DNA of 64,000 bases, taken from Nitrospirota bacterium (GTDB lineage: Bacteria > Nitrospirota > Nitrospiria > Nitrospirales > Nitrospiraceae). The notes beneath the pieces are model-generated. The model worked only from the letters and a program-made list of their open reading frames with translations, made no database searches and was not told where the DNA came from. Made by a program: the position numbers and the translations under genes. Location: contig JAUSMA010000071.1 of NCBI GenBank assembly GCA_030645475.1, forward strand, positions 62,001 through 126,000, given 5' to 3'. Positions 1 through 64,000 of the stretch are shown in pieces. The first letter of the stretch is position 1. Every line of letters begins with the position of its first letter.

Positions 1-681
1 GAGGGCGGCAATCTGGGTTTCGACGTCCTCCAATTCGAGCGTGACAGGATGGAAACTCAGCAACAGGAATCCCTTAGTGAGATCCAACCCGGTTTCCGCG
101 CACAGTGCTCCGCGATCGAAAATGGCCAGTCTGGTCAGTTCGTCAAGACCCGGAGCACCAACGGTCTGCACGCGCCAATCCTCCTCACCCATCTGCCGAA
201 CGCGTTTGGCGTATTCATCGGTCGATACCAGGTGATAGTGACTCATTTTGGTCAGAGCGTGTCGTACCAACTCGTCGATGGCTCCTTCCGTCACAGCACC
301 TCCGTGAATGTGGACGACCGGAAGATTGAACCCCAGGGCGGCGTTTGCACCACTCAACATCTCGTAGCGATCCCCGAGCAAGACCAGCAGATCCGGGCGG
401 TCCCTTGCGAATGACTGTGCCAGCGCTGCAGTCGCCAGCGCAATAGTTTTGCCAACGCCAACGGGAGTGTTACATGCGAGCGTAGCATCCAGGCCCGGCT
501 CGAACTTGAACCCGGCTGCTTCGATTTCGCGCCAGGTTTCGCCGTAGATCGGCGAAAAATGCCCGCCGGTTGCCAGCAGTCGGAGTACGACGTCCGTGCG
601 CGTTTGCAGCGCTCGCAGTACCGGGCGATAGCGGCTGAAGTCTGAGCGTCCGACAGTGAGGACGGCAATGGTTCGGGTCAT
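1..681 (-). CDS. UDP-N-acetylglucosamine 2-epimerase (hydrolysing), NeuC/LegG-like, 3' part cut by window edge
   Basis: Reading leftward from an ATG at 679-681, the frame stays open for 227 codons to the window edge. The N-terminus TIAVLTVGRSDFSRYRPVL, the stretch LLVLLGDRYEML and the motif HIHGGAVTEGAIDE are typical of NeuC-type hydrolysing 2-epimerases (GT-B fold), which turn an activated N-acetyl sugar into free 2-epimerised sugar for nonulosonic acid synthesis. It follows the LegC aminotransferase after about 40 bp, so the LegG-like role (releasing 2,4-diacetamido-trideoxymannose) is the best inference. Whether the substrate is UDP- or GDP-linked cannot be told. The C-terminal part lies outside the window. 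Confidence 0.85.
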   Translation of the reverse strand, partial: MTRTIAVLTVGRSDFSRYRPVLRALQTRTDVVLRLLATGGHFSPIYGETWREIEAAGFKFEPGLDATLACNTPVGVGKTIALATAALAQSFARDRPDLLVLLGDRYEMLSGANAALGFNLPVVHIHGGAVTEGAIDELVRHALTKMSHYHLVSTDEYAKRVRQMGEEDWRVQTVGAPGLDELTRLAIFDRGALCAETGLDLTKGFLLLSFHPVTLELEDVETQIAAL

Positions 682-721
682 GGTCGTGTCCAGGGTCGAT
701 CGAATAGCACGCTAGCTTGGC

Positions 722-1894
722 CTAATTTAAGGTGGCACTGCTGGGCAAATTGAGCAGACATCTTTCGATGGCCTCAGCGATTGGCAGAGGAGCACGGGGA
801 CACTGTGCATACATCGGTAGTTTGTGCATCAACGTCCAACAAGGACGGGCCATGAAACCGGCCTCGTTGAGTGACTGCAGCACAAAGTCCCGCGCTCCCG
901 CGCATGACTCGGGCAAGAGAATGGCATTGAGCCAGTAATTACTTTTTGTCTCGGCTGGTTCGCAAACGAATCTGACCACGGGAACGGAAGAAAATGCGTC
1001 TTTGTAGCGGTGTGCAAGGTCGCGTTTCCGAGCCAGAAAGCTTGGCAAGACCTCCATCTGTGCACAGCCGAGCGCTGCGTTGATATTTGGCAATCGATAA
1101 TTGAACCCGATTGAGTCATGCGTAAGTTCCCACCGATGCGCCACGCGTGCTGTAGTAGTCAGGTGTTTCGCCCGACGGCCAAGTTCCGGGTCATTCGTCA
1201 GGATGGCACCGCCCCCACCCGTTGTAATGATCTTGTTGCCATTAAAGCTCAGTGCGGCCACGCGGCCAAAGTTGCCTGTATGAACACCTCGGTAGGTCGA
1301 GCCCAGAGACTCGGCTGCATCTTCGACCATAGCTAAGCCATAACGGTCACACACTTTTTGCAGTCCCTCAACGTTGACCGGGTGTCCGAACGTGTGCATC
1401 GGTACGACCGCGCGTAATCGACGACCGGTAGATCGGTTGATCCAGACATCTCCAGCGCGTTTTGCAATGATTTCCAGATACCCTTCCAACGCGACTGGGT
1501 CTATTCCCAATGTCTCTTCGGCACTATCCACAAAGTGTGGAACCGCACTGCAGTAACTAACGGCATTGGCTGTAGCGACAAAGGTTAATGTCGGAATTAG
1601 GACTTCATCGTTGGGTTGTACATCCGCCAGGAGAAGGGCAACATGCAATGCGGCGGTGCCGTTGCAGGTCGCAATCGCGTGCCTGGCGCCGGTATATTCC
1701 GAAAGCATGACCTCGAAACGGTCGACGTAGGCTCCGACCGAGGAAACCCAGCCCGTGCGCAGACAATCCAAAACGTATTCTTCCTCTCGGCCTTTAAAAC
1801 TGGGTTCGTGCAAGGCGACATTGCCGCGCGCAGATGGAATAGCCGCTCGAACTGCTTGCAGTATCTGATTCGCGATGCCCGATGCTTGGCTCAT
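722..1894 (-). CDS. legC: LegC-family PLP-dependent aminotransferase (DegT/DnrJ/EryC1)
   Basis: A 390-residue sugar aminotransferase of the DegT/DnrJ/EryC1 fold. It has GTAALHVAL near the N-terminus, VEDAAESLGS, and SFNGNKIITTGGGG, where the lysine is the expected PLP-binding residue. The length and the opening IPSARGNVALHEPSFKGREE match the LegC group, which aminates the 4-keto intermediate made by LegB. An upstream extension to 2032 is open but would overlap LegB; the ATG at 1894, 14 bp after the LegB stop, is preferred. It sits between LegB and the NeuC-type gene, as expected for a legionaminic acid type pathway. The exact sugar is inferred. Confidence 0.88.
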   Translation of the reverse strand: MSQASGIANQILQAVRAAIPSARGNVALHEPSFKGREEEYVLDCLRTGWVSSVGAYVDRFEVMLSEYTGARHAIATCNGTAALHVALLLADVQPNDEVLIPTLTFVATANAVSYCSAVPHFVDSAEETLGIDPVALEGYLEIIAKRAGDVWINRSTGRRLRAVVPMHTFGHPVNVEGLQKVCDRYGLAMVEDAAESLGSTYRGVHTGNFGRVAALSFNGNKIITTGGGGAILTNDPELGRRAKHLTTTARVAHRWELTHDSIGFNYRLPNINAALGCAQMEVLPSFLARKRDLAHRYKDAFSSVPVVRFVCEPAETKSNYWLNAILLPESCAGARDFVLQSLNEAGFMARPCWTLMHKLPMYAQCPRAPLPIAEAIERCLLNLPSSATLN

Positions 1895-1908
1895 ATTCGG
1901 CAACGGCC

Positions 1909-2913
1909 TCAGATGTTGTAGCTGCCCGCCTTGTAGCGGGCGAGATTGGCAGGCTGAACAAACCACTCGATGGTTTCTTGCATACCGCGCTTGAATCCCG
2001 CCAGTCCCGCGTATTCGGGTTGCCATCCGCACAATTTCAGGGCTTTGGCGTTGTCAGCCCATAGCCGTTCAACCTCGCTTGCAGCGGGACGCAACCGTTC
2101 CGCATCGACCTGAACATCGACGGACTGTCCCATGAGTTCAGCAATCACCCGAACCGCATCGCCGATGGAAATTTCAAAGTTGCTGCCGATATTGATCACT
2201 TCACCCAGTGCTGCATCGGACTGGGCCACCGCGAGAAAACCGCGGATGGTATCTTGAACGTAATTGAAGTCGCGCGTCGGCTGCAAGGCTCCGAGTTTGA
2301 GTAGCCGAGATCCATTGGCAATTTGCGTGATCACGGTTGGAAGCACGGCGCGGGCCGACTGGCGAGGACCGTAGGTGTTGAACGGACGAATGATACTGAC
2401 AGGCAAGCCGAATGCGGCAAAGAAAGAATAGGCCAATTGGTCCGCACCAATTTTGGATGCAGAATACGGGGATTGCCCTTGCAGGGGGTGGTCTTCGGTG
2501 ATGGGAACGAAGCGAGCTGTACCATACACCTCGCTGGTACTAGTATGAACCACACGGACGTTACCGAGGTTGCGGGCCGCCTGCAGGACATTCAGTGTGC
2601 CTTTGATGTTGGTCTCGATGTAGGTGTCCGGCGAATGATAGGAGTACGGAATTGCAATGAGCGCGGCCAGATGCATGACGACGTCGCAGCCAGTCATGGC
2701 TTTGCATACCCCATGCGGATCGCGAATGTCGCCAGCAAAGACATCGAGATTGGCTTTGATTGCAGGAGCTGCATGATCCAACCATCCCCAGGAGTTGAAC
2801 GAGTTGTAGAGCACGAACGCACGGACCTCGTGCCCCTCGCGAACCAGCATCTCGGTCAGATGAGAGCCAATGAAACCATCCGCTCCGGTTATCAGAATTC
2901 TTTTAAACTGCAT
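1909..2913 (-). CDS. legB: LegB-like NAD-dependent nucleotide-sugar 4,6-dehydratase
   Basis: A 334-residue extended short-chain dehydrogenase/reductase. The Rossmann motif GADGFIGSHL is at residues 10-19, the catalytic Ser-Tyr-Lys region reads TSTSEVYGTA and then YSASKIGADQ, and RPFNTYGPRQ is typical of sugar dehydratases. Overall it matches the LegB group, which makes the 4-keto-6-deoxy nucleotide sugar that LegC aminates. The ATG has AAGGGA about seven bases upstream. It is the first of three adjacent genes (legB, legC, neuC-like) supplying the nonulosonic acid precursor. Confidence 0.9.
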   Translation of the reverse strand: MQFKRILITGADGFIGSHLTEMLVREGHEVRAFVLYNSFNSWGWLDHAAPAIKANLDVFAGDIRDPHGVCKAMTGCDVVMHLAALIAIPYSYHSPDTYIETNIKGTLNVLQAARNLGNVRVVHTSTSEVYGTARFVPITEDHPLQGQSPYSASKIGADQLAYSFFAAFGLPVSIIRPFNTYGPRQSARAVLPTVITQIANGSRLLKLGALQPTRDFNYVQDTIRGFLAVAQSDAALGEVINIGSNFEISIGDAVRVIAELMGQSVDVQVDAERLRPAASEVERLWADNAKALKLCGWQPEYAGLAGFKRGMQETIEWFVQPANLARYKAGSYNI

Positions 2914-2950
2914 ATGAGATCCCTTTGCTTCCGCGCCCTAACAGACTGCG

Positions 2951-3883
2951 CTAATTCACCGGAAAGTCGTTGGTATCGTAGCGTTTGATTTCGTATCGAG
3001 CATCTGCCGAGAAATCGGAATCACCAACTTTTGTCGTCAGGGCAAACGCGAAGCCATATTTTTTCAGCTCGGAGATCGTGTGCGCATTGTACGAACCGTA
3101 GGGATAGCTCATGGCCAATCCCCGCAATGGCGTTGTCAGCGGAGAGTGAATGGCGTTCAAAAAAGCAATGCTTTCTGAAATCTCGACGCTCTGGTCGAGG
3201 TCGTTCAATTCACCCATCCAGTAGTGATTACGCCCATGGGAACCGAAAAACATGCCGTGGCGCGCCATGATGCGGCATTCGTCGAGGCTCAAATAGAGTT
3301 CTTCGGCAAATGCCCGCTCATCGATCGACACAAATTCCACGAACAACTGAGATGCGATTTCGTTGCGTAGCTCAAAAGGCAACCCTTTTTGCAACACACG
3401 TTTAATGAAAATCATTTCTGCGCCATCAAATCGATTCGCGCGGTAATACTTCGACTTCAACGCTTCAATATCCTCGGCGGCAAAACCATGTTCACCCAAG
3501 CGGATGATGAGTCGGGCATACACCTGTTCTACCGACTGTGCCGCGGCAAGCGTGAAGTGGATTTTATTGACGTCCAGCAAACGACGGTCGGTGATGACTG
3601 AGACCGGAGGAAAGAACAGTGCACTCACCCTTTCGTCATCCAGAATGGGCAACACGTAGCGGAAATGGTCGGAGTAACCGTCATCAAACGTGAGTAGCGC
3701 CCAGTTGTCAGGAATAGACTCTTCTGCTTGCAAACGATCGAAAATCTCCGCCGGGGAACACAGGTGAAAGTGTTTACGCAGGTACCTGAGTTGCCCTCTA
3801 AACTCCTCTACACGGCGTCCTTTAATGGACGGGTAACGGCTGGTCTCCAAAGGGCGCACGTAGTGGTACATCAAGATCTTCAT
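2951..3883 (-). CDS. Polysaccharide deacetylase family protein (NodB homology)
   Basis: The 310-residue protein starts MKILMYHYVRPLE and carries ALLTFDDGYSDHF, the hallmark NodB motif whose aspartates bind the metal and act in catalysis. Further on are FFGSHGRNHYWM, which supplies the HxxxH-like metal ligands, and AMSYPYGSYN. The family removes acetyl groups from N-acetylated sugars. A longer frame to 4201 would run through the upstream methyltransferase, so the ATG at 3883 is chosen. No signal peptide is visible, so it may act on a lipid-linked or nucleotide-linked intermediate inside the cell, or be a glycan-modifying member of unknown substrate. Confidence 0.8.
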   Translation of the reverse strand: MKILMYHYVRPLETSRYPSIKGRRVEEFRGQLRYLRKHFHLCSPAEIFDRLQAEESIPDNWALLTFDDGYSDHFRYVLPILDDERVSALFFPPVSVITDRRLLDVNKIHFTLAAAQSVEQVYARLIIRLGEHGFAAEDIEALKSKYYRANRFDGAEMIFIKRVLQKGLPFELRNEIASQLFVEFVSIDERAFAEELYLSLDECRIMARHGMFFGSHGRNHYWMGELNDLDQSVEISESIAFLNAIHSPLTTPLRGLAMSYPYGSYNAHTISELKKYGFAFALTTKVGDSDFSADARYEIKRYDTNDFPVN

Positions 3884-3914
3884 AAGGCGTTTCGCACCCT
3901 TACACGCGTAGCCA

Positions 3915-4796
3915 TTACCGCTGTGCTTCAAGCACAAACGACGAACTGTATGGCACATAGCGGCAATCAGTAATTTTCTGTCCGGAGACCAGCTGGGCGA
4001 GTTGCTTGTGCAATGGTGCCATGTCTTCGTCTCGAATGACGGCCGACGGCAGACCATGAAAATGCACAGGATAGATTGCTCTGGGACGCAGCCCATGCTT
4101 GCGCATGCGAGCCATGAGATCGGCTGGAGAGAATTGATACCGGGTATCGACCTTGATTCCGGTAATGGGATGCAACTCTGGCTGAGGATACGTCCTTTCA
4201 AGCTGAGTCAGTCTGCGTATCGCTTCCTCCTGCGATGCGCTACCTTGCAACACAATCGATTCGGACAGCAACGACTTGACCGTTCCGAGTTCCATCTCGA
4301 GTTCAGTGAAACAGTTGAGGGAGTGGAGATTGAATAGCCGATTTCGAGAGCCCAACGCCAGTGAGCCTCCGGGGACAAGGGTCTTAACGCAATTTGAGAG
4401 AAAGATATCCATTTGCTCAAGGGAAATATATTCAATGAACCCCTGCGCGCTAATTACGTCGAAGGTGTCGTCTGGCAATGAAATGTCAAAAAAAGACCCG
4501 CATTGAAACTCGGCATCGACCTGTGCGTGGAGTTTATTGGATTCGCATTTGACGATCATTTCCCGGGAAAAATCGAGGCCACTGGCCTTAATGCCTAGCT
4601 TCGCTACGGCGATGACCAGTTGACCGGTTCCACAGCCGACGTCGAGGAATCGTTTGACTTGGTTATGCTGCTCTATGACCGTGAGTACGGCGGCATGCCG
4701 ATTGTCGATGACGCTGTAATCAGCTTGCGTGGCCTTTGTCTGCCAGTCATCAGCATGCGTCGAAAAATAGTTCAGGGTCTGATTTTGTTGGTCCAT
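3915..4796 (-). CDS. Class I SAM-dependent methyltransferase
   Basis: A 293-residue protein with a clear SAM-binding motif I (RFLDVGCGTGQLVIAVAKLG, near residues 50-70), followed by GLDFSREMI (motif II) and DTFDVISAQGFIEYI (motif IV region). The substrate cannot be read from sequence. Its place between the deacetylase and a NeuB-type synthase suggests methylation of a sugar in the surface glycan. It is transcribed in the same direction as its neighbours with gaps of 16-31 bp, so it is probably part of the same operon. Confidence 0.8.
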   Translation of the reverse strand: MDQQNQTLNYFSTHADDWQTKATQADYSVIDNRHAAVLTVIEQHNQVKRFLDVGCGTGQLVIAVAKLGIKASGLDFSREMIVKCESNKLHAQVDAEFQCGSFFDISLPDDTFDVISAQGFIEYISLEQMDIFLSNCVKTLVPGGSLALGSRNRLFNLHSLNCFTELEMELGTVKSLLSESIVLQGSASQEEAIRRLTQLERTYPQPELHPITGIKVDTRYQFSPADLMARMRKHGLRPRAIYPVHFHGLPSAVIRDEDMAPLHKQLAQLVSGQKITDCRYVPYSSSFVLEAQR

Positions 4797-4812
4797 GATG
4801 TTGCCCGCTCCG

Positions 4813-5817
4813 TTAAGAGGTAAGATCCTCGGCGCGCACCAGTGCGCCTGCTTTTAATGCTTTATTTAAGGGCTTGCCGATAATGCGCTCCATCTCTTGT
4901 GGACCAAGGCCCCAGGCTGGACGCAGCCAGGTCAGCCATTCCCTCTTGACCGGCAGACCAACGGGAATGTCGACTACGGTTCCGATTGAGCGACGCATGT
5001 GCAATTCCATTTTGAGTTCCGCTTCGGTGCGGGTACGTATTTCGCTGCCCAAGTAACGCTCTGCCTGACGGACTGCTGCGACCAAGGCTGCAAGGTCGGC
5101 AGGGTCAGCTGAAAGCTTGTGATCGTGGAACGCTTGATCTTCTTTGCGGTACGTGAAATGTTTTTCCAAGGCGACTGCACCGACTGCAATGGCCAGCTCG
5201 CAAGCCTTGATGCCGAGTGTATGGTCAGAATAACCGGTGGGCATGCCAAAACGACGAGCAAGCCAAGTGACATTGCGTAGATTCGCTTCTTCGGCGGGCG
5301 TGGGATACGCGGAGACACAGTGCATGAGCATGACCGAGCCATCTTCACGCGCCGAGGGACGTTCCTCCAGTACGACATTTACTGCCGCCTGAATTTCAGC
5401 TTCCGTACCCAGTCCAGTGGAAATGATCAGGGGCTTTCGCGTGCGCGTTGCGTGGCGGATCAGTGCGAGAAAGGTCAGATCGCCTGATGAAATTTTGAAG
5501 ATAGGTTGAATTTCGTCGAGAAAGTCAATGTCGGCAAATCCAAGGGGTGTTGAGAAAAACGTCAGACCTAGTGATCTGGCAAGCGCCGCCAGGCGACGAA
5601 ACGCATCGTGCGATAGGCAGAATCGTCCAACCCGTTCAAAGCGTTCGGGCTGTTCGGTAGAAACGTAATGTTCGGGGACGAAGGTCTGGAATTTCACGGC
5701 ATCGGCTCCCGCAGCTGCTGCCTTGCGGATCAGATCGGCTGCAACTTCTTCGCTTCCTTCATGATTGACTCCGATCTCGGCGATAATCCAGGCACGCTTG
5801 AGGGTTTTGAAGTTCAT
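4813..5817 (-). CDS. Nonulosonic acid synthase, NeuB/LegI family
   Basis: A NeuB-type synthase condensing phosphoenolpyruvate with a 6-carbon amino sugar to give a 9-carbon nonulosonic acid. The TIM-barrel part contains IIAEIGVNHEGS, GADAVKFQTF, STPLGFADIDFL, KISSGDLT, LIISTGLGT, MHCVSAYPTP and TGYSDHTLG. The C-terminal 60 residues (RRSIGTVVDIPVG onward) are a SAF (antifreeze-like) domain that caps the active site. An in-frame ATG at 5829 overlaps the previous stop as TAATG, but the second ATG at 5817 has GGAG six bases upstream and is preferred (334 residues). A second synthase of this family lies at 7254-9017. Confidence 0.9.
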   Translation of the reverse strand: MNFKTLKRAWIIAEIGVNHEGSEEVAADLIRKAAAAGADAVKFQTFVPEHYVSTEQPERFERVGRFCLSHDAFRRLAALARSLGLTFFSTPLGFADIDFLDEIQPIFKISSGDLTFLALIRHATRTRKPLIISTGLGTEAEIQAAVNVVLEERPSAREDGSVMLMHCVSAYPTPAEEANLRNVTWLARRFGMPTGYSDHTLGIKACELAIAVGAVALEKHFTYRKEDQAFHDHKLSADPADLAALVAAVRQAERYLGSEIRTRTEAELKMELHMRRSIGTVVDIPVGLPVKREWLTWLRPAWGLGPQEMERIIGKPLNKALKAGALVRAEDLTS

Positions 5818-5828
5818 GTGGATCTCCA

Positions 5829-7241
5829 TTAAGGGAATAGTAGCTGGCGCGCCGCACCACTTTCACTCTGCGCCGCGGTCAAAAGCTCTGCAACCGCCCA
5901 GTCAAAGTAGCTGACTAATCGGACAGCGGCTCGTTGATCCAAAATAACATTGCCAACGCGAGCCTTGGGTTGCGCCTGGTCAGTAAGCACTTGCTCTCGT
6001 CTTAGAAGTCGCATTGAGCCGACTTCACGGTAGATTTCTTCGCGTTCCAGCCGCAGGCGGTTGGCTTCACTGACGGCAACAAGTCCGTGTCCGTTGTGCC
6101 GGTAGAAGTTGTCGGTCTCGGGGCGAACACCGATTACAACGTCCGTATCGAAGAGTTCCATGACTTCGATGGCCGCATTGAGATGACGGGCAGCACGAAA
6201 GGGGGATTCGATCGACAATTGGAAAACGGCATCGAAATGTTCGCCCGAGGCTTCTGCCACTTCCAGAGCGTGACGCAGGGTTGCGATAAGTGGTGTATTG
6301 GGGGTGGCCAATGCGGCAGGGCGTTCAACCGCCAATGGCGTGTGGCCCGGAAACTTACGGACATATTCGATGAGCGCATGGTCCGGTGTACTGACAATAA
6401 CCTGGCGGATGCGACGAGCCTCACAGGCAGCTTGCAGTGTCCAGTCTAGCAGTGGTTTCCCACCCAAGGGCTTGAGTGCCGGACTGGCAGGGTCGATACT
6501 CGGGCCACGCACTGCGATTACGGCCAATACGTTGAGCGGGCTTCCCTTGCGTTCGGCCATACGGCGCACAATCTCCGAGCGCGTGGCGAGAATGTTTTCT
6601 TCATTGCGGGTCAAATTGTTGCCGTGCTGTCGATAGAAAAACAGTGGCAAATTGACGTTTTGCACTTCGAAGTGCTCGATGAAGCGGATCCACAAATCGT
6701 AGCCGTCCTGGCATCGAAAGCTTTCGTCATAGCCGCCGACTTCGCGCAGGCAGTCGCAACGAATCATCGTGCATGCCCCATGCGCCGGTTGGTCGAGCAG
6801 CGTCACGTCGTCGAAATCGTGCCGGCGAACTTGTTCGGTGACATGGCCCTCTTGATCCACAAGATAGTAATCTGGAAACACTAGCCCAACATTGGGATGG
6901 CGCTCCAGGACATTGCTCAATACCTCGATGGCGTGTGGGTCCAACCAGTCGTCGGCGTCCAGGCGCATGATATAGCGCCCTCGGGCCACGCGCAGTGCGA
7001 TGTTATTGGTGACGTTGAGCCCCTTGTTCTGCTGAAAAATCGGCAGAATCTTGGGGTGGACGGCATAGGCTTCTATGATGGCACGCGAGTTGTCCGTCGA
7101 GCCATCGTCAATGACGATCAGTTCAAAATCCTGTAGCGTCTGCGCCAATACGCTTTCAATCGCCTGACGAATGTACCGCTCGTAGTTGTAGCTTGTGATG
7201 TAGACGGTCACCAGCGGGGCTTGATCGTGCTCAATGCTCAT
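5829..7241 (-). CDS. Fusion: GT2 glycosyltransferase plus CMP-nonulosonate synthetase-like domain
   Basis: Residues 1 to about 230 are a GT-A glycosyltransferase family 2 domain: VTVYITSYNYERYI, ELIVIDDGSTDNS, and the metal-binding MRLDADDWLD. Residues from about 237 to 470 resemble acylneuraminate cytidylyltransferase: LNVLAVIAVRG, LKPLGGKPLLDWTLQ, VIVSTPDHALIEYV and FQLSIESPFRAARHL. The nucleotide-binding loop, normally ARGGSKG-like, reads VRGPSIDPASPALK here, so catalytic competence is uncertain. The stop overlaps the next ATG (TAATG). The fusion would couple activation of the nonulosonic acid with its transfer, but that is inference. Confidence 0.78.
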   Translation of the reverse strand: MSIEHDQAPLVTVYITSYNYERYIRQAIESVLAQTLQDFELIVIDDGSTDNSRAIIEAYAVHPKILPIFQQNKGLNVTNNIALRVARGRYIMRLDADDWLDPHAIEVLSNVLERHPNVGLVFPDYYLVDQEGHVTEQVRRHDFDDVTLLDQPAHGACTMIRCDCLREVGGYDESFRCQDGYDLWIRFIEHFEVQNVNLPLFFYRQHGNNLTRNEENILATRSEIVRRMAERKGSPLNVLAVIAVRGPSIDPASPALKPLGGKPLLDWTLQAACEARRIRQVIVSTPDHALIEYVRKFPGHTPLAVERPAALATPNTPLIATLRHALEVAEASGEHFDAVFQLSIESPFRAARHLNAAIEVMELFDTDVVIGVRPETDNFYRHNGHGLVAVSEANRLRLEREEIYREVGSMRLLRREQVLTDQAQPKARVGNVILDQRAAVRLVSYFDWAVAELLTAAQSESGAARQLLFP

Positions 7242-7253
7242 ATTGCGTTCCGG

Positions 7254-9017
7254 TTAGGGCTGCCCAAGTAATCGACTCCATACAATGGCGGTGTCGACCT
7301 GCGGCGGGGCTTGTCGTTGCCGAACACCGGCATTGATCGCCAGTATTTCGGGATGATTGATAAAAAACTCGACAATGTCGTCCAAGCGGTAATCGAGGGG
7401 TTTGCCTTTGGCGCGCATGCCCTCCAGGAGTTTGCGAATGACTTCATAGTCCTCCGCGGTATCCAGCGTCAACCGCCAGTTGTGCGCGTGCTTTTGATCA
7501 ACAGGGATGTGGCCAATACGGTACTGATCGCTGTGATGAGTGACGTAGAACGTCAGGTACTCGGTGCCTTCTGGGGCTTTGGCCAAGCGGTGAATCTGCC
7601 GCAACAAGCGGGCGTCGAAGTATTCGACTTCGGTGCCGCTTGGTAAGGCCTTGAGGTCGGAATATTCGGCGTTGCTGGCAAGATGATGTGCGAGGCCGCG
7701 ATCGACGTAGTCGGGATCGACCAAAATATCGTCGCCTGTGACGCGCAGCACGACATCAACCTCGTGTCCTTCGAGTGCTCCCAGCATGCGTCCGAGCACG
7801 TCTTCCACGGGACCCCGGCTTACAGAGACATTGCACGCTTCGGCCAGCTGTGCCAAGGGGGTGTCCTCGTCCAGCGTCGTCGTGCAGAAAACGATACGGT
7901 CGATTGATTTTACCTGCTTGAGTCGCTCCAGTAGATGCTGAAGCGCTGGCATGCCAGCCATGTCGAGCAAGGCCTTGCCAGGAAGCCGGCTGGAGCGCGA
8001 GCGCGCAACAACCATCGCCCAAGTGGTGCAGTTGACGTCGGCTCGAGTGACAATATCTTCAACTGCCAGGTCATGCGTCAATGACCGGCCAATCAACTGT
8101 TCCAATTCGGCTGCATCGCGACCGTCGTCGGGAACGCGCTTCATCAACAAATCCGAGGGAGCAAGAATTGTCCCCGCCGGCAAGTCAACAGCCGCCACCC
8201 AGCGTTTCTTTACCGTGTTCCTGTATTGGCGTTCTGCCGCACTGAAGGTGTCAGGACGTGCTCCCAGTGCGGTTTCACTTTTACGCACTTCGGCAACGAA
8301 ATTGGCAAACTCGTGAGGTTCCAGAGATGAATAGTAGTCGACCCCCTTTGCGGCGCGGTCCAGGGTTACATGTTTCTCGATAACCTGGGCACCCATGGCA
8401 ATAGCTAGTAGCGGCAGGGTGATCGCAAACGGATCACTACCATCGACATGGTCCTGATATCCAATATCGGCTACCGTGCCAAAATTGTCCTGCAGCCAAG
8501 ATAGTCGCTTGAGCGTTGAATCCTCCACCGCCGTCGGGTAGCTTTGAAAACCATGCAGCAGCACAGGCCGGTGCTTCCGGCCTAGCAGATTGATCGCATA
8601 GGCGATTTCTCGAGCAGTGCTACCGCCGGTCGATAGAAAAACACGCGTTGCAGGCAAGTTTGCCAAGGTTTGCAGCAGCGGTTGATTGCCCAAGTCGGAC
8701 GAATGTACCTTGAAACCATCAACGCCTGAGGCACAAGCAACCCCCAGTGCATCCAGGCCAAAGACGTCGCAATAAACACGCCCGCCCCTGTTTTTCAGGG
8801 AAAGAATGAGTTCTTTCCAGACGTCGCGAGAGAACGATTGGCGTTCAAAGTGAGCATAGCGCGGATGTGCCCGAACCAAGAGCTCATGGGCAAAATATAT
8901 TTGAAACTTGACCGCATCAGCCCCTGCGTCCAAGACCCGAAGCGCCAGCTCCAGCGCCAACTTTGGATTGCCCTGATGTGCATTGGCAATTTCGGCGACG
9001 ACTTCAATACGACTCAT
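7254..9017 (-). CDS. Fusion: NeuB-family nonulosonate synthase plus SpsF-like cytidylyltransferase
   Basis: Counting from the ATG at 9017 (587 residues), residues 1-270 are a NeuB-type synthase: VVAEIANAHQGN, GADAVKFQI, KVHSSDLGN, LSTGGSTARE, GFQSYPTAVED and GYQDHVDGSD. Residues 271-327 are a SAF domain (RRWVAAVDLPAGTIL-like). From 330 on there is a cytidylyltransferase of the SpsF group with ARSRSSRLPGKAL, RVTGDDILVDPDYVD and RLTLDTAEDYEV. A 15-codon longer open frame is less likely. One polypeptide could thus make and activate a nonulosonic acid. The neighbouring gene carries a second activation domain, so two different sugars may be made. Confidence 0.85.
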   Translation of the reverse strand: MSRIEVVAEIANAHQGNPKLALELALRVLDAGADAVKFQIYFAHELLVRAHPRYAHFERQSFSRDVWKELILSLKNRGGRVYCDVFGLDALGVACASGVDGFKVHSSDLGNQPLLQTLANLPATRVFLSTGGSTAREIAYAINLLGRKHRPVLLHGFQSYPTAVEDSTLKRLSWLQDNFGTVADIGYQDHVDGSDPFAITLPLLAIAMGAQVIEKHVTLDRAAKGVDYYSSLEPHEFANFVAEVRKSETALGARPDTFSAAERQYRNTVKKRWVAAVDLPAGTILAPSDLLMKRVPDDGRDAAELEQLIGRSLTHDLAVEDIVTRADVNCTTWAMVVARSRSSRLPGKALLDMAGMPALQHLLERLKQVKSIDRIVFCTTTLDEDTPLAQLAEACNVSVSRGPVEDVLGRMLGALEGHEVDVVLRVTGDDILVDPDYVDRGLAHHLASNAEYSDLKALPSGTEVEYFDARLLRQIHRLAKAPEGTEYLTFYVTHHSDQYRIGHIPVDQKHAHNWRLTLDTAEDYEVIRKLLEGMRAKGKPLDYRLDDIVEFFINHPEILAINAGVRQRQAPPQVDTAIVWSRLLGQP

Positions 9018-9041
9018 GTAGGCCCTCGAATCTCGTTGCCG

Positions 9042-9073
9042 GCAACCACTCGTTAAACGCAACGAGTGGTTGC
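9042..9073. other. Perfect 13-bp hairpin between the SGNH gene and the NeuB fusion
   Basis: GCAACCACTCGTT at 9042-9054 and AACGAGTGGTTGC at 9061-9073 are perfect inverted repeats around a six-base loop. The hairpin lies 31 bp after the SGNH gene and 25 bp before the start of the NeuB fusion. No T-run follows it in the direction of transcription, so it is not a classic Rho-independent terminator. It could be an attenuator, an RNA-stability element or a leftover recombination site. Confidence 0.6.
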
Positions 9074-9103
9074 ACCGTGCTGCTGATCAAACAGACTCGC
9101 ATG

Positions 9104-10195
9104 CTAGCGTACTGAACCGGTTTCTGCTCTCGCCCCATGATCTATGAAAGGGGAAAGGATGCGTTGAATGCAGGATTCTTTAGCGTGAATGCCGTCATAG
9201 AATTCCGAAGCCGCGCATTGAGCTTTAGCGGCACTATATGCGCCCAAAACAGGTATGTTCAGTGGTTGGGCGATGCCTCGAATTGACGCTTCTGCGTCCT
9301 GTGTCAATTTCCAGTCCCGTCTCCCCTGCTGATGCTCCTCGACCAGCGGGTGATAGGGCGCCAGAAAAATAGCGATCCGAATACCCTTGGATTGAAGGTA
9401 TATCAGGAATTGACGAAAAGCCTGAATGCGTTCCGCGTCCAACTCGCGATACCCGTCGTAGGAATGCATGCGACCGCGTGCGCTTCGCAGCACTTCCGCC
9501 GCGATTGATTCAGGGGAAAGCGTGATTTGATCTTCCGGGTACTTGAGGCTGCCGTCATGCCTGCGCACAGCGCAGGGGCTAGCGTCATCGAAACGAAGTT
9601 GGTCCAGGCCACACTCATTCTCGACGCTATCTGGACTGGTCAGCCCTTTCCAAGCTTTGAGTCCGGAAAAATAGCCGGTCCAGTGCAGTGCGTCGTTCAT
9701 CCCCATGCGTTTCGGGTCGATGCGCAGTTGGGGCGCCAATGTGCGCACTCCCTCCTCCATAGGCCAGATAACAAAGCGTTCTTCCTTGAAGATCCAGGGG
9801 TCCGCACCGATGAGCACAACTTTGGGAGTCATGCCCCGCTGTGCGTACTGCCCGAGGACGCTGAAGTAGTGCACCAAACGAGCCGACGAAATGGCGTTAT
9901 TGCTGACACTCGACTCACGCAACATCTTCTCACCAACCAGCAGCGCCCGACTGGAGCCCAACACGACGATTTCCGGTGCGGCCAGCCGTTGGCCGATGGT
10001 TTCAGTGACCAATGCACGGATGCGGAAATCTTGACGCCCGGCGATGTCGTAGCCCTCAAGCATCTTCGCGGCCATCCAGCGTTCTCGTGGATAGCCCCGC
10101 CACATTCGACCTTCCTCGTCCTCATAAATATTGATACCAAGAATAACAAGTTGAGTGAGGAGCAGAACGGTGAGAAATACGACAGCGAAGCGCAT
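9104..10195 (-). CDS. AlgX/AlgJ-like SGNH-family acetyltransferase partner
   Basis: A 363-residue protein with one N-terminal membrane anchor (residues 3-22, hydrophobic) and a periplasmic domain. EIVVLGSSRALL supplies the nucleophile-type serine and EFYDGIHAKES near the C-terminus supplies the Asp-His pair, as in SGNH hydrolases and the AlgJ/AlgX group. The gene stops or starts within 7 bp of the MBOAT gene. In alginate and related systems such a pair moves acetyl from a cytoplasmic donor across the membrane and onto the polymer. O-acetylation of the surface glycan is the likely job; the exact sugar is unknown. Confidence 0.75.
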   Translation of the reverse strand: MRFAVVFLTVLLLTQLVILGINIYEDEEGRMWRGYPRERWMAAKMLEGYDIAGRQDFRIRALVTETIGQRLAAPEIVVLGSSRALLVGEKMLRESSVSNNAISSARLVHYFSVLGQYAQRGMTPKVVLIGADPWIFKEERFVIWPMEEGVRTLAPQLRIDPKRMGMNDALHWTGYFSGLKAWKGLTSPDSVENECGLDQLRFDDASPCAVRRHDGSLKYPEDQITLSPESIAAEVLRSARGRMHSYDGYRELDAERIQAFRQFLIYLQSKGIRIAIFLAPYHPLVEEHQQGRRDWKLTQDAEASIRGIAQPLNIPVLGAYSAAKAQCAASEFYDGIHAKESCIQRILSPFIDHGARAETGSVR

Positions 10196-10201
10196 GTCAG
10201 C

Positions 10202-11710
10202 TCAGAAGTTGAAGTAAAGAAATTCACTGGGCTGCCCGATCTTTGAGATGGCGTAAGTTGCCAGAGCGCCCAAGGTGAGACCATAGACTGTTGTGGGGCG
10301 CCAACAAAGAAGCCCGAACTGTTTGGCGGCAAGGAGCGGTTTTTTATCCCATATCCATTGCTGGGAGTTCGGCAGCGCCAGGCAAATCGCGAGCAAGCCG
10401 AGAATCCATGGGAGGGCGGCAACACGCATTTGCGTGGCCGGCGCGAACGTGAAACCGAGAGCTTCCAGCCAATGGGCCAGCGGGCCGAAATAGGCACGAT
10501 AATTTAACTCCAGGACAAACCCCTGGAGCCCGAGCATGCCGTACATCATGTTTATAGCGGTTTGCAGGCTATCCGCCCGAAAGAACACCCACGCGAAAAC
10601 GACACAGATAAAGGTCAGTACCCAATAGGCTGCGTTCAATGCGATGTTGGGCGCGCTAGCCCGAAACGCTGAACGCCAAGCATGATTGATCAGTAGATAC
10701 ATACCATGGAGGCCGCCCCACACCACGAACGTCCAGCCGGCGCCATGCCAGAGTCCTCCAAGCAGCATGACAATGATCAGATTCAAATACCGCCGCAGTT
10801 CCCCCACGCGGTTTCCGCCGAGAGGGATGTACAGATAGTCGCGCAGAAAACGCGCGAGAGTCATGTGCCAGGTACGCCAAAATTCGATAATGCTGAGCGA
10901 TTTGTAGGGGGATGCGAAATTGACCGGCATGCGTATACCGAAAAGTAGGGCTGCGCCGATCGCCATATCGCAGTAGCCTGAAAAATCGAAATAGAGCTGA
11001 AGCGTATAAGATAGCGAACCCTGCCAGGCTTCCAAAAAAGAAACGCTGCCCATTCTGGCGGCTTCAAATACATCGGTTGCGTAAGGAGCGATGTTGTCCG
11101 CTAGCAGGATTTTCTTGGCCAGGCCCAACGCGAAGAACGAAAGTCCTTCGGCTATCCGCTCCCAATTGACGCGGAACGTTTGCGCATCGTCGAACTGGGG
11201 CATGATTTCCTTGTGATGCAGGATGGGACCGGCAATCAGGTGCGGGAAAAAAGTGGCAAACAAGAGGTACTTCGTGAAGTGATATTCGCGCGCTTCGCTC
11301 CGCCAGACATCTACCAGATAGGCGATTTGGGTGAAAGTGAAAAAGGAGATACCCAAGGGAAGAATGATGCGATCCACCGAGAATGCATGGCCCGAGACCA
11401 GCACGAGATTGTCGAGAAAGAAATTGGCATACTTATAGTAGCCAAGGAGACACAGGTTGGTGACGATGCCCAACGCCAACCAAAATGCCGTGTACCGACC
11501 AGCACCAATGCGTCGGCCGATCAGGTAGTTAAATACTACGGAACCTACCAGCAACGTGAGATAGCGGGGATCCCACCAAGCATAAAAAGCCAGAGAGGCC
11601 GCTACGAGCCAAACGATGGCGGCGTTCGGCGACCGCTTGCCCAGCACGAAATAACCGAGTGCGACCCCCGGAAGAAACACAAAAATACATTCGATGGAAT
11701 TGAACAGCAT
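10202..11710 (-). CDS. MBOAT family O-acyltransferase (AlgI/PatA-like)
   Basis: A 502-residue polytopic membrane protein, rich in hydrophobic segments. It carries the MBOAT signatures: LPLGISFFTFTQIAYLVD, FPHLIAGPILHH, SFFALGLAKKILLADN, FDFSGYCDMAIG, FWRTWHMTLARFLRDYLYIP and GGLWHGAGWTFVVWGGLHG; the histidine of WHG and the final one are the conserved catalytic histidines. It would pass acetyl groups to the periplasmic SGNH partner encoded immediately downstream (9104-10195). Length is normal for AlgI/PatA. Confidence 0.9.
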   Translation of the reverse strand: MLFNSIECIFVFLPGVALGYFVLGKRSPNAAIVWLVAASLAFYAWWDPRYLTLLVGSVVFNYLIGRRIGAGRYTAFWLALGIVTNLCLLGYYKYANFFLDNLVLVSGHAFSVDRIILPLGISFFTFTQIAYLVDVWRSEAREYHFTKYLLFATFFPHLIAGPILHHKEIMPQFDDAQTFRVNWERIAEGLSFFALGLAKKILLADNIAPYATDVFEAARMGSVSFLEAWQGSLSYTLQLYFDFSGYCDMAIGAALLFGIRMPVNFASPYKSLSIIEFWRTWHMTLARFLRDYLYIPLGGNRVGELRRYLNLIIVMLLGGLWHGAGWTFVVWGGLHGMYLLINHAWRSAFRASAPNIALNAAYWVLTFICVVFAWVFFRADSLQTAINMMYGMLGLQGFVLELNYRAYFGPLAHWLEALGFTFAPATQMRVAALPWILGLLAICLALPNSQQWIWDKKPLLAAKQFGLLCWRPTTVYGLTLGALATYAISKIGQPSEFLYFNF

Positions 11711-11727
11711 GGATTGCGTTACGAGGC

Positions 11728-13071
11728 TTACTCCTCGATCGCCTCCCAGCGATAGGTCTCTTTGAAGGGGCAGGCTTTGCAGATGTCGATATCGCCGACT
11801 CGGCCTTCAACATGGGCAGTGCGGACGGCGTCGATTTCATGGCCGGTCCAGATTTCGGAGAGTGTTTGCACGACCGGGGATAGGCGGTTGTATTGCTTGG
11901 GCATATCAACCGCCTTGAGTTGAATAAAACCCTTGCCGCCTGCTCGCGCCCGTTCAACAATACCTGTGTACTCGCTTTCGCCAAGCTCAATGGTCAATTT
12001 GTCGGCATAGCCGACCGGATGTTGCGCCCCCCAGTCGTAGCAACACATGCCGGCACGCCCGTCGTAAGTGATGAGTAGGCGCTGGTACGGTTGTTCGCAT
12101 GGCAGTCGTCCGGTGGCGACGAACAGCTTGTCGTCCTTGTCGCGAAAAAATGGCGTGTCGGACGAGAGATTCCTGCCAGCGAGGGCCTTCCCGAGTCTCT
12201 GACGCGTGGGTTCGTCGAGCCCAGACAGTTTCCCCCCACGCTCCGTATACTGCTTCACTGACACGTCATCGACACAGTCCTCGAACAGGAGATAGAAGTT
12301 GTCGCGCTCGGTGAAGGTTTCCTCGGTCAGGATCATCTGGATCTTAGTGCGAGGAAATACCGCTCCCTTAGCAGCACGAATATTAGCAAACCGGCGGATG
12401 TTGCAGTAGACGTCGTCGAAACTGTTCTCTTTGAAGCGGCCGGGACGCATTCGCTCATAGCTTGCCTTTGAGCCTCCATCAAACGAGTAGATGATGAGGT
12501 CCAGGCCTGCATCAATGAGCGCTTCTGCTGTTTTCTCGTCCAAACAGGTGGCGTTGGTATTGATGATGGTCTCAAGGATGCCACGCCGTTTCGCATGAGC
12601 AATCAGCTCGGGCAGGCGCGGGTGGAGCAGTGGCTCTCCCCGCCAGTTGAATTTCATGGAGGGCACCCCGAGATCGGCAGCTTGATCGATCAGGCGAAAC
12701 GCCAGCTCGTCAGCCATGATCTTGTCAGGGGTAGCAATGAATTGGCGGTAACAGAACGGGCAAGCCAAATCGCATAAGGCGGCGACTTCGATGTCAACGC
12801 ACAAAGGGGGAATGCCCGCATCGATGAAGCTGCTCCCTGTCAATTTTTGCTCGACGGCACGACGCGGTAGATCTCGCCAGGACTCGCGATACCATCGGAA
12901 ACGGTCCCGGAATTCTTGTAACAGGCGCCCATCTAGATCACCACCGCGAAGGGCTCGAGCGTGAATGTACGCCCGATTGGTATCCATATGGTCGAGCATG
13001 TGTTTGAGCCGTTGCGCTTCGCCATCCGCACGACTTTGTATGGCATCTAAACGTCCAGTTGTAGGGTTCAT
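11728..13071 (-). CDS. Radical SAM protein with SPASM-like C-terminus
   Basis: From the ATG at 13071 the protein has about 447 residues. The cluster motif CDLACPFC (CxxxCxxC) at roughly residue 100 binds the [4Fe-4S] used with SAM, preceded by LCVDIEVAA. FNWRGEPLLHPRL is the usual GGEPL-type motif. Near the C-terminus, CEQPYQRLLITYDGRAGMCC and DICKACPFKE supply the cysteines of a SPASM/twitch domain. Such enzymes in surface-glycan loci include sugar dehydrogenating, deaminating and C-C-bond-forming types; the reaction here is not predictable. A longer frame to 13137 overlaps the upstream gene. Confidence 0.82.
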   Translation of the reverse strand: MNPTTGRLDAIQSRADGEAQRLKHMLDHMDTNRAYIHARALRGGDLDGRLLQEFRDRFRWYRESWRDLPRRAVEQKLTGSSFIDAGIPPLCVDIEVAALCDLACPFCYRQFIATPDKIMADELAFRLIDQAADLGVPSMKFNWRGEPLLHPRLPELIAHAKRRGILETIINTNATCLDEKTAEALIDAGLDLIIYSFDGGSKASYERMRPGRFKENSFDDVYCNIRRFANIRAAKGAVFPRTKIQMILTEETFTERDNFYLLFEDCVDDVSVKQYTERGGKLSGLDEPTRQRLGKALAGRNLSSDTPFFRDKDDKLFVATGRLPCEQPYQRLLITYDGRAGMCCYDWGAQHPVGYADKLTIELGESEYTGIVERARAGGKGFIQLKAVDMPKQYNRLSPVVQTLSEIWTGHEIDAVRTAHVEGRVGDIDICKACPFKETYRWEAIEE

Positions 13072-13084
13072 ATGAGCAATATTC

Positions 13085-14218
13085 TCAGCTAGCGAGACGT
13101 GGATTGTGAAGAGGCAGTCCTTGGATCGCGTCGGCAATCAACTGTTGCAGGAAATGGTGCGTTGGGGCAGCCGGGTTGTATCCAATGAGATATTGGGGCC
13201 ATCTGCCGGCTTGCCTTGAATACTCGTCATCGCTCATTTTCAACAGACGCAAGAGCTGCGCTTCGAAGGCTTCATAGTCGGGAGTGTTTAGTTTCCAGGG
13301 GCCTTCTACAGGAAAGTCATACTGAGGATCGCCGGTGAAGTTGCATGACATCACCCGATTCCCGCGGCCAAAACCTTCGTGGAGCAGAGTTGTGTGCTGT
13401 GCTAACGAAACTCGACTTTGGTCCACCAACGCGTAACTGGTGTATTCCCCCGGGGCATTGGGAATGACTTCTGCCTGGGCACCGATGTGTTCGTGAAACC
13501 AGTTCTTCTCCCATTCAAATAGGCGCGCGTTCGTTTCAGGATGACGCCGGGCAGCAATACACAATGTGGTGCCATGGGTCGCGCAAAATCGCTTGAGATG
13601 CTGGGCTAAGAGGGTAAGGCTTCGCATCGTCTGGGGATAAACCTTGTAGTGCTGGGGCTTAATTTGAGAAATCAGGCAGAGATCAAAACGCTTGATAGCA
13701 GGCGGTCTGGGTTGCCGTTCCCGATAATAAGCATCTCGCAAGGAGCCAATCGGATAGAAATAGTCCACCTGCGCTCCATGCCTCTTGTACTGATCAACAT
13801 CATGCTGCCCAAGGCAGGCAAATTCAGAATGATAAACCTGGGATGTGCCCTTGGGGTTGTCTCGCGTCAGCATTCTTACTCCATTTTGAATGGCAAGAAA
13901 CCGAGGCCCCTTATTTTTATGGTGGCGTGCCAAACGCTGGAAAAGCAAGCTATTATCAACGAAAGTGATCACGATGCTTGGACGAATGCTTCGAACTAAT
14001 GCTGTGATATACCCAACCAACACCCTTCGAGTTAGCAGTGAATAATAAATAGTCCTCAGCATTACCGATATAGTGATGTGACCACCCAGCTTCTTGGGCT
14101 CAATACAGGCATAGGAGGCATTCCGGAACAATGGTGCAAACAATTCCGAAATATCATGGCCGCCACTGTCGACAACGAGAATAGAAACCTGTTCAGGAGC
14201 CGAAAACTTAATGTCCAT
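13085..14218 (-). CDS. Putative surface carbohydrate biosynthesis protein (glycosyltransferase-like)
   Basis: A 377-residue protein from the ATG at 14218. It has no strong catalytic motif that I can name, but the layout recalls a GT-B type transferase: VDSGGHDI..., VITFVDNSLLFQRLARHHK, FLAIQNGVRML, YFYPIGSLRDAYY and LAQHTTLLHEGFGRGNRVMSCN. Resemblance to the surface carbohydrate biosynthesis proteins found in Leptospira-type loci is from memory and unproven. It overlaps nothing once the ATG is used; the longer frame to 14341 would intrude into the upstream methyltransferase. Base composition is noticeably poorer in GC than in the flanking LPS core region. Confidence 0.6.
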   Translation of the reverse strand: MDIKFSAPEQVSILVVDSGGHDISELFAPLFRNASYACIEPKKLGGHITISVMLRTIYYSLLTRRVLVGYITALVRSIRPSIVITFVDNSLLFQRLARHHKNKGPRFLAIQNGVRMLTRDNPKGTSQVYHSEFACLGQHDVDQYKRHGAQVDYFYPIGSLRDAYYRERQPRPPAIKRFDLCLISQIKPQHYKVYPQTMRSLTLLAQHLKRFCATHGTTLCIAARRHPETNARLFEWEKNWFHEHIGAQAEVIPNAPGEYTSYALVDQSRVSLAQHTTLLHEGFGRGNRVMSCNFTGDPQYDFPVEGPWKLNTPDYEAFEAQLLRLLKMSDDEYSRQAGRWPQYLIGYNPAAPTHHFLQQLIADAIQGLPLHNPRLAS

Positions 14219-14249
14219 ATCTGGCCGCAATGTTACAGATAAGTGGCGG

Positions 14250-15071
14250 CTATTTTCGGACAGCAAAAATACGCAAATCAACTTTTCCGCGATGCGTCCC
14301 GGCGTAGCCGATGTCAAGAATGGCGAAATCCGTTTCGGCAAACCGAGCCTGCATAAACTTCTTCGAGAACAGATAATTATGGGGGCTCATGAAACGATCG
14401 TGATCAGCAGGTAGCGCAACAATATCTTCCGTGGAGGGCGTCTCAATATATAGATAGGCATTGGGCCGCATATTGCGGTTCAAGGCTGAGATGAATGTCC
14501 AAGGCTGCTCCGTATGCTCCAATACATGGATACAAGATACGAGATCATATCCCGAAAGATCAAAACCATCATACGGCTTATTCAACACCTCAGTGTCGTT
14601 TCTGCTGGACGCGACTATTGCAAAGTCTGTTGTTGGCTCTATGCCGAAGACGCTAATTCCAGGATTACTCGCGTGTAGCTTATACATGAATGCACCAACC
14701 CCGCAACCGATGTCGACAGCTGTCCTTACAGATTTTCCTCTAATGAGACTGTTCAGATGGCTGATTTTTGCGTCCAGCTCACTTTCTGCAGCAGGAATGC
14801 CAATCACCTTGTTGAAATATTCGTCCGCAGTATTTTTCTTCAAGATGTGATTGCGATAAGCGGATTGGTAGAGAGCGGAGGCCTCCACAGCCGTAAATGT
14901 CTGGTTCCGATACGTCAGTCCGCAGCTTGAACACTCATAGTAGCAAACAGGAGGAGGGAACGTGACCCCGATTAGCGTTGAATAGGTATCAAGCTCAGGA
15001 TTCAATACCTCCAAGACAACTTCGTACTGCAGACTATTGCAGTAAGGGCATGCATCAAATTTGCTTGGCAT
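14250..15071 (-). CDS. Class I SAM-dependent methyltransferase with N-terminal zinc-ribbon
   Basis: A 273-residue protein. CPYC at residues 8-11 and CSSC around residue 47 form a likely zinc-binding pair, as in the sugar C-methyltransferase-like proteins of O-antigen clusters. VDIGCGVGAFMYKL is SAM motif I, GIEPTTDFA motif II, and LVSCIHVLEHTEQP the motif IV region. The substrate is unknown; the gene is inside the GC-poor part of the glycan cluster between two other putative glycan-modifying genes. Confidence 0.78.
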   Translation of the reverse strand: MPSKFDACPYCNSLQYEVVLEVLNPELDTYSTLIGVTFPPPVCYYECSSCGLTYRNQTFTAVEASALYQSAYRNHILKKNTADEYFNKVIGIPAAESELDAKISHLNSLIRGKSVRTAVDIGCGVGAFMYKLHASNPGISVFGIEPTTDFAIVASSRNDTEVLNKPYDGFDLSGYDLVSCIHVLEHTEQPWTFISALNRNMRPNAYLYIETPSTEDIVALPADHDRFMSPHNYLFSKKFMQARFAETDFAILDIGYAGTHRGKVDLRIFAVRK

Positions 15072-15160
15072 AATCTGGAACTGTTTATGTAAGTAGAGAG
15101 ACGGAAACCTATGGTTTTTGAAAGAATGCGTCGATCAGCTAGCGCATATAGCTATACGGG

Positions 15161-16237
15161 CTAGCTCCGTGAAATCAAAATATGGTTGTAACCCTTGGCA
15201 CTGTCCTGAGGCAGGAGAGCAGAAAGGTCCTCAATCTTGGCGCCGTCCAGGGTAGAAGCCAGCCACTGGGGGAACGAGTCATGGAAGGCAAACAGGTGCT
15301 GTTTTCCCGCCATAGACGCATGATGATTGACAACAACTACGTTGCGGGCGAGTCGAAGACTATCTCGCAAAACTTCTGTGGGTGCGTTGGTATGGTCAAG
15401 CATGTTGAATATGCCTAGCAGATCAAACTCGGCTTCTGCGCCATCAGTAAGCAACCTGAGCTTTTCATCGAACGGCAGGACATCGGCTCCAAGGATCCGA
15501 CTGCTATAGTAACTGCAACTTCCACCGTACCGAACGCAGTTGTTGCCCCAATGTTTGGTTGTTTCCTGAGTGAACAATGTCCGTTTCGCAGGCAGGGGAT
15601 GGCGGGAGGTAAAAGACTGGCCCTTACCATTTCGCCCGGTTTCCTTCATTAAGCGAATTCGGTGATAGCCTGCAGTCAGCCAACCGGCAAAGCGCTGCAT
15701 TCCATTGAATATGCGAGGGCTTGTTGTCCAACGGACGTCGGGAGAGCGTGTTATGGCTTCAGAAAAGAGGGCAATCCTTTTTTCCGGGGAAACTTCCATC
15801 CCTCTAAACAAAAGAAGGAAACCCTGGAATGGACAACCATATTCGGCATATCTGGCAATCTGACCAATCTTGCCTTCCAGTAATTGATAGAGCCTCCGGT
15901 TTGCGGCCTCGACGGTATTAGGGGAAGGGCTGCTGACCCAATGTTCGAAATTGCCCCATCCGGCCATGTGGTCCGGTGCACCTTCGGTGAAAATATAAGA
16001 GGCGGTTTCACCGCTGATCCAAGGGTCGCAGTAATAACTGTGGCACTTGTCACATTGGAAGACCTTGATTGCTTCCAATACCTGCTCAATGGTGAGCCCC
16101 AGCTTATAGGCCGCAAACTTCAGATAGTGGCGCCCACTGTCTTTACGGACGGAAGCGATCCCATCACTGGCTTCCTGCCGACTATCGCTACCGCAAACCG
16201 GACAGCTCGTTACGTCAATGATCCCCATTGACTTCAC
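15161..16237 (-). CDS. Methyltransferase-like protein with N-terminal zinc-binding cysteines
   Basis: A 358-residue protein. CPVCGS near residue 12 and CDKCHSYYCDPW around residue 62 look like a zinc-binding domain of the kind that precedes methyltransferase domains in glycan clusters. The middle (RYAEYGCPFQGFLLLFRG) replaces the usual glycine-rich SAM loop, so SAM binding is doubtful. DLLGIFNMLDHTNAPTEVLRD resembles the motif IV region of methyltransferases. The start is a GTG with AGGGA seven bases upstream; an ATG three codons in is the alternative. The function cannot be assigned beyond methyltransferase-like. Confidence 0.6.
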   Translation of the reverse strand: MKSMGIIDVTSCPVCGSDSRQEASDGIASVRKDSGRHYLKFAAYKLGLTIEQVLEAIKVFQCDKCHSYYCDPWISGETASYIFTEGAPDHMAGWGNFEHWVSSPSPNTVEAANRRLYQLLEGKIGQIARYAEYGCPFQGFLLLFRGMEVSPEKRIALFSEAITRSPDVRWTTSPRIFNGMQRFAGWLTAGYHRIRLMKETGRNGKGQSFTSRHPLPAKRTLFTQETTKHWGNNCVRYGGSCSYYSSRILGADVLPFDEKLRLLTDGAEAEFDLLGIFNMLDHTNAPTEVLRDSLRLARNVVVVNHHASMAGKQHLFAFHDSFPQWLASTLDGAKIEDLSALLPQDSAKGYNHILISRS

Positions 16238-16310
16238 TCTATATCCCTACCAGACAACGGTATCTCTCGCGTCGAATGAATGATTGCCGTTGCTTGTCTT
16301 ATGTTTATCA

Positions 16311-18098
16311 TCACCGCGCCTTCATCGCCCTAAAGGTCTCGTTTTCCTCCATCAATTCGTCATGGCGGCCTTGCCCCACCACTCGACCATGTCGCAGCAA
16401 GTAAATCTGGTCACACTCGCGTACGGTGGTGAGGCGATGGGCGATGAGAATAATAGTAACCTTCTTCCCTAGGTTGTGAACCGCATCCATTACGGCCTGT
16501 TCCGTAAGGTTGTCCAGCGCGCTGGTAGCTTCATCAAGAATCAGCACCTGCGGGTTGTTATACAGAGCACGGGCAATGCCGATCCGTTGACGTTGACCAC
16601 CCGATAGACGCACGCCCCGCTCACCGACAGTGGTTGCGTAGCCATGGGGCAATTCATTGGTTACGAAGTCGTGCAGGTTGGCGATGCGAGCGGCGTTCGC
16701 TACGGCGTTTTGATCGATCTGCTCAGGCGCCACACCAAAGGCGATATTGGCCGCTACTGTGTCATCGGCCAGATAGATATGTTGAGGCACATAGCCAATA
16801 ACGCGCTGCCACTGGCGACGGTTCTCTGGACCAATCACCGTGCCGTCGACGGCCAGGGTGCCACTGCTGGGATCCAGCAGGCCCAGGATCAGGTCCACAG
16901 TGGTGGTCTTGCCGCTGCCGGTGGTCCCCACCAGACCAATGGTGCTGCGCGCCGGGATGGTGATGTTGAGATCCACCAGAGCAGGCTGTGCGGCATTGGG
17001 GTAGGTGTAGGTGATCTCTTTAAGCGTGATGGCCTGGTTCAGTATGAACTGTGCAACCTGAACATACGAGGGCTGTTTCGGCGCGAGGGCTATAAGGTCA
17101 GCATGCAGGGCGTTGAGGCTCGGCCCGGCGAAACGCAAGGCCGTGATGCTCACATAGATTTGCTGCAGAGCTGGCATCAACCGGTAACCGGCAAAGGCGT
17201 ACAACGCAATGATGGGCAATGCCTTCGCAATACCGCCTGTGCCCGCCATAATATACAGCACGACCAGCACCATGCTGCCAAAGGCCAGAGCCTCTAGCAC
17301 AAACCGCGGCAGTTGGGCGATGATTTGGCTAGAGGCTTGATGCCCGGCGAAAATCTTCGCCGGACGAGCGAAACGTTGGATATACGATTCTTCGAGACCG
17401 CCCACCTTGATTTCCTTGATGCCGCCAAAGGCCTCACTCACTACGGTGAAGCGCATCTTATTGGCCTCTAAACACTCGGAACCGATGCGCGACAGATAGC
17501 CGCGCATGAGCTTAAGGATGACCCCATAGGCCAAACCCAACACCCCCCCTACAACCAAAGCCAGCCACGGGTCTGCCGCGAGCAGCAGCATCAGAAGCAT
17601 GAGCACCACTGCACTCTGTGCCACTAGTTGCATCATCGGTATCATCGCGCCGCCAATAACCTTGTTTACCTCCGACAACACCGTCTTGCCCAAATCCGCG
17701 CTGTGACGATTCAAGAACCAGGCGTACGGCTGGTTCAGGTAGCCCGCCACCAACCTTCGGCCGATGCTGTATTCACGCATCATGGTAAAGCGCAATTGGA
17801 CGTAGGTGACCAATGCCTTGAAAGTGATAGAAACCAACAGGGCCATAAAAACCATCACACCCGTAAAGTGCAGAAAGGCCTGACGGTCCGTAAAGCCGAA
17901 CATGTCGTAGATGCGCGCGAGAATCGCGTTTGTCTCGATCACTTCCGGGTTGGCCAGCACCGCCATAAAAGGCACGATCGACGCCACGCCGCCCACTTCG
18001 AGGAACGCCATGACCAGGATCATGCCCAGCAGTAGAACCGCGCGGCGGCGTTCATGGGGCGCCAGGAGATCGAGGAGTTTTCTGAAGGTCTTAATCAT
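16311..18098 (-). CDS. ABC transporter, fused permease and ATPase (PglK/MsbA-like glycan flippase)
   Basis: A 595-residue half-transporter. The first 330 or so residues hold about six membrane segments (for example VLLLGMILVMAFLEVGG and AVVLMLLMLLLAADPW). The ATPase domain has Walker A GTTGSGKTT, the ABC signature LSGGQRQRIGIARAL, Walker B VLILDEATSALD and a final switch histidine in IILIAHRLTTV. In an O-antigen-type locus with no visible Wzx, this is the best candidate for flipping the lipid-linked glycan, like PglK in the Campylobacter N-glycan system. It is the first complete gene after the degraded antiterminator. Confidence 0.85.
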   Translation of the reverse strand: MIKTFRKLLDLLAPHERRRAVLLLGMILVMAFLEVGGVASIVPFMAVLANPEVIETNAILARIYDMFGFTDRQAFLHFTGVMVFMALLVSITFKALVTYVQLRFTMMREYSIGRRLVAGYLNQPYAWFLNRHSADLGKTVLSEVNKVIGGAMIPMMQLVAQSAVVLMLLMLLLAADPWLALVVGGVLGLAYGVILKLMRGYLSRIGSECLEANKMRFTVVSEAFGGIKEIKVGGLEESYIQRFARPAKIFAGHQASSQIIAQLPRFVLEALAFGSMVLVVLYIMAGTGGIAKALPIIALYAFAGYRLMPALQQIYVSITALRFAGPSLNALHADLIALAPKQPSYVQVAQFILNQAITLKEITYTYPNAAQPALVDLNITIPARSTIGLVGTTGSGKTTTVDLILGLLDPSSGTLAVDGTVIGPENRRQWQRVIGYVPQHIYLADDTVAANIAFGVAPEQIDQNAVANAARIANLHDFVTNELPHGYATTVGERGVRLSGGQRQRIGIARALYNNPQVLILDEATSALDNLTEQAVMDAVHNLGKKVTIILIAHRLTTVRECDQIYLLRHGRVVGQGRHDELMEENETFRAMKAR

Positions 18099-18145
18099 TG
18101 CGACCCTGAGCTTGCTTCATTCAGCAGAAAGTATGTATTTCTGAC

Positions 18146-18155
18146 CGTACCGCAC
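18146..18155 (-). promoter_or_regulatory. Putative antiterminator loading site (ops-like), copy 2
   Basis: On the minus strand the sequence reads GTGCGGTACG, about 48 bases before the ATG of the ABC flippase. The same ten bases occur 35 bases before the antiterminator gene at 21261. The site resembles the RfaH ops element GGCGGTAGCGTG with one base missing. Function is inferred only from this resemblance and from the position in the operon leader. Confidence 0.35.
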
Positions 18156-18248
18156 GCGTCGTGAGAGGCAATCTACGGGATAATAACGAAACGCGCCTCT
18201 GTCACCCACCCTCGCAATGTTGCATGGGGACTGCCTCTGTATGCCACT

Positions 18249-18477
18249 ACGCTGGCACCGAATCCCGCACATCGATCTCCACCGCCGCCTGCTGAATCAA
18301 CCGACACCAAACTATACGCCTGGACACTTTTCTTTTTGGAAAAGATCTCGTGCACTCCCAGAAGCGGCTCTTGCACAACCTCCACTATGATGCTTCTGGA
18401 GATATGCGTGTGAGTCGTATAGCCGCGCACTGGTCATCAGAGTCCTGAGTGCCGCAATCTCCGCGTCCATCATCGGC
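18249..18477 (-). pseudogene. Degraded NusG/UpxY-type antiterminator, C-terminal remnant
   Basis: The DNA aligns along its whole length to the 3' half of the intact antiterminator gene at 20755-21261. Shared stretches on the plus strand include CACATCGATCTC, TGCTGAAT, CTTTTCTTT, CACTGGTCAT and GCCGCAATCTCC, with indels that break the frame. Only the KOW-domain part and a bit of the linker survive; the NGN domain is absent. It lies between a methyltransferase and the ABC flippase, where a second operon-leading antiterminator would be expected. Confidence 0.8.
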
Positions 18478-18493
18478 TCATGCGCTCAACTGT

Positions 18494-19234
18494 TTAGAAA
18501 TCCCCTCGGGTAGATCCCTTCTCCAGCACGACGAGCAGTCGAAAGGCGAGATATCGACTCAATACGCCCAGGAGACGTTCAAGAGCTAGAAGGGGAAGTG
18601 CCATCCACGTCGACATCAAAGAAGGATGATCAAAACCGCCGCTAAGCGGATAGGCGAAGAAGGCTAGGCGATGGTGGCGGAGTTTTCTCAAGCTTGGATA
18701 CAACTCGTGAAAACGCCTGCTCGATCGCTCAAATAGAATCGTCGCAATGGCCTGGTTCGCGTCAAATGGTTTTCGTCCAGCCTTCATAGGGCTCAATGTA
18801 AGAGGATCTTGACTGAAATCCACCGGCTCTGGATGCAGGAAATGGTAGACGGGCCAAGAGCAGACCGAGATATATGGGTCCATAATGATGATGCGGCCGC
18901 CAGGCTGCAGTATGCGGAGTGCCTCATCGAAGAAGTACCGAATGTTTTCAAGATGGTGCATGGTGTCAACTAGCACGATATTGGCAAAACTGCCGCTTGT
19001 GAATGGGAGCCGCTGCGCATCCACGACCGCGTCTAACCACGGCAAGCTAACGATATCGGTACAGACCACGGACGGGGCAAACTCCTTGAGATTCCCTGTC
19101 CCACCGCCGACTTCGAGCGTTCGCCCCGGCTGAAGCCATCCGGCGATCTCTCGATACCATTCCCCGTAAAGCATCCGAAGCAGGGGCTTTTCCTGCCAGA
19201 CCATCTGGTGTCGCCGTAAAATCTCATCGGACAT
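18494..19234 (-). CDS. Class I SAM-dependent methyltransferase
   Basis: A 246-residue protein from an ATG that overlaps the upstream stop as TAATG. GRTLEVGGGTGNLKEF is SAM motif I, followed by VVCTDIVSLPW, NIVLVDTMHHLENI (motif IV region) and ALRILQPGGRIIIMDPY. The C-terminus is hydrophobic (ALPLLALERLLGVLSRYLAFRLL), which suggests membrane association. The substrate is unknown. Translational coupling to the methyltransferase-glycosyltransferase fusion upstream suggests a joint role in handling a lipid-linked sugar. Confidence 0.8.
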   Translation of the reverse strand: MSDEILRRHQMVWQEKPLLRMLYGEWYREIAGWLQPGRTLEVGGGTGNLKEFAPSVVCTDIVSLPWLDAVVDAQRLPFTSGSFANIVLVDTMHHLENIRYFFDEALRILQPGGRIIIMDPYISVCSWPVYHFLHPEPVDFSQDPLTLSPMKAGRKPFDANQAIATILFERSSRRFHELYPSLRKLRHHRLAFFAYPLSGGFDHPSLMSTWMALPLLALERLLGVLSRYLAFRLLVVLEKGSTRGDF

Positions 19235-20703
19235 TACACAGCCTTCAGCCGGAAGAAACCATACACCGTCATCTTCAGCAGGAGCCACCCATGCGTGAAG
19301 CGATGGATATTAGTAGTCCCGTAGGTTCGCTCCTGGTAACGGATGGGCACTTCGAGAATCTTGAGATTGAGCTTGGACGCCCCGAACAGCAGATCGAAAT
19401 CACCGAAGGGATCGAACTCGCCGAAATATGATCGATTCGCGACAATGCGTTCGTAGTCTCTCCGGAACAATACTTTCGTTCCACAGAGCGTGTCCTTAAT
19501 CCGTTCACCGAGTAACCAGGAAAACGCCATGCTGAAAAACTTATTCCCCAACAGATTCAGATAGCGCATGGCTTCGTGTTCCATGGGATAGACCAGTCGG
19601 CTTCCATTGATGAACTCCCCCTTGCCGCTCGTAATCGCCTCATAGAATTTAGGGAGGTCTTCCGGAGGCATCGTGAGATCCGCATCGAGAATCATGAGAA
19701 TGTCCCCCGTGGCATGCGTAAAGCCCTTGCGCACGGCGTCGCCCTTGCCCTTTCCATCTTGCACGAGCAACGTGATGTCTTTCTCAGGATATTGCGCGAT
19801 CACCCGCTGAATCTCATCGGGAGTTCCATCCGTCGAATGGCCATCGACGAAGATAACCTCTTGATGACGGCCAAAAGAGGGAAGACGCGCGACAGCCGCC
19901 TCGATGTTCCCTTTCTCATTGCGGCAGGGAATCACGACCGTCACCGTCTGCGGTTCATGCGCAGCCACGGTGCGCATCCGGGCCACCATATAGTGACAGA
20001 GACACAGATGAGTCAGTCCTGGGAAATAGGCCAGAAATCGATTCGCGATGCTCGAAAGAATCGGGATGCCCAGAGGCATCAACAGACGCCGTTCCGCCTT
20101 CACGACCTCAAAGTCGGCCAGCCGGAGAAGATTTCTGATATCCGCTGGCGAAAGCCAGCTTTGCTCCTCTTGCGGCATTTTCAGGTCTACCTGCTCCAGC
20201 AATCTGAGGACGGGCTCCCACAAGAAATTGTAGTACGCAATGACAATGCGAGTCGTGGGAGTACAACAGCGACGGAGCTGCTTCAATGTCGCTTCAACGT
20301 CGAGCACATGTCCGACGAGATCGACGAGCAGAATGACGTCGAATGTCTCATCAAGTGCCAGCGCTTCTCCATCTCCGACCAGAAATTCCAATTCCGGGTG
20401 GCGCCTGGTGGCTTCCCTGACCATGGCCTCACTGAGATCAATCCCTAATCCACGCTGTGGTTTGAGCGCCGCAAGCTGGTCACCCAACCCACATCCAATT
20501 TCCAACACCCTCAGGCCCTCCGGTATCAAAAACCGGAGGTAGCGTCGCTGATCGTTGTAATAGCAGGATGCCCGCCATTGCCACGATTCTCGTTCAGACG
20601 CTAAGCGGTCGAATCGATCCCGAATGGCCTGCTTCTTGAGCATCGCTCTCTGGCCGAGAGACTGTGAAGGGGAAAGCTGCGGGGATACAGCGACTGAGTT
20701 CAT
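19234..20703 (-). CDS. Fusion: SAM methyltransferase plus GT2 (DPM1/ArnC-like) glycosyltransferase
   Basis: The first half (to about residue 235) is a methyltransferase domain with LRVLEIGCGLGDQLAAL, GLGIDLSEAMVREA and FDVILLVDLVGHVLD. The second half is a polyprenyl-phosphate-type GT2 domain: VTVVIPCRNEKGNIEAAV, EVIFVDGHSTDGTPDEI, GKGKGDAVRKGF, LMILDADLTMPPEDL and DTLCGTKVLFRRDYERI. This resembles the family transferring a sugar to undecaprenyl phosphate. The start is uncertain: ATG at 20703 is used, with possible starts at 20739 and 20643. The gene follows the antiterminator by about 50 bp and is translationally coupled to the methyltransferase below it. Confidence 0.8.
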   Translation of the reverse strand: MNSVAVSPQLSPSQSLGQRAMLKKQAIRDRFDRLASERESWQWRASCYYNDQRRYLRFLIPEGLRVLEIGCGLGDQLAALKPQRGLGIDLSEAMVREATRRHPELEFLVGDGEALALDETFDVILLVDLVGHVLDVEATLKQLRRCCTPTTRIVIAYYNFLWEPVLRLLEQVDLKMPQEEQSWLSPADIRNLLRLADFEVVKAERRLLMPLGIPILSSIANRFLAYFPGLTHLCLCHYMVARMRTVAAHEPQTVTVVIPCRNEKGNIEAAVARLPSFGRHQEVIFVDGHSTDGTPDEIQRVIAQYPEKDITLLVQDGKGKGDAVRKGFTHATGDILMILDADLTMPPEDLPKFYEAITSGKGEFINGSRLVYPMEHEAMRYLNLLGNKFFSMAFSWLLGERIKDTLCGTKVLFRRDYERIVANRSYFGEFDPFGDFDLLFGASKLNLKILEVPIRYQERTYGTTNIHRFTHGWLLLKMTVYGFFRLKAV

Positions 20704-20754
20704 TATGCAACGGCTAAATGTCGCGAAAGGAGCATACAATCGTGGAACAGACGC

Positions 20755-21261
20755 CTAGGCCGGCACCACATCGTTCACATCGATCTCTACTGCTGCGGCT
20801 TGCTGAATGAGGCGAACACCCAATACCAAGCGGTGGTGCTTTTCTTTACGCAAGAGAATTCCGCGAACCCCTTGCAACGGACCTCGAATTACTTCCACCT
20901 GCATGCCCTCGTGCAGATACGGATGCGAATCATACGGCAGCACACTGGTCATGAGAATTCTGAGCGCCGCAATCTCCTCGTCCTCGATCGGTTCCGGACA
21001 ATGGCTGGCACCGACAATATCAACCACACCGATCGTCTTCAACACCGGCAGCTTTTGGTCAGATGCAAAGCGGACAAAGCAGTATCCAGAAAAGAGAGGA
21101 ACCTCGACCTCTTTTTTCCGATCCTTCCATTGGCTCAGTCGCTTGACCGTCGGCAATAACGGCTCAATCCCCTGATTCGCAAGCTGGTCGCGCACGATCT
21201 TTTCATGACGAGATCGCGTCCGCAATGCATACCAACGTGACTGCGACTGAGGTCCGAGCAC
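20755..21261 (-). CDS. NusG/RfaH/UpxY-type transcription antiterminator
   Basis: A 168-residue NusG paralogue. The N-terminal NGN domain starts RWYALRTRSRHEKIVRDQL and contains FSGYCFVRF; the C-terminal KOW domain reads GMQVEVIRGPLQGVRGILL and ends in EIDVNDVV. Specialised NusG paralogues such as RfaH and UpxY are encoded at the head of long polysaccharide operons and let RNA polymerase read through them. Position and length fit the UpxY group. A degraded second copy lies at 18249-18477. Confidence 0.88.
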   Translation of the reverse strand: MLGPQSQSRWYALRTRSRHEKIVRDQLANQGIEPLLPTVKRLSQWKDRKKEVEVPLFSGYCFVRFASDQKLPVLKTIGVVDIVGASHCPEPIEDEEIAALRILMTSVLPYDSHPYLHEGMQVEVIRGPLQGVRGILLRKEKHHRLVLGVRLIQQAAAVEIDVNDVVPA

Positions 21262-21295
21262 AGCTCCGCCCTTTCACTTACAGATCCAGATCGCA

Positions 21296-21305
21296 CGTAC
21301 CGCAC
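21296..21305 (-). promoter_or_regulatory. Putative antiterminator loading site (ops-like), copy 1
   Basis: On the minus strand GTGCGGTACG followed by TG lies 35 bases before the antiterminator ATG. GCGGTACGTG differs from the core of the RfaH ops site (GCGGTAGCGTG) by one missing base. The same decamer precedes the ABC flippase gene at 18146-18155. The assignment rests on resemblance and position only. Confidence 0.35.
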
Positions 21306-21337
21306 ACATTTCCGCCGCGCACGAACGCGGCCTGGGC

Positions 21338-21925
21338 TTATACCCGTAGGCCGAGGCTCAACACCTTTTCTCGAAGCACGCCCGACTGGACTAACTGCTC
21401 TTCACAGGCTGACGCATGCTCGAGATCCGTAATCAAGACCCAATCAAATTGCCATCGACTCACCTGGTCAGGTGAAGAAACGGGGCAAGACAGAAACGAC
21501 TCACGCGCGCTTCCGTCAATAAATCCTACACAATCAATATTCATCTCTCGAAGCGACAGATAGGCCAATTCGGCTAATTCAGTCGTTCCGTAGATCACCA
21601 CCCGCTGACCATGCGAGCCGTCGAGCCTGGACATCATCTCTTTAAGCCGAGCACGCATGTCTCGGTAGTACGAGAGAGAGTGCTGCATATAGAGATAGGT
21701 CAGTCGAGACTTTTCTGCGAGTCCTTGCGGGGTCAACAGATACTGAATGCGGTTGCGAGGGATGGTGGTGATCTTGATGCAGCCCTTGCGAGCGAGACGC
21801 TTGAGATACAGATTCGTCAGGCCAAGCGCCACACCAAGTTTCGTCGAGAGTGATCGCTGCGTCACGCCAGCGTCGCGCTCGACTTCTGAGAGCAAAAGGA
21901 GATCCCGTTGACCTTGTACGTTCAT
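21338..21925 (-). CDS. Winged-helix regulator with C-terminal Rossmann-like sensor domain
   Basis: A 195-residue protein. Residues 8-75 form a MarR/LrpA-like winged helix: TQRSLSTKLGVALGLTNLYL is the helix-turn-helix and GCIKITTIPRNRIQYLLTPQG the wing. After a helical linker, RVVIYGTTELAELAYLSL looks like the first strand and glycine loop of a Rossmann-like fold of the type seen at the start of PglD-like or CoA-binding domains. It sits immediately before the antiterminator gene, so it likely controls transcription of the glycan locus, perhaps in response to a nucleotide sugar or similar metabolite. The ligand is unknown. Confidence 0.78.
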   Translation of the reverse strand: MNVQGQRDLLLLSEVERDAGVTQRSLSTKLGVALGLTNLYLKRLARKGCIKITTIPRNRIQYLLTPQGLAEKSRLTYLYMQHSLSYYRDMRARLKEMMSRLDGSHGQRVVIYGTTELAELAYLSLREMNIDCVGFIDGSARESFLSCPVSSPDQVSRWQFDWVLITDLEHASACEEQLVQSGVLREKVLSLGLRV

Positions 21926-21950
21926 GAGCACAACCCCAACAGAGCGTTGC

Positions 21951-21986
21951 GTTCACGATATGAACATACAAGCCATTGTGAGTCAA
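21951..21986 (-). promoter_or_regulatory. Possible promoter and operator of the glycan-locus regulator
   Basis: On the minus strand TTGACT (21981-21986) matches a -35 box, though no good -10 box is placed correctly after it. A perfect short inverted repeat GTTCA-TATCG-TGAAC (21951-21965) follows, 26 bases before the ATG of the winged-helix regulator. An operator for autoregulation is plausible, not shown. Confidence 0.3.
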
Positions 21987-22167
21987 GAGAAATTATCGCA
22001 CTGAGGCCCACGGAGGGTCGTGGGTGAAACTGGCGACACTGGATACTTATTTAGACCAGACTGCAGCTTTGGAGAAGAGAGGCCTCCGAAAGCGCTTCAT
22101 CGGGCAGGCACAATCTACCGTCGACTCGAACGGGCTGCGGGCATATGTCAACAACCCGATCGTCATC

Positions 22168-22959
22168 TTATCCATCACATTTCTCGATCAGCGTATGCCC
22201 ATAGCGAAATCGTTCGTACCGCTTGATCCATTTGTTCCTGATATTGGTCCAGCGCCGTGCAGCCCAATTGCCACGCACGGTTCGATTCCACTTCTTTTTG
22301 AAATGGGCAAGATTTTCGGCGGGGTACACCTTGGTCTCGGATCGCTTGATGGCATCCTGCGTCACCATGCTGAAATGATGAATGAGGACCGATCCCGTCA
22401 TACCGACCGAAAACCCCGCTGCCTGCGCGCGCCAAAAAAAGTCGATGTCTTCGCAGCCCCCATAGGCAAAGGCCTCGTCGAACAAACCGACACGATCAAA
22501 TACCTCACGTTTGATTACCAGACAGGCTCCATATAACTCTGCCCGCGTGGCGTCCTTGCATGATCGCGTAAATTCGATGGCATAGGCGTTCAAATCGTAA
22601 TTCAGGTGCCCCTCGCGTGCCGCAGGGCTGACAATCCCGTGATCCGCCTGCTCCATAAATTCCAGCAGGCCTTCGATCCAGCCCTTCGTCACAACGATAT
22701 CGTTGTTCAGAATACCGATAACCTCGCCGTGGCTGGCGCGCACGCCCTGATTCCACGCCTTGGCGCAGCCGAGGTTCTGTTGATTCGTGATCACCGTCGC
22801 CTTCACGTCGCGCAGAAACTCCTGCGTTCCATCGGTCGAGGCATTGTCCACGATGATGAGTTCATAGGGTTGCTCCGTGCAACGCGCGATGGATTCGAGA
22901 CATTGCCTCGTATAGTCCAACTGGTTATACACGGGGATCACAAGACTAATTTTTTTCAT
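22168..22959 (-). CDS. Glycosyltransferase family 2 (rhamnosyltransferase-like)
   Basis: A 263-residue GT-A enzyme: ISLVIPVYNQLDYTRQCLESI, LIIVDNASTDGTQEFL, NLGCAKAWNQGV, and GILNNDIVVTKGWIE, where NND takes the DXD role, followed by GGCEDIDFFWRAQAAG. These are traits of the WcaA/rhamnosyltransferase-like group. The ATG at 22959 lies 8 bases after the stop of the upstream gene and has GGGAA upstream; a longer start at 22986 is open but overlaps. The donor and acceptor sugars are unknown. Confidence 0.85.
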   Translation of the reverse strand: MKKISLVIPVYNQLDYTRQCLESIARCTEQPYELIIVDNASTDGTQEFLRDVKATVITNQQNLGCAKAWNQGVRASHGEVIGILNNDIVVTKGWIEGLLEFMEQADHGIVSPAAREGHLNYDLNAYAIEFTRSCKDATRAELYGACLVIKREVFDRVGLFDEAFAYGGCEDIDFFWRAQAAGFSVGMTGSVLIHHFSMVTQDAIKRSETKVYPAENLAHFKKKWNRTVRGNWAARRWTNIRNKWIKRYERFRYGHTLIEKCDG

Positions 22960-22967
22960 CGCGTTCC

Positions 22968-24062
22968 CTATAAAGCGTTCCGGCATATCTCCAAGAACTG
23001 CGCGGCGCGCGGTTCACAGGCATGAAATTTCAGCAGATGGGCGTGCCCTGCACCTGCAATGGCTTCCCGCTCGGCATCGTGGGAGGCATAGTATCGGACC
23101 AACGTCTGCAAATCACTCAAATCGGGTTGGCAAAAGACGGCATGTGTACGATGCTCGTAGTTATGCGGAATCACAATGTCAGGTTTCTCGGATAGCAGAA
23201 AAGTTCCACTGGCGACGATCTCCCAATAGCGCAACGTATCGAACCCTCCTCCCCGTATCGAGACGGCCACCTTCGATCTCGCCAGGGTGCGATAATAGTC
23301 CTCCGGCGAGAGTTTTCGTCGCTGGATTTCCTCCGGCACCGTAGAAGGATCCCTGATCTTGGCGATCAATCGCTTCAGGGTTGTCGCTTCGAGCTTATAC
23401 GCCTTATCCGTCGCCGCCGCATACAATCCTGCCGCCACCGTCAGCCCCTCATGCGCCAGCGGTTCGAGGAGGGCCATGGCTTGCGCTCGTTTTTGGTGCG
23501 AGGCAATGCCATAGAACGACACGTCGATATCCTTCGCGCAGCCATGGTGCTGAGGAATAGCATCGGGCACCACACACATCGTGAGCGGATGGGTCCGCTC
23601 GAATAATCGGCGATTGAAATGGAAGGCCCTGGCACAGTCCACAAAACGCCCCAACTTCGACGTCGAAGTCCAGCGGTACTCGCGTTTGAAATACGCCGCG
23701 AACTGGAATCGCGCATCCACTTCATGTCGAATACGCGAATCGTCCGCGCCGTCAATGTAGACGATGGGCGGGAGCGGAACCGCTTGGCTCAGCCGCTCCA
23801 GATTGGCAAGACAGTCAGACCGGTGCGAAGCAACACAGACCAGATCGAACGCCTTGTCCCGCAACAAATCGCAAATATCGGTTTCCGAATACCCGAGGTC
23901 TGGAACTTGCGGAAGGAACCACCGCTTATCTTCAGGTCTGTGAAAAATGTTCTTGGAGGGAAAATCGACCACCTGTTCCCGGCCTAATAACCTAACAAGA
24001 CCAATATACAACGGATCGGAAACCAGGTCCTGGAGTTGATCAACGACAAATAGAATCTTCAT
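22968..24062 (-). CDS. CgeB-like glycosyltransferase (GT-B fold)
   Basis: A 364-residue protein. It begins MKILFVVDQLQDLVSDPLY and has PPIVYIDGADDS, DIDVSFYGIASHQKRAQAM, YRTLARSKVAVSIRGGGFD and then TLRYWEIVASGTFLLSEKPDIVIP. The last stretch (R-x-x-E-x-x-A-x-G-T) corresponds to the donor-binding region of CgeB/Glyco_trans_1_2 type enzymes. The gene is four bases from the methyltransferase upstream and eight from the GT2 gene downstream, so it is part of the same transcription unit. The sugar is unknown. Confidence 0.72.
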   Translation of the reverse strand: MKILFVVDQLQDLVSDPLYIGLVRLLGREQVVDFPSKNIFHRPEDKRWFLPQVPDLGYSETDICDLLRDKAFDLVCVASHRSDCLANLERLSQAVPLPPIVYIDGADDSRIRHEVDARFQFAAYFKREYRWTSTSKLGRFVDCARAFHFNRRLFERTHPLTMCVVPDAIPQHHGCAKDIDVSFYGIASHQKRAQAMALLEPLAHEGLTVAAGLYAAATDKAYKLEATTLKRLIAKIRDPSTVPEEIQRRKLSPEDYYRTLARSKVAVSIRGGGFDTLRYWEIVASGTFLLSEKPDIVIPHNYEHRTHAVFCQPDLSDLQTLVRYYASHDAEREAIAGAGHAHLLKFHACEPRAAQFLEICRNAL

Positions 24063-24065
24063 GTC

Positions 24066-25070
24066 TTAGGATGGTTTTTCAGCCATCGCCTTGAGTTCTC
24101 CTCCATATCCAAGATGCCCAAGGACGAGACAACCCACACCCGCCACATGGCGCAACACGCTGCCATGTTTCCGTTGACTCTTTGCGACGTACTGAAAATA
24201 ACAATCTGCGCTCCCCAGGAAAGACGACTTACTTGTGCTGGTCGTTGTCTTCACAGCCTGAAAGCCTGCCAATTCAAGGAGTCTCGCACTTGAGCGCCGA
24301 TCGAAATGGAACAAATGCCGTGGAGGGTCCCAGGCAACCCACCAATCGCCGAACAATGCCGCTTCGGCACTCCCTGCGTTCGGGAGAAAAAGCAGTACCC
24401 GGCCTCCCGGCTTCAAGATTCGACGGGCCTCCTGAAGGGTGGCAACCGGATCAAACACATGCTCTAACGAATGACTGAAGTTCACGACGTCGAAATAATT
24501 GCTCTCAAATCCTGCCGTTAAGAGGTCGCCCTCCTTCACGTTCAATCCGACGCTCTGTGCCCGGCTGACGGCGACCGGGCTGAAATCCACCCCGTACACA
24601 TCCCAGCCCTGCCCGCGAAGCTCTTGGAGCAGTCGCCCTGGGCCGCACCCGACGTCTAACAATCGCCCCTGGCCTTTGAACGGAAGAATATCGCGTCCAG
24701 CAAATCGCAAATGCCAATATTCCGGATAGAGCGCGATACGCCTGAGCAGCCGGACCACCCAGCTGCGGCTCGTGCCGGGATACCCGTAAAACTCTTCCCG
24801 AATCCCCTTCTTCATCACTTTCGACAACCGCTTAAACAAGCGATCCACCTTCGTCCGACTGGAGAGTTCGGCCGGGGGATAATACTCCGATGGATAATAG
24901 GCCTTGATCTCCTCTCGGGTCGGTCGCGGATTCAGATACGTGAACCCACAGGGACAGGTGATCAGAGTGAAGGTCTCATCCTTGACGTCAGCATTGCACG
25001 CACCGGTGGACGGAATGACTCGCGCCGTTCCACCAGTGGATCCACAGAGAATACAGGCAACCGTTTCCAT
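24066..25070 (-). CDS. Class I SAM-dependent methyltransferase with N-terminal zinc-ribbon
   Basis: The 334-residue protein starts METVACILCGSTGG, with a second cysteine pair in LITCPCGFTYLNPRP that completes a small zinc site. The methyltransferase domain has GRLLDVGCGPGRLLQEL, VYGVDFSPVAVSRA, FDVVNFSHSLEHVFDP and RRILKPGGRVLLFLPN. The ATG at 25070 has AAGGA ten bases upstream; a TTG at 25091 directly after the upstream stop is the alternative. It probably methylates a glycan or a glycan precursor. Confidence 0.82.
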   Translation of the reverse strand: METVACILCGSTGGTARVIPSTGACNADVKDETFTLITCPCGFTYLNPRPTREEIKAYYPSEYYPPAELSSRTKVDRLFKRLSKVMKKGIREEFYGYPGTSRSWVVRLLRRIALYPEYWHLRFAGRDILPFKGQGRLLDVGCGPGRLLQELRGQGWDVYGVDFSPVAVSRAQSVGLNVKEGDLLTAGFESNYFDVVNFSHSLEHVFDPVATLQEARRILKPGGRVLLFLPNAGSAEAALFGDWWVAWDPPRHLFHFDRRSSARLLELAGFQAVKTTTSTSKSSFLGSADCYFQYVAKSQRKHGSVLRHVAGVGCLVLGHLGYGGELKAMAEKPS

Positions 25071-25091
25071 CGTGTATGCGTCCTTCGTCAA

Positions 25092-26135
25092 TCAGCGGCA
25101 GGCGGATTCGGATGTTCCGCTGCGGCGACCTAGTGGAATCAACCGTTGAATCCTGGCGAGCACCTCGCCAAGATCGATCTGTTTCATGCAATTCTCTTCT
25201 TCCCGCATGCAGGTTGGATGAAAACATGCGCGGCAATCAAGCCCCTTGTAGATGACCTCAGCCGGTCCGCCACGCGGTCCCCACTCATCGGGATTTGAGG
25301 GACCGAATAATGCCACCATCGGTGTGCCCACTGCTGCGGCAATATGCATGGCTCCACTGTCGTTTCCGACAAATAGCGCTGCGCGTTGTGCGATCGCGGC
25401 AAATTCCTTGAGCGTCGCCTGTCCCGCCAAACTGATCGGACGGCTTTTCGCCGCCACCTGAATGCGTTGTGCCAGTGCCTCGTCTTCCCGACTGCCACCG
25501 ATGAGGACCTGACAGCCATAGTCGCTCGCAAGGCGATCGGCGAGTTCGGCAAATCGTTCTGGCGGCCAGGCCTTGAACCAATAACGGGCGGCCGGCTGAA
25601 GGATGGCGATGGGTTGATCTCCTCTGACACCGAGCCGTCCGAGCAATTGGTCGGCATGCGCGACATCCTCTCCAGTCAGGCATAACCTGGGAGGCTCCTT
25701 GCTTGCGTGAAGACCCAACGGTTTCAATGCGGCCACGTCCCGGTCAATCCGATGCTGTACACCTGGTCCAGGCTGGACCACCTGCGTATAACACCGCCCA
25801 CGCCAACGATGCTCGTCGTTAAATCCAATTCGAACCGGCGCCCCGCTGATCCAACTCAAAAACGCAGACCGGTCTCCATCCGTCAAATCGATAACCGTGT
25901 CGAATCGCCGACGACGCAGCCCGAGGATAAGCCGCCATTGTGCCGTCAGCGATCCTTTGTCGAGGACCATGATCTCGTCCAGGTCCTGGTTGCCGGACAA
26001 CAGGCCTTCGGTCCCGCGATTCACCATCATCGTGATCCGGACATCCGGTCTTGCCGCTTTGATCGCACGCACAGTCGGCGTCGCCAATAAGACGTCACCA
26101 ATGTAGCGCAGCTTGATGATCAGGACGTTTGTCAT
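25092..26135 (-). CDS. Glycosyltransferase family 9, heptosyltransferase III-like
   Basis: A 347-residue GT9 enzyme starting MTNVLIIKLRYIGDVLLATP, the KLRxIGDxLLxTP N-terminus of the WaaQ/RfaQ group. In the C-terminal domain, LFVGNDSGAMHIAAAVGTPMVALFGPS and SNPDEWGP form the ADP-heptose site. Members add heptose to the LPS inner core. It is one of four GT9 domains in the window (also at 31109, 32125 and 33224), which indicates a heptose-rich core. The exact acceptor is inferred only by group. Confidence 0.83.
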   Translation of the reverse strand: MTNVLIIKLRYIGDVLLATPTVRAIKAARPDVRITMMVNRGTEGLLSGNQDLDEIMVLDKGSLTAQWRLILGLRRRRFDTVIDLTDGDRSAFLSWISGAPVRIGFNDEHRWRGRCYTQVVQPGPGVQHRIDRDVAALKPLGLHASKEPPRLCLTGEDVAHADQLLGRLGVRGDQPIAILQPAARYWFKAWPPERFAELADRLASDYGCQVLIGGSREDEALAQRIQVAAKSRPISLAGQATLKEFAAIAQRAALFVGNDSGAMHIAAAVGTPMVALFGPSNPDEWGPRGGPAEVIYKGLDCRACFHPTCMREEENCMKQIDLGEVLARIQRLIPLGRRSGTSESACR

Positions 26136-26196
26136 GGGAAAAGAGCTGATGGCGTATAGTTGATGGAAAGAAAAAGAAACTGATTGTTCATCGCCC

Positions 26197-27309
26197 CTAG
26201 CTTTTCCCTTCACATAATTCCCGGTACAACGCGACGGTCTTCGCCGCTGCCTGCTCCCAGGAATACTGCTTGGCGCGCTCGAATCCTTTGACCCTCAACG
26301 TGGCTCGAAGCGACCCATCCTCCAGCACACGGATCATGGCCTCTCCAAGCGCCCGCGGATCCTGAGGATCTGCCAACACCGCCGCATCGCCTGCGACTTC
26401 TGCCAGCGCGGTCGAATTAGACGTGAGCACCGGCGCCCCACAGGCCATCGCTTCTAAGACCGGCATCCCAAACCCTTCGTACAGCGACGGAAACACAAAT
26501 AGATCGGCAGCGGAATACAATAACTGCAGATCGCTCGTGGACAGCCTCCCTGGACAGAGCGCCTTTTCCTGCAAGCTACGCCGTCGAGCCGTCTCTTCAT
26601 AGTTCCCGAACGGATGGATAGGCGAGCCGACAAGAACCAACATTCGCGATCCCAATTTCTTCCGCACCATCTCGGCGCCTTCAAGAAACGTCTGGTGATT
26701 CTTACGCGGGTCAGCCCCTCCGATAAATAAGACAAAGCGTTCAGTCTTCAGACCGATCCGTTTCCGCAACTCCGCCATCGCCTGATCATCACGACGTGGC
26801 ACAAAATCGTCCGACACGCCGTTGGGAATCACCCTGATATGCTCGCGCTTCAACCCATAGAGCTCCACGAGTTCTCTCGCGGAAAACTCGGACACCGTGA
26901 TCGTTTTCCTGGCTCGCAACGCCGTTTGCCTTGTCTTAAACGACGACGGCCATTGTCCCAACATCTTTTTCGAGAACTCAGGGTGGCGATCCAACCAGAG
27001 ATCGTGAATGGTCACCACCCCGCCAAACCGCCCGACTGCCTGCATCCGAAAATTGGTCCCATGGTACAAATCCAATTGATCGGACGAGCCCCGCTTTCCC
27101 ATCCCCCAGCGGCTCGAGTTCACCCACTGAAGCCGCTCAACGCCAGGCCATGCAGCCAACGAATCAGGCCGCTCGGCGCCTGGTTTGGCATAGGCCACAA
27201 AGTCGAGGCCTTCTTGCCGTGCCAACATCGTACGAAGCAAGTGGTAGCTGTGCCACCCAACCCCGCCCATATCGCCCACCATCGGATTCGCATCAAAACC
27301 GATTCTCAT
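26197..27309 (-). CDS. Glycosyltransferase family 4 (mannosyltransferase-like)
   Basis: A 370-residue GT-B enzyme: [80 protein letters not shown] and [25 protein letters not shown]. The E-G-F-G-x-P-x-L-E motif (EX7E) is the donor site of GT4 enzymes. It belongs to the LPS or glycan assembly group, and its sugar donor is unknown. The following 210 bases carry a palindromic element (27323-27450). Confidence 0.87.
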
Positions 27310-27322
27310 CCTCGCCCCTTCT

Positions 27323-27450
27323 CACGGGATACTGAAAAAGTCCACCAGCGTCGTTCTCGCATCGTTCAGAGCCTCAACGTACCCCCAAGGGTACGCCTCG
27401 GCCCTTCGCTTGCTGCGGCCTTGCTGGATGGCCATTTTGAGTATCCCGTG
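27323..27450. repeat. 128-bp palindromic element, family A, copy 1
   Basis: The outer arms CACGGGATACT and AGTATCCCGTG pair perfectly, and inner parts pair again, with a GTACCC-CCAA-GGGTAC hairpin at the centre. The copy at 44328-44455 has the same length and internal sequence (GAAAAAGTC near the left arm, GCTGCGGCCTTGCTGGA near the right), but different outer arms that still pair. It fills the gap between two GT4 genes and has no coding capacity of its own. Confidence 0.85.
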
Positions 27451-27523
27451 CGTCACGCTTTCAACCGTCCTACCCATGTGAACCCAAAATTCCTAGATTA
27501 CGCCAGAACGTTCCCACTGCTTT

Positions 27524-28642
27524 CTAGACACCCAATACTTCACCGTAGAATTGCTCCATCTGCAGGACGGACGCATCGAGACTAAATCGCTCCTGCGCGC
27601 GCGCCATTCCGTTTCGACCCATCTGTTCTCGACGAGCTCGATTTCCCAGGAGAGACACCACGGTTGCAGCCAATGATTCGATATCTCCAGGAGGAACAAG
27701 TAAACCCGTCTCTCCCTGCGCCACGACTTCGGGAAGCCCTCCTGTCGTAGTCGCAACCACGGCTTTTCCCATGGCCATCGCTTCGACCACCGCAATCCCA
27801 AATCCCTCCATGAGTGCCGGGTGCACATACAGATCGAGGCAGGCCAGGATGGGCTGAACCGGGTCTTGAAAGCCAACGATGTGTATGCGGTCGGCGATCT
27901 TCAACTCCTGTGCGAGCCCCTTCAATCGGTCGGCATAGCCGCTATCATTACTGCCCACGATCACGTAATGCACCGTGGGGACCGCACGGATGATAGCCGG
28001 AATGGCCCGAAGCATGACCTCATAGCCTTTTCGTGGGAACAGATTGGCGACGGTGCCGACCAGAACCGCTCCCTCCGGAACCCCGATCATCCGACGCATC
28101 GACTGATCGTCTCGCGCGAGTGGTTTCTCCAGGAGATCGATGCCGCTGTAAATCGTCCGCATCTTACTTGCCGACACCCCGCCGGCGATCAGCGACTGTT
28201 CAATCTGCCGTGAGATGGCAATGACGGCTTCGACTCGATCAAGCTGATACCGTCGTACCTTCGCCGGCTCGATCTCCTGCCGCACATGAGCCACGATCGG
28301 CAGGGGCTTCGATAGACCGCGTACCGCCCTCACAGTATGGGGCACCCACCAGATATCGTTCACATGGATCATGGCGGGATCGAGCTGATGCACGAGAACC
28401 TCCAGACGCCGAACCGCCGATCGGCGCTGAAAGAATGAACGGAGTTTTCTCCAGGGAGGGAGACTGAACGCATGAGTGGGAACTGCGATCGCATGGAGCT
28501 GATCGTGGAAGGGACCCGTCCCTGGACAGACCACATGCGGCTCCCACTGTTGTCGATCGAGCGTCTTCAGCAAGGCCATCAGATCACGCTCCGCCCCTCC
28601 GATGGCTTCAACCCCATGCACATACAGAATTCGCGTGGCCAC
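27524..28642 (-). CDS. Glycosyltransferase family 4
   Basis: A GT-B enzyme of about 372 residues. It opens ATRILYVHGVEAIGGAERDL, the AGGAE-type N-terminus of GT4 enzymes, and has VGTVANLFPRKGYEVML, IHIVGFQDPVQPIL and LYVHPALMEGFGIAVVEAMAMGKAVVA with the EX7E motif. GTG at 28642 overlaps the upstream stop by one base (TAGTG) and is chosen. The donor sugar is unknown; neighbours point to LPS core or O-chain synthesis. Confidence 0.86.
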   Translation of the reverse strand: MATRILYVHGVEAIGGAERDLMALLKTLDRQQWEPHVVCPGTGPFHDQLHAIAVPTHAFSLPPWRKLRSFFQRRSAVRRLEVLVHQLDPAMIHVNDIWWVPHTVRAVRGLSKPLPIVAHVRQEIEPAKVRRYQLDRVEAVIAISRQIEQSLIAGGVSASKMRTIYSGIDLLEKPLARDDQSMRRMIGVPEGAVLVGTVANLFPRKGYEVMLRAIPAIIRAVPTVHYVIVGSNDSGYADRLKGLAQELKIADRIHIVGFQDPVQPILACLDLYVHPALMEGFGIAVVEAMAMGKAVVATTTGGLPEVVAQGETGLLVPPGDIESLAATVVSLLGNRARREQMGRNGMARAQERFSLDASVLQMEQFYGEVLGV

Positions 28643-29436
28643 TACCTGGCATCCGGGTGAGAGGCCACCTGCCTGGTGACATCCCACAGCTTGGCATATT
28701 TCACAAAGGTGTACATGCTGGCGAACACACAGACAATGAGTCCGCGCACCCCATCGCGAAACCCATTTTTCAAGACATAGGTTTTGAGGAACACCACCAG
28801 TGGACGGAAGACCAGGTCGCTCCAGCGAACCGTCCGAACCCTCTTGGCCTTCTCCTGTGCCGCCAGCGTGGTATAGAGCCCGAACTTCTTGAAGTGATCC
28901 TGAATGCGCCGCTCCGTATGATGATCGAGGTGCTCGACCAATGTCCCAATCTCCCCATCGACAAGAAGATTCTCATGCACCGCGACATCGTTATACTGAG
29001 CCAGCCCACGCCGAAACAGACGCACTTGATAATCGGGATAGACACCGCCCCCTCGTACCCAGGCCCCATAGAAAAAGTTCTTGCGCGGGATCCGATAGGC
29101 CACGGGTGCGCCGGGTGTCCATTTACTCACACAGGCCGTGATCTCTCCTCGTAATTCCTCAGTCACTCGTTCATCCGCATCGAGAATCACAATCCAGTCG
29201 GCCGACGCCTGCGCCATCCCGAAATTTTTCTGCAGCCCAAAACCTGGCCAGGGACGTACAGAGACCTTCGCTCCACTGGCACGGGCTAACTCGACGGTCC
29301 GATCGCGGCTTTCCGCATCGACCACGATGATGTCATCCGCCCACCGAACCGACGCCAGGCAATCGGCAATATTCCGTTCCTCGTTCTTCGTGATGACCAC
29401 ACAGGCCACTGTTGGCCGATTGACCGACTCAGCCAC
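28642..29436 (-). CDS. WaaE/KdtX-like GT2 LPS core glycosyltransferase
   Basis: A 264-residue GT-A enzyme: VACVVITKNEERNIADCLAS, IIVVDAESRDRTVELA, WPGFGLQKNFGMAQASADW and VILDADERVTEEL. The C-terminal part contains PRKNFFYGAWVRGGGVYPDYQ and a membrane-associated tail (GLIVCVFASMYTFVKYAKLW). This is the WaaE type, which adds glucose to heptose I of the inner core in enterobacteria. The GTG start has GGGGGG six bases upstream. A close relative is at 30343-31116. Confidence 0.86.
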   Translation of the reverse strand: MAESVNRPTVACVVITKNEERNIADCLASVRWADDIIVVDAESRDRTVELARASGAKVSVRPWPGFGLQKNFGMAQASADWIVILDADERVTEELRGEITACVSKWTPGAPVAYRIPRKNFFYGAWVRGGGVYPDYQVRLFRRGLAQYNDVAVHENLLVDGEIGTLVEHLDHHTERRIQDHFKKFGLYTTLAAQEKAKRVRTVRWSDLVFRPLVVFLKTYVLKNGFRDGVRGLIVCVFASMYTFVKYAKLWDVTRQVASHPDAR

Positions 29437-29471
29437 AGATCACCCCCCTGACATCCTGCAGCGGATTGGGC

Positions 29472-30317
29472 TTATCCACGAAAGCCTCGGCGAACCACTT
29501 CCCGGTAGAAGGTCCAATTGAGCCACCGGTTCCTCCGGGGTGCCCATCGCTTGGCTGCCCCAATGCGTGCCCGCATGACGAGCGGATGCGACTCACCGAA
29601 CTCCTTCAACATGGCATAGTCCTCGAACTGAAAGCTGTCGTGCGCCAGTTGCTTGGCCTCTGCGGCAGGAACCTGGCCCCCATGATAGACGGTCACTTGC
29701 TCCCGTTTTTTCTCCGTCATCGTTTGAGGGTCCTTCACCCACCCATAGTGAAAAACGCGCCCGCCCGATGGGGCAATCCATTCCTTCGGTCCGCTCTGGA
29801 GATATTGCTGTGTCGCCTTGAGATGGAACCCCACCGCATCGCCACAAGATTCGACTTCACCGTTGTTCCGAATGATCCGCACGGCCTTGTGATAGAACCA
29901 GGGATTCGTCGTCCAATAGTCCGCGATAAAATGCAGATACCGGAACAAGAGCCCTTTCACATCCGGATTGCCGAGATGGCGGCGCATCGCCTCTTGGATG
30001 GCAGGCAAGTCGTCCTCGTGCACGACCTCGTCGGCCTGAATATAGAAGGCCCAATCCCCGGTACAGTGGGACAACGCGATATTGGTCTGTTGCGCATAGA
30101 TTAGGCCATCTTTTCGCAGCGTCTCATCCCAGACCGACTCCACGATCTTGATCTTCGGGTCCCCGATCGAGCGAATTAGTTCCATCGTGCCATCGTCGCA
30201 GCGACCAACGTTGACGATGAACTCATCGACGATTGGCAGGATTGAACGGATGGACTCCACGACCGGATAGTCGTACTTGACCACGTTCCGCACGAATGTA
30301 AATCCGCTCACCTTCAT
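29472..30317 (-). CDS. GT2-like glycosyltransferase family protein
   Basis: A 281-residue protein. MKVSGFTFVRNVVKYDYPVV and FIVNVGRCDDGTMELIRSI give the GT-A N-terminus, while AFYIQADEVVHEDDLPAIQ carries the metal-binding DXD-like motif (QADE). It belongs to the group of GT2-like proteins often found next to LPS genes that lack the usual C-terminal module. The role is likely addition of a core or O-chain sugar. The gaps to both neighbours are about 30 bp, so it is in the operon. Confidence 0.78.
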   Translation of the reverse strand: MKVSGFTFVRNVVKYDYPVVESIRSILPIVDEFIVNVGRCDDGTMELIRSIGDPKIKIVESVWDETLRKDGLIYAQQTNIALSHCTGDWAFYIQADEVVHEDDLPAIQEAMRRHLGNPDVKGLLFRYLHFIADYWTTNPWFYHKAVRIIRNNGEVESCGDAVGFHLKATQQYLQSGPKEWIAPSGGRVFHYGWVKDPQTMTEKKREQVTVYHGGQVPAAEAKQLAHDSFQFEDYAMLKEFGESHPLVMRARIGAAKRWAPRRNRWLNWTFYREVVRRGFRG

Positions 30318-30342
30318 CGCGCCCGCCTCTCAACCGCTAGCC

Positions 30343-31116
30343 TTATGGCTTCACCGTCACATCACGGTCTCGATCCAATTCCCAAAATTTCGCATACTTC
30401 ATGAAGGTGTAATAGGCATAGAGTCCGGAAAGAATCAAGCCGGGCATCCCGTCGAGGAAGCCCACGCGCTGCACATACATCTTGAGAAATGCTCCGAGCG
30501 GATGGGTGATCAGTTGATGAGAAGAAAACTGCTTGCCCCGCTCCACCATGCGACGGGCCATCAAATCCGAGTAGCGATCTTGCTTCGCCACATAGTGATC
30601 GATGTCGCGGAAGGGATACTGCAATGCGGGGCGCTTGAGATGTCCGACCAGCCCCTCACAGTCGAAACTCTCATGGACCAGCTCTTCACGATACCGGAAC
30701 CGTGCCTTTCGAAACAGCTGCGGTTGCCGATAATCGGGATACCAGCCGCAATGTTTGATCCATCGGCCCAGAAAATAATTCTTTCGTGGGACAAAATAGG
30801 CATCTGCCTCCGGCCCGCGGTCGAGCAACAGCCGGATCTCTTCCTTGAGCTCAGGCGTCATCCTCTCATCGCTATCCAGGCTGAAGACCCACTCATGGGT
30901 TGTGAATGCTACCGCCTGATTACGCAAATCGCCGAACCCTTTGAAATCGACTTGATAGACCTTGTCCGTAAACTCACAACTGATTGCCGCCGTCCGATCC
31001 GTACTATGAGAATCCACGACGATCAACTCATCACCCCAGCCCACTACAGACTCAAGGCAGGCCCGCATATTGGGTTCGTCGTTATAGGCGATGACATAGA
31101 CCGACAATTTAGACAT
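30343..31116 (-). CDS. WaaE/KdtX-like GT2 LPS core glycosyltransferase
   Basis: A 257-residue paralogue of the protein at 28642-29436: SVYVIAYNDEPNMRACLESV, LIVVDSHSTDRTAAI, FKGFGDLRNQAVAFTTHEW and FSLDSDERMTPELK, then VPRKNYFLGRWIKHCGWYPDYR and the hydrophobic tail GLILSGLYAYYTFMKYAKFW. Its start overlaps the end of the upstream heptosyltransferase gene by 8 bases, so the two are translationally coupled. Two diverged copies suggest two similar core linkages. Confidence 0.85.
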   Translation of the reverse strand: MSKLSVYVIAYNDEPNMRACLESVVGWGDELIVVDSHSTDRTAAISCEFTDKVYQVDFKGFGDLRNQAVAFTTHEWVFSLDSDERMTPELKEEIRLLLDRGPEADAYFVPRKNYFLGRWIKHCGWYPDYRQPQLFRKARFRYREELVHESFDCEGLVGHLKRPALQYPFRDIDHYVAKQDRYSDLMARRMVERGKQFSSHQLITHPLGAFLKMYVQRVGFLDGMPGLILSGLYAYYTFMKYAKFWELDRDRDVTVKP

Positions 31117-32128
31117 GTACGACCTTGAGCGGGGCTGGCTGTCGGGTGACCTCCATGACTTGCCGCGCCACCCTGTCCACCGTCAGCCGATTGAGGCAAT
31201 CCCAGTAGGGACAGGCTTCATAGATACATTTTTCGCAAGTCGGCACATCGGGGCGCAGCACCACTCCCTTGCCGAGCGGCTGCCAGCGAGTCGGAAGATT
31301 ATTCCGCCGCGGATCGAACAGACTGACGTTGGGCACGCCGAACGCTGCGGCCATATGGGCTGGCCCTGTGGCTCCGGACACCACCGCGTGACCAGCCGCA
31401 ATCACGGACATCAACTCACGTACCGATAACTGTCCCATGAGATTGAGGACCGAGGCGGGAAGCGGCTCGGCACTGGCCGATTGCTGATTGAACATCTCTG
31501 CTTCCGCCTGGCTTCCGGTCAACACGACCCCCACGCCCTTCCGATGCAACTCATGCGCGAGTGCATGATAATGCTCAATACGCCAACGCCTGGCGGCAAA
31601 TCCCCCAGGATGGAGCACCACTCTGGGGATTGCCAGGCCACGTAACCGCTCCTGTCCCTTCGCTCGTTCTTCATCAGTCAGCACGAGACTCGGCGGAAAC
31701 ACGCTGCCAGGCTGCAACCCGAGCCCCGTCAACATGCCGACGTTGTATGCGGTTTCATGCTTGGAAAAATCTTTCCGATGTTCATAGACCCGACGATTCG
31801 CCAACAGGCTATACCAGCGATAGCCTGTTGCCACACGAATCGGGACCCGCGCCAGAAAGGCCGCCCACATCAACCGCTTGAAGGGTTTGAGAAAGACCAC
31901 GGCATCGACGGTCCGGCGAAAGATCGACACCAGTTCGCCCAGAGATTCCCGGCCTGTGACCGTCCAGACTTCGTCGAGATCAGGGTGGTGTGACAACACC
32001 GGAGCGGCATATTCGCTGGAGAGGAAAGCGATCTGCGCCTCCGGCAGGAGCCTACGTACTGCGGAGGCGACTGGCAGGCACAGAATTTCATCGCCAATCC
32101 CGTCAGGCCTGACCAAGAGGACCTTCAT
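31109..32128 (-). CDS. Glycosyltransferase family 9 (heptosyltransferase-like)
   Basis: A 339-residue GT9 protein starting MKVLLVRPDGIGDEILCLP. The C-terminal half has VVLHPGGFAARRWRIEHYHAL, HAVVSGATGPAHMAAAFGVPN and SLFDPRRNNLPTRWQPLG, the ADP-heptose-binding half. The conserved region reads TGPAHMA where many heptosyltransferases have DSGPMHIA, so the donor may be heptose or another sugar. The ATG overlaps the WaaC stop by four bases (ATGA). A four-cysteine patch (CEKCIYEACPYWDC) near the C-terminus might bind a metal. Confidence 0.8.
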   Translation of the reverse strand: MKVLLVRPDGIGDEILCLPVASAVRRLLPEAQIAFLSSEYAAPVLSHHPDLDEVWTVTGRESLGELVSIFRRTVDAVVFLKPFKRLMWAAFLARVPIRVATGYRWYSLLANRRVYEHRKDFSKHETAYNVGMLTGLGLQPGSVFPPSLVLTDEERAKGQERLRGLAIPRVVLHPGGFAARRWRIEHYHALAHELHRKGVGVVLTGSQAEAEMFNQQSASAEPLPASVLNLMGQLSVRELMSVIAAGHAVVSGATGPAHMAAAFGVPNVSLFDPRRNNLPTRWQPLGKGVVLRPDVPTCEKCIYEACPYWDCLNRLTVDRVARQVMEVTRQPAPLKVVHV

Positions 32129-33162
32129 CGGGGAACCGTCCGACGGAATCGCTGTGCTCGAGCCGCAGCCAATACTTGTTGTGGCGACACCATTTTCAAA
32201 CATTCCAACGGCAGGCTATTGTGACAGGTCCGGCTGAAACAGGGTCTGCAGGGCACAGGCTCAGTCAACACAGCATGGCCTGCCCCATAGGGACCGGTCC
32301 GGACTTCACTCGTCGGCCCGAAAAGGGCCACCACCGGCGTCCCGACCGCCGCCGCAATATGCATAGGGCCTGAATCGTTGGTAATCAGCATCGACGCCTT
32401 ACTCAGAAGTGCCGGCAGCAAACCCACGGTTGTCGCTCCGGCCAGATCGATGGCGGGGGTCTTCATCTCACCCTTCACAGCTGCAACATCCACCCGTTCG
32501 TCAGGGCCGCCAATCATCACCACCGCTCCGCACCCTTCTTGCTGCAACTGATCGGCCACTTCGGCGAAGGAGGAAGCTGGCCACCGCTTAGTCGGCCATC
32601 GGGCGGAGACATTCATCGCCACCCAGCTCATTCCAGGCATCACACCGGATCGGCTCAACAGGCGATCGACCTCATCATAATCGGTTTGCGGGATACGGAA
32701 CCGGAACTCAGGCGTACCGGAGTCCACCGCCCCTAGGGCCTTGGCCACAAGCATATAACGATCGACTGCATGCATCTCTGATTGCGGGACTGTCACGCGC
32801 TTCGTATAGAACCAGGGACTCCCCTCTCGCCCATTGGCAAATCCCACAAGCAGAGGAGATCCTGTGAGCCTCCCAATGGCGGCGCTCCGAAAGAGACCCT
32901 GCAGATCCACAACGAGATCAAACTGCTCGGCACGAAGAGGGGCCACCTGAGAGAGCCACCCTTGTAGCGTGGATTCCACAGACCAGACCCGATCCACTCC
33001 GTCGATCCGCTCGACGAGACCGGCCCATTGTCGCTTCACCAGCCAAGTCAGACGAGCCTTGGGGTATGCCCTGCGGATGGCCGCACAGGTCGGCATCGCA
33101 TGCACGATGTCACCCAACGAGCTTGGCTTGATCAACAAAATGTGGCGATAGTCTTCCATCAT
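32125..33162 (-). CDS. waaC: LPS heptosyltransferase I
   Basis: A 345-residue GT9 enzyme that adds the first heptose to Kdo of the LPS inner core, at the cytoplasmic face of the inner membrane. Its N-terminus, HILLIKPSSLGDIVHAMPT, is the WaaC signature. The C-terminal domain has AGATTVGLLPALLSKASMLI, TNDSGPMHIAAAVGTPVVAL and FGPTSEVRTGPYG. It is followed, with overlap, by another GT9 gene and preceded by WaaF-GmhB, which fits stepwise inner core assembly. Confidence 0.92.
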   Translation of the reverse strand: MMEDYRHILLIKPSSLGDIVHAMPTCAAIRRAYPKARLTWLVKRQWAGLVERIDGVDRVWSVESTLQGWLSQVAPLRAEQFDLVVDLQGLFRSAAIGRLTGSPLLVGFANGREGSPWFYTKRVTVPQSEMHAVDRYMLVAKALGAVDSGTPEFRFRIPQTDYDEVDRLLSRSGVMPGMSWVAMNVSARWPTKRWPASSFAEVADQLQQEGCGAVVMIGGPDERVDVAAVKGEMKTPAIDLAGATTVGLLPALLSKASMLITNDSGPMHIAAAVGTPVVALFGPTSEVRTGPYGAGHAVLTEPVPCRPCFSRTCHNSLPLECLKMVSPQQVLAAARAQRFRRTVPR

Positions 33163-33223
33163 ATATGCCGCACGAGACTGGCGGGAAATGCGAGACAGGC
33201 GTGACGCGCAAGACCCACAAGTT

Positions 33224-34969
33224 TCACGGCTCTTGCCGCTCTCGCCTTTCCCGCTCGTCGCGCCCTTTCGCGCTCTTCACCGCATCGGTGAAAATCCAAT
33301 CCACTGCCTCAGCCATGGACGTTGCCACGGCATCCGGCATCGCCTCTGCTGCTTGCAGCGCATCGAGCGCCTGGGCATCCACGAGATCGGTCGTCAGAAG
33401 AATCCCCTTGGCGCCCACTCGCTTCGCCAATTGGATGTCGCGTGCGTGATCGCCAATTAAATAGGAGCGTCGAAGATCGAGTTGCAACTCCGACCGGGCC
33501 CGCTCCACCATTCCGATATTCGGTTTGCGGCAGCGGCAGCCATCGTCAGGATGGTGCGGGCAAAAATAGATCGCGTCGAGCGCCACCTCTTCCTGCTCCA
33601 ACAGACCCTCCAATCTGGCATGGATGGCTTCTAAATCCTTGAGGGTAAAGATCCCACGACCGACACCCGATTGGTTCGTCACGACCACTAATTTCGCACC
33701 AGCCCGTTTCAACCGTGCCAGGGCTGGCCCGACCCCTGCCAACAACTTCAACTCAGCGGCAACTCTCAGATAGCCAGGATCGTAGTTCAACGTTCCATCT
33801 CGATCCAGAAAGACGGTCACACCGTCCAGCGGGGCATGTCCCGCTGGAGGCAAGAGGCCAGCGGCACGAGGCAAGAGGTCGTCCTGTAAATTCTCTCGCC
33901 CCTCGCCCCTTGCCCCTTGCCCCCCAATCTGTTTGACCGCTTCATCATATACCTGATCAACCGTCACCCTGGTCATGCACCGATGGTCGATGGGACATTC
34001 ACGCAACAGACAAGGCGCGCAATCGACCGGTTGCCGCACAATCGCATGGGCGCTCCCAAACGGCGACGTAGTCCGCCAATCGGTCGGCCCGAAGATCGCC
34101 ACGACCGGCACTTGAAATGCAGAGGCAATATGCATTGGACCGGTATCGTTCGTGACGAGCACTTCACAGCGTTTCACCGCCGCCATCAATTCACGGATGG
34201 TCGTCGCCCCGGACAAGACCAACGATTTCGACGACAGATTCGCAGCAATTTCCTGGCCCAACCGCTCTTCTCCCTTGGCGCCAAAAATGACCACGCTGAC
34301 CTCTTGTCCACGAGACATCCGAATCGTATGACAGAGCCGATCCGTAACCTCGGCAAATCGTTCAGGCAACCAGCGCTTGGCCCCGCCATAGGTCGAACCT
34401 GGATTGATCCCCACCACGGCATCGGAGGGGGCGACGCCGCCCTGAGAAAATCGGCCCGCCATGGCCTGTTCCTCTTCAGGAAAGACGATGAGTTCCGGTG
34501 CAGAAGGATCGGCTGTGAGGCCCAGCGGCTTCAGCAGATCCCAATAATAACGGACTTGATGGAGAAGCGTACGGCGATCCGGCGCCGCGACTGGATCGGT
34601 CAGCAGCAGGCTTCGTGCATCCGTCGCATAGCCATAGCGCCGAGGCACACCAGCCAGAAAAGCGAGGAGTGCCGCCTCAAACGCATTCTGAAACAACAGG
34701 GCCATATCGAAATCCTGCCGTCTCAATTGCCCGGCCAGCGCCCACTTACCGGAGAGCCCCGCATGACGCCCGTTCGTATCGTAGGTCAGCACACGCGTCA
34801 AGGCCGGATGGCCGGCAAACAAATCGGCCACCCCCGGCTTGACCAACAGCGCGATTTGCGCGTCCGGGAACAGGCTCCGCAATCCGCGCAGTGCCGGCTC
34901 ACACATCACGGCATCGCCAAGCCAATTGGGTCCCCGCACGAGAATTCTTTTAATGAGTTCTTTCTCCAC
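33224..34969 (-). CDS. waaF-gmhB: Fusion: LPS heptosyltransferase II (WaaF) plus heptose-1,7-bisphosphate 7-phosphatase (GmhB)
   Basis: Residues 1 to about 345 are WaaF: RILVRGPNWLGDAVMCEPAL at the start, VGINPGSTYGGAKRWLPER, and VTNDTGPMHIASAFQVPVVA. Residues from about 385 on are GmhB, a HAD-family phosphatase: TVFLDRDGTLNYDPGYL has the nucleophile aspartates, VVVTNQSGVGRGIF the second motif, CPHHPDDGCRCRKP the zinc-loop cysteines and YLIGDHARDIQLAKRVGA the last motif. The linker is coded by low-complexity G-rich DNA on the coding strand. The start is GTG at 34969, close behind GGAGG. The fusion joins synthesis of ADP-heptose with its use. Confidence 0.9.
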   Translation of the reverse strand: MEKELIKRILVRGPNWLGDAVMCEPALRGLRSLFPDAQIALLVKPGVADLFAGHPALTRVLTYDTNGRHAGLSGKWALAGQLRRQDFDMALLFQNAFEAALLAFLAGVPRRYGYATDARSLLLTDPVAAPDRRTLLHQVRYYWDLLKPLGLTADPSAPELIVFPEEEQAMAGRFSQGGVAPSDAVVGINPGSTYGGAKRWLPERFAEVTDRLCHTIRMSRGQEVSVVIFGAKGEERLGQEIAANLSSKSLVLSGATTIRELMAAVKRCEVLVTNDTGPMHIASAFQVPVVAIFGPTDWRTTSPFGSAHAIVRQPVDCAPCLLRECPIDHRCMTRVTVDQVYDEAVKQIGGQGARGEGRENLQDDLLPRAAGLLPPAGHAPLDGVTVFLDRDGTLNYDPGYLRVAAELKLLAGVGPALARLKRAGAKLVVVTNQSGVGRGIFTLKDLEAIHARLEGLLEQEEVALDAIYFCPHHPDDGCRCRKPNIGMVERARSELQLDLRRSYLIGDHARDIQLAKRVGAKGILLTTDLVDAQALDALQAAEAMPDAVATSMAEAVDWIFTDAVKSAKGRDERERRERQEP

Positions 34970-34982
34970 AAGCCTCCAAAAA

Positions 34983-35010
34983 CTTCAGCCTTCAGCCTTC
35001 AGCCTTCAGC
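34983..35010. repeat. Four tandem copies of a 7-bp unit at the 3' end of lpxK
   Basis: CTTCAGC is repeated four times in a row on the plus strand, with a partial fifth copy. On the coding strand the unit GCTGAAG supplies the last codons and the TGA stop of lpxK. A seven-base unit shifts the reading frame at each copy, so each frame meets a TGA within three units; length change alters only the last few residues. Confidence 0.85.
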
Positions 35011-36056
35011 CTTCCAAGAACTAACTGCCGCAGTCGATCTTCCCCGACGGTCACGTCCGTGGTCAGTCGAACGGCCCACCAGGGATCGGTGGGTTGGAGC
35101 AGCGCAGCCAGCTTGCAGGCATCTTTCTCCGTCGTCACCACCAGTTCAGCCTGAAGCTCTGTCGCTCTCGCTCGAAGTCGCTCGATATCCTGTCTCGTAT
35201 AGGCATGGTGATCGACATACACCACTTCATCGAGAACCGTGATCCCTATCGACTCGACGAGAGCACGAAAGGATCCCGCATGTCCCACCGCGCTACAGAG
35301 CAACGCGGTCTTTCCCTTGGACCAGGAGAGCGGCTGCGATGCGCCGCTGACCACCGACCAGAGACTCTCCGGACGAAATACCACCTGGATCGGATCTGGC
35401 ATCGTGCCGATCACGGCCTGCAACCGCTGGCAGACCTCTGTCACCTGCGCCGGCACATCCGCTCTGGTGACCACAATCGCGCTCGCCCGTCCGGCCGCCT
35501 GAAGCGGCTCCCGAAGTCGACCGGCCGGCACCAGAGCCGCAAGCCCCTCTGCATCCGTCGCATCGACCAATAAGAAATTCACCTCTCGATAGAGCCCCAG
35601 ATGCTGAAATCCATCGTCGAGTATCAGACAATCGACCGAAAATCGATCCAAGACCCAGCACCCGAGCTCATAGCGATCCGCACCGACAGCCACGATCGCC
35701 TTGGGGCAACGTTGCGCCATCAAAAATGGTTCATCGCCTGCCTCATTCGGACCGACCAGTAACTGCTCGCCGTTTGACACGAGCAGATACGGATCCGTAC
35801 TGGTCCGACGATAGCCCCGGCTGAGAATCGCCACCCTGGTCCCTTGCGCCAGGAGCCATTCGACCAGCTGAATGACTACCGGCGTTTTGCCCGTCCCACC
35901 CAACGTGAGATTTCCGACACTTACTACGGGAACCGGTAATCTTCGCTGTGCAAACCAGCCCCAGTAGTACAGGAGCGCGCGCAACCGCGCAACGGCCCCG
36001 TATGGAATTGCAGCCCACAATAGCCACCATCTGACCCTTGTGCCTGGATTCAACAA
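34992..36056 (-). CDS. lpxK: Tetraacyldisaccharide 4'-kinase
   Basis: A 354-residue enzyme that phosphorylates the 4' position of the lipid A disaccharide at the inner membrane. The Walker A loop VSVGNLTLGGTGKTPVVIQL follows an N-terminal membrane segment. VAILSRGYRR, EAGDEPFLMAQRCP, ILDDGFQHLGL and the final VVTTEKDACKL are characteristic LpxK motifs. No ATG is available at the N-terminus; TTG at 36056 is the first start, five bases after the KdtA stop. The stop is inside a 7-bp tandem repeat. Confidence 0.92.
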   Translation of the reverse strand: MLNPGTRVRWWLLWAAIPYGAVARLRALLYYWGWFAQRRLPVPVVSVGNLTLGGTGKTPVVIQLVEWLLAQGTRVAILSRGYRRTSTDPYLLVSNGEQLLVGPNEAGDEPFLMAQRCPKAIVAVGADRYELGCWVLDRFSVDCLILDDGFQHLGLYREVNFLLVDATDAEGLAALVPAGRLREPLQAAGRASAIVVTRADVPAQVTEVCQRLQAVIGTMPDPIQVVFRPESLWSVVSGASQPLSWSKGKTALLCSAVGHAGSFRALVESIGITVLDEVVYVDHHAYTRQDIERLRARATELQAELVVTTEKDACKLAALLQPTDPWWAVRLTTDVTVGEDRLRQLVLGRLKAEG

Positions 36057-36060
36057 TTGT

Positions 36061-37440
36061 TCAACGCCCAGCCATGAGAGTGTGCGGTCGGTCTGTGAGA
36101 GGAGACCCGCTCGTGCCTCGCTGCGGCATCAGCAGCTGATCGATGGCCTCCAGCGTCCGTTGCAAGGCTCCCTGATTCTGCTCAACCACCTGACTCGCTG
36201 ACTGGCCCATCCGCTTCCGTCCCTCGTCATCGGAGAACAGGGCCAGAACCTGCTTGGTGAGGTCCGCCGCCTGGAGAACTCGACGACCTCCTCCCGCCTG
36301 AATCAAGAAATCTGCAATTTCTGCACAATGGTCGGTATAAGGACCGAACAACACGGGCTTCGCCCACTGAGCAGGCTCCAGCAAATTATGCCCGCCGATC
36401 GGGACGAGGGTGCCTCCGACAAACGCGACGACAGCTTCCCGGTAGATCGCCGCCAATTCCCCACGTGAATCGAGCACCACTACACGCGGACCAGTAGATC
36501 GCAGCCCGCCGGCCTGCCCGATGGTACTGCCTTTCTGCACGGCGAGCCCGCGCGCCCGCACCATGGCCTCCACCGATTCCGCTCGTTCGATATGTCGAGG
36601 GGCCAGGAGCAAGACGGCCGAGGGATGACGCGTCACGAGCGCCTGATAACATTCCGCGAGCATCTCTTCCTCACCGGAATGGGTACTGCCCGCCACCAAC
36701 AGCTGTTCCCCCTCCTGAAGCCCAAGCCGAGCTCTCGTCACCCCACCCTCTGACACGGCAGGTATCGGCTGATCGAACTTGATATTCCCTGTTCGCCTGA
36801 CCCGAGAAGCCTCTGCTCCCAGCGCGACGATACGGTCGACGTCACGGTCCGATTGCATCAGACAGAGGCTGAGCCCCTGCAACATCGTCCGATAGAACGA
36901 TCGCACAGGCGCCCATTGCTGCCGAGTAAAAGACCTGGTCGAAAGCCGGCCGTTCACAAGAACCGTCGGCACCCCGCGCCGACGCAGGTGCCACAAGAGG
37001 TTCGGCCAGAGTTCGGTCTCGACGAACACATAGAGGCAGGGTTGCAATCGTTCGATGAAGCGGGAAACCACACAGGAAAAATCGAGCGGCGCATAACAAT
37101 GCTCTGCTACTGCGGCTAACCGTTGCTCGACAGCCTCCCGTCCCGTCTCGGTAACCGTCGAGACCACGATACGATGTTCAGGATGACGGTGTTGCAACTC
37201 CTTGACCAGCGGTGTGACGGCCACCACTTCACCGAGAGAAACGGCATGAACCCAAATCACTGGTCTGTCCGGTCTGGCTGATTCATCTGGTCTATCTGGT
37301 CGACGAGATAGACCAGACGGACAATCTTTCAACCCCAGTCGCTGAAGCAATCCACGCCGACATCGCTGTTTGGCCAGCAGTATCGCCAAGATGACCGGCG
37401 ATACGAGCAGGAGCACAATGTTATAGAAGAGACGCCACAT
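36061..37440 (-). CDS. kdtA: 3-deoxy-D-manno-octulosonic acid (Kdo) transferase
   Basis: A GT30 enzyme of about 459 residues that adds Kdo to lipid A. It has an N-terminal membrane anchor (FYNIVLLLVSPVILAILLAK), VIWVHAVSLGEVVAVTPLV, VFVETELWPNLLWHLRRRG, VAGSTHSGEEEMLAECYQ, LLLAPRHIERAESV and FVGGTLVPIGGHNLLEPA. Between the anchor and the domain start (about residues 42-58) is an unusual run of Arg-Pro-Asp repeats coded by a tandem CTGGTC-type repeat at 37262-37322. The start is ATG 37440; a GTG at 37458 is the alternative. Confidence 0.92.
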   Translation of the reverse strand: MWRLFYNIVLLLVSPVILAILLAKQRCRRGLLQRLGLKDCPSGLSRRPDRPDESARPDRPVIWVHAVSLGEVVAVTPLVKELQHRHPEHRIVVSTVTETGREAVEQRLAAVAEHCYAPLDFSCVVSRFIERLQPCLYVFVETELWPNLLWHLRRRGVPTVLVNGRLSTRSFTRQQWAPVRSFYRTMLQGLSLCLMQSDRDVDRIVALGAEASRVRRTGNIKFDQPIPAVSEGGVTRARLGLQEGEQLLVAGSTHSGEEEMLAECYQALVTRHPSAVLLLAPRHIERAESVEAMVRARGLAVQKGSTIGQAGGLRSTGPRVVVLDSRGELAAIYREAVVAFVGGTLVPIGGHNLLEPAQWAKPVLFGPYTDHCAEIADFLIQAGGGRRVLQAADLTKQVLALFSDDEGRKRMGQSASQVVEQNQGALQRTLEAIDQLLMPQRGTSGSPLTDRPHTLMAGR

Positions 37441-37500
37441 ATGATGAGCAGTCAGCACAGTCTCATGCAGAGATGAAGGTTGAAGACTGACAACTGACGG

Positions 37501-38159
37501 CTAGATCTTCAACGCCTCTTCCGCCTGATCCGTCAATCGATTCAGAACCGTTTCAAGCTCCAGGCGTGCCGCTTCCAACGCCTGTTCATCGGAGTCTCGC
37601 GGCACCCAGATGGGGGCGCCCCACAGGTAGAGGCCCCGAGACCATGGGAATGGGACCATGAACCGATCCCAGCTCGCGAAGAGTTTTTTTTTGAGCAGCT
37701 AAAGGCTAACGGCACAATCGGAAGCCCGGTGGCCTTCGCCAACTGCACCACTCCGAGCTTGGCGACCTGGCGAGGCCCCTTGGGTCCATCGGGAGTCACG
37801 ACAAGATCCGCACCGGATCGCCCGAGGCGAATCAATTCTCGCAACGCCAGCGCCCCACCCCTGGTGCTCGATCCACGCACCGCCCGATGCCCGAATCGAG
37901 AGATAATGCGTGCGATGATCTCACCGTCCTGATGCTGGCTGATCAAGACGTTGGCGCCTGTTCCACGATAACCTATCGGGACCATGAGCTGCTGCGCATG
38001 CCAAAACGCCAGAATGATATGCCGCCCCTCACGATACAAGGCATCCACCTGTTCGTGGCCCCGCGACTCCATTCGCATCGACCCGGTCAGTCCTCGAATG
38101 ATTGACGCTCCGACGGGAGGGAGGAGTGAGAGCTTCACCCACGTCTCGATTCGCTTCAT
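37501..38159 (-). CDS. DUF374 lysophospholipid acyltransferase-like protein, interrupted by a frameshift at an A9 run
   Basis: The first 155 or so residues read well: ASIIRGLTGSMRMESRGH, IILAFWHAQQLMVPI, LISQHQDGEIIARIISRFG, RGSSTRGGALALRELIR and VVTPDGPKGPRQVAKLGVV. At 37684-37692 the coding strand has nine A residues, after which the normal frame gives a nonsense tail. Reading one base back gives LFASWDRFMVPFPWSR, LYLWGAPIWVPRD and an acidic helix ending at TAG 37501-37503, which is the expected DUF374 C-terminus and length (about 219 residues). The cause may be slippage, real mutation or sequencing error. The family acts in Kdo/lipid A acylation in some bacteria. It sits between msbA and kdtA. 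Confidence 0.78.
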
Positions 38160-38166
38160 CCTGGGA

Positions 38167-39912
38167 TTACGCATCAGGCACGTCCTGGAACTGCATGGCA
38201 TGAAGCCGCTGGTATTGGCCTCCGTGGCGAAGCAGTTCGTCGTGGGTGCCGACTTCGACGATCGAGCCCTTGGCCAAGACCATGATCCGATCGGCCCGTT
38301 GAATCGTGGACAGCCGATGGGCGATCACGACGGTCGTCCGATTTTTCATCAAGTTGGTCAGCGCCAGCTGGACGACCCGCTCGGACTCGGTGTCCAAGGC
38401 CGACGTGGCCTCATCGAGAATGAGCAAGGGAGGGTCGCGTAAAATTGCGCGGGCGATGGCCAAACGCTGCCGTTCGCCGCCTGAAAGCTTCACCCCTTTT
38501 TCTCCTACCACCGTCTGATATCCCTGAGGAAGACGTTCGACGAAATCGTGGGCATAGGCCAACCGCGCCGCCTGCACAATCTCTTCATCGGTCGCATCCT
38601 GCCGCCCAAACGCAATATTGTTCCGAATGCTGTCGTCGAACAAGACCACATCTTGGGACACCATCCCCATCTGCGAACGCAGCGAGCGCAGGCTGTAGGA
38701 CTGAATGTCGACTCCGTCGATGAGCACACGACCGGCAGTCGGTTCGTAAAAGCGCGGAATCAGATTGACCAGGGTCGTCTTTCCACTCCCACTGCTGCCG
38801 ACAAGCGCCACCATCTCTCCGGCGCGAATCGTCAGGTTGATGTCATTCAGCGCCGGCACGGCCTGGCTCTCATACAGAAACGTCACGTCCTCAAACGTCA
38901 CCGCCTGCGCCACACGCGGCAACTCCAACCGCCCCCGCTCCGCATCCTGCTCGGTCTGGAGGTCCAGCACGCTAAATACTCGTTCGGCTGCGGCCAAGGC
39001 CTGTTGAATGGAATTATTGGAACCGGACAACCGGCGAAGCGGGGTATAGGCCATGAACATCGCCGTGAGAAACGAGAAAAATTCCCCCGGCGTCATGGAG
39101 CCATTGATCACGAGAAAGCCGCCATACCAGATAATCGCCGCGACCCCCACCACACCGATCACTTCCATATGCGACGACCCGAGGGACGAGACTTGGATCG
39201 CCTTCATCGTCGTACTCAGGAAGGCGCGGTTGCTCAGTTGGAATCTCGTCTCCTCGGTCTCTTCCCGCCCATAGGCCTTCACCATGCGAATACCGGACAA
39301 CGTTTCCTGAAGCGTCGAGGCCATATCCCCCATCCGCTCTTGCCCGCTGGCCGCCAGCGCCCGCAGCCGTTTCCCCATCCGCACCATCGTGAAGACGGCC
39401 AAGGGGATGACGATCACCGAGAGACCGGCCAGCCGCCAATTCTGATAGAAGATGACGCCCATCATGGCGAGAAACGTGAGGCCCTGCTGGAAAATATCCT
39501 TCAGAACGCCGGCCACCGCGTTGGCCATCAACGACACGTCGTTCACCACACGGGACACCAGCCGCCCCGACGTATTCACATCGTGGTAGGGAATGGGCAG
39601 CCGAATGAGCTTCCCGAACAACTCCTGCCGGATGTCGGTGATCACCTGATTCCCGACATAGTTCATGAGATAGTTTTGCCCGTAGTTGAAGGCGCTCTTC
39701 AACACCGACACGGTGAAGAGCGCAAGAGGAAGGACCAGCAGCAGGCTTTCGTTCTTATTGATGAAGATCTCGTCGAGGACCGGCTTGACGAGCCAGGCAT
39801 AGGCGCCGGAGAAGGCCGCCACCAGCCCTGAACAGGCGAAGGCCGCACCCAAGCGAACCCGATAGGGCTTCAGATAACGAAACAGTCGTATCAAGCGATC
39901 TAGCGTCGACAT
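38167..39912 (-). CDS. msbA: Lipid A export ABC transporter
   Basis: A 581-residue half-transporter with a six-segment membrane domain and a C-terminal ATPase: Walker A VGSSGSGKTTLVNLIPRF, signature LSGGERQRLAIARAI, Walker B LLILDEATSALDTESE and the switch region VVIAHRLSTIQRAD. The setting between lpxB and the acyltransferase/kdtA genes identifies it as the MsbA type that flips core-lipid A to the outer leaflet of the inner membrane. Confidence 0.9.
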   Translation of the reverse strand: MSTLDRLIRLFRYLKPYRVRLGAAFACSGLVAAFSGAYAWLVKPVLDEIFINKNESLLLVLPLALFTVSVLKSAFNYGQNYLMNYVGNQVITDIRQELFGKLIRLPIPYHDVNTSGRLVSRVVNDVSLMANAVAGVLKDIFQQGLTFLAMMGVIFYQNWRLAGLSVIVIPLAVFTMVRMGKRLRALAASGQERMGDMASTLQETLSGIRMVKAYGREETEETRFQLSNRAFLSTTMKAIQVSSLGSSHMEVIGVVGVAAIIWYGGFLVINGSMTPGEFFSFLTAMFMAYTPLRRLSGSNNSIQQALAAAERVFSVLDLQTEQDAERGRLELPRVAQAVTFEDVTFLYESQAVPALNDINLTIRAGEMVALVGSSGSGKTTLVNLIPRFYEPTAGRVLIDGVDIQSYSLRSLRSQMGMVSQDVVLFDDSIRNNIAFGRQDATDEEIVQAARLAYAHDFVERLPQGYQTVVGEKGVKLSGGERQRLAIARAILRDPPLLILDEATSALDTESERVVQLALTNLMKNRTTVVIAHRLSTIQRADRIMVLAKGSIVEVGTHDELLRHGGQYQRLHAMQFQDVPDA

Positions 39913-41027
39913 TCAGACAATGCCACCTCTGCGGCTCGGCGGGAGGCGCCGGGCTCCCCTAATGATTGCCGAACCTGCCGCAACCCTTCTTTCATCTCAC
40001 GATAGGCCGACGGATCGCGCAAGAGGTGGAGCACCTCCTGACACAACCGCTCGGCCGTCGCCTCATCCTGAATCAGTTCCGGAACGACCGATCGGCCTGC
40101 CACCAGATTGACGAGCCCGATCCACTTCACATTGATCAGCCAACGCGCCAGGCGATAGGTCACCGGCGTAGTCTTGTACAGCAACACCATGGGAGTCCCC
40201 ACCACCGCCGCCTGCAGCGTGGCGGTTCCCGATGCGATAAACAACACATCGGATAGGGCCATCACCTCACTCGCCTGATCGTATGCGACTCGGACCGGCA
40301 CAGGGCTCCGCTGTAACAGAGACTGAATCAGATGATCGTGAATTGAAGAGGCCTGCGCCAGGATAAATTGTATCCCCGGTTCTGCGGCATGCAGTTGCGC
40401 CGCCGCGTCGAGAAGCACCGGCAGCAGCATCTCGACTTCGCGCACTCGACTCCCCGGCAACAATCCAACGACGCGGGCCGACTCGTCCAGGCCGAACTTC
40501 CTGCGAAGCGCCGCACGATCGTACTGCGGCGCCACCGCATCAAGCAGCGGATGGCCGACGAACGTACAACGCACACCCGCCCGGCGATAGAGTTCCGGCT
40601 CGAACGGGAGAATGACGACGACATGATCGACCCGGCGCTGAATCCACTTCATACGACCGGGACGCCAGGCCCAAACCTGGGGCGCGATATAGTACATCAC
40701 ACGCCGGCCGGCGGCCTTGGCCACCCGGGCGAAATGAAAATTCAGCCCTGGATTATCGATCAGCACGACCAAATCCCAGGCCTCTGACTTCAGCACTCGC
40801 CGGATCGCCAACACGCGCTGGACCATGGCCCGAATGGCAGACAGGCCGATCAATCCCATCACATCTAGCTGCGGAACGCCCGGCACGAGGCTCACCCCTG
40901 CTGCGCGCATCGCCGCCCCACCAATGCCGACCAGCTCGGCCGTCGGGTCGAGCGCCATGATCGCTTTCGCTAAATGAGCCCCATGGAGGTCACCCGACGC
41001 TTCGCCTGTCACGATCAACATTCGCAT
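39900..41027 (-). CDS. lpxB: Lipid A disaccharide synthase
   Basis: A 375-residue GT19 enzyme that joins UDP-2,3-diacylglucosamine with lipid X. It has MLIVTGEASGDLHGA at the N-terminus, GIGGAAMRAAGV, LIDNPGLNFHFARVAKAAGR, YYIAPQVWAWRPGRMKWIQ, LPFEPELYRRAGV, FVGHPLLDAV and GLLPGSRVREVEMLLPVLL. The start ATG at 41027 lies 4 bases after the oxidoreductase stop; its end overlaps the start of msbA by 13 bases. Confidence 0.93.
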   Translation of the reverse strand: MRMLIVTGEASGDLHGAHLAKAIMALDPTAELVGIGGAAMRAAGVSLVPGVPQLDVMGLIGLSAIRAMVQRVLAIRRVLKSEAWDLVVLIDNPGLNFHFARVAKAAGRRVMYYIAPQVWAWRPGRMKWIQRRVDHVVVILPFEPELYRRAGVRCTFVGHPLLDAVAPQYDRAALRRKFGLDESARVVGLLPGSRVREVEMLLPVLLDAAAQLHAAEPGIQFILAQASSIHDHLIQSLLQRSPVPVRVAYDQASEVMALSDVLFIASGTATLQAAVVGTPMVLLYKTTPVTYRLARWLINVKWIGLVNLVAGRSVVPELIQDEATAERLCQEVLHLLRDPSAYREMKEGLRQVRQSLGEPGASRRAAEVALSECRR

Positions 41028-41031
41028 AGCT

Positions 41032-42030
41032 TCACAGCCGAGACAAAGAAGACGCGCCGCCACCGTCTATCCCGTGAGCCCCTGCTTCATGACGAGCCGC
41101 AAAGGCCTCAATGGCCTGCAACACTTGATGTGCGGCCGCCACTGCCGCCGCGCCATCCTCACCGGACACCACCGGCCTCGTGCCTGTGCCGGCTGCGTGC
41201 AGAAACGATGCGAGTTGGAGCTTCAAAGGTTCTTCATCTCCACCCTGCAACTGTTCAACCTCGACGGTCGGCTTCTCTCCTGCCTTGGCGCTGCGGCGGG
41301 AGACCATGCCGAGACGAGTCTGAAAATCGATCGAGAGGTAACTGTCCCGCTGAAAGAGACGCAACCGCCGCATCTTATTCGTCGACACACGGCTGGAGGT
41401 CAAGTTGGCCACGCAGCCGCTCTGGAACTGAATACGGGCATTGGCAATATCGATCGAGGAGGACAAGACCGCCACCCCCGCAGCGCGCACTTCTTCAATA
41501 GGACCTGGATTCAAAGACAACACGAGATCCAAATCGTGAATCATCAGGTCCAAGACCACATCCACGTCCGTCCCCCGTTCACTGAAGCTACTGAGGCGGT
41601 GACATTCGATAAATACCGGCCGGCTAATATGGGGACGCATCAGCGCCATCACCGGATTGAACCGCTCGCTGTGGCCGACTTGTAGACAACACCCTCGTTG
41701 TTTGGCGAGCTGGACCAACTCCTCTGCTTCTGTTGGTGTGACAGCAATGGGTTTTTCAACCAGGACATGTTTGCCTGCCTGCAGACAGGCTTTGGCGACA
41801 GCATAGTGGCCAGACGTGGGAACCGCCACGCTCACGACATCGACGTGCGAGAGCAATTCATCGATCGTACGAAAGACCGGCGACCCATGCCGATCTGCGA
41901 CCGTCTGTGCACGCTCAATCGATTGATCCGTCAGGCCAACGAGCTGCGCCCCGGGCAAGGAGGCATAGAGGCGCGCATGGTGCTGCCCGAGATGTCCGAC
42001 ACCGATCACACCTGCCCTTAGCAGCTTCAT
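41032..42030 (-). CDS. Gfo/Idh/MocA family oxidoreductase (possibly GnnA-like)
   Basis: A 332-residue NAD(P)-dependent oxidoreductase. RAGVIGVGHLGQHHARLYA is the Rossmann motif, HVLVEKPIAVTPTEAEELV the EKP motif holding the catalytic lysine, and VQLAKQRG... LQVGHSERFNPVM follows. LDLMIHDLDLVLSL carries the usual H-D pair. In some bacteria the relative GnnA oxidises UDP-GlcNAc at C3 so that lipid A carries an amide-linked diamino sugar, and this gene sits inside the lpx cluster. No GnnB-type aminotransferase is beside it, so this role is only a suggestion. Confidence 0.8.
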   Translation of the reverse strand: MKLLRAGVIGVGHLGQHHARLYASLPGAQLVGLTDQSIERAQTVADRHGSPVFRTIDELLSHVDVVSVAVPTSGHYAVAKACLQAGKHVLVEKPIAVTPTEAEELVQLAKQRGCCLQVGHSERFNPVMALMRPHISRPVFIECHRLSSFSERGTDVDVVLDLMIHDLDLVLSLNPGPIEEVRAAGVAVLSSSIDIANARIQFQSGCVANLTSSRVSTNKMRRLRLFQRDSYLSIDFQTRLGMVSRRSAKAGEKPTVEVEQLQGGDEEPLKLQLASFLHAAGTGTRPVVSGEDGAAAVAAAHQVLQAIEAFAARHEAGAHGIDGGGASSLSRL

Positions 42031-42109
42031 AGGATACCCCGAGCGTGATACAGCGATGGGAAGAGAACGGGCCCACCTGTCCTCTTCTTTGTCAGGAGCT
42101 CATCACGCA

Positions 42110-42961
42110 TTACGGCTCCCCCATCGCATCCTGCTTAATCCCGACAATGGCAATGCGGGCAAACTTAGCCTTCTCCAACATAATCTCACGATCCAACAAA
42201 ATGGTCCGTCCGGCTTCGACCGCCAACACGGAAGCCTTGACCGATGCCATCACTTCAATCGTTCGAGGCCCCACGGCCGGGAGATCGAATCGCAAGTCCT
42301 GCTGCGGCTTCGATCGTTTGACCACCACCGCGCCCTCCTTGGCCAGATCGCCGCCGCGTTTGATGGCGCCATCGGTGCCTTCGACCGCTTCGACGGCCAC
42401 AACCACGCGATCTTTAATCACGACACATTGCCCGATATCGAGACGGCCGATGTCATGCGCCACGTCCCAGCCGTAGCGGATGTCCGCCCATTCTTTCTCC
42501 GATGGAGTCCGTTCGGTCAACGGCCCTTCTTCCACGAGAATCCCCTCAAGCCCGAAGGTCGACTCACAGATGGCGATCCCTTCTTGCTCGAGTTCCTTTG
42601 CGATTTCACGCAAGAGATCGTCGTCTTTCCAGAGCGCCAACCTCGTCGCCAATGCCAAGGCGCGAAAGTCAGGCCGGACCGTGGTAAACATATGGGTCTT
42701 CTTGATCCCGCCCAGCATCACAGCCTGATGGACGCCGTCTTCCTTGAAGGCCTTGATCAGTTTATTGAGCTGGCCGATCTTGATCCAATGGATCCGATCC
42801 ACATGGCCGGCCAACTCCGGTTCCGTCTCGCCTTCATGTGCCACCGCCGACACGTGATAACCCAGCCTTCTGGCATTATCCGCAAAGATGATCGGAAACC
42901 GGCCGTTGCCGGCAATCAGCCCAATTCGCTCGCCATCGGTCATATGAGGCAGTACGGCCAC
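42110..42961 (-). CDS. lpxI: UDP-2,3-diacylglucosamine pyrophosphatase, LpxI type
   Basis: A 283-residue LpxI (DUF1009) protein: RIGLIAGNGRFPIIFADNAR, LGGIKKTHMFTTVRPDFRAL, RLDIGQCVVIKDRVVVAVEA, VEGTDGAIKRGGDLAKEGAV and VVKRSKPQQDLRFDLPAVG. It releases UMP from UDP-diacylglucosamine to give lipid X, replacing LpxH. The GTG at 42961 has GAGGAG eight bases upstream; an ATG six codons in lacks such a site. The gene follows lpxA with a 5-bp gap, consistent with a lipid A operon. Confidence 0.93.
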   Translation of the reverse strand: MAVLPHMTDGERIGLIAGNGRFPIIFADNARRLGYHVSAVAHEGETEPELAGHVDRIHWIKIGQLNKLIKAFKEDGVHQAVMLGGIKKTHMFTTVRPDFRALALATRLALWKDDDLLREIAKELEQEGIAICESTFGLEGILVEEGPLTERTPSEKEWADIRYGWDVAHDIGRLDIGQCVVIKDRVVVAVEAVEGTDGAIKRGGDLAKEGAVVVKRSKPQQDLRFDLPAVGPRTIEVMASVKASVLAVEAGRTILLDREIMLEKAKFARIAIVGIKQDAMGEP

Positions 42962-42966
42962 GGTGC

Positions 42967-43773
42967 TTACTCCTCATTCTCCTGATCTTTACCGACCGAC
43001 CGACAGATGCCGCGTTTCGTTCCTTCGAGAAACCCCAACACCGTCATCACGTCCGGTTGATCGCCGAACTCGACCTTTGCCAATTTAGCCGCTTCAGCCG
43101 TTCGATGCCCCGATCGGAACAACATGTCGTAGGCTCGTTTCAACACCGAGATCCGATCGGTGGAAAACCCCTGTCGGCGCAACCCCACCGAATTGAGGCC
43201 GTACATCCGCGCACGATAGCCGCCCGCCGCCCGCATGAAGGGAGGAAGGTCCTGCCCGAGGGCGCAACAGCCGCCAACCATGGAGTAGGACCCGACCCGC
43301 ACATGTTGATGAATCCCGGTCAATCCCCCGATGATCGCATGGTCACCAATGGTGATGTGGCCGGCCAAACTGGCGGCATTGGCCAGGATGAGATGGCTGC
43401 CGAGATGACAGTCGTGGGCGACGTGCACATAGGCCATGAGGAAATTCTTGGAGCCGATCGTCGTCGTCCCGCCGCCTTGTACGGTTGCGCGATTGACCGT
43501 GACATATTCCCGGAAAATGTTGTCGTCGCCGATCACGACCTTAGTCGGTTCGCCCTTATAGGCGAGATGTTGGGGTGGGGCGCCGATCGAGACGAAGGGA
43601 TGCAGCTCGCACCGCGCACCGATCTCCGTCCAGCCATCGACGGCGACATGAGACACGAGTCGCGTCCCAGACCCGATGGTGACATGTTCGCCAACCACAC
43701 AAAATGGGCCCACCACGACGTCGGCGGCCAACTGCGCCTTAGGGTGGACGATGGCACTCGCATGAATCTGCAC
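42967..43773 (-). CDS. lpxA: UDP-N-acetylglucosamine O-acyltransferase
   Basis: A 268-residue left-handed beta-helix enzyme built of hexapeptide repeats (IHASAIVHPKAQLAADVVVG, GPFCVVGEHVTIGSGT, FLMAYVHVAHDCHLGSH, LAGHITIGDHAIIGGL). The catalytic histidine lies in AYVHVAHDCH. The C-terminal helical bundle contains YGLNSVGLRRQGFS, typical of LpxA. It starts lipid A synthesis by adding a 3-hydroxyacyl chain from ACP. The start is GTG with GGAGG six bases upstream. Confidence 0.93.
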   Translation of the reverse strand: MQIHASAIVHPKAQLAADVVVGPFCVVGEHVTIGSGTRLVSHVAVDGWTEIGARCELHPFVSIGAPPQHLAYKGEPTKVVIGDDNIFREYVTVNRATVQGGGTTTIGSKNFLMAYVHVAHDCHLGSHLILANAASLAGHITIGDHAIIGGLTGIHQHVRVGSYSMVGGCCALGQDLPPFMRAAGGYRARMYGLNSVGLRRQGFSTDRISVLKRAYDMLFRSGHRTAEAAKLAKVEFGDQPDVMTVLGFLEGTKRGICRSVGKDQENEE

Positions 43774-43852
43774 GCTTAACCTCCAGTGATGAATGATCGG
43801 TGATCAGTGCTGGGCTTCGGATAACTGCTATTCCACCAAAACTCGCCACGCA

Positions 43853-44311
43853 TCACGCATCACCTTTTACGGCCTTTTCTTCCGTGACCATCGCGGTCAC
43901 TTCGGCTTCGCAGACGAGTTCCTCTCCGACGAAGGCCTTCCCTTCCATCTTCCAGAACGGCGGCCGTTTCCTCACGACCTCGATCTCGAATCGCAACTGG
44001 TCACCGGGCACGACCGGTTTTCTGAACTTCGCGCCATCGACACCGGTCAAATAGACGACCGGACGTGCGGCGTTCCCCAGCGACTTAAACGCCAGAATAG
44101 CGCCAACTTGAGACATGGCTTCCAGAATCAACACCCCTGGCATGACCGGGCGTCCAGGGAAATGCCCCAGAAAGAAAGGTTCGTTGATCGTCACGTTCTT
44201 GATCCCGACGATTCGTTTGTCGGGATCCAGTTCCTGAATCCGATCGACCAGAAGAAAGGGGTACCGGTGCGGCAAAAGCGCCTGTATTTCGGCTTGCTCC
44301 ATGACGGACAT
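43853..44311 (-). CDS. fabZ: 3-hydroxyacyl-ACP dehydratase
   Basis: A 152-residue hot-dog-fold dehydratase. [14 protein letters not shown] carries the catalytic histidine, and [20 protein letters not shown] carries the second active-site region with the conserved GHFPxxPVMPG. [18 protein letters not shown] closes the domain. It dehydrates 3-hydroxyacyl-ACP in fatty acid synthesis and competes with LpxA for substrate. ATG 44311 has GGAGG eight bases upstream. It lies next to lpxA as usual, but lpxD is not present in the cluster; the adjacent gap holds two palindromic elements. Confidence 0.93.
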
Positions 44312-44327
44312 CGACAGAACCTCCTCT

Positions 44328-44455
44328 ATCAGAATGCTGAAAAAGTCTGCCAGCTTCGGTCTCGCATCTCTCAGAGGCTCAACGTACCGCAAGGGTACCC
44401 CTCCGCCTCTTCGCTCGCTGCGGCCTTGCTGGACAGCCTTGTTGAGCATTCTGAT
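44328..44455. repeat. 128-bp palindromic element, family A, copy 2
   Basis: The arms ATCAGAATGCT and AGCATTCTGAT pair perfectly. The interior matches the element at 27323-27450 (GAAAAAGTC, CTCAACGTACC, GCTGCGGCCTTGCTGGA). A central GTACC-GCAAG-GGTAC hairpin and a GAGGC/GCCTC stem are visible. It stands upstream of fabZ and, with the family B element, accounts for most of the gap 44312-44703. Confidence 0.85.
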
Positions 44456-44603
44456 GCTTATGTTGACATCAACACCATCAAGAAAGATTTTAATGGCGAC
44501 GCTTCAAATGATCCTTCCACGCTTGCTCATACTTCTCTTCAGGGATGGAGGCTGATGGATCTTCCCCTGCGCGCGTCAGCCCTCATCCCACACTTCACTT
44601 TCA

Positions 44604-44695
44604 AGGGCGGCCTGGTCGATCCTCGATTGCGCGCGTCGAACGAGCACATTCTTATCGTGCGCGTTCCGCGAGCAAGAGGACGACCAGGCTGCCCT
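44604..44695. repeat. 92-bp palindromic element, family B
   Basis: The left arm AGGGCGGCCTGGTCG and the right arm CGACCAGGCTGCCCT pair with one mismatch. Further inside, TTGCGCGCG pairs with CCGCGAGCAA imperfectly and GCAC with GTGC around a short AT-rich loop. It lies 8 bp after the end of the ompH-like gene and could act on its transcript, or be a mobile repeat. The remainder of the gap has no gene. Confidence 0.75.
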
Positions 44696-44703
44696 CTCCC
44701 CCG

Positions 44704-45240
44704 CTACTTATTCTGCCGATCGAACTCCTTCACCATCTGATCGGTCACATCCAGGGCAGGCTGATGGTAGAGTACGACTTTGATCGCAATCTCGCTCCCC
44801 TTGTCGATGATCGCAACGTAGCCATTCTTTTCTGCCACGGCCTGGGCAGCCGCTTGCACTTTCTTCGAGTACTCTGCCACCATGTCACGTTGCTTTTGTT
44901 GAATCTCGCGATTGAAGTCGCCCAACCGACGTTGATAGGCCTCCAGTTTGGCCTGGAACTGATTCTGCTTCTCCTGCTTCGCACTGTCGGTCAATTTCCC
45001 GTCTTGAATCGTCTGTTCCAACTCTTTCAACTCTTGATCGTCGGCATTGATGATTTTCTGTCTGGTCGTAGAGTAGGACTTCAGCTCTTCTAAGGCCCGC
45101 TTGCCGGCCTTCGACTGCTCGATGACCGCTTGCTGATCCATCACCCCAACCTTCGGGACATCAGCCGACAACCCCGGCGACACCATCATCAACCACAATC
45201 CCACGGCACCGACTAGACCAGTCACACTCATTCGTTCCAT
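44704..45240 (-). CDS. OmpH/Skp family periplasmic chaperone
   Basis: A 178-residue protein with a signal peptide (residues 1-25, cleaved after GLSA) followed by the OmpH domain: KVGVMDQQAVIEQSKAGKRA at the start and long heptad-rich helices (DDQELKELEQTIQDGKLTDS, QAKLEAYQRRLGDFNREIQQ, KQRDMVAEYSKKVQAAAQAV) forming a coiled-coil arm. Skp binds unfolded outer-membrane proteins on the way to BamA, whose gene lies upstream. ATG 45240 has GGAGG upstream. A lipoprotein paralogue follows BamA directly. Confidence 0.88.
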   Translation of the reverse strand: MERMSVTGLVGAVGLWLMMVSPGLSADVPKVGVMDQQAVIEQSKAGKRALEELKSYSTTRQKIINADDQELKELEQTIQDGKLTDSAKQEKQNQFQAKLEAYQRRLGDFNREIQQKQRDMVAEYSKKVQAAAQAVAEKNGYVAIIDKGSEIAIKVVLYHQPALDVTDQMVKEFDRQNK

Positions 45241-45313
45241 CGAGTCCTCCTCTTTATCCTCAATGCTGACTCACCCGTCCCGCTATTCTCCCAAGTTTCG
45301 CTCCTCACGCCGG

Positions 45314-45862
45314 CTACGGATACTCGCGGTTAAATTCGTCGATCACCTGGCCTGTAATATCGAGCCCTTCATCGCTATATAACGTGGGGCCTCCCTTTCC
45401 CTTGTCCATGACGACCTGGAGCCCCAGGCGCTTGGAGACTTTTCCCACGACATGCTCCACCTTTTCACGAAACCCTTCGAGCACGTCTTTTTGCTTCTCT
45501 TGAACCTCCCGGTTCATGTCTCCGGCTTTCTGCTGATACTCCGCCATCCTGCGCCGAAACTGCTCTTCACGCTCCCGTTTCGCTGTCGGGCTCAATACGC
45601 TGGCCTGTCTCCCAAAATCCTCCTCCATACGGCGAAGCTCTTTTTCTTCCAGCTCGATCAAGGCCTGACGATTCTTAGAGAAGGCACTCAAGGAATCCTT
45701 GGCCTTCTTTCCCGCATTTGTCTCGCTGAGGACACGGGCTGGATCGACGAGACCCACCTTCCCCTCAACCTTCGCCACGCCGGCAGCGCAGCCGGCGACA
45801 GCAAGGCCCATGGCAAGACAAACCGCAGAGAACAGAGTCCGACATACATGGTCAACCTGCAT
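45314..45862 (-). CDS. OmpH/Skp-like lipoprotein
   Basis: A 182-residue protein with a lipoprotein signal: residues 1-25 are hydrophobic and end in GLAVAGC, the lipobox cysteine. The rest is OmpH-like with VGLVDPARVLSETNAGKKAK and long helices (LEEKELRRMEEDFGRQAS, REEQFRRRMAEYQQKAGDMN). The lipid anchor would fix this Skp-like chaperone to a membrane, which is unusual. A start at 45901 overlapping the bamA stop (TAATG) is possible. It is encoded directly after bamA. Confidence 0.83.
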   Translation of the reverse strand: MQVDHVCRTLFSAVCLAMGLAVAGCAAGVAKVEGKVGLVDPARVLSETNAGKKAKDSLSAFSKNRQALIELEEKELRRMEEDFGRQASVLSPTAKREREEQFRRRMAEYQQKAGDMNREVQEKQKDVLEGFREKVEHVVGKVSKRLGLQVVMDKGKGGPTLYSDEGLDITGQVIDEFNREYP

Positions 45863-45900
45863 CACACCGCTACCTCGCTCATGGTCATAGACTTGTCCCA

Positions 45901-48228
45901 TTAGAACAGCGAACCGATCGTAAACTCGAACACTCCTTTACGTTCACGCTCACGGGCTTCAAGATTCAACCCATACGCGGCGCGGAGGGGCCCGAACGGT
46001 GAGATCCATCGCCCTTCAATACCGGCGGACTTCCGCAACTTAAACGAGAGCGGTTCATTGTCGTCAAAGCCTTTCCCATAGTCAAAGAAGATCACCCCGT
46101 TGAGTTTGGCATCGGCAGAAATCGTAAAGATAAAATCGGTATTGACGATCAACTCTTTGGTGGCGCCAAGCAGCGAATTGTTGAGCGTCACCGGTCCCGC
46201 CTGCCCGAACACGAAGCCGCGCATCGTATTGATACCGCCGACAAAATATCGTTCGGTCAGCGGAATAGGCTTGCCCTCCATGCCGACCGCAGCGCCATAG
46301 CGGGCATGGACCGATACCCGCGTATCGAACGGCAACGGCGTATATTTCATCAGGTCCAACGAATATTTATAGAAGTTATTGCTTCCGCCCAGGTAGGGCG
46401 TCCCCAAATCGAAGCCCACGGAGGCGCGCCAACCGGTACGGGGATCTAAATAGTAGTCTCTCGTGTCACGAGCCAGCGAGGTCCGAAACCCGGTCGTCGT
46501 CTGATTTCCAAGCTGGCCGCAGACAAGAGGAAACAGATCTGGACAAATTCCTTCCTGTGGATCGCTGAAATTCAGCTGCTCCGCAAAAAGGCTGATACTC
46601 CCTGTCGCATATTCAGAAAGCCAGCGGCCGAACGTGATACTGGCGCCGGCTTTCTTCTCAAAATAGGTGATGTAGTTGGTCATGCTGCGATAGACGTCCA
46701 ACTGCATCGAGGTCAAGGAATCTTCTAAATAGGGATTCCGAAATGTGATCAACCCAAGGGTGCGCTGCTGGCCCAACTGGCCGCGGATTCGCCCCATCCA
46801 GCCATTCCCGCCGAGATTACCTTCTGTAATATCGGCAATTGCGACCAACTTGTCCAAGGTGCTGAACCCGCCGCCGACGCTGAACTGGCCGGTCGGTTTT
46901 TCTTTCACGCGGACGTTCAGATCGACCTTATCCGCTGCCACCTGCGCCGGAAGAATTTCCACCGTCTCGAAAAAGTTCAAGTTGTTGAGCCGCTGAAAGC
47001 TCCGCTTCAAGGAGGGAGTATCGATCACGTCCTGTTCGTCGACGCGAATTTCACGGCGAATGACATTGTCTTTCGTTTTATCGTTCCCATTGATGTTGAT
47101 TTGGCGAATCCGCATCATCTCCCCCTCCTTAATGGTCAAGATGATGGTTGCGGTCCGCTCCTCTACATTCGGCGTCACACTGGGCGAGATGTCGGCAAAA
47201 GCATACCCTTTACTTCCATAGAGATCGTTGAGCCGCGTAATCTCGTCACGGATTTTCTGTCGCTGAAAGATCTCTCCGTCCTTCATCTTGAGCCCCTGTC
47301 GGAGCTCCGGATCTTCGAATACCGTATTCCCGCGGAACCCGATTTCGCCAATGGTGAACGGCTCTCCCTCCATCACCGCATACGTCACGACGAACCACTT
47401 CTTGTCGTCGCTCAGTTCCACCGTCGGCAGCCCGGCCTGGGCGTTCAAATAGCCCTTGTTGAGCAAGACCTCTTTGATCCGCTCGACGTCGTTATTCATC
47501 TCTTCCCGCTTCAAGACGCCGGCATCCGAGAGAAACGACGGCAACTTCAGCTGCGAGAATAGACCGTGCCAGGGAATCCATTCCCGCGTCGCCATCACCT
47601 TGAACATCTCGTCTTTCGTCGCAGCATGCAGGCCGTCGAATACCACCGTCTTGATGCGCGCCTTGTCCCCTTCTTTCACGAAAAACGTCAGGCGCTTCCG
47701 ATCCTCGTCCAAGGTCTGCACGATCGGGGTCACCCGAGCATTGAAGTAGCCGTCCTCTTGATAAGTCAGACGAATCTTCTCCGCACTCTCTTTGGCCTGG
47801 AGCTGATCGAGAAAGGCCTGGCTCTTGATCGTGATCTTCTCTTTCAACTTATCGTCGCTCAGTTCTTGATTCCCATCGAACACGATCTCGGTGATAAAGG
47901 GCTTCTCACGAACCAGAAAGGCCAGGGCTACCCCGCCCTTCCCCGATTCCGTCTCCATCTGCACATCTTCGAAGAACCCGGTTTCGTACAGAATTTTAAT
48001 TTGCCCACGAACATTCTCAGGGGTGTAGGGATCGCCGGGCTTCAGCGTCAATCGACCGGCAATCGCCGGCAACTCGATCCGCTTGTTGCCTCGAATCTCA
48101 ATTGCCGTCACTTTGACCCCGGCAGGCTCCACTGCAACCGCAGGCATCGGTAACAGACCACAGACCAGGGCGATCAGTATCATGACAAGGAGCCAGCGAG
48201 GCCCATATGAGCAGCCAGCACTACTCAC
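45901..48228 (-). CDS. bamA: Outer membrane protein assembly factor BamA
   Basis: A 775-residue Omp85 protein. After a signal peptide (about residues 16-35) come five POTRA domains, the first starting VTAIEIRGNKRIELPAIAGR. The C-terminal barrel carries GTPYLGGSNNFYKYSLDL, VGGINTMRGFVFGQAGPV (the VRGF-type loop motif) and ends in FEFTIGSLF, the terminal aromatic of an outer-membrane beta strand. BamA inserts beta-barrel proteins in the outer membrane. The start is GTG at 48228; the ATG at 48183 is the alternative. Confidence 0.92.
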   Translation of the reverse strand: MSSAGCSYGPRWLLVMILIALVCGLLPMPAVAVEPAGVKVTAIEIRGNKRIELPAIAGRLTLKPGDPYTPENVRGQIKILYETGFFEDVQMETESGKGGVALAFLVREKPFITEIVFDGNQELSDDKLKEKITIKSQAFLDQLQAKESAEKIRLTYQEDGYFNARVTPIVQTLDEDRKRLTFFVKEGDKARIKTVVFDGLHAATKDEMFKVMATREWIPWHGLFSQLKLPSFLSDAGVLKREEMNNDVERIKEVLLNKGYLNAQAGLPTVELSDDKKWFVVTYAVMEGEPFTIGEIGFRGNTVFEDPELRQGLKMKDGEIFQRQKIRDEITRLNDLYGSKGYAFADISPSVTPNVEERTATIILTIKEGEMMRIRQININGNDKTKDNVIRREIRVDEQDVIDTPSLKRSFQRLNNLNFFETVEILPAQVAADKVDLNVRVKEKPTGQFSVGGGFSTLDKLVAIADITEGNLGGNGWMGRIRGQLGQQRTLGLITFRNPYLEDSLTSMQLDVYRSMTNYITYFEKKAGASITFGRWLSEYATGSISLFAEQLNFSDPQEGICPDLFPLVCGQLGNQTTTGFRTSLARDTRDYYLDPRTGWRASVGFDLGTPYLGGSNNFYKYSLDLMKYTPLPFDTRVSVHARYGAAVGMEGKPIPLTERYFVGGINTMRGFVFGQAGPVTLNNSLLGATKELIVNTDFIFTISADAKLNGVIFFDYGKGFDDNEPLSFKLRKSAGIEGRWISPFGPLRAAYGLNLEARERERKGVFEFTIGSLF

Positions 48229-48680
48229 TGAATCTGAATCCGACAGGCAGAAAACGACAATGACAACCTCATCTTGGACAATCCTACGTTGAGCTGTGAC
48301 TGCGCACCGTACACCTATGACCCCACCATACTCCGGACCTATCGGGAGCAGATGCTGAGGGCGCAGAGGAGATTGCGGACGTGAGAGACCGACGCGCTGA
48401 GCGCACAGGCGTCACCTACGGCAACATGCGTGCAAAACTCTCGGATTATATTGAGCAAGTATTTGAATGTAAAGCTAACCGCCCACATTATTCGCGCAAA
48501 TGGCGAGCGCACACAGGAGTAACACGACTCACGAGACGGGCAAGAGGGATGACGCTGCTAGGTTCCCAGAACGCTGAACGTCCTATCGAGCCATTCACAC
48601 AGGTCTCGCCCGTCTCGCGTGCGCATGGCCTCTGCGCTCCATTCCTTGACATCGCCTACCCCATCACATAGTATCGGCGC
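48229..48680. other. Gene-free gap between divergent bamA and galU
   Basis: The gap must hold the promoters for both directions, but I see no convincing -35/-10 pair. CACGAGACGGGC around 48528-48540 and GCCCGTCTCGCGTG around 48611-48624 form an imperfect inverted repeat about 70 bp apart, another fold-back element of the kind found elsewhere in the window. A 96-codon open frame on the plus strand here has no recognisable features. Confidence 0.55.
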
Positions 48681-49592
48681 ATGTCACGCTTCGAAGTCCG
48701 CAAAGCCGTGATTCCAGCCGCAGGCCTTGGCACTCGCTTCCTGCCTGCGACGAAAGCCTCTCCCAAAGAAATGTTACCGCTCGTCGACAAGCCGCTGATT
48801 CAATATGCGGTGGAAGAAGCGGTCGCCTCAGGGATCGAAGACATTATCATCATCACCGGACGGGGCAAACGCGCGATCGAAGATCACTTCGACCGCTCCG
48901 TCGAACTGGAAGAAAATCTCAAGGGCAGCGGCAAAGCGCAGCTCTTGAGCCAGATGCGGCACATCTCCACGCTCGCCAACTTTTGTTACGTCCGTCAATC
49001 GGAAGCGCTGGGGCTGGGCCATGCCGTCCTCTGCGCCCAACGGCTGATCGGGGACGAGCCCTTTGCCGTCATTTTGGGCGACGAAATCATCGATGCCCCG
49101 ATGCCAGGCCTCGCACAACTCATTCATGCCTACAAAAAACGCCACGGGGCAATCCTCGGGGTGCAGGAAGTCCCCCACCAAGAGGTCAACCGCTATGGAA
49201 TCGTCACGCCTCGACGGGTCTCAGCAGGTTTGCATCGAGTCGAAGGCCTGATCGAAAAACCGTCGCCGTCCGAAGCGCCCTCCAATCTCGCGGTCATCGG
49301 TCGCTACGTCCTGCCGCCGGAGATTTTCTCCATTCTCCGAAAGACCCAGCCGGGGAAAAATGGCGAGATCCAATTGACCGACGCCCTCCGGGAACTGGCG
49401 AAGAAATCTCCGATGTTTGCGCTGGAGATACAAGGCCAGCGATACGACGCCGGTGACAAGTTGGGGTTTCTCATCGCGACCGTCGAGTTCGCGCTCAAGA
49501 ACCCCTCCCTGGGACCGGACTTCGAGGAATACCTGCAGAATCGTATGCGGTCCTCCGGAGGGCGCAGCACGACACGCTCACGAAAAGCCTAG
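48681..49592 (+). CDS. galU: UTP-glucose-1-phosphate uridylyltransferase
   Basis: A 303-residue nucleotidyltransferase that makes UDP-glucose for LPS and other glycans. KAVIPAAGLGTRFLPATKAS and PKEMLPLVDKPLIQYAVEEA are the GalU signature, followed by IIIITGRGKRAIEDHFD, RQSEALGLGHAVLCAQ, VILGDEIID and VEGLIEKPSPSEAPSNLAV. The ending (TDALREL...YDAGDKLGFLIA) is typical. It is the first plus-strand gene after the LPS block and supplies a donor for those transferases. Confidence 0.95.
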   Translation: MSRFEVRKAVIPAAGLGTRFLPATKASPKEMLPLVDKPLIQYAVEEAVASGIEDIIIITGRGKRAIEDHFDRSVELEENLKGSGKAQLLSQMRHISTLANFCYVRQSEALGLGHAVLCAQRLIGDEPFAVILGDEIIDAPMPGLAQLIHAYKKRHGAILGVQEVPHQEVNRYGIVTPRRVSAGLHRVEGLIEKPSPSEAPSNLAVIGRYVLPPEIFSILRKTQPGKNGEIQLTDALRELAKKSPMFALEIQGQRYDAGDKLGFLIATVEFALKNPSLGPDFEEYLQNRMRSSGGRSTTRSRKA

Positions 49593-49661
49593 CCGCGGCA
49601 CGCAACCAAGGCACCGCATCACCTGTCATTGACGACTGCGCATAACACTGGGACCATACCG

Positions 49662-52166
49662 ATGAACGACTCCATCGAACAAGACTTGCAGCCACCCCAA
49701 AACACCGAAATTCCCGACCACCTTCCGCTGTTGCCGGTCCGGGACATCGTCGTCTTCCCCTACATGGTCCTCCCCTTGTTCGTCGGACGTGACATGTCGA
49801 TCAAAGCGATTGAAGCCGCCTTAGCCGGCAATCGGATGATCTTCCTCGCCACGCAAAAGGCCCTGGACGTCGAAAATCCGACGGCGGACGATATCCATAC
49901 CATCGGCACGGTCGGCATCATCATGCGGATGCTGAAACTTCCCGATGAGCGCATCAAGGTGCTCGTGCAGGGGGTCTCGAAAGCCAGGATTACCGGCTAT
50001 ATTCAGACCGAGCCCTACTACTCCGTCCGTATCGACAAGCTCACCGAACACAAATCGGCCGGTGCGGCCCTTGAAACCGAAGCCGTCATGCGGACGGTGA
50101 AAGAGCAGATCGAACGAATCGTGAGCCTCGGGAAGATTCTGATCCCGGATGTGATGGTCGTCATTGAAAACCTCGAAGACCCCGGCCGCCTCGCCGATAT
50201 GGTGGCGTCGAATCTTGGACTCAAGGTCGAGGTCACTCAGGCCGTCCTGGAGGTCATCGACCCGATCAAGCGCCTCCGGCACGTCAGCGACATCCTCGGC
50301 AAGGAAATCGAAGTCCTCTCCATGCAGCAAAAGATTCAAGCGCAGGCCAAGGGGGAGATGGACAAGACTCAACGCGAATACTTCTTGCGCGAGCAACTCA
50401 AAGCCATTCAAAAAGAGCTCGGCGAGCTCGACGAGCGTGCGGAAGAAATCACCGAGTTTCGCAAGCGGATCGCAGAACTCAAGATGCCTGAAAAGGTGCT
50501 GAAAGAAACCGAAAAACAGCTCAAACGCCTTGAGAAAATGCATCCGGATACCGCCGAGTCTGCGACCGTCAGGACCTACATCGAATGGATCGTGGAACTG
50601 CCCTGGTCCAAGCGATCGAAAGACAACCTCGACCTCAAAGCTGCCTCCAAAGTGCTCAACGAAGATCACTACGATCTGGAAAAAGTCAAAGAGCGGATCC
50701 TTGAGTATCTCGCCGTACGGAAGCTCAAAGACAAAATGAAGGGTCCGATCCTCTGCTTCGTCGGGCCACCAGGCGTCGGAAAAACCTCACTCGGGAAGTC
50801 GATCGCCCGCGCGCTCGGCCGTGAGTTTGTCCGCATCAGTCTCGGCGGAGTCCGCGATGAAGCTGAAATCCGCGGCCATCGACGCACCTATGTCGGCGCG
50901 CTCCCCGGCCGCATCATTCAAGGCATGAAACAGGCCGGCACCAATAATCCTGTCTTTATGCTGGACGAAGTGGACAAGGTCGGCATGGATTTCCGCGGCG
51001 ATCCTTCCGCCGCCTTACTCGAAGTGCTCGACCCCGAACAGAACAACTCGTTCACGGACCATTACCTGGGTGTGCCCTTCGACCTGACCGACGTGCTGTT
51101 CATTGCGACCGCCAACCTGATCGATCCGATCTTGCCGGCCTTACGCGACCGGATGGAAGTCATCGGCATCCCCGGCTATACCGAAGAAGAAAAGTTGGGC
51201 ATCGCCCAGAAATACCTGATCCCCCGGCAGCTCAACGAACATGGCATCACCGAAAAACATGTCCGCATCGCCGAGCCGGCGGTGCGTCAGATCATCGCCA
51301 ACTATACGCGTGAAGCCGGCGTCCGGAATCTTGAGCGGGAAATCGCCAACGTCATGCGCAAGGTGGCCAAGAAAGTAGCGGAAGGGAAAGGCGTCGGGTT
51401 CCCCGTGAATCCCGCCAACCTGCATAAGTATCTCGGCGTCCCCAAGTTCGTGCCCGAAGAAGAATTGAAGGTAGACGAGATCGGCGTGGCCACCGGGTTA
51501 GCCTGGACGGAGTCCGGCGGCGATGTGCTCTACATCGAAGCCACCGCCATGAAGGGCAAGGGGCAACTGACCCTTACCGGCCAGCTGGGCGATGTGATGA
51601 AAGAGTCCGCACAGGCCGCCTTGAGCTATGTCCGATCGCGCGAGCGCACGCTCGGCATCGACCCGGACGTCTTCACCACGCAGGATCTCCATATCCATGT
51701 GCCGGCTGGAGCGATCCCCAAGGACGGACCGTCCGCGGGCATCACCATGGCCATCGCCATTGCTTCGACCTTGTCGCAAATCCCGGTACGCCGTGATCTG
51801 GCCATGACCGGCGAAATCACACTCCGCGGGCGAGTGCTCCCCATCGGCGGATTGAAGGAAAAGCTGTTGGCGGCCAAACGAGCCAAACTGACCACCGTGA
51901 TTCTTCCAAAACGCAATAAGAAGGATCTCGACGAGATTCCCAAGCATATTTTGAAGGGCATCCAACTCGTCTTTGCCGACACGATGGACGATGTGATGAA
52001 AGTCGCGCTCCGGCGGGGCCCGAAACCCGCGCGCCCAACGGGCAAACCCCAGACACCGCAGCCACAACAGAAAAAATCAGCCGGCCGCGCAAAGACCGGG
52101 CGAACGGCTCGCTCGCTGCCGGTGCATGCAGCCACCACGACCACGCGACCACGACAATTGCACTAG
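49662..52166 (+). CDS. lon: ATP-dependent protease Lon
   Basis: An 834-residue AAA+ serine protease of the cytoplasm. The N-terminal substrate domain starts [20 protein letters not shown]. The ATPase has Walker [20 protein letters not shown], Walker [12 protein letters not shown] and a sensor region. The protease domain carries [14 protein letters not shown] with the catalytic serine (about residue 690) and the partner lysine in [13 protein letters not shown]. The C-terminal 40 residues are a basic, Pro-rich tail. ATG 49662 is used; a TTG at 49629 is in frame. The stop codon falls in the arm of a fold-back element. Confidence 0.94.
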
Positions 52167-52358
52167 CCTGCATTATTCATGAGCACTTCTGCTGCAATCG
52201 CGGATTCGCTGCTCCGACAAGCCTTCGGCGGGCAGGCTCGCGGCTTAGCCACTCAACGTACTATTCACGTACGCCTCGTGGCTAAACCGCTCCGCATGCC
52301 CGTCTCGCAACGCGACTCCGTGATTTCGCAACGAACTGTCATAAATAATGCAGGCTAG
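52163..52358. repeat. 196-bp fold-back element between lon and thiL, family C
   Basis: CTAGCCTGCATTATTCATGA at the left pairs with the right arm (19 of 20 bases). Inside, GCGGCTTAGCCAC pairs with GTGGCTAAACCGC, and the centre holds CGTAC-TATTCA-CGTACG. The central CTCAACGTAC / GTACGCCTC core recurs in the family A elements. The arms overlap the stop of lon and lie just before the start of thiL. Confidence 0.8.
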
Positions 52359-52359
52359 T

Positions 52360-53415
52360 ATGGCCTCGAAGGTCGGCACGAAGGCCCGCTCCCCGATCCG
52401 CGAATTCGATCTCATTCGAACGCTCCAACAACGGCATGGTCGCAAGAGTCTCTCGGTCATTCGAGGGATCGGCGACGATGCCGCCGTGGTGACCTCAGGA
52501 GCCGGACGGTGGAGCGTACTGACCACCGACCTGCTCGCAGAAGGCATCCACTTCGATCTCCGAACCGCCACGATGGCTGATATTGGGTTTCGCGCGGCAG
52601 CAGCCAACCTCAGCGACATCGCCGCGATGGGAGCCACGCCCCAATATATACTCGTCGCCTTGGCCATTCCCCGCACCGGCACCAGCGACCAGGTTCAGCA
52701 GCTCTACCGGGGCATGATGGCCGCCTGCCGCCTACATCACGTAGAACTCATCGGTGGCGACACCTCGGCCTCCGACGGCGGATGGTTTATCAGCGTGACG
52801 CTGGTCGGCATGGTTCCTCCTCGCAAGGCACTGTTCCGGAACGGTGCAGGCATTGGAGATCTGCTCTACGTCACCGGGACGATCGGCGATTCTTTGGCCG
52901 GCCTCATGCTGCTGAACGAACTGCCGCCCCGCAAGAAACAACGTCCTGGTACCGCAGCACTCTCGCCCAGGCACCGACAGTTCCTGATCGGACGGCACCT
53001 GCGTCCGACGGCCCGCATCGCAGAAGGCCAATGGCTCAGCTCCCATCGCCTCGCCACCTCAGCCATCGACATATCAGACGGCCTGTCCGGCGATCTCCGC
53101 CATATCTGTGAAGAAAGCCATGTCGGCGCGGAACTCGATCTTGGCGCGCTTCCCGTCTCGCCCGCCTGCCGCGCCTATGCGGCAGCTCGAACACTCGACC
53201 CGGTGGCGCTGGCACTGACCGGAGGCGAAGATTATGAGTTGCTCTTTACCCTCTCGCCGCGTCACCAGGCGCAGGCTGAACAGGCTGCTAAGACCCATCG
53301 ATTTCGCATCACCTGCATCGGCGCCATTCGCCCGGCTCGACATGGAGTCCAAGCCGTTGGCCCCGATGGAAAGAAGCGCCCGTTGCCGATCACCAGTTAC
53401 GAACATTTCAGGTAA
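52360..53415 (+). CDS. thiL: Thiamine-monophosphate kinase
   Basis: A 351-residue ThiL of the PurM-like ATPase fold. REFDLIRTLQQRHG at the start, IRGIGDDAAVV (metal-binding), LTTDLLAEGIHFDLRTATMA, IGFRAAAANLSDIAAMGATP, LIGGDTSASD, YVTGTIGDSLAGL, AIDISDGLSGDLRHICEES and LTGGEDYELLFTL are all family signatures. It makes thiamine diphosphate. ATG 52360 has AGG five bases upstream; an ATG at 52348 lies inside the fold-back arm. It could be an operon with the DUF2062 gene. Confidence 0.93.
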   Translation: MASKVGTKARSPIREFDLIRTLQQRHGRKSLSVIRGIGDDAAVVTSGAGRWSVLTTDLLAEGIHFDLRTATMADIGFRAAAANLSDIAAMGATPQYILVALAIPRTGTSDQVQQLYRGMMAACRLHHVELIGGDTSASDGGWFISVTLVGMVPPRKALFRNGAGIGDLLYVTGTIGDSLAGLMLLNELPPRKKQRPGTAALSPRHRQFLIGRHLRPTARIAEGQWLSSHRLATSAIDISDGLSGDLRHICEESHVGAELDLGALPVSPACRAYAAARTLDPVALALTGGEDYELLFTLSPRHQAQAEQAAKTHRFRITCIGAIRPARHGVQAVGPDGKKRPLPITSYEHFR

Positions 53416-53436
53416 CCGGCCCTCGCAACCATACCT

Positions 53437-53925
53437 ATGGCCAGGCTCCCATCATTTCGATCGCTGCTGAAACAGGTCCTCCATCTGCGGGAATCGCCGC
53501 AGCGAACGGCCATGGCCTTTGCCATTGGCGTCTTCATTGCCTTTTCCCCGACCTATGGCTTGCACACCCTCATGGTGCTCTTCTGCACCTGGGCCTTAGG
53601 CTTGAACTTTCTCGCCCTCATGATAGGCGCCTTCATCAACAACCCCTGGACCATCGTCCCGATCCTTGGCGCCACCTACTGGGTCGGCGCACTCTTGCTC
53701 GGCCGTTCGGACGGCCCGTCCTTCGACTGGCACGATCTGAGTTTCACGGCAATCTATGAACAGGTCATGCCCTACGCCGTCCCCTTCTTTCTCGGCGGAT
53801 TAGTCTTGAGCCTCCTCGGTGCGATCCTCGCCTACCCCCTCGCCTACTATTTCCTGGCCAAACATCGGCAGTCACACCCACTGAACCAAACAGAGCCATT
53901 GCTGCCTCCGCAAGATGTAGGCTAA
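53437..53925 (+). CDS. DUF2062 domain membrane protein
   Basis: A 162-residue protein with the DUF2062 layout: ESPQRTAMAFAIGVFIAFSP, then TYGLHTLMVLFCTWALGLN, ALMIGAFINNPWTIVPILGA and a final transmembrane hairpin PFFLGGLVLSLLGAILAYPL. NNPWT is the family's most constant motif. Function is unknown; family members often occur beside glycosyltransferases. Start is ATG, 22 bp after thiL, so it is probably in one transcript with thiL. Confidence 0.85.
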   Translation: MARLPSFRSLLKQVLHLRESPQRTAMAFAIGVFIAFSPTYGLHTLMVLFCTWALGLNFLALMIGAFINNPWTIVPILGATYWVGALLLGRSDGPSFDWHDLSFTAIYEQVMPYAVPFFLGGLVLSLLGAILAYPLAYYFLAKHRQSHPLNQTEPLLPPQDVG

Positions 53926-53935
53926 GATCGATTGC

Positions 53936-55348
53936 ATGACTGAATCCGGTCATCACTCCAATGCTCCCTATGATGGGTCGGCACTGATCGCCGATCCCAT
54001 CCACCAATACGTCTCCTTCACCGTGCCATTCTCCACTCCGGACCCGCACGAACGGACGGAAAAGGATCTGATCGATTCCCCCTGGGTCCAGCGCCTGCGC
54101 TATATCTATCAGCTTCAAAGCGCCCGTTGGGTCTACCCCTCTGCGGAACATACCCGCTTCGTCCATTCGCTCGGCACCATGCATGTGGCAGGCCGCTTCG
54201 CACGGCATCTCTATCCGTTTCTCAAGAAAGCGGTCAAAGACGTCCCCTCAGCGAACTATGTCGAGGAATTTCTCCGCGTCACGGCGCTCGCGCATGACAT
54301 CGGCCATGGGCCCTTCTGCCATTTCTTCGACGACAACTATTTGCACGCCTTCGGCGCCAGTCATGAAAAACTCGGGCAGATCATCATCCGCGACCATCTG
54401 GGCCCGATCATCCGCAAGATCAGGCGCAGCCCGTCCGGCCCCTTCACCAAAGGCGAGGAACTCAACCCCGACCAGATCGCCCATGTGATCCTCAAGGAAA
54501 AGGGCAAAGACAACTCCCGCATTCCCCGATGGCTCAACATGCTGCAACCGGTCATTTCCGGCAGCTATACCGCAGACAACCTCGACTATGTCCTGCGCGA
54601 CTCCTATATGTGCGGGGTCGCAGTCGGCCCGGTCGATCTCTCCAGACTCATTCACTACACGATCATCACGGACAAGGGATTCACGATCCATAAGACCGGC
54701 CTTCCGGCCCTGCAGATGTTCCTCAACACCCGGATGTATCTCTATTCCAACGTCTACTATCACCGGACCACACGCGCCATCGACATCCACCTCCGTGACA
54801 TTTTCGGCGACACCATGAAACTCCTCTTCCCCCACGACCCCCGCAAGAAGATGGAGGAGTACCTGATGCTGACCGACTGGTCTCTACTGGAACAGGTACG
54901 GGGATGGAAGACCTCACGCCATGCGACCGAACGGCGCCTGGGCGCGGAATGGCAGCGGATTCTCGTCCGCGACGTGAAATGGAAAATGGCCTATAGCACC
55001 GTGCTCAAAGAAAAGGGCCAGGAGCGAGGCATGGACTTTCCCAGCCACGCGCACTTCGAAGAACAGATCAAAAAAGAATTACCGGCAAAGCTCAAAAAAG
55101 TGGAGTTCCGCGTCGACATGGCGCCGCTCGACCCAAGGCCAGACCCCAAAGACCGGCGCGGCAATCCCCTCTATGTGTATGACCCCGGCACCAAAGGCGT
55201 CTCGACCGACCCACTAGAAGAGTTCCTCGACCTACTGCCCACACGCCTGGTCCAATTCCGCGTCTATACCCTCGACCATGACCACGATGAAGCCCTCTCC
55301 CGCGCCACGGCGACGGTGCTGAACAAGACCCCGTCGAGTCTCGAATAG
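53936..55348 (+). CDS. HD-domain phosphohydrolase (dNTPase-like)
   Basis: A 470-residue protein of the SAMHD1/YwfO type. DLIDSPWVQRLRYIYQLQSA is the DNTPase-like start, SAEHTRFVHSLGTMHVAGRFA supplies the first histidine, VTALAHDIGHGPFCHFFDD holds the HD metal pair and SYTADNLDYVLRDSYMCG the later aspartate. These usually hydrolyse deoxynucleoside triphosphates or related nucleotides; substrate not predictable here. It begins 10 bp after the DUF2062 gene. Confidence 0.86.
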   Translation: MTESGHHSNAPYDGSALIADPIHQYVSFTVPFSTPDPHERTEKDLIDSPWVQRLRYIYQLQSARWVYPSAEHTRFVHSLGTMHVAGRFARHLYPFLKKAVKDVPSANYVEEFLRVTALAHDIGHGPFCHFFDDNYLHAFGASHEKLGQIIIRDHLGPIIRKIRRSPSGPFTKGEELNPDQIAHVILKEKGKDNSRIPRWLNMLQPVISGSYTADNLDYVLRDSYMCGVAVGPVDLSRLIHYTIITDKGFTIHKTGLPALQMFLNTRMYLYSNVYYHRTTRAIDIHLRDIFGDTMKLLFPHDPRKKMEEYLMLTDWSLLEQVRGWKTSRHATERRLGAEWQRILVRDVKWKMAYSTVLKEKGQERGMDFPSHAHFEEQIKKELPAKLKKVEFRVDMAPLDPRPDPKDRRGNPLYVYDPGTKGVSTDPLEEFLDLLPTRLVQFRVYTLDHDHDEALSRATATVLNKTPSSLE

Positions 55349-55438
55349 AATGACGAATCGGAAGGCGGGCTGGGCCGGAGGGCTTCGCTTTCGTGCCTCT
55401 CGGAGCAGCCCTTCCGGGCTCGGCCGAGTGGAACCCTT

Positions 55439-55490
55439 CTGGAATTCCTTCCGCTGCGATCTGACAATCGCAGGCTTCAGTCAGTTCCAG
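55439..55490. repeat. Fold-back sequence in the gap before the toxin-antitoxin pair
   Basis: CTGGAA at the left and TTCCAG at the right pair, and inside them CTGCGAT-CTGACA-ATCGCAG forms a perfect 7-bp stem at 55454-55473. It may end transcription of the HD gene or be another short palindromic element. The rest of the gap 55349-55720 contains GC-rich sequence, one arm of a direct repeat (55533-55563) and no gene that I can support. Confidence 0.5.
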
Positions 55491-55532
55491 CTTTCCTTCT
55501 CGGCCAAGCCTCGGTGGGCAACCCGCTCCTTC

Positions 55533-55563
55533 GGCAACGTGCGCTCAGCCGACGACACAGCCT
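55533..55563. repeat. Imperfect direct repeat flanking the toxin-antitoxin pair, left copy
   Basis: GGCAACGTGCGCTCAGCC followed by GACGACACAGCCT. The right copy at 56313-56343 matches at 26 of 31 bases in the same orientation. The two flank the small gene pair 55721-56205. Confidence 0.55.
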
Positions 55564-55720
55564 TTGAGAACGCAAACGAAAATGCGAAGCACTGACCTGA
55601 AAAACCAGACATCCATGCCCTGTTCTGAGGAAGAAGGAACCAATCCCCTCCTGAAGATTCGCACGCGCCTGGAAGTTTAAACGAACCTCTGCTACAGTAC
55701 TGAGACAAGTGAGGTTCCTC

Positions 55721-55948
55721 ATGAGTCAGACCACAGAGACAGCCATGAAGTTGCTTGAACGCTTGCCGGAAGAGGCGCAGATGCAGGTACTCGAAGCCCT
55801 GCGTCAACTTGTCGCCGAATCGAACGATGATGCACAATGGGATACATTATTTCAGGGAAGCCAGAATATGCTCGCCGCAGCGGCTCGTAATGCCCGAGCA
55901 GAAGTCCTAGCAGGAAAGGCTGCTCCGATGGATTTCAACAAGCTTTGA
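55721..55948 (+). CDS. Probable type II antitoxin
   Basis: A 75-residue acidic, helix-rich protein: MSQTTETAMKLLERLPEEAQ, MQVLEALRQLVAESND, then a linker and LAAAARNARAEVLAGKAAP with the tail MDFNKL. The 'AKAEVLAGKAxPMDF' type C-terminus is common in antitoxins paired with RelE-like toxins, and its stop overlaps the start of the next gene by four bases. An upstream GTG at 55709 is also in frame. Naming as antitoxin rests on size, layout and partner. Confidence 0.6.
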   Translation: MSQTTETAMKLLERLPEEAQMQVLEALRQLVAESNDDAQWDTLFQGSQNMLAAAARNARAEVLAGKAAPMDFNKL

Positions 55949-56205
55949 CCTCCCTCACGCTACCCAGTTTTTGGGAAGCGTACTATCGCCTTCCCGATCA
56001 CATTCGACAGGCCGCGCGAAAGGCCTTCTTCCTCTGGAAACAATCCCCCGCTCACCCCTCCCTCCACTTTAAGTGCGTGAACCACGACGACCGCGTATGG
56101 TCGGTCCGCATCACACTCGGCTATCGTGCGCTGGGAATTGTGGACGAAGACACCATCACGTGGTTCTGGATTGGCAACCACCAAACCTATGAGCGGCGGC
56201 TCTAA
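55945..56205 (+). CDS. Probable type II toxin, RelE/ParE-like
   Basis: An 86-residue basic protein: SFWEAYYRLPDHIRQAARKA, FFLWKQSPAHPSLHFKCVNH, WSVRITLGYRALGIVDEDTI and WFWIGNHQTYERRL. The helix-hairpin then beta-sheet order with 'H-x-x-Y/T-Y-x-x' end is that of RelE/ParE-like proteins, many of which cut mRNA at the ribosome. The start is a TTG overlapping the antitoxin stop (TTGA), which is unusual but typical of coupled pairs. No test of activity is possible from sequence. Confidence 0.65.
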   Translation: MTSLTLPSFWEAYYRLPDHIRQAARKAFFLWKQSPAHPSLHFKCVNHDDRVWSVRITLGYRALGIVDEDTITWFWIGNHQTYERRL

Positions 56206-56312
56206 ACGGCCCACGCGCAGCATGCTGTAAGCGACGTATGCGACAGGTCGGAGGATGCGTGGAGACCGACCGAGTACGCCATCGCCACCCAGCTCGCGCC
56301 TTCCCGCTGCAC

Positions 56313-56343
56313 GGCAACATGCGCTCAGCCTCCGGCACAGCCC
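56313..56343. repeat. Imperfect direct repeat flanking the toxin-antitoxin pair, right copy
   Basis: GGCAACATGCGCTCAGCC followed by TCCGGCACAGCCC; 26 of 31 bases match the left copy at 55533-55563. It lies between the toxin gene and the secreted protein gene in a gap with no other feature. Confidence 0.55.
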
Positions 56344-56440
56344 TAGATGGATTTGAAGAGAAAGCTGACAGCCTGCGGCTGCACTGCAATACTGACGACA
56401 GCGGTATCCATGACGACCACCATCTGCGCGGAGGACCATC

Positions 56441-56806
56441 ATGCAGGTATTCTTCAGACTCCTATTCCTGGGACTCTGTCTCGTGATCGATAGCGCTCAC
56501 GCGCAAATGCCACTTAGCGGACAGAACCAAGCCGGCATCCTGAAGCTGCTAGGGGAACTGCCGCCTGACACGATGAAGAAGGTTGAGGCGTTAGGAAAGA
56601 TCCTGCAACAGAATGTGAAAGACGGAAAGCTGACCGACGCACAGATGCACGAGGAATTGATGTCGGGCAATCTGGATCAAAAGATCAGAGGCCTCAACCC
56701 CGAAGCCGGTCCCCTGCTCGACGACATCGGTCAGGCCATGAAGAACCATCCCAACGCCGAGAACCTGCCGAATCTGCTGAATGGAATGATGGAAGCCGGC
56801 AAGTAG
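56441..56806 (+). CDS. Small secreted protein of unknown function
   Basis: A 121-residue protein with a clear signal peptide: MQVFFRLLFLGLCLVIDSAH with cleavage after AHA. The mature part is helical and charged (ILKLLGELPPDTMKKVEALG, ILQQNVKDGKLTDAQMHEEL), with two Asn/Pro turns near the end (KNHPNAENLPNLLNGMMEAG). I recognise no family. It may be a periplasmic protein. It stands alone between the toxin gene and the TSUP permease. Confidence 0.65.
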   Translation: MQVFFRLLFLGLCLVIDSAHAQMPLSGQNQAGILKLLGELPPDTMKKVEALGKILQQNVKDGKLTDAQMHEELMSGNLDQKIRGLNPEAGPLLDDIGQAMKNHPNAENLPNLLNGMMEAGK

Positions 56807-57005
56807 CGCCGGCCTGCTCGGCTACGCAACTTGGTTTGCGCCAAGCTTCGCTCGAACAGCCGTTCACACCGGGCTCGCCTACGCGACGACATCGATCCGG
56901 CAACTGCACACATCCCGCAAGACTCGCTCCCCGCCATTGCGCATTACGACCAGATTTGGTACAAGCCGATCACACCATCCACTCCAAGAGCCCTCCCCGG
57001 ATTTT

Positions 57006-57737
57006 ATGGCACTCACGGTTTTCTTCATTGTCGCTGGAACTGCTGCAATTCATGCGTTATTCGGCGTAGGACTCCTCCTATTCGGCACGCCCATTCTTCT
57101 TTTGTTAGGATATGACTACCTGACGATCCTCGAATGGCTGCTGCCCATCGCGCTTGCGATTAATCTCCTCCAGGTCGTCTTGTATTACGCACACGTCGAT
57201 TGGAGGTTCTATCGATTCAGCCTACTTGTGAGTCTTCCGTGGGTGATTGCCTGCTCACTCGTTATTACCCACATCGATCTTGCTATCGGCCCTATCATCG
57301 GGGTGCTCCTCATTCTCGTCGCATTGCAACACATCTCGTCTCGTACCAATACTATCCTGACACACCTCATGCGACACGAAGGCGTCTATTGCGCGCTCAT
57401 GGGAGCCGTGCAAGGGCTGACCAGTCTCGGAGGCTCGTTGCTGAGCGCGCTGATTCAGACCAAACCCTACGACAAACACACCGCACGGGCCACAACGGCA
57501 GCGACCTATGGAACATTTGTATTCATCCAGCTGCTGTTACTGCTGAACTCCTCTCACCCGATCACTCAGGCATCGACACAGACTATCCCCCTGGCCTTAG
57601 TCGGACTGGGGGCATTTGCCGTCGTCGAACATACCCTGTACTCCAAACTCGATCGAGACCGCTATAGAACGATCCTCGCTGGATTCCTCCTTGCCTCTGG
57701 CCTCCTTCTGATCGGAAAAAGCGCCTTCACCTACTAA
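57006..57737 (+). CDS. TSUP (TauE/SafE, DUF81) family permease
   Basis: A 243-residue membrane protein with about eight hydrophobic segments: AIHALFGVGLLLFGTPILLL, WLLPIALAINLLQVVLYY, LIVALQ-type segments, and SLGGSLLSALIQT. GVGLLLFGTPILLLLGYD is the first half-repeat motif and GLTSLGGSLLSALI the second, as in TSUP permeases that move sulphur compounds or organic anions. The ATG at 57006 is used; an in-frame ATG at 56937 would add a non-membrane extension. Substrate is unknown. Confidence 0.8.
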   Translation: MALTVFFIVAGTAAIHALFGVGLLLFGTPILLLLGYDYLTILEWLLPIALAINLLQVVLYYAHVDWRFYRFSLLVSLPWVIACSLVITHIDLAIGPIIGVLLILVALQHISSRTNTILTHLMRHEGVYCALMGAVQGLTSLGGSLLSALIQTKPYDKHTARATTAATYGTFVFIQLLLLLNSSHPITQASTQTIPLALVGLGAFAVVEHTLYSKLDRDRYRTILAGFLLASGLLLIGKSAFTY

Positions 57738-57902
57738 GCTCGCATCAAAACCGCTGAGCGCTCCCTTCTCCACACCCCCCTCCAACGGACGACTCGGCGA
57801 TCGCCTGCAGTTGCAACCATCGCGTCACATCGATCACGCAAGACTCCGACAACATGGTGTCACGTCAAGCAACGACCCCAGAGATCCTCCCCGCGTGAGC
57901 CG

Positions 57903-57939
57903 GTTTCAATCCTCGCCCGTCCCGAAGGACGGGCGCTAC
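57903..57939. CRISPR. Single orphan CRISPR-like repeat of a different type
   Basis: The 37 bases begin GTTTCAATCC, contain a perfect 9-bp hairpin CGCCCGTCC-CGAA-GGACGGGCG, and end in CTAC. Read on the other strand it ends GGATTGAAAC, the 3' handle typical of many type I-C, I-B and III repeats. It is unlike the type I-E repeat of the array that begins 30 bases later. No second copy is seen in the window. Confidence 0.65.
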
Positions 57940-57969
57940 GATGTCTCCCGGCAAGCGGTTGCCCAGACC

Positions 57970-60560
57970 TAGTTCATCCCCACTCGCGTGGGGAACACGG
58001 CCTGTGCTTTCGTCATGGGCTGCTCCAATCCGGTTCATCCCCACTCGCGTGGGGAACACGGCAATGCCGAGGCGAGCGAGTCGTTCTATCACGGTTCATC
58101 CCCACTCGCGTGGGGAACACCCAGTTGCGCCCATCGTCGTGACCCGATCATGCGGTTCATCCCCACTCGCGTGGGGAACACGCCAGCTTCCGATTCTCCC
58201 ACGTACTCATCGCCGGTTCATCCCCACTCGCGTGGGGAACACTCGAGCAATGGAAAACTCTCCCGTATCCCCTACGGTTCATCCCCACTCGCGTGGGGAA
58301 CACAGCTGGCCATCATGGCAAACGCCTCGGCATGGCGGTTCATCCCCACTCGCGTGGGGAACACCTGGTATTCCGACTTCCTCTCAGATGATCGGGCGGT
58401 TCATCCCCACTCGCGTGGGGAACACACTAGCCCCGTTGAATTGCCCGAAAGGGTCGGCGGTTCATCCCCACTCGCGTGGGGAACACTCTGGCTCCTGCCT
58501 GTTCCATTCCCAGAACAGCGGTTCATCCCCACTCGCGTGGGGAACACCCGCGCACGACATCCCAGACCACCACCGCCGCCGGTTCATCCCCACTCGCGTG
58601 GGGAACACGGAGACTACCACGATTTCACGTCACGCGATTCCGGTTCATCCCCACTCGCGTGGGGAACACGCTTGCCCGGTATGCCCATGTCGGATAATCG
58701 CCGGTTCATCCCCACTCGCGTGGGGAACACATCGGCACCGGAACGACTCCGTTCAATGAGAACGGTTCATCCCCACTCGCGTGGGGAACACGTCCACATT
58801 GAACACCTCAGTTTGGAAATAGACGGTTCATCCCCACTCGCGTGGGGAACACGTTCCAATCCGAGAGGGAGGGGTCCGGTGTACCGGTTCATCCCCACTC
58901 GCGTGGGGAACACAGAGCCTGGCAGAATCCATCCGCACCCACGGCCGGTTCATCCCCACTCGCGTGGGGAACACACCCGCGTGGTCAAGGGGAACTCGAT
59001 CAAAAACGGTTCATCCCCACTCGCGTGGGGAACACAGCGAGAGCAGCCGGGCGGTGGCGTGCTCCAGCGGTTCATCCCCACTCGCGTGGGGAACACTCGT
59101 CGAGTTCAGTCAGGCTCATGCGCAGTTCCGGTTCATCCCCACTCGCGTGGGGAACACGTTCACATCCATCACTTGCAACTCCAAGCCGTCGGTTCATCCC
59201 CACTCGCGTGGGGAACACCACCTGGCACGATCCTCATGTGAAGGAAAGGTCGGTTCATCCCCACTCGCGTGGGGAACACAGAGGAAAGGCCATCGAGCAC
59301 GGATGTACCTACGGTTCATCCCCACTCGCGTGGGGAACACAACATTGACAGGGTTGGGCGACTTGGGGCATTCGGTTCATCCCCACTCGCGTGGGGAACA
59401 CTAGACCTAGATTTCCTTGACCATCCTAAAACGCGGTTCATCCCCACTCGCGTGGGGAACACCCTGCTTGCATCCGTTCTGCATATTCCGCGACCGGTTC
59501 ATCCCCACTCGCGTGGGGAACACTGCTATAGTATTAACAATTTGACCATAAATCCCGGTTCATCCCCACTCGCGTGGGGAACACGTTTACCCCCCGAAAA
59601 CGAGAATCTACATCACCGGTTCATCCCCACTCGCGTGGGGAACACGAGTCGATTAACACAGGCGTAGAATGTCACGACGGTTCATCCCCACTCGCGTGGG
59701 GAACACCACCATAACACGATTGCAGTGGGGTGCAATGACGGTTCATCCCCACTCGCGTGGGGAACACTCCACATGAAAAAGAGGCTACCCCTCTACCCGC
59801 GGTTCATCCCCACTCGCGTGGGGAACACAGTACACCGATTCATCACATGTGCTCCGCTGTCGGTTCATCCCCACTCGCGTGGGGAACACTTTTTTCGAGC
59901 AGAAAATTTTGACCAACGACCCGGTTCATCCCCACTCGCGTGGGGAACACTCAGTGGGGAGAATTTTGATATCGACGTGGTGCGGTTCATCCCCACTCGC
60001 GTGGGGAACACGATCCAGGCCGCATTGTTGACAGACGGAAAATCGGTTCATCCCCACTCGCGTGGGGAACACTATCCAACATTCGTGCGGTTCAGCTAAT
60101 CGAACGGTTCATCCCCACTCGCGTGGGGAACACTAATCTTCTCGTCAATGCACAGCCGCACTGCGCGGTTCATCCCCACTCGCGTGGGGAACACAATGCA
60201 CGATGCCTAATTCAACCTTGCCAAGGCGGTTCATCCCCACTCGCGTGGGGAACACACGAGCCCCGTCGAGTTTCCCGAAAGGGTATGCGGTTCATCCCCA
60301 CTCGCGTGGGGAACACTCCGAGATCCGCACTGTGCCCGCGATGGATGTCGGTTCATCCCCACTCGCGTGGGGAACACGTCCACATTGGTCACCTCAGTTC
60401 GGAATTAGACGGTTCATCCCCACTCGCGTGGGGAACACAGAATAGCCAACCGATCCACGTCCGGGCACAGCGGTTCATCCCCACTCGCGTGGGGAACACG
60501 GCGTCCATTCGATCCTGCAACCACGATATCACGGTTCATCCCCACTCGCGTGGGGAACAC
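57970..60560 (-). CRISPR. Type I-E CRISPR array, 43 repeats and 42 spacers
   Basis: A 29-base repeat recurs every 61 bases: 43 starts at 57970 + 61n (n 0-42). On the minus strand it opens GTGTTCCCCACGCG and ends GGGGATGAACCG, the I-E form with a CCCCAC/GTGGGG hairpin. Every spacer checked is 32 bases. The first repeat on the left is damaged at its outer end (TA for CG), the usual sign of the old, leader-distal end. Leader and cas genes are on the right, so it is transcribed leftward. Confidence 0.97.
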
Positions 60561-60638
60561 ACTTCTTCTAGCCAATTGTTTTACCAAGCAAATCCATCGC
60601 CCTTAAAATCCACCGAATTTCTCTGAGCCTGGCACGCA
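60561..60638 (-). promoter_or_regulatory. CRISPR leader
   Basis: Seventy-eight bases between the last repeat and cas2, richer in A and T than the surroundings (ACTTCTTCTAGCCAATTG at its array end, then TTAAAATCC and AATTTCTC). In I-E systems the leader next to cas2/cas1 carries the crRNA promoter and the site where new spacers are inserted. No exact promoter boxes are called. Confidence 0.7.
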
Positions 60639-61851
<1,213 letters not shown>

Positions 61852-61875
61852 GCAAAGACTCCAATCCTTTTCACG

Positions 61876-62550
61876 TCATGCTATCGGTGACACGGAGAGG
61901 AGCCCAAGCCCTAAGGCTTTGCCATGCCCGATACCCGTATGCAGTACCTTCACAAATGCGTCCGCGTCGGTCACTGTTATGACACCATCGTACAAAACCG
62001 AAAAGACACGGATCGCGTTGCCGTGCTGCTGTGTGCCACTGAGCATCTGTTCTTGATAAACCCGTACATCAATCCGATCTGGCCCCACTTCTGAAAGATC
62101 GAAGGAGGACAGTAGTGGAAGTGCAAACCCGTGCAAGTGGCCTTTTCGCGTAATCCACTGTTCTTGTTCCTCTAGTCGCAGCAAGCCCAACCGCTTGCCA
62201 GCACGAGTGACGCAAGGATTGGCTCGCAATCTAAAACGAAAGCGCTGGCCGATTGCGAGTGCATTGAGTTTCAAACGACTCTTCACATCAACAGAAGGAT
62301 CGGTCTTCGCTAGCCATCCTTTTACACCTATGCCCTCCCAGTCTGGGATCGTCCGACTCTGAACGAGAACCCGTGGACATCCATCGGAACCGGTCTCCGG
62401 CTCAAGCCGCCACAGAATTTCTCCTTCCGGGCATTTACGATCCGGAGGGCTAAATGCGCGACACAGCGTGGCATGGAGTTGATACGGGTCTGCCAGATCG
62501 CGCCGGGCCTCACGACAGCGTGGGTCGAGATGGATTCTATGCAGAAACAT
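61876..62550 (-). CDS. cas6e: crRNA endoribonuclease Cas6e (CasE/Cse3)
   Basis: A 224-residue RAMP protein. The catalytic histidine is H26 in DPYQLHATLCRAF, and the C-terminal glycine-rich loop GIGHGKALGLGLLSVSP is typical for Cas6e. LKLNALAIGQRFRFRLRANP is the region before the second RAMP fold. It cuts the repeat hairpin of the pre-crRNA and stays in the Cascade complex. It overlaps the end of cas5e by 14 bases. Confidence 0.94.
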   Translation of the reverse strand: MFLHRIHLDPRCREARRDLADPYQLHATLCRAFSPPDRKCPEGEILWRLEPETGSDGCPRVLVQSRTIPDWEGIGVKGWLAKTDPSVDVKSRLKLNALAIGQRFRFRLRANPCVTRAGKRLGLLRLEEQEQWITRKGHLHGFALPLLSSFDLSEVGPDRIDVRVYQEQMLSGTQQHGNAIRVFSVLYDGVITVTDADAFVKVLHTGIGHGKALGLGLLSVSPIA

Positions 62551-63217
62551 GCGTCACCCCCTGAGGGAAAGGAATCCATTCAGAGTGTACAAACCGCGCG
62601 CCGAAGCGCCGTTCGGCAAACGATGACAGCGGTTGGTCCATTTTGAGTACGCCCGAACCGTCCTCGGACTCGAAAGAGACCAATAACTTCTCAGGCAGTT
62701 CCTCCCATTTCCGCAGCGTAGCGATCCACGGGCACCGCGCCAAAGTCTCGCGCAACGGTACATCCTGCACAGCGTTCTCCATCCAGATCGACTCGGAGGG
62801 TACATAGGATTTTCTGCCCAGAGCTAGAGGCCAGACGGGATCGCGCAGTGCAGCATGTATTCGTTCCAAAAACGTACGGTCTTCGCCTACTAACCCAACC
62901 AGGAAGGCTGCGTCGGCCAGATAGTCTCGCGTAGTCACAGCCGTATCGTGGATCTTCGACCTATCAGCAGAAATGATGTGCTGCGCAGTCTGGTAATCAC
63001 GCTTTGGAACTCCCGGCCGGTCATGACGGACACCCATGGAAAGTTGCGTCAACGGTTCCAGATCATCCCAATTCTCGCGATCGATTCCCATTGCAGCGGC
63101 AAGCAGGCCCACAACACCTGACTTGCTGGGTTCCTTCCCTGTATCGCGCTGATCGAAGCGACTGGTCGTCCCCCACGATTGCATGGGGCCTATGAATCGT
63201 AGCAACAGGGTGGACAT
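62537..63217 (-). CDS. cas5e: Cascade subunit Cas5e (CasD)
   Basis: A 226-residue Cas5e: LLLRFIGPMQSWGTTSRFDQ, PSKSGVVGLLAAAMGIDREN, RPGVPKRDYQTAQHIISADR and DPVWPLALGRKSYVPSESIW, close to the E. coli CasD motifs. It binds the 5' handle of the crRNA and the seed end of Cascade. It lies three bases before the cas7e stop and overlaps cas6e, as usual for the I-E operon. Confidence 0.94.
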   Translation of the reverse strand: MSTLLLRFIGPMQSWGTTSRFDQRDTGKEPSKSGVVGLLAAAMGIDRENWDDLEPLTQLSMGVRHDRPGVPKRDYQTAQHIISADRSKIHDTAVTTRDYLADAAFLVGLVGEDRTFLERIHAALRDPVWPLALGRKSYVPSESIWMENAVQDVPLRETLARCPWIATLRKWEELPEKLLVSFESEDGSGVLKMDQPLSSFAERRFGARFVHSEWIPFPQGVTHVSA

Positions 63218-63220
63218 GAT

Positions 63221-64000
63221 TTACTCCTTCACAGCATGGAGACTTTTCTCCAGCAGTTCCTTCAACGTGCTAACCGATGTTCCGAATCCATCAAGTTTGG
63301 TCTCCGTGAGGTTCAACACAAAGGTTTGTCCGTCACCACCGTACACAGCGTTCAGTTTTTTTGCTTTCTCGACAAGTCTCTCCGCAGACTTCTTGGTAAA
63401 CGATTCATCCTTGCCCACACGAAGAGCCGTTTCAAAGGCGTTGGCAAGGTTGCGCGGCGCAGTGTTGCGACGCACCGACACAGCCACAAACTCCGACGGA
63501 TTATGCGCCGCAAAGGTGTTTTGTTTGCCGGTTGGCTCTGCGATCACAAAGCCTTCAAGAAATGCCTTCAATCCTCTTTCCGAAAGTTCTGCGTCGCCTT
63601 GAAGATTGTCTTTTAATTTTTCCCAATCAACCACCGCATAGCGATAAAAGCAGGCCGAATTGAATTCCACCGTTCCCATCATGTCAGCGCCAGCCGTGTC
63701 TTCTGGTTTCAGATCGTCCACAGCCGTATAGAAATCGAACTCCCGTTCGACCGCATGGGTCGAAATCGCGTGGGCAACCTGACATGCGGCGTGCTGATTC
63801 TTTTCAGGCATATCCGCCAGCATGCGCCCAAAAAGCGCCACATCCACGGCTTTACCGCCGTTGAAGATGGAGTCTATGCGGTCATGAACTTCCTTCGGCG
63901 CACTGCCAGCAGCCGCCTTTTTCCCTTTCCCTTTGGTCTTTCCACCAGCTTCTATCGCCTCAGGAACAATCTGATCCCAAAACTGATGAATCGCGTCGGC
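63221..64000 (-). CDS. cas7e: Cascade backbone Cas7e (CasC/Cse4), 5' part cut by window edge
   Basis: The frame is open from the window edge to the stop at 63221 (259 codons). Reading in, [17 protein letters not shown], a Lys/Gly-rich stretch ([12 protein letters not shown]), [40 protein letters not shown] and [20 protein letters not shown] are Cas7e motifs. Six such subunits line the crRNA in Cascade. The N-terminal 100 or so residues, and presumably cse2, cas8e and cas3, lie beyond the window. Confidence 0.94.

What the first reader, a model, noticed from the sequence alone, without database searches (positions are those of the whole stretch)
18249..18477. Dead second copy of the operon antiterminator marks a seam in the glycan locus
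The DNA is a frame-broken copy of the 3' half of the intact NusG/UpxY-type gene at 20755-21261. Antiterminators of this type head glycan operons, so the remnant suggests that 1-18.1 kb was once an independent locus with its own antiterminator, joined to the block headed by the intact copy, perhaps by recombination between the two.
Basis: seen in the sequence. Interest (0 to 1): 0.6.

Follow-up and report, generated by a model that had tools for sequence, protein, structure and literature searches.

The report
Displaced antiterminator tail marks gene capture
A dead tail-end copy of the regulator gene that heads a bacterial sugar-coat operon is the scar of an old gene insertion, and the same scar recurs in related genera, which suggests that these surface-sugar loci grow by slotting new genes in directly behind their regulator.

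Summary
Confirmed. Window 18247-18482 (-) is a frame-broken copy of the 3' half of the UpxY-family antiterminator gene at 20755-21261 (-) (blastn E 6e-13; nhmmer E 1e-38). It codes for nothing recognisable.

It is not a one-off. Around 77 intact upxY heads plus one contig without an intact head, I found 19 partial upxY copies at E<0.01. All 19 are on the head's strand and, where a head is present, downstream of it; 18 are 3' pieces. The neighbouring regulator gene left none. Everything upstream of upxY is conserved; the first gene behind it varies widely.

Relatives give unoccupied arrangements. In G139 a 6.6-kb glycan block separates intact upxY from a upxY 3' remnant still collinear with NTase-HEPN genes that stand directly behind intact upxY in G104. 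G028, G104 and G022 give similar pairs.

Best reading: new genes are captured directly behind the head, by recombination anchored in the conserved head and joined at the other end inside upxY, so the old 3' end is pushed downstream. Here the captured pair is probably 18494-20739, and the remnant belonged to the flippase block at 1-18.1 kb. Rhs/T6SS C-terminal displacement is the known analogue.

The parts
18247..18482 (-). upxY remnant: displaced, frame-broken 3' half of the antiterminator gene (profile 244-485 of 486)
   Evidence: blastn E 6e-13, nhmmer 1e-38/1.2e-35, 5 indels; stops in frame
18482..18494 (-). junction between the stop of the captured methyltransferase gene and the first recognisable upxY base
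   Evidence: MTase ORF ends at 18494, remnant homology starts at 18482; MTase end conserved in G027 and G028
18494..19288 (-). captured gene 2: class I SAM methyltransferase
   Evidence: Pfam; same position behind upxY in G027 and G028; its 3' end is left as a fragment in G003, G005, G010 and G019
19234..20739 (-). captured gene 1: methyltransferase-GT2 fusion
   Evidence: Pfam; directly behind upxY also in G027 and G028, and behind upxY plus a TA-like pair in G022 and G014
20755..21261 (-). intact upxY, antiterminator and operon head
   Evidence: Pfam NusG 2.2e-20; NCBIfam antiterm_UpxY 116 bits, cut-off 100
21338..21931 (-). conserved upstream regulator, winged-helix, MarR_EPS-like; part of the conserved head
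   Evidence: TIGR04176 62.7 bits, below its cut-off of 88
16311..18098 (-). ABC flippase; first gene of the block that once followed the remnant's upxY
   Evidence: Pfam; relatives behind intact upxY in G124 (61%) and G106 (39%)

Best explanation
The remnant is the displaced 3' end of an earlier upxY copy. In this bacterial family the surface-glycan locus has one conserved head (MarR_EPS-like regulator, often a four-helix-bundle gene, then upxY), and new genes enter directly behind upxY. Incoming DNA that carries a related head plus cargo pairs with the conserved head and crosses over in or before upxY. Its other end is joined without homology somewhere between that crossover and the old first gene, often inside the resident upxY. 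The result is a whole (hybrid or donor) upxY, then the cargo, then the truncated 3' half of the old upxY, then the old operon. Cargo can be glycan genes or NTase-HEPN and other toxin-antitoxin-like pairs. Here the cargo is the two genes at 18494-20739 and the old operon starts with the ABC flippase at 18098. The useless remnant then decays. Shown: the remnant, its 3' bias, orientation and position across genera, and unoccupied arrangements for four other loci. Inferred: homology-anchored illegitimate joining, the order of events in this genome, and the hybrid nature of the intact gene.
For: (1) 19 partial copies in 78 loci: all on the head's strand and, where a head is present, downstream of it; 18 of 19 are 3' pieces (p 8e-5; 13 of 14 by a conservative hand count of distinct events, p 0.002); reversed control none. 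(2) The adjacent regulator gene left no partial copies at E<0.2 in the same stretches. (3) Genome-wide search in 32 genomes of the genus finds 3'-half DNA matches only at the head and just behind it, apart from one 24-bp match. (4) Unoccupied arrangements: the G139 remnant + NTase + HEPN aligns as one 1142-bp piece to intact upxY + NTase + HEPN of G104; DNA behind the remnants of G028, G104 and G022 lies close behind intact upxY in G122, in G147 and G158, and in G027/G028/G000. (5) The same two-gene cargo sits behind upxY in relatives with different DNA following it. (6) Flippase relatives behind intact upxY in G124 and G106. (7) In the window's genus the agreement of upxY with the upstream regulator's distances falls from rho 0.58 at the 5' end to -0.17 at the 3' end, as expected if 3' parts were swapped. 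(8) Junction points vary, so no fixed site.
Against: No genome with the exact unoccupied arrangement for this window was found; the G124 flippase has one gene between it and upxY. PHI on upxY is only p 0.055, and the genus with 50 heads shows no mosaic signal. The AU test rejects neither a local duplication of the window's own upxY nor another origin. G005 carries a small-gene 3' end plus a upxY 5' piece, which fits a larger head duplication. No donor molecule or event has been observed.
Confidence: 0.72

Rival explanations
1. Fusion of two complete loci or duplication of the whole head (for example single-crossover integration of a circle), giving head, genes, head, genes; the inner head then decays by random deletion.
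For: G005 has a four-helix-bundle 3' end followed by a upxY 5' piece behind the same methyltransferase, and a second such small-gene fragment. Jackson 2009 (PMC2935791) proposes circular intermediates for the similar Rhs pattern.
Against: Random decay should leave 5' and 3' pieces equally; 18 of 19 are 3' pieces. No remnant of the adjacent regulator gene was found.
Confidence: 0.17
2. Site-specific integration into the upxY 3' end, as islands integrate into gene 3' ends, with the displaced 3' end as an attachment-site copy.
For: Position and orientation fit, and the cargo includes toxin-antitoxin-like pairs.
Against: Junctions range from profile position about 206 to 417; no integrase was seen in the cargo examined, though not every cargo gene was scanned.
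Confidence: 0.06
3. Simple local tandem duplication of upxY followed by decay, unrelated to gene capture.
For: The AU test cannot exclude that the remnant groups with the window's own upxY (p 0.28); the G003 remnants group with its own upxY.
Against: Genes separate the copies in nearly all cases, and unoccupied arrangements exist in relatives. The window's own upxY is only the 20th best match to the remnant.
Confidence: 0.04
4. The remnant is kept as a functional element (leader RNA, promoter, terminator or small protein).
For: An 85-aa ORF overlaps it.
Against: No Pfam or NCBIfam match for that ORF, no Rfam match at the locus, promoter- and terminator-like sites near chance, and loss of coding constraint.
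Confidence: 0.01

Closest known systems
Rhs C-terminal displacement (Jackson 2009, PMC2935791)
   Same: A conserved 5' part stays in place, new DNA enters behind it, and displaced 3' parts pile up downstream.
   Different: In Rhs the displaced tip is the variable C-terminus. Here the displaced part is the conserved 3' half of a regulator, and the cargo is separate glycan or toxin-antitoxin-like genes.
Sequential displacement of T6SS effector-immunity modules (Kirchberger 2017, PMC5361080)
   Same: Proposed homology-facilitated illegitimate recombination with an upstream anchor; repeated insertions push older material back, including a displaced effector 3' end.
   Different: The anchor here is a transcription antiterminator heading a polysaccharide operon, and the remnants have no retained function that I could see.
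UpxY-headed capsule loci of Bacteroides (as described in PMC7593976)
   Same: The antiterminator is encoded within the polysaccharide operon it activates.
   Different: I found no report of displaced upxY remnants there in the open-access papers searched; no upxZ was looked for here.
Integron cassette arrays
   Same: Newest cargo nearest the head, older cargo pushed back.
   Different: No integrase or common recombination site was seen, and junctions vary.

Membership tests
UpxY family antiterminator (NF033644), intact gene | Score above the curated cut-off | tested here: met
   116 bits against cut-off 100
UpxY family antiterminator (NF033644), intact gene | NusG N-terminal domain | tested here: met
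   PF02357 E 2.2e-20
UpxY family antiterminator (NF033644), intact gene | Encoded at the start of the polysaccharide genes it would control | tested here: met
   Followed on the same strand by glycan genes; position conserved in relatives
UpxY family antiterminator (NF033644), intact gene | Antitermination activity on its own operon | not testable with these tools
   needs a transcription assay
C-terminal displacement array (Rhs/T6SS type) | Conserved 5' gene with displaced 3' ends downstream on the same strand | tested here: met
   18 of 19 partial copies
C-terminal displacement array (Rhs/T6SS type) | Displaced 3' ends are diverse alternative C-termini | tested here: not met
   Remnants align to the same conserved upxY 3' half
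C-terminal displacement array (Rhs/T6SS type) | Unoccupied arrangement present in relatives | tested here: met
   G139/G104, G028/G122, G104/G147+G158, G022/G027; not found for the window's own remnant
Homology-facilitated illegitimate recombination | One homologous and one non-homologous junction | tested here: inconclusive
   Distal junctions vary inside upxY; homologous crossover supported only by the correlation decay in one genus
Site-specific integrative element | Integrase and fixed attachment core | tested here: not met
   Variable junctions; no integrase among the cargo scanned

The most novel reading that the evidence does not exclude
The conserved upxY head acts as a standing gene-capture point, integron-like in effect: glycan and toxin-antitoxin-like cassettes repeatedly enter behind it and are at once under antiterminator control, so the row of upxY 3' scars is a readable record of the order of acquisition, and capture there is favoured by mechanism or selection beyond ordinary recombination.
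Probability: 0.15. Interest if true: 0.75.

Novelty: new variant of a known kind. Interest (0 to 1): 0.5.

Why it matters
How O-antigen and capsule loci gain genes is usually inferred from finished gene orders. Displaced upxY ends mark the entry point and orientation of single past insertions, and the pairs found here let the process be tested strain by strain. It also extends the displacement mechanism proposed for Rhs and T6SS loci to operons headed by an antiterminator, where cargo placed behind the head would come under its control.

Tried and rejected
Chance similarity: rejected (shuffles, reversed control). Genome-wide dispersed repeat: rejected; apart from one 24-bp match the 3'-half DNA matches lie only at this locus type. 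Functional ORF or RNA at the remnant: no support. Placing the remnant on a tree: inconclusive. PHI test on upxY: p 0.055. Seeking the flippase block in other phyla: flippase relatives at up to 67% identity, but no collinear block and no upxY hit in the fetched loci. Association of NTase-first loci with remnants: 5 of 6 against 8 of 71 (p 0.0004), but the genomes are related and it is not clear within the window's genus, so only noted. The first pairwise alignments printed nothing because of a parsing slip and were redone.

Full report
Observation. The intact gene at 20755-21261 is on the minus strand. Its 3' half recurs at 18247-18482, same strand, 68% identical by blastn, E 6e-13 within the window; nhmmer with intact orthologues gives E 1e-38 and 1.2e-35, with no hit in reversed controls. 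The copy has four single-base deletions and one 3-base deletion against the genus consensus and two stops in frame. Second-codon positions have changed more than in intact orthologues. Third positions have still changed most, so part of the divergence may predate the loss of function (inference).

Identity of the head. The intact protein passes the UpxY family cut-off (NF033644, 116 bits against 100) and carries the NusG domain. The window's genome has two strong NusG-domain genes, this one and one elsewhere. In relatives the order upstream is conserved: shared genes, a winged-helix gene resembling MarR_EPS, often a four-helix-bundle gene (23S_rRNA_IVP), then upxY. Behind upxY content varies: the first genes of 77 loci match 70 Pfam families.

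The remnant is one of many. I fetched 60 further heads from the family and searched 78 loci, 1.18 Mb. Nineteen partial upxY copies pass E 0.01, in 13 of the 77 loci with an intact head plus the contig G031. All are on the same strand as the head and, where a head is present, 0.2 to 6.6 kb behind it. Eighteen contain only sequence from the 3' part; the exception is a 5' piece in G005. The 5' half is at least as conserved as the 3' half in the two genera compared, so detection bias does not explain this. The neighbouring regulator gene gives no partial copy at E<0.2. In 32 genomes of the genus, 3'-half DNA matches occur only at these loci, apart from one 24-bp match. Copies are not all independent: the weak copies of G010 and G022 are alike and were counted as one event, as were those of G138 and G139, and some of the G003 copies share flanks, giving 13 of 14 by hand count.

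Unoccupied arrangements. In G104 intact upxY is followed by an NTase and a HEPN gene; G139 has the same pair preceded by a upxY 3' remnant, and the stretch remnant-NTase-HEPN aligns to intact upxY-NTase-HEPN in one 1142-bp piece, while 6.6 kb of glycan genes now separates it from G139's intact upxY. DNA behind the G028 remnant lies close behind intact upxY in G122, of another genus (79% over 1446 bp). DNA behind the G104 remnant lies behind intact upxY in G147 and G158. DNA behind the G022 remnant lies behind intact upxY in G027, G028 and this genome.

Cargo. Between head and remnant lie glycan genes (here, G019, G028, G038, G139) or NTase-HEPN pairs (G005, G016, G022, G039, G104); Phd/ParE-like or MazE/PIN pairs lie next to remnants in G003 and G031. 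Whether these pairs act as toxin-antitoxin systems was not tested; MntA scores were below the curated cut-off.

This window. The methyltransferase-GT2 and methyltransferase genes (18494-20739) also stand behind upxY in G027 and G028, and the first of them behind a TA-like pair in G014 and G022; what follows them differs. The remnant starts within 12 bp of the second gene's stop and is followed after about 150 bp by the ABC flippase. Flippase relatives behind intact upxY exist in G124 (61%, one gene between) and G106 (39%, directly). Either the pair was captured in front of a resident flippase block, or the flippase block arrived on a upxY copy behind the pair; the data do not decide, and the AU test places the remnant nowhere firmly.

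Mechanism. The pattern fits an anchor in the conserved head and a non-homologous join between the crossover and the old first gene. Joins inside upxY leave 3' pieces, which explains the bias. Kirchberger 2017 (PMC5361080) proposes this for T6SS arrays, and Jackson 2009 (PMC2935791) describes C-terminal displacement for rhs. In the window's genus the correlation of upxY with the upstream regulator decays from 0.58 to -0.17 along the gene, but PHI is not significant and the other genus tested shows no such decay to zero. A search of open-access papers found no account of upxY remnants; that search covers only part of the literature.

Verdict. A real scar of gene capture; a new variant of a known displacement pattern, of moderate interest.

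Noticed in passing
window 57966-59400 and onward: CRISPR array with 61-bp period, repeat GGTTCATCCCCACTCGCGTGGGGAACAC, 24 copies in the stretch examined; a separate CRISPR-DR9 repeat match lies at 57903-57939 (-) beside it.
   Followed up: partly
L113 2076-2974; L123 8894-9798; L095 10992-14460; L069 5812-6617; L064 3483-4225; L075 98-3082: NTase-HEPN and other toxin-antitoxin-like pairs sit directly behind upxY or next to upxY remnants in several genera.
   Followed up: partly
L063 5620-9829 (G003): Four upxY 3' remnants in a row behind one intact upxY, with small ORFs and two toxin-antitoxin-like pairs between or beside them.
   Followed up: partly
G003, G005, G010, G019 loci (coordinates): The 3' end of the captured methyltransferase gene also recurs as fragments behind upxY, so other genes leave 3' scars too.
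   Followed up: partly
L075 2176-2212 and 3517-3553 (G031); L064 about 4295-4338 (G016): A 37-41-bp sequence, inverted in G031, and short AGACCAGA-like repeats lie beside the upxY remnants.
   Followed up: no
L076, L077, L078: A second UpxY-like head (about 55% identical) stands before a conserved gene set in three genomes, with no upxY remnants found behind it.
   Followed up: partly
window 21262-21337: The four-helix-bundle gene that precedes upxY in most relatives of the genus is missing here, with only 76 bp between regulator and upxY.
   Followed up: no
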